Shown here: positions 1 to 33,121 of the stretch, piece by piece | Position numbering within the stretch: position 1 is the stretch's first letter | How the letters are laid out: the number at the start of each line of letters is the position of its first letter | DNA from: Magnetococcales bacterium | GTDB taxonomy: Bacteria > Pseudomonadota > Magnetococcia > Magnetococcales > Magnetaquicoccaceae | NCBI GenBank assembly: GCA_015231915.1 | Contig: JADGAR010000008.1 | Coordinates: 60,451 to 93,571 of the forward strand | DNA length: 33,121 bases | Direction: 5' to 3' | The notes under the pieces: generated by a model | What the model saw: the letters and a program-made list of their open reading frames with translations, nothing else | Database searches by the model: none | What the model was told of the DNA's origin: nothing | Translations under genes and position numbers: made by a program

Positions 1-75
1 TTCCAGGCGTTCTTTTTCCAGGCGTTCTTTTTCCAGGCGTTCTTTTTCCAGGCGTTCTTTTTCCAGCCTGCTCTT
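1..75. repeat. 15-bp tandem repeat encoding LEKER
   Basis: Four identical 15-bp units (TTCCAGGCGTTCTTT) fill 1-60 and a degenerate fifth copy follows at 61-75. The array continues past the window edge. It lies in frame inside the minus-strand gene above, each unit coding for five residues. Exact identity at the DNA level points to recent slippage or unequal recombination, so copy number may vary between strains. Confidence 0.95.
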
Positions 76-1098
76 CTCCTCCTGCTCCTGAAGGCGCGGG
101 GCCACGGTTTCGGTTTTGACCGTCATGGCAGGCAACGCTTCCGGCTTGCCATACTGACGGAGCTTGTGGGAAAAGAGATTCAGACCGAGAAACACCCCGA
201 AGCCGAGCATCAGGGCAGCGGTCACGAAAAAGATCACGCGCCCGTCGCGCAGTTTTTGGATGTGCCGCCGCAACAACCGCGTTCCGGAGAGCTGATCGGC
301 CTCCTGGGAATGGAGAATGAGGTCCATCATGGCACGGCGCTCCTCGAAGCCGGGCGGTTCCGGACTCTTTTCCACCATGCCGGTCTTGACCAGCACCGCA
401 TAGAGATCCTGCACGGAAACGGCGAATCCGCAAGCCTGCTTCGGGGTGCATTCCCCGTCGATCCGCTCCATGAAATCGAGGAGATCCTGGCTGGCGGCCA
501 TGGGAATGGATTTGCCCCGTTCGCCCAGGAACGCCTCCCAAACCCGCAGCCGCCGCAAATCGAAGGTCAGATTGTCGGTGACGCCGATGCCCTCCTGATG
601 ATTGACGAAGGCCAGCAGGGCCTCGGAGAGACCCTCGCGGGAGACGGGGTCAGCGGGCTTGCGTTTGGGACGCCGGCCTGCCATGGGGTTGGCGGGCAGG
701 AAGCCGGACTGATGCAGAATCGTGAGGTATTCCGTCAGGGTGGAGGCGAATCCATCGCGAAATTCCGCGCCGTCGGTAGCGACGATCCACTCCAGGAAAT
801 TTTTGATGTGGCCCATCTGGACCTCTTCCAGGGCGATGCCCTGTTCGGTCAGATAGATCTCGAAGCGGCGGATGCGCGCGGCATCGAAAGCGGCATCCCG
901 TCCGGTATCCCGGCAGAAGGCGAGATAGGCGCGCAGCCCCCTGGAGACCGGTTTGGACCCGACCGGCTGCCATTCGGGCAGCCGCGCCACTTGTGCGCCA
1001 CATTGTTGACAAAGGAGCGTGCCGCCGGCATCGACCTGATGGGACTCATCCAGGTCAATGGTGCTGCCGCATTGCGTGCAGATCAGCTCTTTGTCCAT
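1..1098 (-). CDS. Zinc-ribbon, single-pass membrane protein with LEKER repeat tail (3' end outside window)
   Basis: The frame is open from an ATG at 1098 to the left edge: 366 codons without a stop, so the C-terminus is missing. Seen: two Cys-x2-Cys pairs near residues 8-11 and 30-33 suggest an N-terminal zinc ribbon. About residues 50-260 hold two helical segments with spaced Leu/Arg positions that recall the core-binding (SAM-like) domain of tyrosine recombinases; this resemblance is weak and no catalytic domain is seen. One hydrophobic helix lies near residues 287-309. The tail after about residue 341 is a pentapeptide repeat LEKER, expected to form a highly charged helix or coiled coil. 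The function is unknown. The order zinc ribbon, helical region, membrane anchor, charged helix suggests a cytoplasmic adaptor tethered to the membrane with its tail in the periplasm, but topology is inferred. Confidence 0.75.
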   Translation of the reverse strand, partial: MDKELICTQCGSTIDLDESHQVDAGGTLLCQQCGAQVARLPEWQPVGSKPVSRGLRAYLAFCRDTGRDAAFDAARIRRFEIYLTEQGIALEEVQMGHIKNFLEWIVATDGAEFRDGFASTLTEYLTILHQSGFLPANPMAGRRPKRKPADPVSREGLSEALLAFVNHQEGIGVTDNLTFDLRRLRVWEAFLGERGKSIPMAASQDLLDFMERIDGECTPKQACGFAVSVQDLYAVLVKTGMVEKSPEPPGFEERRAMMDLILHSQEADQLSGTRLLRRHIQKLRDGRVIFFVTAALMLGFGVFLGLNLFSHKLRQYGKPEALPAMTVKTETVAPRLQEQEEKSRLEKERLEKERLEKERLEKERLE

Positions 1099-1285
1099 CG
1101 GGTCAATTTGTCCGCAGGATTGGGGTCGATGAAGAAGGCATCCGATTTTATGCAAAAAATATGCCTCAATATTATACTTTAATCGGACACAAAAAATTTT
1201 ATCCCTGCTGGACAAACCCCTCCGCCAACCGGTAAGCTGGCATCGGTCCAAAACTCACCTACCCACATATCAGGAGCCAAAGCAC

Positions 1286-1657
1286 ATGAAAAAAATTCTT
1301 TTCGCCACTCTCGCGTCCATGAGTTTTTTTGCCCTGAGCAGCGCCGCCATGGCCGGCGATTGCATGATCACCTATCACCGGGTGGCCTGTGCCGGTCAGG
1401 AAGCGACATCCTATGCCAAGTGCGATGGCAAGCAGATGTGCGACAAGGAGAAGGCCGCCGCCACCCAGGAGGCCTGCGCCGCCGAGGCCGCCAAGGCATG
1501 CGACAATGACAGGACCGACATTACCAAATCAAAGGTCATTATGGCCAAATTCAAGGGCGCGCCCCTGACGGGCGGATTCAACGACGCGGGCGCCGCAGAC
1601 CCGAAGGGGATCAATTTCTGCGCCGCCAACCGGGCGGACTTCAACAAGTGCAAGTGA
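1286..1657 (+). CDS. Small secreted cysteine-rich protein, unknown function
   Basis: This 123-residue protein starts with a clear Sec signal peptide: Lys-Lys, a hydrophobic stretch, then a likely cut after Ala-Met-Ala near residue 23. The mature part has eight cysteines, an even number that suits disulfide bonding in the periplasm or outside the cell. A ribosome site (CAGGAG) sits about 10 bases before the ATG. I do not recognise a family. The middle is Ala/Lys/Glu-rich. It stands alone: the preceding gene is divergent and the next gene begins 38 bases downstream on the same strand, so shared transcription is possible. It is a real gene by start signal, signal peptide and codon use. Confidence 0.75.
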   Translation: MKKILFATLASMSFFALSSAAMAGDCMITYHRVACAGQEATSYAKCDGKQMCDKEKAAATQEACAAEAAKACDNDRTDITKSKVIMAKFKGAPLTGGFNDAGAADPKGINFCAANRADFNKCK

Positions 1658-1695
1658 GCGCCGTTTGCGGTCAGCCGGCGTGACGATGCGAAAGC

Positions 1696-3282
1696 ATGAG
1701 CATGGGTGAAAACGGTCTTTTGGAGGCATGGCGGTTTCTGCTCGCCCTGGCGCTCTTCCTGTACGGTTGGGAGAAGACCACCGAAGCCCTGCGGGATCGG
1801 TACGGGGAACGGATACGGGAGCGCATCTCCCGTCTCACGGACAATGCCCGGCAGGGCGTTGCCGCCGGGATGGCCGCCACGGCCTTGCTGTGGTCCCCCC
1901 GCGCCACTTTCGACATCACCGCCGGTCTGACCGCCGGTCGCCTCCTGGCATGGCGGCAAGGGTTTCTCTCCCTGCTGGGCAGTGAAATCGGCGCCTGCCT
2001 GCCGGCGTTGCTTTTGGCGCTGCCCATCCCGCCCCACGCGGGCCTGCTGCTCGTACCCGGTCTGGCGCTGATGCACGGTGCGCGCAAAACCCTCGGCCAT
2101 GCGCTGATCGGCCTGGGTCTGCTGGTTGCGGGCCAGGAGATGCTGGGCACCCTTCTGCAAAGCTTCCCGATCCAGCCCGTGACCCCCCCGGTGTGGCTCG
2201 CCCTGCCGGTGGGGGCGCTGGCGAGCCTTGTGACCGGATCCCCCATCGCGGCCCTGGGGGTGCTGTGCCTGCTGGCGGCCCAGGGCGGCGTTTCCCAGGC
2301 CACGGGTCTGGCGCTGCTGTTCGGCATCAACCTGGGGGCAGCGCTTTCTTTGCTTTTGGCGGCCCGCAAAGAGCCGGGCGCGACGTTGCGCCTGGCAATC
2401 GCCGCGACCGTGGCAAAACTCCTCGGGGTGGCGATCTGCTGGTGGATCCCCCTGCCGGACCCCTCCGCCCCGGCCCATCCGCTCCTTTTGGTGACCGGCC
2501 ATTTGCTGATCAATGTCATTGCCGCGCTGACATGCATTCCCGGCATCGCGCCCGTCACGCGCCTCGCCACCCGTCTGGCGCCCGAGGAGTTCAGCGCGGA
2601 GCATGCGGACACCGATGTCAACAACCGCTACTGGCCCCAGTACCTGGACGACGACCTGCTCGCCACCCCGCCCCTGGCCCTGGCCATGGCGCGCCGCGAG
2701 GTGAAGATCCTCGCCGCGCTCCTGGCGGAAATGGTGCGTCTGATTCCGGACGCCCTCTTTGCAGAAGAGGACCACACCAGCATTCAACTGCTGAAAATGG
2801 ATGACCGGGTGGACGAAATCCATCTGGCCATCAGCCGCTATCTGGCCAGGATCGTGACCAGCAATCCCGCCCAACTCGACGAGTGGCTGACCACCATGAC
2901 CGTGATCAACGAGCTGGAGGCCATCGGCGACATCATCGAAAACAATCTCCTGCACCTGGCCGAAACCCAGGGCAGACAGCGGACGCAACTGCCACCGGAG
3001 ATCCGCGTCGCGCTCGGGGAGTACCTGCATGCCGTGCGCAGCGCCCTCGATCGGGCAGCCAACGCCTATCAGGCCAACAATCCCCCTTTGGCCCTCGAGG
3101 TGATGGCCATGAAAAACGACATCGTCGCCCTGGACTCACGCTGCCGCATGCGCGAAATGCAAGCCCTGCGCGCCGAGGACGAATCCCTGGCCGCCTATGC
3201 CTTCCGCATCGACCTGTGCGAGAACTTCAAGCGCATCTACTATCACGCCAAACGGATCGCCAAGGCCGTGGCCAAGGCCTGA
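1696..3282 (+). CDS. Na/Pi-cotransporter-like membrane protein with C-terminal PhoU-like domain
   Basis: The protein has 528 residues. The N-terminal ~300 form paired hydrophobic segments arranged like the two inverted repeats of the NptA/PF02690 Na+/phosphate symporter family; residues ~330-528 are helical and acidic and resemble a PhoU domain, the usual partner fused in this family. Family knowledge: canonical members carry a QSSSAT signature in each repeat that lines the substrate site. Here the first copy reads W66-S-P-R-A-T71 and the second is around T180-G-S-P-I-A, so both are altered. Function as a phosphate importer is therefore doubtful; it may carry another substrate or act in regulation. 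A start at 1696 or at the next ATG (1702) is possible. It converges on the DUF1804-like gene, with five bases between stops. Confidence 0.75.
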   Translation: MSMGENGLLEAWRFLLALALFLYGWEKTTEALRDRYGERIRERISRLTDNARQGVAAGMAATALLWSPRATFDITAGLTAGRLLAWRQGFLSLLGSEIGACLPALLLALPIPPHAGLLLVPGLALMHGARKTLGHALIGLGLLVAGQEMLGTLLQSFPIQPVTPPVWLALPVGALASLVTGSPIAALGVLCLLAAQGGVSQATGLALLFGINLGAALSLLLAARKEPGATLRLAIAATVAKLLGVAICWWIPLPDPSAPAHPLLLVTGHLLINVIAALTCIPGIAPVTRLATRLAPEEFSAEHADTDVNNRYWPQYLDDDLLATPPLALAMARREVKILAALLAEMVRLIPDALFAEEDHTSIQLLKMDDRVDEIHLAISRYLARIVTSNPAQLDEWLTTMTVINELEAIGDIIENNLLHLAETQGRQRTQLPPEIRVALGEYLHAVRSALDRAANAYQANNPPLALEVMAMKNDIVALDSRCRMREMQALRAEDESLAAYAFRIDLCENFKRIYYHAKRIAKAVAKA

Positions 3283-3287
3283 CCCGC

Positions 3288-3872
3288 TCACCTGCCGACC
3301 TCCCGCAGCAGCGCCTCGCCGAAAGGCTCGAGAATCTCCAGCAACACCGGCAAATGATCGGGACAGTGGTTCCGGACGAACTCCGCCTGGCGGGTCAACA
3401 CCCACTGGGCCACTGCCAGACGGGAGAGTTCCGGACTCGCTTTGCCCAGCGAGCGCATCGTGCGGTCCAAGGCCTGGGAAAGCCGGGACAGGGCATTCAC
3501 CCGGTGCAGCGGATCCGCCACCTGACACTTCACCGACTCGATGGCCTCCATGTGCATTTCCAGGTACTCCACCAACAGATCCCCCACCAGGCTCTCCCGG
3601 TTGCATTCGGCCAGCCAGTTGACCGACGCCGCCTGCCCATGATCCCAGTCGCGATTCGCCGCGCGATCCTTGTCCCGCCAGCGCCGCGCTGCGGAGACAG
3701 AGACCCCGTGCGCCCGGGCCGCCTGGGTCAGGTTGCCCCCGTTTTCCCGATAAGCGTTCTTGACGGCTTGTTGTACCTTTTCCGCAAAAATACGATTTTT
3801 AGGTGCGGGTTGAGGGGTTACAATTGATTTGCAATCATCATTCATCCCGGTCGATCCAATTATTGCTTGCAT
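3288..3872 (-). CDS. Mu-like phage DUF1804 family protein (putative small terminase-type DNA-binding protein)
   Basis: About 194 residues. The N-terminal part reads as a helix-turn-helix of the type found in DUF1804 proteins of Mu-like phages: a Leu-Thr-Gln-Ala-Ala-Arg segment followed by V-S-V-S-A-A-R-R-W and a D-W-D near residue 75. The C-terminal part is helical and ends with the family-like L-E-I-L-E-P-F-G stretch. In Mu-like phages such proteins lie with the packaging genes and are thought to act like small terminase subunits; that role is from family knowledge. No large terminase, portal or capsid genes are nearby, so this is an orphan, either a prophage remnant or a domesticated regulator. 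The start is uncertain: ATG at 3872 or at 3845; neither has a strong ribosome site. Confidence 0.65.
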   Translation of the reverse strand: MQAIIGSTGMNDDCKSIVTPQPAPKNRIFAEKVQQAVKNAYRENGGNLTQAARAHGVSVSAARRWRDKDRAANRDWDHGQAASVNWLAECNRESLVGDLLVEYLEMHMEAIESVKCQVADPLHRVNALSRLSQALDRTMRSLGKASPELSRLAVAQWVLTRQAEFVRNHCPDHLPVLLEILEPFGEALLREVGR

Positions 3873-4064
3873 TCATAAAGGAACCATCGCAATCTTTGGT
3901 AATCATGGCGAAGAAATTGCATTAATGTAAAGATGAAGGAATTCCGCCACACGCGCAAAGTGCCTGTTTTTTGCAACAGGCCTGTGCTATGCTCGCGGAC
4001 GTGCGACACCCTCGACGTCGACCGACCCGAATTCTACAAGAAACGCCCAAGAGGTGGAATGACC

Positions 4065-4712
4065 ATGGCAACCAGCGAAGCAGGCAAAAAACTCGGCATT
4101 ATCGGCGCCGACAAGAACTCTGCGGAAATCATCGAACTTTTTTCCCACAATAAAGGCGTGGAAATCCTCTACGTCGCGGATCCGGACTCCTCGGCTCCTG
4201 GCATGGTGCTGGCCAAAAAACTCAATATCAAAACCCTGACCAAGCCCGAAGTTGCCCTGAAGAATTTCAAGCCCGACCTGATCATCGAATGCACCGGCAC
4301 AGCGGAGAGCCTCGCGATGATCACCGAGTCGATCGGGTTCGCCAGTGTCGTCGGTGTCGAGGCGGTCCTGTTGATGAACAAACTCTTCAGCGAGCATCGG
4401 GAATCGGCCAATCACCAGGTGTTCGCCGATCTCGCCGGCGTCCGCCAGGAGATCGACCGCAACACCCGTGATGTCTCCAAGACCCTGCATGGCATCGAAA
4501 AGATCTCCAACGAACTGGAGGTGCTGGCCATCAACGCCGGCATTCAGGCCTCCCGCGCCGGCGAGTTCGGCAAGGGGTTCGCCGTGGTGGCCGGCGAGGT
4601 CAAAAGCACGGCGCGGGTGGCCCGCGACCTGGCCGGCGACATCGACCGGGTGATCAGCGAAATCTCCTCCATGTCCAAAAAGATCGATCAATCCCTGAAA
4701 AAGGTGCTATGA
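4065..4712 (+). CDS. Soluble Rossmann-fold / chemoreceptor signalling-domain hybrid
   Basis: The frame is open from 3933, but GAGGTGG at 4051-4057 sits seven bases before the ATG at 4065, which I choose; it gives 215 residues. Residues ~5-115 look like a nucleotide-binding Rossmann fold: a beta strand with G-I-I-G-A near the start, V-A-D-P-D at the end of the second strand and I-I-E-C-T-G later. Residues ~120-215 are the cytoplasmic hairpin of a methyl-accepting chemotaxis protein, with the conserved tip containing A-I-N-A[18 protein letters not shown]. There is no membrane segment. Inference: a cytosolic receptor that senses a nucleotide, NAD(P) or a metabolite and signals through CheA/CheW. 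The hairpin is very short. Its end overlaps the Mor-like gene by six bases, tail to tail. Confidence 0.7.
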   Translation: MATSEAGKKLGIIGADKNSAEIIELFSHNKGVEILYVADPDSSAPGMVLAKKLNIKTLTKPEVALKNFKPDLIIECTGTAESLAMITESIGFASVVGVEAVLLMNKLFSEHRESANHQVFADLAGVRQEIDRNTRDVSKTLHGIEKISNELEVLAINAGIQASRAGEFGKGFAVVAGEVKSTARVARDLAGDIDRVISEISSMSKKIDQSLKKVL

Positions 4713-5075
4713 GACACTGGAAAGAATCGCATAAATCTGCCGCTCCGTGAGGGCATGATCCCGCGCCAATTGACGTACTCCCTCGCCCGCGTCGTAACGG
4801 CGGACGATCTCGCGGTTGCGGGTGCGCCGCAACAGTTGGGCGGCGCGCACCACGGTCAGGGTCTCCCCGCCGAAGTGCAACGAGAGCCGCTTGGCCTGCT
4901 CATGGCCCAGCAGGGTGACCAGTTTGTGCTGCACCCGCAATTTGCGCGGGATGAAAATCCGGGTGCCGCCGCACTCGTGTACCAGTTTGAGTGCCCCTTC
5001 CCGACCGATCACTTCGGCGATCTCTTCCAGGGATCCGGGCAAATCTTCCTGCAAAATCAAATCCAGTCCGTTCAT
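4707..5075 (-). CDS. Mor/C-type transcription activator (Mu-like)
   Basis: This 122-residue protein matches the shape of the phage Mu Mor/C activator family: an N-terminal dimerisation part with I-A-E-V-I-G and G-G-T-R-I-F-I-P, and a C-terminal helix-turn-helix with R-N-R-E-I, R-Y-D-A-G and L-T-E-R-Q-I-Y-A-I-L. In Mu these proteins switch on middle and late transcription. The ATG at 5075 overlaps the stop of the upstream Gam-like gene (TGATG) and has a GGAGG site eight bases before it, so the two are translationally coupled. A GTG at 5078 is the other possible start. No phage late genes are present for it to control; the target here is unknown. Confidence 0.8.
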   Translation of the reverse strand: MNGLDLILQEDLPGSLEEIAEVIGREGALKLVHECGGTRIFIPRKLRVQHKLVTLLGHEQAKRLSLHFGGETLTVVRAAQLLRRTRNREIVRRYDAGEGVRQLARDHALTERQIYAILSSVS

Positions 5076-5644
5076 CACAACACCTCCTCGCGGTTTGCGA
5101 CCGCATCCATGGGCAAGCCGCGCGCGGCTGCCTGACTCAGGGCAGCGGTTTTCGGTTCATACCAGAACACATCCTTGTCGATGCGATCGACACCCAGCAG
5201 GGCCAGCCTCTCTTCGCTCCAGGTGCGCAAGGCGTCGCGGTTGACATCCTCCCGGACACGGATCGCCCCTCCCTCGCCCAGTTCCTTGATCCGCTCGAGC
5301 ACCTGCGCCCAGGTGCCCCGCCCTGCGGGCCTGACTTCGCTGGAGCGGCGGAAACCGAATGCCCCGAACGTCAATTCGACTCCGCGCCGTTTTTCGAACA
5401 GGGTTTGCTTGTTGAATTCCGCGAAGGCCGACAGGCCGTTCGCCAGGGCCTCCAGGCGTGCCCGGCGCGGTGCGGCGAAGGCCTCGGAGGCCCGTTTGAT
5501 CCGGTCGATACTCTCGTTCATGTCTGCGGCGATGATTTCCAGATTGCGCGCCAGTTGCGCGATTTCTCCCAGTGCGGCATTGGCCTGTTGCAAATCCCGC
5601 ACATGGATGATGTTTTCGGGTTTGAGACGTTTCCTGACAGACAT
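5075..5644 (-). CDS. gam: Mu-like Gam host-nuclease inhibitor / DNA-end-binding protein
   Basis: The protein has 189 residues. The N-terminal ~90 form a long helix rich in Asp/Glu/Arg with an E-I-A-x-L-A-R segment and R-A-S-E-A-F-A; the middle has the family-like G-x-F-G-F-R-R and later V-x-x-D-V-N-R. This matches the Mu Gam family, a Ku-like dimer that binds double-strand DNA ends and shields them from RecBCD-type nucleases. A strong GGAGG lies six bases before the ATG. It leads a two-gene unit with the Mor-like activator. In Mu, gam and mor are early-region genes but not a minimal pair, so this isolated pair is unusual. A possible -35 (TTGACT on the minus strand, 5723-5718) lies upstream, but I cannot point to a good -10. 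Confidence 0.8.
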   Translation of the reverse strand: MSVRKRLKPENIIHVRDLQQANAALGEIAQLARNLEIIAADMNESIDRIKRASEAFAAPRRARLEALANGLSAFAEFNKQTLFEKRRGVELTFGAFGFRRSSEVRPAGRGTWAQVLERIKELGEGGAIRVREDVNRDALRTWSEERLALLGVDRIDKDVFWYEPKTAALSQAAARGLPMDAVANREEVL

Positions 5645-6050
5645 CGTTTCCTCCAGGGGATGGATGGTGCGAAAAGCGATCTTGCTTGCTTGAAAGTTTC
5701 GGTTTTTGTGATTGCAAAGTCAAGAAAAAAGATATCGCTTGAGGCATTTTTTTTTTCACATTATGAATAACGTATCCCAATAATAAATCAATATGACTGA
5801 CTCATCATGATGAGAATCCGGGGGCAATCTGCGGAAAAGCTGGATGAAACGAAACAAAATCCCCACAACCGCCGCCAGCGCTCCCACCCATCCGACAGGC
5901 TTGCGCATTAATGATATAAAGTTAACAGACCGATCATGGCACAAGGTGTCGTGGACCTGCGCGCAGCGATCATGAATATATTGGCTCGAAAATTGCAAAC
6001 TACTGGACATCGGCCCCAGTCACCACGACCAGAACCACGAGGAACCCGGC
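5645..6050. other. Divergent intergenic region between gam-like gene and flagellin
   Basis: About 400 bases without a convincing gene. The left part (5680-5790) is AT-rich, including a run of nine or more T at 5747-5757, and should carry the promoter of the gam/mor pair. A perfect 14-bp palindrome, CTCATCATGATGAG, lies at 5801-5814; one or two of this size are expected by chance in 33 kb, so it is only a possible operator. Near the flagellin a TAAT...ACCGATCA arrangement at about 5911-5935 weakly resembles a flagellar sigma-28 promoter. Confidence 0.6.
5911..5938 (+). promoter_or_regulatory. Weak sigma-28-like flagellin promoter candidate
   Basis: A TAAT box followed after about 16 bases by ACCGATCA resembles the flagellar sigma factor consensus TAAA-N15-GCCGATAA with several mismatches and one extra base. 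Position, roughly 120 bases before the flagellin start, is reasonable. A second reading starting at TAAAGTT gives a spacer that is far too short. No sigma-54 type GG/GC pair was found. Confidence 0.25.
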
Positions 6051-7793
6051 ATGCCCCTCTCCATGAACTCCAATATCGCTTCCCTGACCGTGCAGCGCAA
6101 TCTGCTGGACTCCACCAGCAACCTGAACAAGGTCTTCGCGAAACTCTCCACCGGGTCCCGCATCAATACCGCCAGCGACGACCCCGCCGGCCTCTCCATC
6201 TCCGAACGCATGACCTCCCAGGTGCGGGGCCTCGGACGCGCCGTCCACAACGCCAACGACGGCATCTCCGTGGCACAGGTCGCCGAAGGGGCACTCGCCG
6301 AACAGGAAAACATCCTGCAACGCATGCACGAACTCACGGTCCAGGCCGCCAACGAAACCTATTCCACCGGCGATCGCCAGGATATCCAGGCCGAAATCGC
6401 CCAAATGCTCGACGAACTCGACCGCATCGCCAACGATACCGAATTCAACGGCTGGCACATGCTCAACGGCGCCACCCTGCCCCTGGTCTTCCAGGTGGGC
6501 GCCAAGGTGGATCAAACCGTCACCGTCCAACTCGCCGACGCCCGCGCCGCCACCCTGCTGGCCCAGCCGGCCCTCGCCGACCCCAACGCCAAGGAAAGCC
6601 TCAACAACCCCAAAATCAAGGGCCTCCTCGTCCCGGCCCCCGCCACGCCACTCACCAACTCCAAACTCTTCAGCTCCACCGTGGCGGTCGGCATCAACGC
6701 CGTCGCCAACGCCGCCAGCACCGGTACCTCGCCCTGGACCACCAATCCGGCCAATGTCGCCGAAAGCATGATCACCGCATTCGGCGGCAATGGCGCGGCA
6801 ATTACCGCCGCCACGGCAAACCTTGCCGCATCTTCCGCCGCTGCGGATATCCAGACCGCCGCCGCCTTCATCACCGCCGCCGATGCCAACATCAATGCCA
6901 ACAAGGCCGCCGTGATCGCCGCCGCCGTCTACCAGGCCAACCAGGCCAACGCCACCACCAGCACCGCCGCCATCGTCACCGCCATCGGCGCAAGCTCCGA
7001 AACCGCCCGCGTCCTCTTCGACGCCGTCACCGCCAGCTCCGCCCTCACCTACGGCGTGCGCGACACCCCGACCGGCAACATCAACCAGGTCGTCAATGCC
7101 ATCCAGTCCGCCATCGTCCAGGGCAAGGACATCGAGGCCATCGCCCAGGCCGCCCGCACCGCAGATGCCGGCAAGACCCTCTCCATCGACATCGCCAAGG
7201 TGATCGCCGCCGGGGCCAAGGCCGCCACCGTCTTCGGCGTCAACGTCGCCTACGCCGCCACGAGCGCCGACAACATGGCCCGCGTCCTCAATGCCCGCGA
7301 CGCCGCCGTCACCTACGCCGCACAAAACGTCCAACCCACCGCCGGAGAGAACCTCATGGTCCCGGAGTGGCTCATCGATCCCACCACCACTTACAACCGC
7401 TTTCCGCCCTCGCCACTCGTGGACATCACCGGCACCACCATCGCCACCGACCCCACCATCCCCTTCAACCCACCGGCCACCGACACTTCCAACCCCAAAT
7501 TGTCAGGCCCCAACGCCGCCTCCCGCATGCTGGCCGTCATCGCCAAGGCCATCGACCGCGTCTCCGCCATCCGCTCCGAACTCGGCGCCGTCGAAAACCG
7601 CTTCAACGTCAGTATCGAAAACCTCTCCAACGTGGTGGAAAACGTCTCCGCCGCCCGTTCCCGCATCCAGGATACCGACATCGCCGCCGAATCCGCCAAC
7701 CAGGCCAGACTCTCCATCATCCAGCAGGCCGGCGTCGCCATCCTCGCCCAGGCCAATCAACAGCCGCAATTGATCCTGCAGCTCCTCAAATGA
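6051..7793 (+). CDS. Flagellin with large Ala-rich central domain
   Basis: The N-terminal D0/D1 region (residues ~1-150) carries flagellin hallmarks: N-S-N-I-A-S-L near the start, L-S-T-G-S-R-I-N-T-A-S-D-D-P-A-G, and N-D-G-I-S-V-A-Q-V-A-E-G-A-L. The C-terminal D1/D0 region (~490-580) has R-I-Q-D-T-D-I-A-A-E-S and ends Q-P-Q-L-I-L-Q-L-L-K. The product is the secreted filament subunit. At 580 residues it is longer than common 270-500-residue flagellins; the extra ~340 residues are very rich in Ala, Thr and Asn and should form the exposed, variable part. The start is the ATG at 6051 after GAGGAA, or the ATG at 6063, which would give the more typical N-terminus. Codons are strongly C-ending (GCC, ACC), as in a highly expressed gene. 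It is a single-gene unit; no other flagellar gene is in the window. Confidence 0.95.
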   Translation: MPLSMNSNIASLTVQRNLLDSTSNLNKVFAKLSTGSRINTASDDPAGLSISERMTSQVRGLGRAVHNANDGISVAQVAEGALAEQENILQRMHELTVQAANETYSTGDRQDIQAEIAQMLDELDRIANDTEFNGWHMLNGATLPLVFQVGAKVDQTVTVQLADARAATLLAQPALADPNAKESLNNPKIKGLLVPAPATPLTNSKLFSSTVAVGINAVANAASTGTSPWTTNPANVAESMITAFGGNGAAITAATANLAASSAAADIQTAAAFITAADANINANKAAVIAAAVYQANQANATTSTAAIVTAIGASSETARVLFDAVTASSALTYGVRDTPTGNINQVVNAIQSAIVQGKDIEAIAQAARTADAGKTLSIDIAKVIAAGAKAATVFGVNVAYAATSADNMARVLNARDAAVTYAAQNVQPTAGENLMVPEWLIDPTTTYNRFPPSPLVDITGTTIATDPTIPFNPPATDTSNPKLSGPNAASRMLAVIAKAIDRVSAIRSELGAVENRFNVSIENLSNVVENVSAARSRIQDTDIAAESANQARLSIIQQAGVAILAQANQQPQLILQLLK

Positions 7794-7837
7794 TCCGTGC
7801 ATTTGCCGTTGACTTTTCCCCGCAAGCAGGCATGATG

Positions 7838-7857
7838 TGCGGTCAAACCGCATTTCT
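7838..7857 (+). terminator. Weak hairpin after flagellin
   Basis: TGCGG at 7838-7842 pairs with CCGCA at 7848-7852 around a five-base loop, followed by TTTCT. The stem is only five base pairs and the T-run is poor, so it may be an attenuator between the flagellin and the next gene or nothing. Confidence 0.3.
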
Positions 7858-7884
7858 CATCAATCGTCGCGCGAGGTCGAACGC

Positions 7885-8505
7885 ATGGCCAAGCAAAAGT
7901 GGGTCATCTATCTCATCACCTGGTGGTCGGGCTATTTCGTCATGGCCCTGGAACTGCTGGGAGGCCGCACCTTGGCCCCCTTCTTCGGCACCGGCATCTA
8001 CGTCTGGGGGGCCATCATCACCCTCTTCATGCTCTCCCTCTCCCTGGGCTACCTGCTGGGAGGACACTTCTCCGCCCGACAACCCACCCTGCGCAAACTG
8101 AGCATCCTCCTCCTGGCAGCGACTTTGGCCGCCACCCCTTGCGCCTCCTGGGCCACCCCGATCCTGGAACGGGTCTTCGATACCCTGCCCGATCCCCGCT
8201 ACGGCGCCCTGGCCTCCTCCCTGGTCCTCTTCTTTCTGCCCATCACCATTTCCGGGGCCATCTCCCCCTATGCCATCCGGCTGCTGGTGGACGGTCAAGG
8301 CACCTCCGGCCAGGTGGCAGGCATGGTCTTTTTCATCTCCACCTTCGGCAGCACCGCCGGCACCCTGCTCACCTCGTTCTATCTGGTGCTGATCTTCGAA
8401 CTGGACCAGCTCTTCTACGGCATGATGGTCATCTCCATCCTGGTCACCCTCACGGCCCTGCTGATCGGGTCCGTATCACGTGCAGCGGCCCCCCATGCGG
8501 CTTGA
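7885..8505 (+). CDS. Polytopic membrane protein, spermidine-synthase-associated membrane domain
   Basis: From the ATG at 7885 (preceded by GAGGTCG) the product has 206 residues with six clear hydrophobic helices: about residues 7-25, 33-54, 68-86, 108-130, 143-170 and 174-196. The helix with A-L-E-L-L-G-G-R-x-L-A-P-F-F-G and the pattern of short loops match the membrane domain that in many bacteria is fused ahead of a spermidine-synthase-like domain. Here that catalytic part is a separate frame, overlapping by up to 26 bases. The role of these membrane domains is not established; transport of a polyamine-like product has been suggested for the family only by analogy. An upstream ATG at 7837 is in frame but lies in the hairpin after the flagellin. 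Confidence 0.7.
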   Translation: MAKQKWVIYLITWWSGYFVMALELLGGRTLAPFFGTGIYVWGAIITLFMLSLSLGYLLGGHFSARQPTLRKLSILLLAATLAATPCASWATPILERVFDTLPDPRYGALASSLVLFFLPITISGAISPYAIRLLVDGQGTSGQVAGMVFFISTFGSTAGTLLTSFYLVLIFELDQLFYGMMVISILVTLTALLIGSVSRAAAPHAA

Positions 8506-9379
8506 CCTTGTCGCCCTGGCGGTCCTCGCGACCTGGCTGACCGCCACCACCGCCCATGCCACCTCCACGGTCATCTCCCAGGAGAAATCCCTCTATCGCA
8601 ACATCCTGATCTACGAGGAAAACGGCCTGCGCTGCATGAAATTCGGCACCCATGACAACGGTCGGCAAAGTTGCATGACCATCGCCAATCCCGATCAACT
8701 GGTCTTCAATCTGCCCAAAATGCTGCTGGCCGCACTCTATCTGAAACCCAACCCCGCCAGGATCCTCGTGATCGGCCTGGGGGGCGGCACGGTCGTCGAT
8801 GTCTTGCAAAAACTCCTGCCCGGCATCCGGATCGACGCGGTCGAACTGGATCCGGCGGTCATCCGGGTCGCCAAAAAATACTTCTCCTTTGAGCCAGCCC
8901 CCGGCACCAACCTGTATGCGGAAGATGGCCGGGTTTTTGTCAAGCATCTGCTGAAAAAACAACAAAAATATGATATGATCATGCTGGACGCCTTCGATCA
9001 CATCTCCGTGCCAGAACACATGACCACCCGGGAGTTTCTCCTGGAACTGGCCAACCTCCTGGAACCCGACGGGGTGCTGGCCGCCAACACCTTTTCCTCC
9101 GGCATGTTGCACGACGCCGAATCCGCGACCTATTTTGCCGTCTTTGGCGCCTATTACAACCTGAAGATCCACAATCGGGTGATCCTCGTCAAAAAGGACG
9201 GCATTCCCGACCGGAAAACCATTCAGCGCAACGCCGAGCACCTGGAACCCGCTTTTCGGCGCTTCGACACCGGCAAGGAGTGGCTGTTGCCGCTGTTTGC
9301 CACCAAAGAGCCCTGGCCAGCCGGCACCCGCCTGTTGACCGATCAGTACTCCCCTGCCAACCTGCTCAACGGCAGATAG
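8495..9379 (+). CDS. Spermidine-synthase-like (aminopropyltransferase-fold) protein with N-terminal hydrophobic helix
   Basis: The product has 294 residues from ATG 8495 (an ATG at 8480 is also possible). Residues ~3-22 are a hydrophobic helix ending in an Ala-x-Ala site, so it is either a signal peptide or a membrane anchor. The rest follows the Rossmann-like polyamine synthase fold: G-L-G-G-G-T-V-V-D-V-L (nucleoside-binding loop), V-E-L-D-P (ribose-binding acid), E-D-G-R-V-F-V, and M-L-D-A-F-D with the catalytic-type Asp. The C-terminal L-T-D-Q-Y-S-P is typical of the membrane-associated spermidine-synthase-like group. The actual product is unknown. It overlaps the membrane-domain gene in another frame and is followed after 18 bases by the radical SAM gene, so the three are probably one operon. 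No ribosome site is visible, which suits translational coupling. Confidence 0.8.
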   Translation: MRLDLVALAVLATWLTATTAHATSTVISQEKSLYRNILIYEENGLRCMKFGTHDNGRQSCMTIANPDQLVFNLPKMLLAALYLKPNPARILVIGLGGGTVVDVLQKLLPGIRIDAVELDPAVIRVAKKYFSFEPAPGTNLYAEDGRVFVKHLLKKQQKYDMIMLDAFDHISVPEHMTTREFLLELANLLEPDGVLAANTFSSGMLHDAESATYFAVFGAYYNLKIHNRVILVKKDGIPDRKTIQRNAEHLEPAFRRFDTGKEWLLPLFATKEPWPAGTRLLTDQYSPANLLNGR

Positions 9380-9397
9380 CCTCCTGTTTGTTGCCCC

Positions 9398-11668
9398 ATG
9401 GCCACTTTGACCTTCGTGACCTATCTGACCCGCGACATGGAAATGATGCCAGTCGGTCCCCTGACCCTGGCGACCCTGGCGCGAGAACGGGGGTGGGAGG
9501 TGGCCGTCACGGATCTGCCCGCTTTCGCCGAGGAGGAGAGCCTGGCCCACCGGCTGGCCGAGCAGGACGTGGTGGGATTCAGCACCCTGTGTTCCACCTT
9601 TCACCGTTCCCTGCGGCTGGCGGCCAGGGTCAAGACGCTCAATCCGGGGGTGATCGTGGCCATGGGGGGGCCACAGGCCTCGGCGGTGGCTTCGCTTCTC
9701 ATGCAGCGACGCCCATGCGTCGATCTGGTGTTTCGCGGCGAGGCGGAAGCCGGCTGGGCCGACTTTCTGGACGGTCTGCCCTGGTGGGAGATTCCGGGGG
9801 TGACCTGTCGCCGTGACGGCGGCATCGTGGAGACCCTCCCGGCGCCTTTGCTCATGGATCTGGACCGTTTGCCCCTGCCCGCCTTCGACCTCTATCCCCC
9901 TTCCGGCATGACCGTTCCCCTGGAGACCGGTCGGGGCTGTCCGTTCGCATGCGCCTACTGCTCCACCAATCATCACTTCTCCCGCCGCTACCGGGTCAAG
10001 AGTCCGCAACGGATCCTCGCGGAGATGGATCTTTTGCATGACCTCCACGGCGTGCGCGCCTTCGATCTCATCGATGACTCCTTCACCGCCAACCGGCGCG
10101 GGATCGGGGCGTTTCGGGATGCCATGGCCGGCCATCATCGCACCTATTTCTGGAACATCAGCGCCCGTCCTGATCAGGTGGATGCCAATCTGGCGCAGTC
10201 CCTGCGCAGCGCCGGTTGTCGGGGCATCTTCCTCGGCATCGAAACCGGTTCCGAGCGCATGCAGAAGGTGGTGCGCAAGCATTTGCGTCTCGAGCGGGCC
10301 GTGCGCAACATCACTGCCGTCAGACAGGCATGGCTTGCCACCACGGTATCGTTCATCATCGGCTTTCCCGGCGAGACCCAGGAAGACCTGCTTGCCACCT
10401 TGCGTCTGTTTTGCCGTCTGGCCACCATGCGCGAAATGGTGTTGCAACTCCACCTGCTCTCCCCCCTGGCCGGATCGGAACTGATCGCTGCCGGGGCCAG
10501 ACTGGCCTACGACGGCATGCCCACCGATTTCAACGAGCTTATGGATCCCGTCGCAGACGATGAGCGGGAACAGTATCGGCTGGAAAGCGATCTCTTCCCG
10601 CATATGCACTATTTCGCGGATACGCAACTGCCCCGTGCCCGCTATCTGTTCCTGGCCTATGTGACCCGGTTGTGCGGCTGGTATTTTTGCAATTTTCTGC
10701 ACCTGGCGTGTCGCTGGTGCCCGGAGGCGTGGCTCGATTATCTGTTGACCGTTCCGGTCCCGGAAGAGATGGTTGGCGATGCCTCCTTTCCGGAGCCTAT
10801 GGCCTTGTGGAGCGAACGGGTGCATGCCGTTTGTCTCGGTTTCGCCAAGGAGGCGGCAGAGCCTGGCTTGCGCGCGGCGTTGGCATACGACCGGGCCTAC
10901 AGCCGGGTGAGTCATCTCCCGGAAGAGCCTCCCGTTGCGGTGGAACTGCCCCGTGGGTTGACCGGGCGCAATCCGGGTCGTTTGTTGCCGGCACTGACCC
11001 GGGAGGATTTTGCCGATTTGGCGGGGTTCCTGGTGTGCCGGGATGACGCGGGGATGGTGGACCTGGTGCCGCAGCTGGATCATGCCGGGCTGGAGGCGCA
11101 TGTGCGTGAGATTTGCGCGCCGTGCGGAGAGTGCTGTCTGGACGAGGATGGGGTGATGTGCGGCCAGGAGGAGTGGGCGCAGATTGCCCGCTTTCTGGAG
11201 CAGCACCGGCAGCGAGTGCCCGGCACCACCCCCACGGCCTGGCGTGGGTTGGTGCTGGAGGAGGGCACCCGTTATCTGGCCAGACCCTTCGAGGGGGCAT
11301 CGACCCTGCATGAAACGCACGCAGCGGCACAGGCAGCGGCTGGCGAACACGGACTGGTGCGGCATGCCTGTATCCATCTGGCGCTGACCCCGGAGGGGTT
11401 CGGATGCGGCATTCATGAAGTGAAACCTGCGGAATGTCTGGCCTATCCCTTGCGGCCCATGGGGGATGGCGGGCGGGAGTGGCATCTGGAGGCGATGGAG
11501 GCGCGTCCTGGCGAGCGGTGTCCGTTGGCGCGGCAGTTGCGAGAAAGGCCGATGTTGGGCAGGCAGTATGTCGCGTGGCTGCAAAGCCGTCTGGAAGGGC
11601 GTGCCGGGGCGGTGGCGCTGGGCCGGATGCATGCCGGGCAGGAGGATGAGCGGGAGCGTCGTGCCTGA
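9398..11668 (+). CDS. B12-binding-type radical SAM protein fused to a CxxCxxCC (YkgJ-like) domain
   Basis: The product has 756 residues. Residues ~1-150 look like a cobalamin-binding-type Rossmann domain (P-V-G-P-L-T-L-A-x-L-A, then V-V-G-F-S-T-L and M-G-G-P-Q-A-S). The radical SAM core follows with the 4Fe-4S motif C181-x3-C185-x2-C188 (G-C-P-F-A-C-A-Y-C), then I-D-D-S-F-T, G-I-F-L-G-I-E-T-G-S-E and F-I-I-G-F-P-G-E-T, all hallmarks of the B12-radical SAM/Elp3 fold. The last ~190 residues hold C-x2-C-G-x-C-C near 573-580 and further Cys at H-A-C, G-C-G and A-E-C, matching YkgJ/UPF0153-type metal-binding domains. The substrate is unknown; methylations or rearrangements are common for the class. 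The cobalamin His signature is not evident, so B12 use is inferred from fold only. Confidence 0.85.
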   Translation: MATLTFVTYLTRDMEMMPVGPLTLATLARERGWEVAVTDLPAFAEEESLAHRLAEQDVVGFSTLCSTFHRSLRLAARVKTLNPGVIVAMGGPQASAVASLLMQRRPCVDLVFRGEAEAGWADFLDGLPWWEIPGVTCRRDGGIVETLPAPLLMDLDRLPLPAFDLYPPSGMTVPLETGRGCPFACAYCSTNHHFSRRYRVKSPQRILAEMDLLHDLHGVRAFDLIDDSFTANRRGIGAFRDAMAGHHRTYFWNISARPDQVDANLAQSLRSAGCRGIFLGIETGSERMQKVVRKHLRLERAVRNITAVRQAWLATTVSFIIGFPGETQEDLLATLRLFCRLATMREMVLQLHLLSPLAGSELIAAGARLAYDGMPTDFNELMDPVADDEREQYRLESDLFPHMHYFADTQLPRARYLFLAYVTRLCGWYFCNFLHLACRWCPEAWLDYLLTVPVPEEMVGDASFPEPMALWSERVHAVCLGFAKEAAEPGLRAALAYDRAYSRVSHLPEEPPVAVELPRGLTGRNPGRLLPALTREDFADLAGFLVCRDDAGMVDLVPQLDHAGLEAHVREICAPCGECCLDEDGVMCGQEEWAQIARFLEQHRQRVPGTTPTAWRGLVLEEGTRYLARPFEGASTLHETHAAAQAAAGEHGLVRHACIHLALTPEGFGCGIHEVKPAECLAYPLRPMGDGGREWHLEAMEARPGERCPLARQLRERPMLGRQYVAWLQSRLEGRAGAVALGRMHAGQEDERERRA

Positions 11669-11900
11669 AAGCCGCCGTGGGCATTTCCTGCCGCGTGATC
11701 TTGCGCATGTTTCTTGCAAGAAATCCCTCAAGCACGAGGCGTGTGGCGGAAAACGGCTTTGCCCTTGCCTGCCGCATCAGTCCGGTCGACCGGTTCCTCG
11801 ATGTGACGATTGGACCTCTGGTCCAGTGTGGCGCGGCCCGCCGGGGTGACCCGGCGGAGCCGCTCCCGATCCGTCCCCCATGATTGCGAGGAGCGTCCCG
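11669..11900. other. Intergenic region, no clear gene
   Basis: Between the radical SAM gene and the small gene. A 68-codon open frame (11677-11883) has no ribosome site and an unremarkable, Arg/Pro-rich translation. A short GGACC-TCT-GGTCC inverted repeat at 11814-11826 is visible. Confidence 0.4.
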
Positions 11901-12170
11901 ATGTCTTATCCATCTGACAGTTGGTTTTGTGGTCCCGGCAATTATTTCTGGACTTCGGATGTGCGCCTGGCGGATCTGGAGCTGGGATTTTGCGCCACCC
12001 GCGAGGAACTGGCCGTTGCGATACGCAATCTGGCCCATGCCGGGGTGGACGAATACGAGATGGGTGGCAGCGCCTATCGCACCCATGCGCTGGTGGCGCC
12101 CCTGGGAGGTCGTTTGTCCTCTTCCGTGCGCAAGATCGCGCGTCGGGAGCCGGTGCGGCTTTCGGCCTGA
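11901..12170 (+). CDS. Small unknown protein downstream of the radical SAM gene
   Basis: An 89-residue frame starts at ATG 11901 with GAGGAG about eight bases upstream; an in-frame ATG at 11880 is less well placed. It has no signal peptide or membrane helix and only two cysteines. The N-terminal ten residues hold W-F-C-G-P-G-N-Y-F-W, a cluster of aromatic, Gly and Cys residues; the rest is a mixed helical sequence ending in a basic tail. I recognise no family. It lies 232 bases after the radical SAM gene on the same strand and ends five bases short of the convergent Sel1-repeat gene. Codon use agrees with its neighbours. It is plausibly real. Confidence 0.5.
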   Translation: MSYPSDSWFCGPGNYFWTSDVRLADLELGFCATREELAVAIRNLAHAGVDEYEMGGSAYRTHALVAPLGGRLSSSVRKIARREPVRLSA

Positions 12171-12174
12171 TCCT

Positions 12175-12735
12175 TCACCGTGGCGTCGGTTGCCAGTTTC
12201 TGGCCAGTTCCCTTGCCTTGCCGATCTCTTCCCGGGTCATATGGCGGGCCACCCCGTCGCACAGGCGACAGGGCGGGTCCGGGGAACGGGTCCTGGACAT
12301 TTCGGCCAGCAGGAACCACTGATAGGCCAGGACCGGATCCTTCCGGAAGCCTTGTCCCTTTTCGTGCATCCAGCCCAGATTGCGGCGTGCCATGACGTGT
12401 CCCTGGTTGGCCGCCAGAAGAAACCATTGCGCCGCTTCCCGGTAATCCCTGCCAACACCCTTGCCGTTGTCGTAGAGGGTGCCCACGCCGTTCTGGGCCG
12501 TCGGGTCGCCTTGCGCGGCTGCCTGGCGAAACCAAAACATGGCCGCCTGATAATCGCCCCTGTCGAAACCGAGCTGGCCGAGTCTGGTTTGGGCCTTGAC
12601 CTCCCCTGCCTGCGCGCGGCGGAGCAGTTCTGCTTCCTGGCCAGCCGCCGACAGGGACGAGGCGGCAAGGCAGCAGACCAGCAGGGCGATCCCCATGGCG
12701 GTCGGTGTCGGCAGGATCATGGCGCGTTTGCGCAT
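12175..12735 (-). CDS. Secreted Sel1-repeat (TPR-like) protein
   Basis: I choose the ATG at 12735, which overlaps the stop of the upstream phosphoesterase (TGATG); this gives 186 residues beginning with a basic, then hydrophobic signal peptide (to about residue 30, Ser-Ala-Ala). The mature part is built of Sel1-like repeats with A-x-x-W-F-x-x-A-A-x-Q-G and L-G-x-x-Y-x-x-G-x-G-V patterns, at least three copies between residues ~40 and 140, followed by a short C-terminal stretch with C-R-L-C. Sel1 proteins scaffold protein-protein contacts in the envelope. Being last in a unit with anmK and a phosphoesterase, it may act in cell-wall or envelope maintenance; this is only context. An upstream ATG (12747) would lie inside the phosphoesterase. 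Confidence 0.8.
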   Translation of the reverse strand: MRKRAMILPTPTAMGIALLVCCLAASSLSAAGQEAELLRRAQAGEVKAQTRLGQLGFDRGDYQAAMFWFRQAAAQGDPTAQNGVGTLYDNGKGVGRDYREAAQWFLLAANQGHVMARRNLGWMHEKGQGFRKDPVLAYQWFLLAEMSRTRSPDPPCRLCDGVARHMTREEIGKARELARNWQPTPR

Positions 12736-13541
12736 CAAAAAAACCATTCGAAAATCGGCAGTTCCGGTCTGGCGCCAATCCTGAGGGGCAGCACGGAGGT
12801 GCCGATCCCGCGGGACACATACATCGGCACATGCTTGTTCTGACACCAGCCGAACCGACAGGTGACATCAACCGGGCCGGTGGGCTTGGGCATGTGCCCG
12901 AACAAAACGATCTGCCCGCCATGGGTATGGCCGGCCAAAGCCAGACGGTCGGGCATGCCCGGTTCCAGGACAGGCAGCTGGTCAACGCCAACCGGATTGT
13001 GCAACAGCGTCAAAACCGGTCCACTCCAATCCGGAAACCAGGCCATGGCACGCTCCCAGTCCGGTTCACCGCGAATGAAATCATCCACCCCCACCACCAC
13101 CAGCCGCCCGCCCGCCGCCAAAACGGCATCGTTGACCAGCAGGGTCACCCCGTGCCGGGCGTAGAAACGACGCAACTTGCGCATGTCCAAACCGGCCCAG
13201 TACTCCCAGTTGCCCGGGATGGCCAGTTTCTGCGCGCGTGCCGGCAGCCGCTGCAAGAAATCCTCCATCACCACCTCCCGGTCCTTGTGGGTGAGAATGT
13301 CGCCCGTCAACACCACCAGATCCGGATCCTCCGCGCGCACCACCCGCAGGGTCTCCTCTTCCACCGGATCCCCTCCCACCATGTGGAGATCCGAAATCTG
13401 CGCGATGCGCAATCCGACCCCCCCCGGTCTCTTCTGACCAACGGTATGCCGTGTCACCTGGAGATCCCTGGATTCGTCCAGGTGACGCAGCCACAAGAAC
13501 GACACCGTCAGCAACGCCAGGATGGCCAGAATCCTTTTCAA
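12735..13541 (-). CDS. Membrane-anchored calcineurin-like metallophosphoesterase with GNWE variant
   Basis: The product has 268 residues, starting at a TTG (13541-13539) whose bases overlap the stop of anmK (TTGA). The N-terminal 20 residues form one hydrophobic helix, followed by the phosphoesterase domain. Metal-site motifs: I-S-D-L-H (D-x-H), V-L-T-G-D-I (GD), then P-G-N-W-E-Y-W where most families have G-N-H-D/E, and A-G-H-T-H-G-G-Q at the end of the fold. The order resembles the YkuE/LpxG-like branch. The Trp in place of the catalytic His is notable. Family members cleave phosphodiesters or lipid-linked pyrophosphates at the membrane; the substrate here is not known. An open frame in phase extends far upstream within anmK, but its sequence there is an overprinted shadow. 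Confidence 0.85.
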   Translation of the reverse strand: MKRILAILALLTVSFLWLRHLDESRDLQVTRHTVGQKRPGGVGLRIAQISDLHMVGGDPVEEETLRVVRAEDPDLVVLTGDILTHKDREVVMEDFLQRLPARAQKLAIPGNWEYWAGLDMRKLRRFYARHGVTLLVNDAVLAAGGRLVVVGVDDFIRGEPDWERAMAWFPDWSGPVLTLLHNPVGVDQLPVLEPGMPDRLALAGHTHGGQIVLFGHMPKPTGPVDVTCRFGWCQNKHVPMYVSRGIGTSVLPLRIGARPELPIFEWFF

Positions 13542-14689
13542 GCCCCGCCACTCCCCGGCTGGTAAAAGGCGGGCGCGGGATAAATCGCCCCCAGAATCGC
13601 CGCCTCGCTGGCCCCGGTGGCTGCCGGCAGGGAAGAAGGCAACCCGTCGAGGGTGCGCACCGCGAACCAGGCAAAGGCCTGGGCCTCCAAAGAATCGGCA
13701 TCCACCCCCAGATCGGTGGCATCCTGGATGCGCACGCCGGGCAGACGCCCGGCAAGGGCATGCACCAGAAAACGATTGCGCGCCCCGCCGCCGCACAGGA
13801 TCATCCGCTCCGGACGCGGCGGCAGGAGCAGACAGGCGGCATCGGCGATGGTCTCCACGGTGAAACGGGTCAAGGTGGCAAAGCCATCTTCGCTTGCCAG
13901 ATGCGGAAAAACGGCGAGAAACCGCTCCAGCAATTCGACCCCGAACGCCTCGCGTCCGGTGGATTTGGGAAAGGGACGCGCCAGATAGGGGTCTGCCATG
14001 AGCCAGGCCAGGGCCTTGGGGTCCACCTTGCCGGCAGCGGCCAGGCGTCCATCGATGTCGGAACGCATGGCACCTTCGCTGAGCCTGGCAGCCAGCAGGT
14101 CCAGCAGGGAGTTGGCCGGTCCCACGTCCCCGGCGATCAGCGGGGTGCGCGGATCCCCGGAAAGCGCGGTGATGTTGGCCACCCCGCCGAGATTCATCAC
14201 CGCCACGCCCTGCCCGGAACGGGAAAAGAGCACCTGATGGAACAAGGGGACCAGGGGCGCCCCCTCGCCACCACGCACCATGTCGGCGGGCCGGAAATCG
14301 GCCACCGTGGTGACCCCGGTGCGACAGGCGATCTCGAAGGGGTCGCCGATCTGCAATGTGAAGAGCGGGGGACGATGACGGATGGTCTGGCCATGGCTGC
14401 CGATCACCGCGACCTGTTCCATGGGGAGTCCCGCCTCCTGGCAGACCTGCCGGGCGGCCTGGGCGAACAGCCCGCCCAGTTCCCGATGGAGGGCGCCCAT
14501 GCGGTCCAGTTCGCCGGACGCGGGTTGATAAAGCTCCAGAATGCGCCGATGGACCTCCAGGGGATAGGGGATCGCCAGCGAGGCCAGCAGACGCGGCGCG
14601 CCAATGCCATCGGTGCGGACCAGCACCGCGTCGATACCGTCGGCGGAGGTCCCGGACATCAAACCGACCGCAAGTCGAGGTCCATCCAT
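13538..14689 (-). CDS. anmK: Anhydro-N-acetylmuramic acid kinase
   Basis: The 383-residue length is typical of AnmK. It phosphorylates and opens 1,6-anhydro-MurNAc to MurNAc-6-phosphate in the cytoplasm, a step in peptidoglycan recycling. Motifs: G-L-M-S-G-T-S-x-D-G-I-D at the N-terminus (ATP-binding phosphate 1, with Ala in place of the more common Leu), G-S-H-G-Q-T-I near residue 97, F-R-x-A-D (proton-acceptor Asp region) near 130, N-L-G-G-V-A-N-I near 170, and C-G-G-G-A-R-N near the C-terminus. The ATG has GGGAG just upstream. It starts the unit anmK, phosphoesterase, Sel1 protein, each joined stop-to-start. It is divergent from tyrS, a pairing seen in many proteobacteria. Confidence 0.95.
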
Positions 14690-14762
14690 CGTGCCATCTC
14701 CCGCGCAAATCTGTTATAGTTGGTGGCGTGCATCAACCCGATCCCACAGACTGGAAAAAAAC
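14690..14762. promoter_or_regulatory. Short divergent promoter region, anmK / tyrS
   Basis: Only 73 bases separate the two divergent start codons, so both promoters must be compact or lie partly within the genes. A TATAGT hexamer at 14715-14720 on the plus strand is a possible -10 for tyrS. Confidence 0.4.
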
Positions 14763-15974
14763 ATGATATCTGTCAATGAACAAATGGCTGTCATCCGCCG
14801 GGGAGCGGCCCACATCGTGTCGGAGGAGGCGCTGCGCGACAAGCTCGCCCGCGCCATTCAAACGGGAATTCCCTTGCGGATCAAGGCGGGATTCGATCCC
14901 ACGGCGCCGGATCTGCATCTGGGGCATACGGTGCTGTTGCAGAAAATGCGACAGTTTCAGGAACTGGGCCATGAGATTTTGTTCCTGATCGGGGATTTCA
15001 CCGGCCTGATCGGCGACCCCACGGGCAAGAGCGAGACCCGCAAGCCCCTCTCGCCGGAAGCCCTGGCCGCCAATGCCGAAACCTATCGGGCGCAGGTGTT
15101 CCGCATCCTCGATCCGCACAAGACCAGGGTGGTGTTCAACAGCGAATGGATGGGGCCGATGAGCGCCGCCGAACTGATCCGCCTCGCGGCCCGCCAGACC
15201 GTGGCGCGCATGCTGGAGCGGGACGATTTCACCAAACGTTATCACGGGGGATCGCCGATTGCCATCCATGAATTTCTCTATCCTCTGGTGCAGGGTTACG
15301 ACTCGGTGGTGCTGCGGGCGGACGTGGAGCTGGGGGGGACGGACCAGACCTTCAATCTGCTGATGGGGCGCGAATTGCAGAAGGAGTACGGCCAGGAGCC
15401 GCAATGCGTGGTGACCCTGCCGATCCTCGAAGGGCTGGACGGGGTGCGCAAGATGTCGAAATCCCTCAACAACTACATCGCGATCCAGGACCCGCCGGAG
15501 GAGATCTTCGGCAAGACCATGTCGATTTCGGATGAGCTGATGTGGCGCTATTACGAGCTGTTGTCGGATCTGCCCCTGGAGGAGATCCGGCAACTCAGGG
15601 CAGAGACCGAGGCGGGACGCTTTCACCCCATGGAGGCCAAGAAGCGTCTGGCCGGGGAACTGACGACCCGTTTCCATGACGCGCAAGCCGCTCTGCGGGC
15701 GCGTGACGGCTTCGAGGCGCGCTTCGCCCACAAGGAACTGCCCGACGACCTGGAAGAAAAAACGCTTGTCACCAGCGAGGGCGTTCTGGGATTGGCGGAG
15801 GCGATGCGGCAAGCGGGTTTGACCGCTTCCAACGCCGAGGGGATCCGGTTGATTCGTCAGGGCGGTGTGGTGGTGAACGGGGTCAAGGTGGAAGATACCC
15901 GCATGGTGCTCGTGCCGGGCGAGGCGATCCTGAAGGTGGGGAAACGGCGTTGCGCGCGGCTGATCCTGACGTGA
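14763..15974 (+). CDS. tyrS: Tyrosyl-tRNA synthetase
   Basis: The product has 403 residues. Class I aminoacyl-tRNA synthetase that charges tRNA-Tyr. The HIGH motif is H52-L-G-H55, the KMSKS loop is K230-M-S-K-S234 and the last ~60 residues are an S4 RNA-binding domain ([10 protein letters not shown]). The KMSKS form (rather than KFGKT) and the length place it with the TyrZ-like bacterial branch. I choose ATG 14763; the open frame extends further upstream but crosses the anmK start. The ribosome site is weak: an A-rich stretch precedes the ATG. It converges on the TauE/SafE permease. Confidence 0.95.
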
Positions 15975-15977
15975 CGA

Positions 15978-16796
15978 TCACTTCCAGAGCAGGCGGATCC
16001 CCACGGCGAGCAGGAAAAAACCGAACCCGCGCTTGAGCAGGACCGGTTCCAGGGCATGGGCCATGCGCACCCCGATGGGGGTGGTGAGCAGGGTGCCGCA
16101 GATGATCCCCAGAAAGGCCACCGGCATCACGTAGCCCACGGCGCCGGTGGGGAGTTCGAGGTTGTTCCAGCCTGCATGGATGTAGCCCAATGTGCCGGCT
16201 GTGGCCAGGGCCAGACCGATGGCGGAGGCGGTTCCCACCGCCTGACGCATGGGCAGGCCGGAAATGAGGTTGAGGGCCGGCACCGAAAGGGTGCCGCCGC
16301 CGATGCCGAACATGCTGCTCAGGCTGCCCACGCCCAGGCCGATCAGGGGATTGATGTTGGCAGAAAGTGATGTTTGTCCTGGATTTGTGCCATTGGCGGC
16401 ATGGATCATCTTGGCGCCCACCCCGATTTCGAACAGGCCGAACAGCTTGATCAGGAGGGTGCCCGGCATGAGCACGGCCAATTGGGAACCCAGCCAGGCC
16501 CCCAGCAGCACCCCCGGCAGATACTGACGGGTCAGTTGCCAGTGGACGCCGTCGCGGCAGTGGTGATTCCAGGTGGCCGAGATATTGGTGATGACGATGG
16601 TGGCCAGGGAGGTGCCCACGGCCAGTTGCATGGCGATGACCGGATTGATTCCGTCCAGATGGAACAAAAGCAGCAGGACCGGGACGATGATGATCCCCCC
16701 GCCCACGCCGAAAAGTCCGGCGATGATGCCTGCGAACACCCCACAGATGAGAGCGCCGACAAACATGGCTGCCATGCTCAGGCTGAGCCAGTGCAT
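15978..16796 (-). CDS. TauE/SafE (sulfite exporter) family permease
   Basis: About 272 residues with roughly eight hydrophobic helices and the two family half-repeats: F-G-V-G-G-G-I-I-I-V-P near residue 30 and a second G-I-G-G-G-T-L-S-V-P near residue 165. Members move sulfite, sulfonates or other anions across the inner membrane; the substrate cannot be told from sequence. I take ATG 16796 (M-H-W); a GTG at 16811 is in frame. No sulfur genes are adjacent. It lies alone between convergent tyrS and the divergent htpX cluster. Confidence 0.9.
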   Translation of the reverse strand: MHWLSLSMAAMFVGALICGVFAGIIAGLFGVGGGIIIVPVLLLLFHLDGINPVIAMQLAVGTSLATIVITNISATWNHHCRDGVHWQLTRQYLPGVLLGAWLGSQLAVLMPGTLLIKLFGLFEIGVGAKMIHAANGTNPGQTSLSANINPLIGLGVGSLSSMFGIGGGTLSVPALNLISGLPMRQAVGTASAIGLALATAGTLGYIHAGWNNLELPTGAVGYVMPVAFLGIICGTLLTTPIGVRMAHALEPVLLKRGFGFFLLAVGIRLLWK

Positions 16797-17032
16797 GGCG
16801 CAGCCAACCACACCGGATTTTGCGGCAGGGAATACATGTCCCGCATGAATCCTTCGATCGATCAGAGTAAAGCCGCCAGGAACCAGCGGTTGCTGTCGTG
16901 ATTATTCCATGCCATCCTTTTTTTGGCAATCGCAAAAAAATCCGTCGGATCCGGTTGAATCTTTTTCGGCATTGCCTATCTTACGGAACACAAACCGATC
17001 CCAACCACCCTCAACCATCCTGGGCGACCACC

Positions 17033-17878
17033 ATGACCGATTTGCGCACCTATCTTCTGATGGCGGGTTTGACGGGCCTGTTTCTGGCCATCGGCCATGT
17101 GCTGGGGGGCCAGAACGGCATGCTGATGGCCCTGCTGCTGGCGGCGGGGATGAATTTCTGGGCCTACTGGTTTTCCGACGAGGCGGTTCTTGCCATGCAC
17201 AACGCCTTCGAGGTCGGCCCGCAGCAGGCCCCGGAGCTGCATGGCATCGTTCAGGAGCTGGCCCGCCGTGGCGGGATGCCCATGCCGCGGGTGTTTCTGA
17301 TCGACGACGACTCCCCCAACGCCTTCGCCACCGGGCGGGACCCGGAACACGCGGCGGTGGCGGCGACCACCGGGATTTTGCGCATCCTCGACCGCGAGGA
17401 GCTGGCCGGGGTGATGGCCCACGAGCTGGCGCACGTCAGCCACCGGGACATTTTGATTGCCACGATCACCGCGACCCTGGCCGGGGCGATCACCTCCATC
17501 GCCAATTTTTCTCAGCTGTTTTCGGGACGTTCCAGCGATGAGGAGGAGGGACGCGGGGGGGTATGGCAACTCCTGATGCTGGTGCTGGCGCCTGTGGCCG
17601 CGATACTGATCCAGATGGCCGTCTCCCGTTCCCGTGAGTACGAGGCCGACGCAGGGGGCGCCCGATTGTGCGGCAATCCCTTGTGGCTGGCCTCGGCCTT
17701 GGGCAAACTGGAGATGGGCAGCCGGCGGATTCCGTTGCAAAGCGCGGAAGCGAATCCGGCCTCGGCCCACATGTTCATTGTCTCGCCGTTGTCGGGTTCC
17801 ATGTTGGCGGGGCTGTTTTCCACCCATCCTCCGATGGAGGAGCGCATCGCGCGTTTGCAACGGCTGGCCTATCGATGA
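17033..17878 (+). CDS. htpX: HtpX-type membrane zinc metalloprotease (M48)
   Basis: The product has 281 residues, as usual for HtpX. Two hydrophobic helices lie near residues 8-26 and 34-50. The zinc motif is H130-E-L-A-H134, with the third ligand Glu in E-Y-E-A-D near 203; a further pair of hydrophobic segments follows the active site (~145-165, 180-198). HtpX degrades misfolded inner-membrane proteins, with the active site facing the cytoplasm. I choose the ATG at 17033; a longer frame upstream has no ribosome site. It opens a chain of genes, and its stop overlaps the rpe start (ATGA). Confidence 0.95.
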   Translation: MTDLRTYLLMAGLTGLFLAIGHVLGGQNGMLMALLLAAGMNFWAYWFSDEAVLAMHNAFEVGPQQAPELHGIVQELARRGGMPMPRVFLIDDDSPNAFATGRDPEHAAVAATTGILRILDREELAGVMAHELAHVSHRDILIATITATLAGAITSIANFSQLFSGRSSDEEEGRGGVWQLLMLVLAPVAAILIQMAVSRSREYEADAGGARLCGNPLWLASALGKLEMGSRRIPLQSAEANPASAHMFIVSPLSGSMLAGLFSTHPPMEERIARLQRLAYR

Positions 17879-18531
17879 TCAAGATCGCCCCTTCCATTCT
17901 GTCCGCCGACTTTTCCCGACTGGGAGAGGAGATCCGCGCCGTCGAAAGCGCCGGGGCGGATTACATCCATGTCGATGTCATGGATGGGCACTTCGTGCCC
18001 AATCTGACCATCGGGCCTTTGGTGGTGCAGGCCATTGGCCGGGTGGCGTCCAAACCGCTGGACGTGCATCTGATGATCTCACCGGTGGACGAATTCGTTC
18101 CCGCCTATGTCAAGGCCGGCGCCGCCATTGTCACGGTGCATGCCGAGGCGACGATTCACCTGGACCGCACCCTGAATCTGATTCGGGATTCCGGTTGCAA
18201 GGTGGGGGTGGCCTTGAATCCCTCGACACCGGTGTGCAATCTGTCGTCGGTGTTGCATCTGGTGGACATGGTGGTGGTGATGAGCGTCAATCCGGGATTC
18301 GGCGGTCAATCGTTCATTCCCTATGCGTTGCACAAGCTCAAGACCATCCGACGGATGATCAACGAGCGGGGGTTGCAGGTGGAGTTGGAGGTGGACGGGG
18401 GGATCAAGCCGGACAACATCCGCCAGGCCGCAGAAGCGGGCGCCGATGTATTCGTGGCCGGTTCCGCCGTGTTTTCGCAGCCCGATTACGCAGCGATCAT
18501 CCGGGAATTGCGGGCGAATGCCTCCGGATAA
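17875..18531 (+). CDS. rpe: Ribulose-phosphate 3-epimerase
   Basis: The product has 218 residues, a complete TIM-barrel enzyme that interconverts ribulose-5-phosphate and xylulose-5-phosphate in the pentose phosphate and Calvin pathways. Motifs: I-A-P-S-I-L-S-A-D-F at the start, H-V-D-V-M-D-G-H-F-V-P-N (metal and catalytic residues), H-L-M-I, M-S-V-N-P-G-F-G-G-Q and V-D-G-G-I. The ATG overlaps the htpX stop as ATGA, so translation is coupled. The gene overlaps rsmB by 14 bases. Confidence 0.97.
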   Translation: MIKIAPSILSADFSRLGEEIRAVESAGADYIHVDVMDGHFVPNLTIGPLVVQAIGRVASKPLDVHLMISPVDEFVPAYVKAGAAIVTVHAEATIHLDRTLNLIRDSGCKVGVALNPSTPVCNLSSVLHLVDMVVVMSVNPGFGGQSFIPYALHKLKTIRRMINERGLQVELEVDGGIKPDNIRQAAEAGADVFVAGSAVFSQPDYAAIIRELRANASG

Positions 18532-19828
18532 TCCCCGTCGCATCGCCATCGAAGCCGTCATGCGGGTGATGCGGGACGGTCTGGCCCTGGAGGCGGATGC
18601 CGGGCGTTTTGCGCAATTGACGGGTCGGGATCGTGCCCTGGCGATGGAGATCGCGGCGGGCACGTTGCGATATTTTGCCATCATTGATGGCGTCTTGCGC
18701 GCGTGCATGCCCCGTCCCCTGGCCAGGGGGCGGCATTTTTTGTGGGCGGTGTTGTGCACGGCCTTGTATCAGGCGCGCTGGATGCGGATTCCCGTACATG
18801 CCGCCGTGCATGAGGCGGTCGAACTGGTGAAAAACTCGCCGGATCGGCCCAAGGCGGGATTCGTCAATGCCGTGTTGCGGCAGGCGGTGTTGGTGGACCC
18901 GACCGGGTTGTGGTCGGGCCTGGCAGATCCGGCGGCGCGTCTGGCTTTGGAGTTGTCGTATCCCGAATGGTTGGCGAGGCGCTGGGTGGCGCGGATTGGC
19001 GAGGCGCGGACCCGTGCCAGGATGGAGGCGGGCAATCGTGAGGCGGATTTGACGTTGCGGGTCAACACGCTGGTTGCGGATCGGAAGGTTTTCATTGATC
19101 TCACCAAAGGCCATCCGTTTGGGAGGGACGGGGTGGTTGTTGACAGCCCTGGACCGATTGATGAAATCGCCGGTTATCGGGAGGGTTGGTTTGCCGTGCA
19201 GGATGGGGCGGCGCAGTGGGCCGGGCGATTGCTGGGGCCGACTGCTGGCGAGGATATCCTGGACTTGTGTGCCGCGCCGGGAGGCAAGACAACGCACCTG
19301 GCGGCGCTTGCCGGGGGGCAGGCGCGTATTTATGCCGTGGACCGGAGCGAGTGGCGTTTGCGGCGTTTGCGGGAGAATCTGGAACGATTGCGGGTGCCCG
19401 GAGTGGAGGTGGTGGTCGGGGACGCTGTTGCGGACGATTATTTGCCGGGCATGACGTTTGATCGGGTGCTGGTGGATGCGCCCTGTACCGGGAGCGGGGT
19501 GATCCGGCGTCATCCGGACATCAAGTGGCGGCGCTGTGCCGAGGATCCCGCGCGCATGGCCGCGACCCAGAGTCGGATTCTGGAGGCGGCGGCCCGGCGG
19601 GTGCGTCCTGGTGGTGTTCTGGTTTATGCGGTGTGTTCGCTGGAGCCGGAGGAGGGAGAGGAGCAGATCGCCGCGTTTCTGGCCGCTCACCCGGATTGGC
19701 GGCGGCAGCCGGTCACCGTTGCGGAGGGGGTGCCTGCCAGTGTCATCACGGCTGAAAAGGATTTTTTCACGGAGCCGGGTTGGGAGGGGATGGATGGGTT
19801 TTTCATATCCAGATTGTGTTTGCGATGA
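18518..19828 (+). CDS. rsmB: 16S rRNA (cytosine-967 C5) methyltransferase
   Basis: The product has 436 residues. The N-terminal ~140 form a helical NusB-like RNA-binding domain (R-x-x-A-I-E-A-V near the start), followed by a Rossmann methyltransferase: D-L-C-A-A-P-G-G-K-T (~250, SAM loop), D-A-P-C-T-G-S-G (~320) and Y-A-V-C-S-L-E-P-E-E (~370). The two Cys in the last two motifs are the catalytic pair of Nop2/Sun m5C enzymes. The ATG at 18518 lies inside the end of rpe. Close relatives sit beside fmt or def in many bacteria; here rpe is the partner. Confidence 0.95.
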   Translation: MPPDNPRRIAIEAVMRVMRDGLALEADAGRFAQLTGRDRALAMEIAAGTLRYFAIIDGVLRACMPRPLARGRHFLWAVLCTALYQARWMRIPVHAAVHEAVELVKNSPDRPKAGFVNAVLRQAVLVDPTGLWSGLADPAARLALELSYPEWLARRWVARIGEARTRARMEAGNREADLTLRVNTLVADRKVFIDLTKGHPFGRDGVVVDSPGPIDEIAGYREGWFAVQDGAAQWAGRLLGPTAGEDILDLCAAPGGKTTHLAALAGGQARIYAVDRSEWRLRRLRENLERLRVPGVEVVVGDAVADDYLPGMTFDRVLVDAPCTGSGVIRRHPDIKWRRCAEDPARMAATQSRILEAAARRVRPGGVLVYAVCSLEPEEGEEQIAAFLAAHPDWRRQPVTVAEGVPASVITAEKDFFTEPGWEGMDGFFISRLCLR

Positions 19829-20079
19829 ACACCCTTGAGCAGTTGAAGGCACTCGGTGCCGGGCGTTTGGCCCCGGAGGATGTGATCTCCCTCTATCGGC
19901 AAGCGTTTCTCCAATTTGGCGCCCAGTCGTTGTGGAGTCGTCAACCGAGCGGCCAACCCACCATTGCGCAGGCACTGGTCATTGCCGATTGCCTGCGTCG
20001 CGAGGGTAACCTGGTGAGCCGCGCCTTTGCCGCGCGGATGGAAGAGGCCTGCCGTGCCGCTCTCCAAGTTGCAAAGTGA
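19825..20079 (+). CDS. Small protein coupled to the nucleotidyltransferase gene
   Basis: The product has 84 residues from an ATG at 19825 that overlaps the rsmB stop as ATGA. It is helical and amphipathic with no signal peptide; it has one C-L-R-R-E-G segment. I recognise no named family. Its 3' end overlaps the next gene by 26 bases. The order small gene then AbiEii-like nucleotidyltransferase is that of an antitoxin-toxin pair; that role is inferred from context only, and no helix-turn-helix is obvious. Confidence 0.7.
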   Translation: MNTLEQLKALGAGRLAPEDVISLYRQAFLQFGAQSLWSRQPSGQPTIAQALVIADCLRREGNLVSRAFAARMEEACRAALQVAK

Positions 20080-20887
20080 CATTCTCGTCCTGCTTGCCTC
20101 GCACAGGAACCCGGAAAGCCATGTTGCCGGTGCGAGCGCCTTGAACCAGCACGGCCCGCGTTTTTCAGGTGACATCGACATTTTCCACGACCACGAAGAG
20201 GCTGTTGCCCTGGCCTGCGAGGCCGATTCCAGAGTTTTGATGGAAAACGGGTTTTTGCTCCAGTGGCTGCGGCGGTATCCAGGGTTGCATGCCGCCGTGG
20301 TGGAACGGGGTGGAGAAAAGACCAAACTGGAATGGTTGCAAGACAGCGATTTCCGTTTTTTCCCGACCGTTATGGATGATCTGTTCGGCTACCGGCTGCA
20401 CATCATCGATCTTGCCACCAACAAGGCCCTGACTGCCGCTGGCCGGCGTGAACCGCGCGACGTACTTGACCTCCTCTATATTCACGCCCACCATCTGCCC
20501 CTTGGCGCGGTCATCTGGGCAGCGGTTGCCAAGGATGCCGGTTATTCCCCGGAAAGTCTGATTACGGAAATCCGTCGCAACGCGCACTATCGGGCCGATG
20601 ATTATGCCGATCTGGCGTTGATCGAGCCTGTCGATGCCGCCATTGTCTCGCGAACCCTGCGTCAGGCGCTCGACGAGGCCGAGGTGTTTGTCCGCGCCAT
20701 GCCTCCTGGCAAGGAGGGGTTGCTGTTTTTGCAAGGTGGCGTACCGGTACAACCGGACCCGGATCACCTGGCCGATTATGTGGAACATGCGGGCCAACGG
20801 CGCGGCCATTGGCCTTCCTCTCCCGAAATCGCGGCGGCCATGGTGGAGTGTCATAAAATGCCAATGATAAATAACTTAATATATTAA
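20054..20887 (+). CDS. AbiEii-like nucleotidyltransferase (putative toxin)
   Basis: I choose GTG 20054, eight bases after GGAAGAGG; the reading V-P-L-S-K-L-Q fits family N-termini, giving 277 residues. The nucleotidyltransferase signature is near residues 25-45: a G-A-S-A-L stretch followed by R-F-S-G-D-I-D-I-F-H-D, giving the metal-binding Asp-x-Asp. A third acidic part lies in the later Lys/Ala-rich section K-A-L-T-A-A-x-R-R-E-P-R-D-V-L-D-L. The family includes AbiEii/MenT toxins that modify tRNA ends and also uncharacterised house-keeping-like members. Overlap with the 84-residue gene suggests a type IV-like pair. The last ~12 residues lie in AT-rich DNA, so the C-terminus may have been altered at an island boundary. 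Confidence 0.75.
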   Translation: MPLSKLQSDILVLLASHRNPESHVAGASALNQHGPRFSGDIDIFHDHEEAVALACEADSRVLMENGFLLQWLRRYPGLHAAVVERGGEKTKLEWLQDSDFRFFPTVMDDLFGYRLHIIDLATNKALTAAGRREPRDVLDLLYIHAHHLPLGAVIWAAVAKDAGYSPESLITEIRRNAHYRADDYADLALIEPVDAAIVSRTLRQALDEAEVFVRAMPPGKEGLLFLQGGVPVQPDPDHLADYVEHAGQRRGHWPSSPEIAAAMVECHKMPMINNLIY

Positions 20888-21038
20888 AAAATATCTTATA
20901 GTACCGAAGCGATGAGACAATTCGCTTGGTTATTAATATATTCCGTCAAAAAAATAATGGAATAATTTGCTTGACAAGCAATCCAGACGCACGAATAATA
21001 CGAGTCGATATTAATTTGCTTGCATTAAGAGTGTATAC
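20888..21038. other. AT-rich spacer at island start
   Basis: About 150 bases of very AT-rich DNA with short palindromic tracts. A 63-codon open frame (20926-21117) overlaps it, but its translation has no recognisable feature and it overlaps the TOPRIM fragment in another frame. Promoter of the island genes is a likely content. Confidence 0.4.
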
Positions 21039-21446
21039 ATGGAAGACAGATCAATTAAAATTTCAAGGAATTTCAAAGCAGACTTTGGTATACTTCATGA
21101 TTGCGATACGCCATTGAATAAAAATGGTGTAAAAAATGGCGCATGGACAATGAACTTCAGAATTTATGATGAGCTTGAAAAGTGCCGCACATCAGGCATG
21201 ACGGTGCGTCATCGTATCAGCGTACCCAACTTCGAGCGCAGACTGGGAGGACAGGATCTGGACAGCGACAAGCCATTTGCCGCTTATTCGCGCTTGAAGC
21301 ATGATGAGATCCAAAAACAGGAAATACGAGATCTTCTTACTGAGTTACGCAATTCAAATGATCATTATCCCTTTACCTCAACTGATATACAACAAATTGA
21401 TGTATACAAAAAATGCCTTGAGGATGCAATCACATCATTAATTTAA
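21039..21446 (+). pseudogene. TOPRIM-type fragment of an OLD-family nuclease (possibly a stand-alone small gene)
   Basis: The frame codes 135 residues. L-H-D-C-D-T-P near residue 20 followed by K-N-G-A-W-T-M-N-F-R-I-Y and later V-P-N-F-E-R-R-L recalls the second half of the TOPRIM domain of OLD-type ATP-dependent nucleases, where the Asp-x-Asp binds metal. The first TOPRIM glutamate and the whole ATPase domain are missing: the frame is closed by TAA at 21012-21014 upstream and nothing ATPase-like is found in 20888-21038. So it is probably a truncated remnant, although a stand-alone gene cannot be excluded. It precedes the unknown gene by 42 bases on the same strand. Family assignment is from motif memory and is only moderate. 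Confidence 0.45.
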
Positions 21447-21488
21447 GGTTAACTATTCAAATATTTTACATTAGAAGGATGCACCTCA

Positions 21489-22490
21489 ATGAATCATCTT
21501 AATGCGTTACCAGGATTTGCTGACTGGCAATGGAATCTCATTCATAAACTACAATCTACGCTGCGTTCCATGTTTGCTGAAGGTGAGGTCGAAGCTCTGA
21601 AAAAATTAACCAGTGAAGAAATTAAAGATTTTTCTGGCTCGTCACAGAATGTCAATTATAATGTATCAACTGCTATCAACTTTATTCATAACAAAAAGGT
21701 GATATCCGTCGATAATCACTTGGAACGCGAACTCGGCGATATCCTGGCCCTTGGGGTCTATCGGGAAAATGGGGCGTTGCGTTGGAATAGAATATGTCTC
21801 ATTCAAACAAAGATGAATAAAGGCGGCGCAATTGCCATTGAACCAGGCCAATTGTCGCTGTTGAGTATGTTTCCGAAATTTAAGTTCAAAGGAAAAAATA
21901 ATATTGAGCATTTGTTGCGCAACCGTTCTGGCATGTTGGGCGCGTATGGATTCTTCTCATCCGATGGAGAGATGCCGCTCATAAGCGCAAGAGTGCTCAA
22001 ACAAATGCTTGGAGATAATAAATCGATCAAATTTTCTGATCTTGTACATATTTTTGTGTCTGAACGAGCCGCGAGAAGTCAGCACACAAGCGTACTCGGC
22101 TCACAATACCATGGACCTTTTTATCCTTTCACTACCATTGACCCGACACACTGCCCTGATTGCAATGAATTTTATCATGAATATTTTCCACGCTTTTTTC
22201 CACCGTCTGTTATAAGACATTGGGCAAGGCGTCATCTGCATCAACATCATGATTTTAATGTAACGCCCGACGAAAGCGTATTGTCATGTATTGGCATGAA
22301 TGAATTTGTCAGATCATGGACAGAATTAAGGCTTGGCGAGCTTGTTCATGGTGACGACGATTCCGAGAGCGCTCAGGCTCTTCGTGATCTTATGGCAAAC
22401 CCAACATTGCTTAGTGAAGACAAAAATATGTTAATCATAAAAACAACTGTAAGCGCATCACGTCATGAGGATGAGCGCAATTTTGGATAA
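21489..22490 (+). CDS. Unknown protein with possible PD-(D/E)xK-type nuclease core
   Basis: The product has 333 residues, starts at an ATG with GAAGGA about 10 bases upstream, and uses A/T-rich codons unlike the flanking genes. There is no signal peptide or membrane segment. Seen: E81-L-G-D84 followed 22 residues later by I-Q106-T-K108, the spacing and character of a PD-(D/E)xK-type active site with Q-x-K in the last motif, as in several restriction-like enzymes. A C-P-D-C pair near residue 220 and a His-rich stretch (R-H-L-H-Q-H-H) near 250 may bind metal. I recognise no named family. Together with the TOPRIM fragment this suggests an anti-phage or restriction function. All of this is inference. 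Confidence 0.65.
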   Translation: MNHLNALPGFADWQWNLIHKLQSTLRSMFAEGEVEALKKLTSEEIKDFSGSSQNVNYNVSTAINFIHNKKVISVDNHLERELGDILALGVYRENGALRWNRICLIQTKMNKGGAIAIEPGQLSLLSMFPKFKFKGKNNIEHLLRNRSGMLGAYGFFSSDGEMPLISARVLKQMLGDNKSIKFSDLVHIFVSERAARSQHTSVLGSQYHGPFYPFTTIDPTHCPDCNEFYHEYFPRFFPPSVIRHWARRHLHQHHDFNVTPDESVLSCIGMNEFVRSWTELRLGELVHGDDDSESAQALRDLMANPTLLSEDKNMLIIKTTVSASRHEDERNFG

Positions 22491-22534
22491 TACCGATCAC
22501 GATTCAAGCTCTCAGTTAGATGCACACTAAAAGC

Positions 22535-22565
22535 AAAAAATCCCAGGGGGAGTGATTCCCCCTGG
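22535..22565 (-). terminator. Rho-independent terminator of metH, with CCAGGGGG stem
   Basis: CCAGGGGG at 22543-22550 pairs perfectly with CCCCCTGG at 22558-22565 around a seven-base loop. On the minus strand the hairpin is followed by a run of six T (22540-22535). It lies 18 bases after the metH stop. The same stem recurs at 33080-33100, so it belongs to a repeated hairpin family. Confidence 0.85.
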
Positions 22566-22582
22566 ACCCCCATGAAACCCGA

Positions 22583-25500
22583 TCAGGCCGGGGTGTAGCC
22601 CAACCAGGCAGCCAGACGGGTCTCCACCTCCGCAACGCCAATCCCCAACCGCCGGGCGTAATCCTCGACCTGATCCTTGCCAATCCCGTCGGTACGAAAA
22701 TACTCTGCCTGGGGGTGCGCAAAATAAAAGCCACTCACCGAAGCACCCGGATGCATGGCAAAACTCTCCGTCAAGCGAATCCCGGTGTTCGCCTCCGCAT
22801 TCAGCAAATCGAACAACAACCGCCGCTGGGCATGGTCCGGACAGGACGGATAACCCGACGCGGGACGTATGCCACGATATTTCTCCCGGATCAACTCCTC
22901 CTTGGTGAGGGATTCCTCGGACGCATAGCCCCAGAACTCCTTGCGCACCCGCAGGTGCAACCACTCGGCGAACGCCTCGGCCAAACGATCCGCCAACGCC
23001 TTCACCATGATCAGCTCATAATCGTCCCCGAGCCGCTCCAGACGGGCCACCTCCTCCTCCAACCCCAAGCCGGCGGTCACGGCAAAAAGTCCCAATACGT
23101 CTTTTTCACCACTCGCGCGCGGCGCGAGAAAATCGGACAGTGAAAAATAATGCTGCCCCTCGGGACGCTCGGCCTGCTGCCGCAACATGGGAAACACCCC
23201 AACGCTCTGCCCGTCTTGATACACCTCGATGTCGTCCGTCTCCAGGCTATTGGCGGCAAAAAAACCATAAGCCCCACTCGCCCGCAATACCCCGCCGGCC
23301 AGCATCCGCTCCAAAGTGCGCTGGGCGTCCTCGAACAGACGGGTCGCCTCGACCCCCATCACCGGATGGGACAAAATCCCCGGAAAACGACCGGGCATGT
23401 CCCATACCTGAAAAAACGGCGTCCAGTCGATGAACGGAATCAACACATCCAACGGCTGCTCCCGAATCACCCGGGTTCCATAAAAGGATGGCAAAACCAC
23501 CTGCCAGGGACCGGTGAAACGCCTTGCCCGCGCCTCGTGCAACGTCACCGAGCCGCGCGACCGCTTGTGACGGTACTGCTCCCGCAACCGCTCCTGACGC
23601 GCCCGCTCCTCGGCCACGAATACCGGACGCTTCACCCGATGCATCAACTGCCCGGCCACCGCAGCCGCCTGCGAGGCGTCCCGCGCATGAATCACCGGAC
23701 CCGAATAGCCGGGCGCAATCTTCACGGCGGTGTGGGTCGGCGACGTGGTGGCACCCCCGATCAACAACGGCAGATTCCACCCCCGCCGCTCCATCTCCGT
23801 GGCCACCAGCACCATCTGCTCCAACGACGGCGTGATCAGACCGGACAAACCGATCATGTCCACCCCGCTCGTGACGGCCTGCTCCAGGATCACCTCCCCC
23901 GGCACCATCACCCCGGCGTCGATCACCTCGAAATGATTGCACTGCAACACCACCTTGACGATGTTCTTGCCGATGTCGTGCACATCCCCCTTCACCGTGG
24001 CCAACAAAATTTTTCCCTTGGCGGATGCCGCCCCTCCATCCTTGTCCGCCTCGATGAACGGGGTCAAACAGCCCACCGCCTTCTTCATCACCCGGGCGCT
24101 CTTGACCACCTGGGGCAGAAACATCTTCCCGGCCCCGAACAGTTTTCCCACTTGATCCATCCCGTCCATCAACGGCCCCTCCACCACCCGCAACGGATGC
24201 AAGGCCGCCAGCCTGGCCTCCTCCACGTCCGCCTCGATGAAGGTCTCGATCCCGTGCACCATGGCGTGCGCCAAACGCCCTTCCACCGGCAAGCCGCGCC
24301 AGGCCAGATCCTTCTGGCCAGCGTCGCTGCCCGTTTCCCGCGCTTTCAACTCCCTGGCAAGCTCCAGCAACCGCTCTCCGGCATCCTCCCGCCGCGCCAG
24401 CAGAAGATCCTCCACCCCCTCCCGCAACGCCGGCGGAATCTCCTCGTAGACCGCCAGCTGACCGGCGTTAACAATCCCCATGTCCAGCCCGGCGGCCACC
24501 GCATGATAAAGAAATACCGAGTGCATCGCCTCCCGCACCAGGTTGTTGCCCCTGAAGGCGAAAGAAACGTTGCTGATCCCCCCGCTGGTCAAGACCCCGG
24601 GCATCGATGCCTTGATCTGCCGCACCGCCTCGATGAAATCCAGCGCGTAACGGTCGTGGGCCGCAATCCCGGTGCCCACGGCAAACACGTTGGCATCGAA
24701 CACGATCTCCTCAGGCCGGAAACCCGCCTCCTGCGTCAAAAGATCATGCGCCCGTTGACAGATGGCCACCCGACGCTCCAGGGTGTCCGCCTGACCCGCC
24801 TCGTCGAAGGCCATCACCAGCACCGCCGCCCCGTAACGGCGCACCAGACGGGCCTGGGCCAGAAACGGCTCCTCCCCCTCCTTGAGACTCAACGAATTGA
24901 CGATGCCCCGCCCCTGCAGGCAACGCAATCCCGCCTCCAGCACCTCCCAGCGCGAGGAGTCCACCATCACCGGCACCCGCGCGATGTCCGGCTCGGCGGC
25001 CACGCGGTTGAGAAAACGGGTCATCACCTCCGGACCGTCCAACAGGGCGTCGTCCATGTTGACATCGATCACCTGCGCCCCGTCCTCCACCTGGCGGCGC
25101 GCCACCTCCACCGCCGCGTCGTAATCCCCCTCCTGAATCAGACGCGCAAACATCCGCGAACCCGCCACATTGGTGCGCTCGCCAATATTGGTGAAAAGAG
25201 ACTCCCGCGCCCCGATCTCCAGAGGCTCCAGTCCGGACAGACGGCAGCGCGGCTCCAGCTGCGGCGGCTTGCGCGGCGCCAGTCCCGCCACCGCCCCGGC
25301 CATGGCGCGGATGAACTCCGGACGGGTTCCGCAGCATCCCCCGACGATATTGACCAGCCCGGCCTCGGCAAACTCGCGAATCTTGCCCGCCATGGCCTCC
25401 GGCGTCTCGTCGTAGCCGCCCATCTCGTTGGGCAGCCCGGCATTGGGATGCACCGAGATCAACGCCTCCGTCGCCCGCGCCAGATTCACCAGGTGAGGAC

Positions 25501-26266
25501 GCAACTGGTCGGCCCCCAGGGCGCAATTCAGACCCATGCTCGAGGGACGCGCGTGCAGCGTGGCCTGCACGAACCCCTCCACGGTCTGACCCGACAGGAT
25601 CCTGCCGCTGCGATCCGAAATCGTCCCGGAAATCATCACCGGAATCGGCTCTGCCCGCCCCTCGTTGCAGGACATGATGGCGAACAACGCCGCCTTGCAG
25701 TTGAGTGCGTCGAATACCGTCTCCACCAGAAACAGATCCGCCCCGCCATCCGCCAACCCGCGCGCCACCTCCTCGTAGGCCGCCACCAGATCCCGAAAGG
25801 TGACGTTGCGGAAACCGGGATTGTTGACATCCGGCGAGATGGAGGCCGTCCGATTGGTCGGCCCCAGCACCCCGGCCACGAAACGGGGTTTTTCCGGTGT
25901 CAGGGCGGTATACCGGTCGGCGGCCACGCGCGCCAGGCGGGCTGCGGCCAGATTCAGCTCGTAGGCCAGCTCCGGCATCCCGTAATCCGTCAACGAGATG
26001 GCGTTGGCATTGAAATTGTTCGTCTCCAGAATGTCGGCCCCGGCAGCCAGATAGGCCTCGTGAATCTCCAGCACAAGCTCTGGCCGGGTCAGGGTGAGCA
26101 GGTCGTTGTGCCCTTTCAACTCCGTGGGGTGGTGGACGAAACGCTCCCCGCGAAAGGCCGCCTCGTCCAGATTGTGGCCCTGGATCATGGTGCCCATGGC
26201 CCCATCCAGAAGCAGGATGCGCTGTTGCGCCAGTTTATTGAATACATCCATGCGGTGATTGACCAT
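22583..26266 (-). CDS. metH: Cobalamin-dependent methionine synthase
   Basis: The product has 1227 residues, the full length of MetH. It transfers a methyl group from methyl-tetrahydrofolate via cobalamin to homocysteine. Domains in order: homocysteine-binding barrel (~1-330) with zinc Cys in G-L-N-C-A-L-G (~245) and G-G-C-C-G-T-R-P (~308); pterin-binding barrel (~350-620) with N-I-G-E-R-T-N; cobalamin-cap and B12-binding region with [10 protein letters not shown] (~760), whose His is the cobalt ligand; and the SAM-dependent reactivation domain (~900-1227) with [12 protein letters not shown] near its end. The ATG at 26266 follows AAGGA by seven bases. No cobalamin riboswitch was evident in the short leader. 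The gene is divergent from a secreted protein. Confidence 0.98.
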
Positions 26267-26403
26267 GGCCGATCCTTTTTTTCGATAACGGAGACGATGC
26301 GGACTTGTGAAAACAGGATCTTTCTAGCATGATAAATCCGGTATCGCCAGTTCGCGTGGTGGCTCACACGCTTGGCTCACAAGGAGCAGGGAGGTGCGGT
26401 GGC

Positions 26404-26895
26404 ATGAGATTGTCATGGATTTTCGCGGCATTACTGATCATTTTCCCCTGGCTTGGCCATGGGGCGGAAAATGCCTACAAGGAAATTTACAAAAATGGCC
26501 GCTATACCGTGCGCAAGGTCGAAGGCGCCTGCAAGCTGGAGATCGTCCTGTCCAAAAACGAACGGGATTTTCAGGCGATTCTGGCCCTGTTTCCCTCGGA
26601 TGATTACTACGGAGAACTCTTCACGGAGCGGGAAAAGGTGGGTCTGGCCCGCGACAAGGTGTTGATCGCTTTCGACAATGGCAAGCCACGCGCCATTCCC
26701 TTCATCCCGGACGCGGACGCCAAGGACAGCTTCTGGCGCTGGCAGTACCTGGAAGATACCCAGGAACTATTGGGATCCATTCAAAAAAAGGGAGAAATGC
26801 GCGTCAGTTTTTCCAACGGCACCCGGAATTTCGAGTTTGCCGTCCCCTTGAAGGGGAGCGGCAAGGCGATCCAGGCGCTGCGCAACTGCCGCTAG
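26404..26895 (+). CDS. Small secreted protein, unknown function
   Basis: The product has 163 residues from ATG 26404, with GGAGGTG eight bases upstream; an earlier in-frame ATG (26329) lacks a site. It starts with a signal peptide ending near Gly-His-Gly-Ala. The mature part is a mixed alpha/beta sequence with two Cys (one in G-A-C, one near the C-terminus) that could form a disulfide. It resembles periplasmic proteins of the DUF1176/invasion-associated-locus-B style in size and character, but I cannot assign a family. The stop overlaps the pyrE stop (CTAG shared), tail to tail. Confidence 0.75.
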
Positions 26896-27560
26896 CAGGA
26901 GGAGCCGAGGACCCCCCAGCGCTCCCGATAGGCCCGGATGGCAGCCAACGGTTCCATCATGGCGGGATCACCGGACAAAAACCGTTCCAGATCCCGCAAG
27001 GTGGCGATGGCGATGACCGGCACGCCATGGAGGGCACGCACCTCTTCCACGGCGCTCGAGTCGTTCAAGCCGCGCTCCTGGCGATCCAGGGCGATGATCA
27101 CCCCGGCCAGGGTGGCACCGGCGGCCTGGATCAACGCCACCGACTCCCGTACCGAGGTTCCGGCGCTGATGACATCGTCCACCACCACGACCCGGCCCTT
27201 AAGCGGCGCGCCGATGATCGTGCCCCCCTCGCCGTGATCCTTGGCCTCCTTGCGGTTGTAGGCGTAGGGGATGTCTCGCCGGTGGTCCCGGTGCAGGGCG
27301 ATGGCCAGGGCAGAGGCCAGCGGAATGCCCTTGTAGGCCGGACCGAACACCATGTCGAACCCGACCCCGGATTGCACCAGGGCATGGGCGTAATAACGAC
27401 CGAGACGGTCCAGCAACCCGCCCCGGTCAAAAAGGCCGGCATTGAAAAAATAGGGGCTGAGGCGACCGGCCTTGGTCTGGAACTGACCAAAACGCAACAC
27501 ACCAGCCTCCAGGGCAAAGCGGAGAAAGGTTTCGCCGGAAAGATCGGGCTCGATGGACAT
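26892..27560 (-). CDS. pyrE: Orotate phosphoribosyltransferase
   Basis: The product has 222 residues from ATG 27560; a TTG start further upstream (27584) is possible. It converts orotate and PRPP to orotidine-5'-phosphate in pyrimidine synthesis. Motifs: F-G-x-F-x-x-K-A-G-R-x-S-P-Y-F near residue 30, [20 protein letters not shown] (mobile catalytic loop) and the PRPP site [12 protein letters not shown] near residue 125. The gene is alone; ftsB is divergent. Confidence 0.97.
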
Positions 27561-27617
27561 GACCGTTGCGCCTGAGTGTGTCAAGAGGGATGGGAATCAA
27601 CCGATGAAGTGTACGAC

Positions 27618-27908
27618 ATGAAAAGCACTACGTCCAAGGGGGTCTTGCTGGGATTGGCGCTACTGGTGGCCAATGCCTGGGCGCAATACCTCCTGTGGTT
27701 TGGCGAACAGGGGCTGGTCCGTTGGCGCCAGACCGAAAAGGAGTTGCTCACCATGCAGTCCGAGGTGGGGGATGTGGAGGCCCGCATTCAGGATTTGAAG
27801 GACGAGATCCTGCTGCTGGAAAAGGATCCCACCGCCGTGGAGGCCGTCGCGCGCCGCGATCTGGGGCTGGTCTACCCGGACGAAATCGTCTTCATCACCC
27901 CGCCTTGA
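27618..27908 (+). CDS. ftsB: Septum formation initiator / FtsB-like divisome protein
   Basis: The product has 96 residues from ATG 27618. It has one N-terminal membrane helix (~8-27) with a short cytoplasmic end, then a periplasmic coiled coil (~30-65) and a C-terminal A-R-R-D-L-G-L-V-Y-P-D-E-I-V-F. This is the layout of FtsB/DivIC, which bridges FtsL and FtsQ in the cell-division complex. The usual enolase (eno) partner is not next door. The ribosome site is weak; 14 codons upstream a second in-frame start (27576) would overlap pyrE. Confidence 0.85.
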   Translation: MKSTTSKGVLLGLALLVANAWAQYLLWFGEQGLVRWRQTEKELLTMQSEVGDVEARIQDLKDEILLLEKDPTAVEAVARRDLGLVYPDEIVFITPP

Positions 27909-27965
27909 GTCTTATTTGACCTATCATTTAAAAATCAATACATTATAAATCGAAAATGTGTTAAA

Positions 27966-30080
27966 TCAGGGCGTATGTGAACCAAGTTTGAAGCAGGCCA
28001 TGGCCTGCACCATCATGCCGGCTTGAGCGCTCAACTCTTCCGATGTGGCGGCCAACTCTTCGGAAACACCCGCGTTTTGTTGCACCGCCTGATCCAGTTG
28101 CTGGACGGATCGATTGATCTCCTCCACCCCGGCATATTGTTGTCGGCTGCACTCCGTGAGGCCCTGAATGCGGGCTGCGGTATCCTTGATATTGGGCACG
28201 AGTTTGCCGATGATGACACCGGCCTGTTCAGAGACCTGGACACTGGATGCGGAGAGTTGGCTGATCTCTCCCGCCGCCACTTGGCTGCGTTCGGCCAATT
28301 TTCTCACCTCGGCGGCCACCACGGCAAACCCCTTGCCATGTTCACCGGCCCGTGCCGCCTCGATGGCCGCATTCAATGCCAGCAGATTGGTTTGCCGGGC
28401 GATCTCTTCGACAATATTGATTTTTGCAGCGATCTCCCGCATGGCTGCAACTGCCTGGTCCACGGCATCGCCCCCCTTCTCCGCATCCTGGGCGGCCTGT
28501 ATGGCGATGGCTTGCGTGGTGTTGGCGCTGTCCGTGCTCATGTGGCAGCCTCCCGCCAACGCCGTCATGGCCGCCGAAGTGACGTCCACGGAGGTCGCCT
28601 GCTCGCTGGTTGCCTGGGCAATCGCTTGCGCGGCATCCGAGATTTCGTTGCTGCCGATGGCGACCTGTTCGGCGGCAGCGGAGATTTCGCCGACCACCTC
28701 CCGCAATTTTTCGACCATATTCCGAATGGCCAGGTAGATGCCGGACGGCTTGCCGGAGGCGTCGAACCGGATGCTCAGGTCACCCTCGGCCACTTGAGCA
28801 GCCAATGCCGCGATCACCCGCGGTTCGCCCCCCACCTGTTGCAGGATGGAGCGGGTAATGAACATTGCCAGCAGAGCGCCAATCACGAGCAGGATCCCAC
28901 TGACGATTTGGACCAAAGTCACGGCGCGTCGGGCCGAGGCTACCGCCGCCTGGGAGGTCTGATCCATATCCGAAGATGCCTCCTTGACCAGGAGGTCCAG
29001 GATGGGTTCCATGGCATGAACGGACGCGCGCATCTTCTCGGTGGCCGCAACGACCTCCTGCCCCTTGCTCACCAGTGCCAGAAAGGCCTGTTGATACTGC
29101 TGCGAGACCTGGGTCAGCGTGGTTTTGTCGTCCTCCGCAATGGCTGCGGTCGCGACCTCCTGTCGCAAATCTTCCAGTTTTTTTGTTACACTTGCGACAT
29201 ATTTCTTATCCCCGCGCAACAAGAAATCCTTTTCGTCCTTGCGCATTTCAAGATAAAGCCTGGCCAGCCCAGGAACATAACGAGCCTTTAAAACAGCCTC
29301 GATTTCATGAGCCAGATTGCGGAACGTATCGGATTTCGTCCCGACGGCTTCTGGCGGAAGCGCGATGAACTCCTTGAAATTTTTCAGGTATTGATCCGCC
29401 TTGCCGGTGAGTTCCTTTTTGATCTCGTCCGACAAGGTGGATTCGGCCACATCCGTGGCAAACCGCTTGACGAAACCTTCCAGTTGCGTGACATATTTTT
29501 GATCTTTCCTGAGTTGAAAATCCTTTTCCGCTCGACGCATTTGCAGCAATGTTACGTAGATGGCCTCGGTGTCGTAGTGTTTGATCCGTTTTTCCATCTC
29601 GTGGGCCATGGCGCGGAATTTTCCCTGCAGCCCTGATTTGTGGTCCAGACCTTGTTCCGTTTCCATGGCGGCCAGAGTCAGAAAGGCAGTCAGGTACTCC
29701 CCGATCCTTTCTTTGATCTCGCCATCCAGTTCAACACTTTTGCCATCCCCGTTGGCCAGGGCTGTCTTGAGCATCTCGTCGGTGGTCTGCCGCATGGCGA
29801 CGACACGCTGCTTGACGGCTTCGATATATTTGGACTCTTTGCGTAACAGGAAATCCTTTTCCGCGCGTCGCGCTTCCAGCATCAGGTTATGCAAATGCAA
29901 TGCGCTGGATTTTTCCACCTCCGTCCGACCGAGAACATCGTCCGTGAAGGTGGCAAGGGAACTGGTCAGAGTGGTGTTGTACTGTGCCACAATTCCCAGA
30001 AACAGCACGCCAATCAGACCAAACCCGACACCAATCAATGTCTTCAACTTAAGATTATGCAAACCGATATTATTAATCAC
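27966..30080 (-). CDS. Methyl-accepting chemotaxis protein with three repeated EKDF sensor segments
   Basis: About 704 residues from a GTG at 30080, chosen because AGGGGGG lies just before it and the sequence then begins I-N-N-I-G-L; an ATG at 30098 has no ribosome site. A membrane helix lies at ~12-33. The periplasmic part carries three copies of an R-R-A-E-K-D-F-x-L-R-K-x-x-K-Y-type motif near residues 65, 177 and 275, the sequence mark of four-helix HBM-type sensor domains. A second membrane helix follows (~385-410), then a HAMP region and the signalling domain with the tip [16 protein letters not shown]-x-G-K-G-F-A-V-V-A near 575. HBM receptors sense organic acids in known cases; the ligand here is unknown. 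It converges on ftsB. Confidence 0.95.
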
Positions 30081-30098
30081 AGCCCCCCCTGTCGTCAT

Positions 30099-30349
30099 TA
30101 AAAATCAAAAATTGTCTAAATTTTAATATTAAATCTTTCCTGATTATCAAGAATGATTAATAATGTGTTGGTTCAGCGTGACTTGCCATGTCCGAGCGGA
30201 AAAGCATAACCATAATGCCTTCTGCCTGTCAACACTCACGAATTGACCCACCTGCCTGACCGGACGTTCTTTCTGTAAAACGTGTCACACCATTATCGGA
30301 GCTGGCGAGCCGGATCAGGCCCATCCCATGCCATTTTTTATAACATAAA
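30099..30349. other. Intergenic region, MCP start to yejF end
   Basis: About 250 bases, AT-rich next to the receptor gene (30099-30170), which should hold its promoter. Nothing else recognised; a possible short frame (30229-30480) overlaps yejF and is a shadow. Confidence 0.5.
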
Positions 30350-31981
30350 TCATGAACCGTTCTGGATCTCCCCGCCACCGGTGGAGAGATGCAGGGCTGC
30401 GGCCAGCAGGCGTCGGGTGTAGGGCTGACGCGGCGCGGCGAACAGTTCCAGGGTGGGACCGTGTTCCACCATGCGACCATTCTGCATCACCATCACCTCG
30501 TGGGCCATGGCGCGAATGACGCGCAGGTCGTGGGAAATGAACAGATAGGCCAGGCCGTGATCGGCCTGGAGTTTTTTCAGCAGTTTGAGGATTTGCGCCT
30601 GCACCGAAAGGTCCAGGGCGCTGGTGGGTTCGTCCAGGATCAGCAGGTCGGGTTGCAGGATCATGGCGCGGGCAATGGCGATCCGTTGGCGCTGCCCGCC
30701 GGAGAATTGATGTGGATAGCGCTCCATGCTGGTCGTGTCCAGTCCCACCTCGGCCAGCATGGCCAGGACGCGCTCGCGGCGGAGGACGGGATCCGGCTCC
30801 AGGCCGTGGATTTCCAGTCCCTCGACCAGAATATCGCCGATGGTCATGCGTGGTGACAGCGAGGAAAAGGGATCCTGAAACACCACCTGAATCCGGCGTC
30901 GCAACAATCGCATGGCAGCGCGATCGGTCCCTTGCAGGTCCAGGCCGTCGAAACGCATCTCGCCTCGGCTTTCGTTCAAGCGCAGGATCGACTCGCCCAG
31001 GGTGGTCTTGCCGCTGCCCGACTCTCCCACCACCCCCAGGGTTTCCCCTTTGCGCAGGGTCAGGGTGATGCCGTCCACTGCCTTGATCCACCCCACGGTA
31101 CGCTTGAACACGCCCCGTTTGATGGGAAAGTGGCAACACACCTCGCGTGTGGTCAGCAACACGGGTGCCTGTGGGGGCCGGGGAGGCGGTTCGGAATCGG
31201 GCAGGGAACCCAGCAGGGCGCGGGTGTAGGGATGGCCAGGCGCGGCGAACAGGGTGGCGGCATCCGCCGACTCCACGATCACGCCGTGGCGCATGACGCA
31301 CACCCGATCCGCCATTTTGCGCACCATGGGCAGGTCATGGGTGATCAGCAGCATGGCCATGCCCAGTTCGTGCCGCAGCCGTGTGATCAATTCCAGGATC
31401 TGCGCCTGGATGGTCACATCCAGGGCGGTGGTGGGTTCGTCGGCGATCAGCAGGGCGGGACGCCGGGCCAGGGCCATGGCGATGAGCACCCGTTGCCGCT
31501 GACCGCCGGACAATTGATGGGGAAAAGCGTCCAGCCGGGCATCCGGGTTGTCGATGCCGGTCAGCTCGAGCAGTTCGGCGGCCCGCATGCGCAAACGTCT
31601 GGCATCGGTCTCCGGGGGGAGCGCCTCGGCCAGTTGGCGAAAGATGGGATAGACCGGATTCATGGCGGTCATGGGTTCCTGGAAGACCATGGCCACGTCG
31701 GTACCTCGCAGGGCGCGCAGTTCTTCCGGACGCATGGCCGCGATACGGCGTTCGCGGAAGCGCAGTCCATCCGCCGCGACCTGGGCCGAGGGTGGCAGCA
31801 GGTCGAGGATTGCCAGGGCTGCGACGGTTTTGCCGCTGCCCGATTCCCCCACCAGGGCCAAGGTTTCGCCAGGGGCAATGGTGAACGAGATCCCGCGCAC
31901 TGCCTCCACCAGGCCGCCTTCGCTGCGGAAGGCGATGTGCAGGTTGTCCACTGCGAGCAGGGGGGCAGAGGGTGCGTTCAT
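30350..31981 (-). CDS. yejF: Peptide ABC transporter, fused dual ATP-binding protein YejF
   Basis: The product has 543 residues with two complete ABC ATPase halves, as in YejF. First half: Walker A G-E-S-G-S-G-K-T near residue 45, signature L-S-G-G-Q near 158, Walker B with D-E-P-T-T near 180. Second half: G-E-S-G-S-G-K-T near 320, signature F-S-G-G-Q near 428, Walker B L-D-E-P-T-S near 450. A linker separates them, and each half ends with the oligopeptide-ABC extension. It energises uptake of oligopeptides; the E. coli homologue imports microcin C. The ATG at 31981 overlaps the yejE stop (ATGA), so it is co-translated. An in-frame extension upstream lies inside yejE. Confidence 0.95.
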
Positions 31982-33012
31982 TCCTTGCGGGGATCCATGG
32001 CGTCGCGCAGCGCCTCGCCGATGAAATTGAGCATCAGCATCATCAGCACCAGTGTGACGAAGGCGGACAGGGAGAGCCACCAGGCATCGATGTTGCCTTT
32101 GCCCTGGCGCAGCAGTTCCCCCAGGCTGGGGGTGGTGGGTGGGACCCCCAGGCCGAGAAAGTCGAGGCTGGTCAGGGCCAGGATTGCGCCGGAGATGCGA
32201 AACGGCAGGAAGGTGATCACCGGGGTCATGGCGTTGGGCAGCAGGTGGCGGAACATGATGGTGCGATCCGACGCCCCCATGGCGCGTGCCGCCTTGACGT
32301 AGATCATGTTGCGGGCGCGCAGGAATTCTGCGCGCACGTAATCGGCCAGTCCCATCCAGCCGAACAGGGAGAGCAGGATCAGCAGCAGCAGGATGCTTGG
32401 ATTGAAGATGCTGGCGAAGATGATCAGCAGATAAAGTTCCGGCATGCTGCCCCAGATTTCCATGAAGCGTTGCAGGAGCAGATCGGTACGACCGCCGAAA
32501 TACCCTTGCACTGCTCCCGCCACGATACCGACCACCACGCCGATCACGGTCAGGGCCAGGGCGAACAGCACGGAGAGACGAAAGCCGTAGATCAAGCGGG
32601 CGAGCACGTCGCGGGCGCGGTCGTCGGTGCCAAGGAAGTGTTCTGTGCTTGGCGGGGCGGGTGCGGGATGGGCGGAATGGGTATCGATGGTATTGTAGCT
32701 ATGGGAAATGAGTGGAAAATAGACCCGGTTTTCCCCTTTGCGCAAATTTTCCAGGATCATGGGATCTTTGTAGTCGGTTTCGGTGACGAAATCCCCTCCG
32801 AAGAGTGTTTCCGGGTAGGCGCGGATCATAGGAAAGTAATAATTTCCTTCGTAGCGGATCAACAGGGGTTTGTCGTTGGCGATCAATTCTGCGCCCATGG
32901 TCAACAGGAACAGGGTGGAAAAGAGCCACAGGGAAACGAAGCCACGTCGGTTGGCCTTGAACCGTCGCCAGCGGCGACGCACCAGAGGGGATGGGGAGAA
33001 GAAATTCGGCAT
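31978..33012 (-). CDS. yejE: Peptide ABC transporter permease YejE
   Basis: The product has 344 residues with an N-terminal membrane helix (~25-45), a ~100-residue periplasmic loop containing N-Y-Y-F-P and F-G-G-D-F, then five more helices of the binding-protein-dependent permease fold with the cytoplasmic E-F-L-R-A-R-N-M-I-Y-V-K-A-A-R-A-M-G-A coupling stretch. This long loop and the H-F-L-G-T-D-D-R-A-R-D-V-L motif are marks of YejE. The partner permease yejB and binding protein yejA are expected upstream but are not in the 109 bases left in the window. No good ribosome site is seen; four hexameric repeats lie 12 bases before the ATG. Confidence 0.93.
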   Translation of the reverse strand: MPNFFSPSPLVRRRWRRFKANRRGFVSLWLFSTLFLLTMGAELIANDKPLLIRYEGNYYFPMIRAYPETLFGGDFVTETDYKDPMILENLRKGENRVYFPLISHSYNTIDTHSAHPAPAPPSTEHFLGTDDRARDVLARLIYGFRLSVLFALALTVIGVVVGIVAGAVQGYFGGRTDLLLQRFMEIWGSMPELYLLIIFASIFNPSILLLLILLSLFGWMGLADYVRAEFLRARNMIYVKAARAMGASDRTIMFRHLLPNAMTPVITFLPFRISGAILALTSLDFLGLGVPPTTPSLGELLRQGKGNIDAWWLSLSAFVTLVLMMLMLNFIGEALRDAMDPRKE

Positions 33013-33023
33013 GACCGTACCGC

Positions 33024-33047
33024 AACCAGAACCAGAACCAGAACCAG
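33024..33047. repeat. Hexanucleotide tandem repeat upstream of yejE
   Basis: Four perfect copies of AACCAG (CTGGTT on the coding strand) lie 12-35 bases before the yejE start codon. They sit where a ribosome site would be expected, so slippage could change the leader. Confidence 0.9.
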
Positions 33048-33079
33048 CTTGAATGGCATGGTTTTATATTATTACGGGT

Positions 33080-33100
33080 CCAGGGGGATTATCCCCCTGG
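33080..33100. repeat. CCAGGGGG hairpin repeat
   Basis: CCAGGGGG (33080-33087) and CCCCCTGG (33093-33100) form a perfect 8-bp stem with a five-base loop. The flanking GGGT before the stem matches the metH terminator hairpin read on the minus strand. No T-run follows on either strand, so it is a dispersed repeat rather than a plain terminator. A second small inverted repeat, GGGC-GAA-GCCC, reaches the window edge at 33111-33121. Confidence 0.8.
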
Positions 33101-33121
33101 TGGGATCCAAGGGCGAAGCCC

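Follow-up and report, generated by a model that had tools for sequence, protein, structure and literature searches.

Intracellular metabolic sensing in taxis is mostly attributed to domains such as PAS, globin and hemerythrin. In the CetB/CetA pair and in the Aer-type FAD-PAS energy-taxis receptors such sensing has been shown to reach an MCP tip, and the sensor there is of the PAS/FAD kind with a membrane anchor. Soluble receptors with an MCP hairpin are represented by Tm14 of Thermotoga (PDB 3g67) and by the YfmS-like proteins of Bacillus. CetA2/CetB2 of a magnetotactic bacterium have been described in a review (PMC13401364).

In this work we analysed a stretch of 33,121 nucleotides from a Magnetococcales bacterium (the window; positions below refer to it unless a contig is named). 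For the product of one of its genes we propose what was shown for the Cet and Aer receptors, intracellular metabolic sensing relayed to an MCP tip, but with a Rossmann domain as the sensor and no membrane part. The open-access literature gave no account of MCP or GGDEF proteins with a Rossmann/NAD sensor, and the words "Rossmann" and "nicotinamide" are absent from a census of c-di-GMP sensors (PMC8846402). Our main reading, which we regard as probable, is that of a cytoplasmic, non-methylated chemoreceptor in which a metabolite- or dinucleotide-sensing Rossmann domain is wired into a minimal MCP hairpin.

Gene and protein layout

The gene occupies positions 4065–4712 of the forward strand and encodes 215 amino acids followed by a stop codon. 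Homologs begin their alignment at the Met of position 4065 and an ATG at 4059, six bases upstream, is mostly unconserved; 4065 is therefore the likely start. A probable ribosome-binding site, AGAGGTGG, is recognisable in the sequence at 4050–4057 (+ strand), 7 bases 5' of this ATG. Sequence profiles, the AlphaFold model and comparison with PDB structures agree on both halves of the protein, which confirms a Rossmann domain (aa 1–97, positions 4065–4355, + strand) joined to a two-helix MCP hairpin (aa 98–215, positions 4356–4709, + strand). In the AlphaFold model (24 homologs as input, mean pLDDT 87) strand 5 of the Rossmann domain (aa 95–97) runs straight into the first MCP helix (aa 98–164, 67 residues) with no linker between them, and a turn at aa 165 leads to the second helix (aa 166–214, 49 residues). 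Every segment of the model is assigned, with no linker, HAMP, PAS or membrane segment among them. Pfam returns PF00015 for aa 115–212 (E=5e-19, 69.2 bits vs the gathering cut-off of 34.6), a match common to all 24 family members, and nothing beyond it on the 215-aa protein, HAMP, PAS and membrane domains included; the absence of membrane segments is read from the model and Pfam.

The first-pass annotation had proposed a Rossmann fold fused directly to a very short MCP tip, with no membrane segment, HAMP or PAS domain. The N-terminal fold was borne out by structure prediction, family profile, Foldseek and VIA, and modelling did not turn up a non-Rossmann fold. The lack of the other three elements agrees with Pfam and with the model. 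Regarding the fusion, the direct junction and the minimal hairpin stand, but the tip is a complete one without a methylation bundle, its arms counting 67 residues before the turn and about 48 after it. Methylation helices are absent from both arms in the AlphaFold model, and the arms are too short for methylation regions of the Tsr type. In Tsr the methylation sites sit further from the tip than these arms reach. As methylation helices are absent, the receptor cannot adapt by itself; going by the model, it is a chemoreceptor-like protein and not methyl-accepting in the strict sense.

The Rossmann half

In the AlphaFold model aa 8–97 have the β-α-β topology of a Rossmann fold, in which five strands alternate with helices, and the N-domain modelled alone gave the same fold (pLDDT 86.5). 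PDB matches and a profile-profile match to a sensor-domain family, described below, agree with this assignment. A single-sequence Pfam search with this half gives a weak hit only (GFO_IDH_MocA, E=0.14). The profile of 24 homologs searched against PDB finds the NAD domain of acylating acetaldehyde dehydrogenase (E=4.7e-5), and several of the 24 homologs individually reach NAD-domain Pfam families. Acetaldehyde dehydrogenase and GFO/IDH/MocA enzymes also rank top in Foldseek (E=7.6e-5), and VIA superimposes aa 6–109 on 4lrs_B with Z 11.8 (acetaldehyde dehydrogenases, Z 11.6–11.8). The catalytic C-terminal domain of these enzymes is absent and the MCP hairpin stands in its place. The receptor thus has its fold and sequence signature in common with the NAD domain of acylating acetaldehyde dehydrogenase and with the Rex repressor, but it has neither a catalytic nor a DNA-binding part and uses the Rossmann domain alone as input.

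Alignment places GIIGADKNS (aa 11–19, positions 4095–4121, + strand) at the site of the dinucleotide-binding glycine loop. GxGxxG does not hold in this protein: in GADKNS the first glycine, G14, is kept and two of the three are missing (G16 replaced by D, G19 by S). Among 24 relatives G16 is kept in 17 and G19 in 12. The homolog of Magnetococcus marinus MC-1 has an intact loop, GGGAEG. The acidic residue that ends strand 2 in the model, D39 (positions 4179–4181, + strand), is invariant (24/24) and occupies the place that the NAD ribose-binding Asp has in Rossmann folds. NAD(P) binding is plausible for the sensor family and, because the loop reads GADKNS, doubtful for the protein of the window. 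It is in precisely this protein that the NAD reading is weakest.

The sensor domain on other outputs

When the N-domain profile was run against 249 Pseudomonadota genomes, the same domain was found at the N-terminus of proteins from families f18 and f42. Pfam gives the architectures Rossmann-GGDEF, Rossmann-PAS-GGDEF, Rossmann-GAF-HisKA-HATPase-REC-REC-GGDEF and a 123-aa stand-alone domain; a Rossmann-GGDEF protein occurs also in the Magnetococcales genome G026 (L148). In L148 and in proteins of other Pseudomonadota families (L138, L141, L146, L143 and L147) the common sensor domain continues from strand 5 into a signalling helix as it does in the receptor, but c-di-GMP synthesis or a kinase serves as output, and most of them have the full glycine loop. 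Receptor-linked and other-output sensor domains align in hhalign with 99.8% probability (E 1.8e-27), and the A4 profile, built without receptor-linked sequences, finds the window protein at E 2.3e-16. Pfam has no model for the sensor family, its nearest models staying mostly below their cut-offs, and against PDB the family profile reaches acetaldehyde dehydrogenases and Rex with at most 31 bits (Rex, E 2e-4). Most members of the family keep GxGxxG. Sensor domains that stand alone, 123 to 144 aa long and with no output (L149 in G195, and G388:C1:410805-411128), may be separate subunits.

These profile comparisons show, at the level of sequence, that the Rossmann half is a member of a coherent family of sensor domains which fronts GGDEF, PAS-GGDEF and GAF-kinase outputs and also another MCP tip. 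The latter is found in a 260-aa protein (L039) of the clostridium Acetoanaerobium noterae, with the Rossmann domain directly on the MCP tip and no TM or HAMP; its identity to the window protein is 27% over aa 9–214. It differs in its intact GxGxxG, canonical tip and longer hairpin, and it comes from another phylum. By this alignment the Rossmann-MCP layout is not unique. On plasmids, the full protein matched mostly ordinary MCPs by way of the tip, and the Acetoanaerobium match alone covered both halves convincingly; the other three plasmid loci retrieved (L040–L042) comprise one annotated 1401-bp MCP gene and two without annotation. With the clostridial Rossmann domain alone, the sole plasmid match was the domain itself. 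Overall, the sensor fold looks like a wider, undescribed input module and a general means of reading the metabolism of the cell.

The matches to Rex (E 2e-4) and to NAD-dependent dehydrogenases invite the reading that the receptor is a taxis switch which responds to NADH in the manner of Rex and reports the redox state of NAD(H) or NADP(H). GxGxxG in most family members and the invariant Asp of strand 2 agree with it, and in some clades a gene for a thioredoxin-like [2Fe-2S] ferredoxin and MsrB lie nearby (identities assigned by eye). Nevertheless, Rossmann folds take many other ligands and the window protein has GADKNS, and we consider a redox switch rather unlikely.

The hairpin and its tip

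VIA aligns the hairpin (aa 97–215) with MCP structures at Z 12–13, namely Tm14 of Thermotoga (3g67, Z 12.9, rmsd 1.6 over 119 residues), which is the best structural match, and Tsr (1qu7, Z 12.0), and it also places the hairpin on the E. coli core signalling unit. Since helical hairpins can reach Z values of up to about 13 for generic reasons, the PF00015 match carries more weight. Tm14 differs from the protein described here in its longer hairpin and in lacking a Rossmann domain, and the tip sequence of our protein is atypical.

The signalling tip (aa 147–183, positions 4503–4613, + strand) carries the sequence NELEVLAINAGIQASRAGEFGKGF. It is near-invariant across the order and is an outlier in its own genome, differing from the other 35 MCP tips, nearly all of which read ...QTN(M/L)LALNA(A/S)IEAA.... 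The tip was aligned by eye to Tsr, whose residue numbering is used here. The first-pass annotation had made its proposal depend on CheA/CheW contact residues, and most of them are kept: counterparts of Tsr N381, R388, E391, F396, V398 and E402 are present, but at two array-contact positions N376 is replaced by E (E152, positions 4518–4520, + strand) and E385 by Q (Q161, positions 4545–4547, + strand), where the other MCPs of the genome, with few exceptions, have E. The counterpart of Tsr E391 is the hairpin-turn residue E167 (positions 4563–4565, + strand; turn at residue 165 in the model). The two replacements speak against the main reading: they are at positions that matter in Tsr, and the protein may not join normal arrays. 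An atypical tip of this sort would fit either a modified array receptor or one with a dedicated partner.

Several receptor classes coexist in the genome, a large MCP group having AAGAGE, not AARAGE, at the place of Tsr R388 (L003, L004, L161–L163, L165, L169–L171, L173, L174, L176 and L177). An ordinary membrane-type MCP with repeated N-terminal motifs of the type MRR.EKDF.LR.D.KY lies in the window at about 28242–28442 (− strand).

Distribution and conservation in Magnetococcales

Of the 48 Magnetococcales genomes searched, 33 have the receptor gene, which is a single copy in the genome of the window. It is missing from 7/7 genomes of the sister genus and from most of family f8. Genome G028 alone carries a second, divergent copy (L091 on G028:C22, about 3307–4041, − strand), which combines a strongly diverged Rossmann half with a tip of the same unusual type, NELEVLAINAGIQASRAG-FGKGF. 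A third sensor-domain match in G028 lies at C8, in a frame of 345 aa. A search of 84,980 species with two 8-residue hairpin segments returned Magnetococcales alone, and the viral contigs searched contain no relative of the protein. The first-pass annotation called the layout uncommon. The soluble Rossmann-hairpin protein is real, but a genome search finds it order-wide in Magnetococcales and also in Acetoanaerobium, with the sensor driving other outputs as well.

Conservation differs between the two halves. Identity to the window protein over 87 aa of the hairpin is 94–100% in most genomes and 85–92% in three, and in the Rossmann half it drops to 32–48% across relatives. Over the 87 hairpin codons nearly all relatives differ from the window by 20–52 synonymous and 0–7 amino-acid changes (6 and 0 in the nearest relative, 34 and 14 and 26 and 13 in the two most divergent). 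dN is 0–0.034 in the hairpin vs 0.035–0.63 in the N-domain. With a frozen hairpin and antisense ORFs across the gene, constraint at the DNA level came into question; it was rejected in view of the many synonymous changes. The hairpin is under extreme purifying selection. As a control we took the corresponding 87 residues of an ordinary MCP from the window; their best match across the order is 84–92%. The hairpin is more frozen than ordinary tips, yet its conservation is of the same order, and in part it is ordinary for canonical MCP hairpins of the same genomes.

A tip type so far confined to Magnetococcales could suggest a role in magnetotaxis, linking receptor arrays to magnetosomes. However, the magnetochrome marker PF18509 occurs in 48/48 genomes, including the 15 without the receptor gene, 7/7 of the sister genus among these, and the receptor was not seen near magnetosome genes. 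Receptor presence does not follow PF18509, and this co-occurrence test led us to reject a magnetosome link; a magnetotaxis role is very unlikely.

Gene neighbourhood and candidate partners

The receptor is flanked in the window by three relatives of Mu-phage genes on the − strand, encoding a DUF1804 protein (3288–3872), a Mor-type activator (4707–5078) and Mu-Gam (5075–5644). Their order around the receptor is constant across the genus of the window, and the receptor recurs in family f13 together with Mor, Gam and an S24/LexA-like repressor. These neighbours look like a domesticated Mu remnant. In other Magnetococcales families the receptor sits among unrelated genes. The Mu-like flanks in the genus of the window raise the question whether the gene is a decayed chemoreceptor or functionless phage cargo. 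Hairpin dN stays near zero over order-wide divergence, and such purifying selection contradicts decay or cargo, as do the unrelated neighbours in other families; we find this explanation exceedingly improbable.

A small thioredoxin-like [2Fe-2S] ferredoxin-like gene, identified by eye, lies near the receptor in several other families (L085, L083, L081, L084, L086, L082, L078 and L101), at some loci with GGDEF-like, MsrB and ApaG genes.

No che genes lie beside the receptor in the loci read, which span 12–17 kb for most; this counts against the main reading. The host genome has 5 CheA-dimerisation matches and about 20 CheW matches, which are candidate partners, and none of them adjoins the receptor in these loci. 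A rival possibility is that the hairpin works with a partner of its own outside the arrays, or with a single private CheA/CheW pair, and that the Rossmann domain tunes this interaction. In its favour are a tip unlike the 35 others of the genome, a stretch of 87 residues that hardly varies throughout the order, and the same tip type in the G028 paralog despite its very different N-domain. On the other hand, the PF00015 match and the structural fit to array receptors are good, the majority of contact residues is retained, and no candidate partner gene adjoins the receptor. Altogether we see a private partner as possible but on the unlikely side.

Proposed mechanism and its meaning

According to our main reading, that of a cytoplasmic chemoreceptor, the protein would form a homodimer through a four-helix bundle. 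Binding of a ligand to the Rossmann domain, or its loss, would shift strand 5 together with the first helix, and the tip would pass this shift to the CheA/CheW complex and so change kinase output. Having no room for methylation helices, the receptor would be a direct reporter of state or would depend on neighbouring receptors. The ligand of the family is probably a nucleotide or an adenine-dinucleotide-like metabolite; in the lineage of the window, where the glycine loop has decayed, the ligand may have changed or binding may have been lost.

A broader reading can be put forward only tentatively. It holds that a modular Rossmann input feeds nucleotide or redox state to chemoreceptors, diguanylate cyclases and hybrid histidine kinases, and that the nearly frozen Magnetococcales tip is private, has its own partner and works without methylation-based adaptation.

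If our proposal is true, a soluble dehydrogenase-type fold on a bare tip would link metabolite or nicotinamide pools directly, and without a membrane part, to the flagellar motor. With a common input on c-di-GMP enzymes and kinases, one question about the ligand would span several pathways. The minimal hairpin, devoid of methylation helices, would moreover be a natural test of the least part of an MCP that is needed to control CheA.
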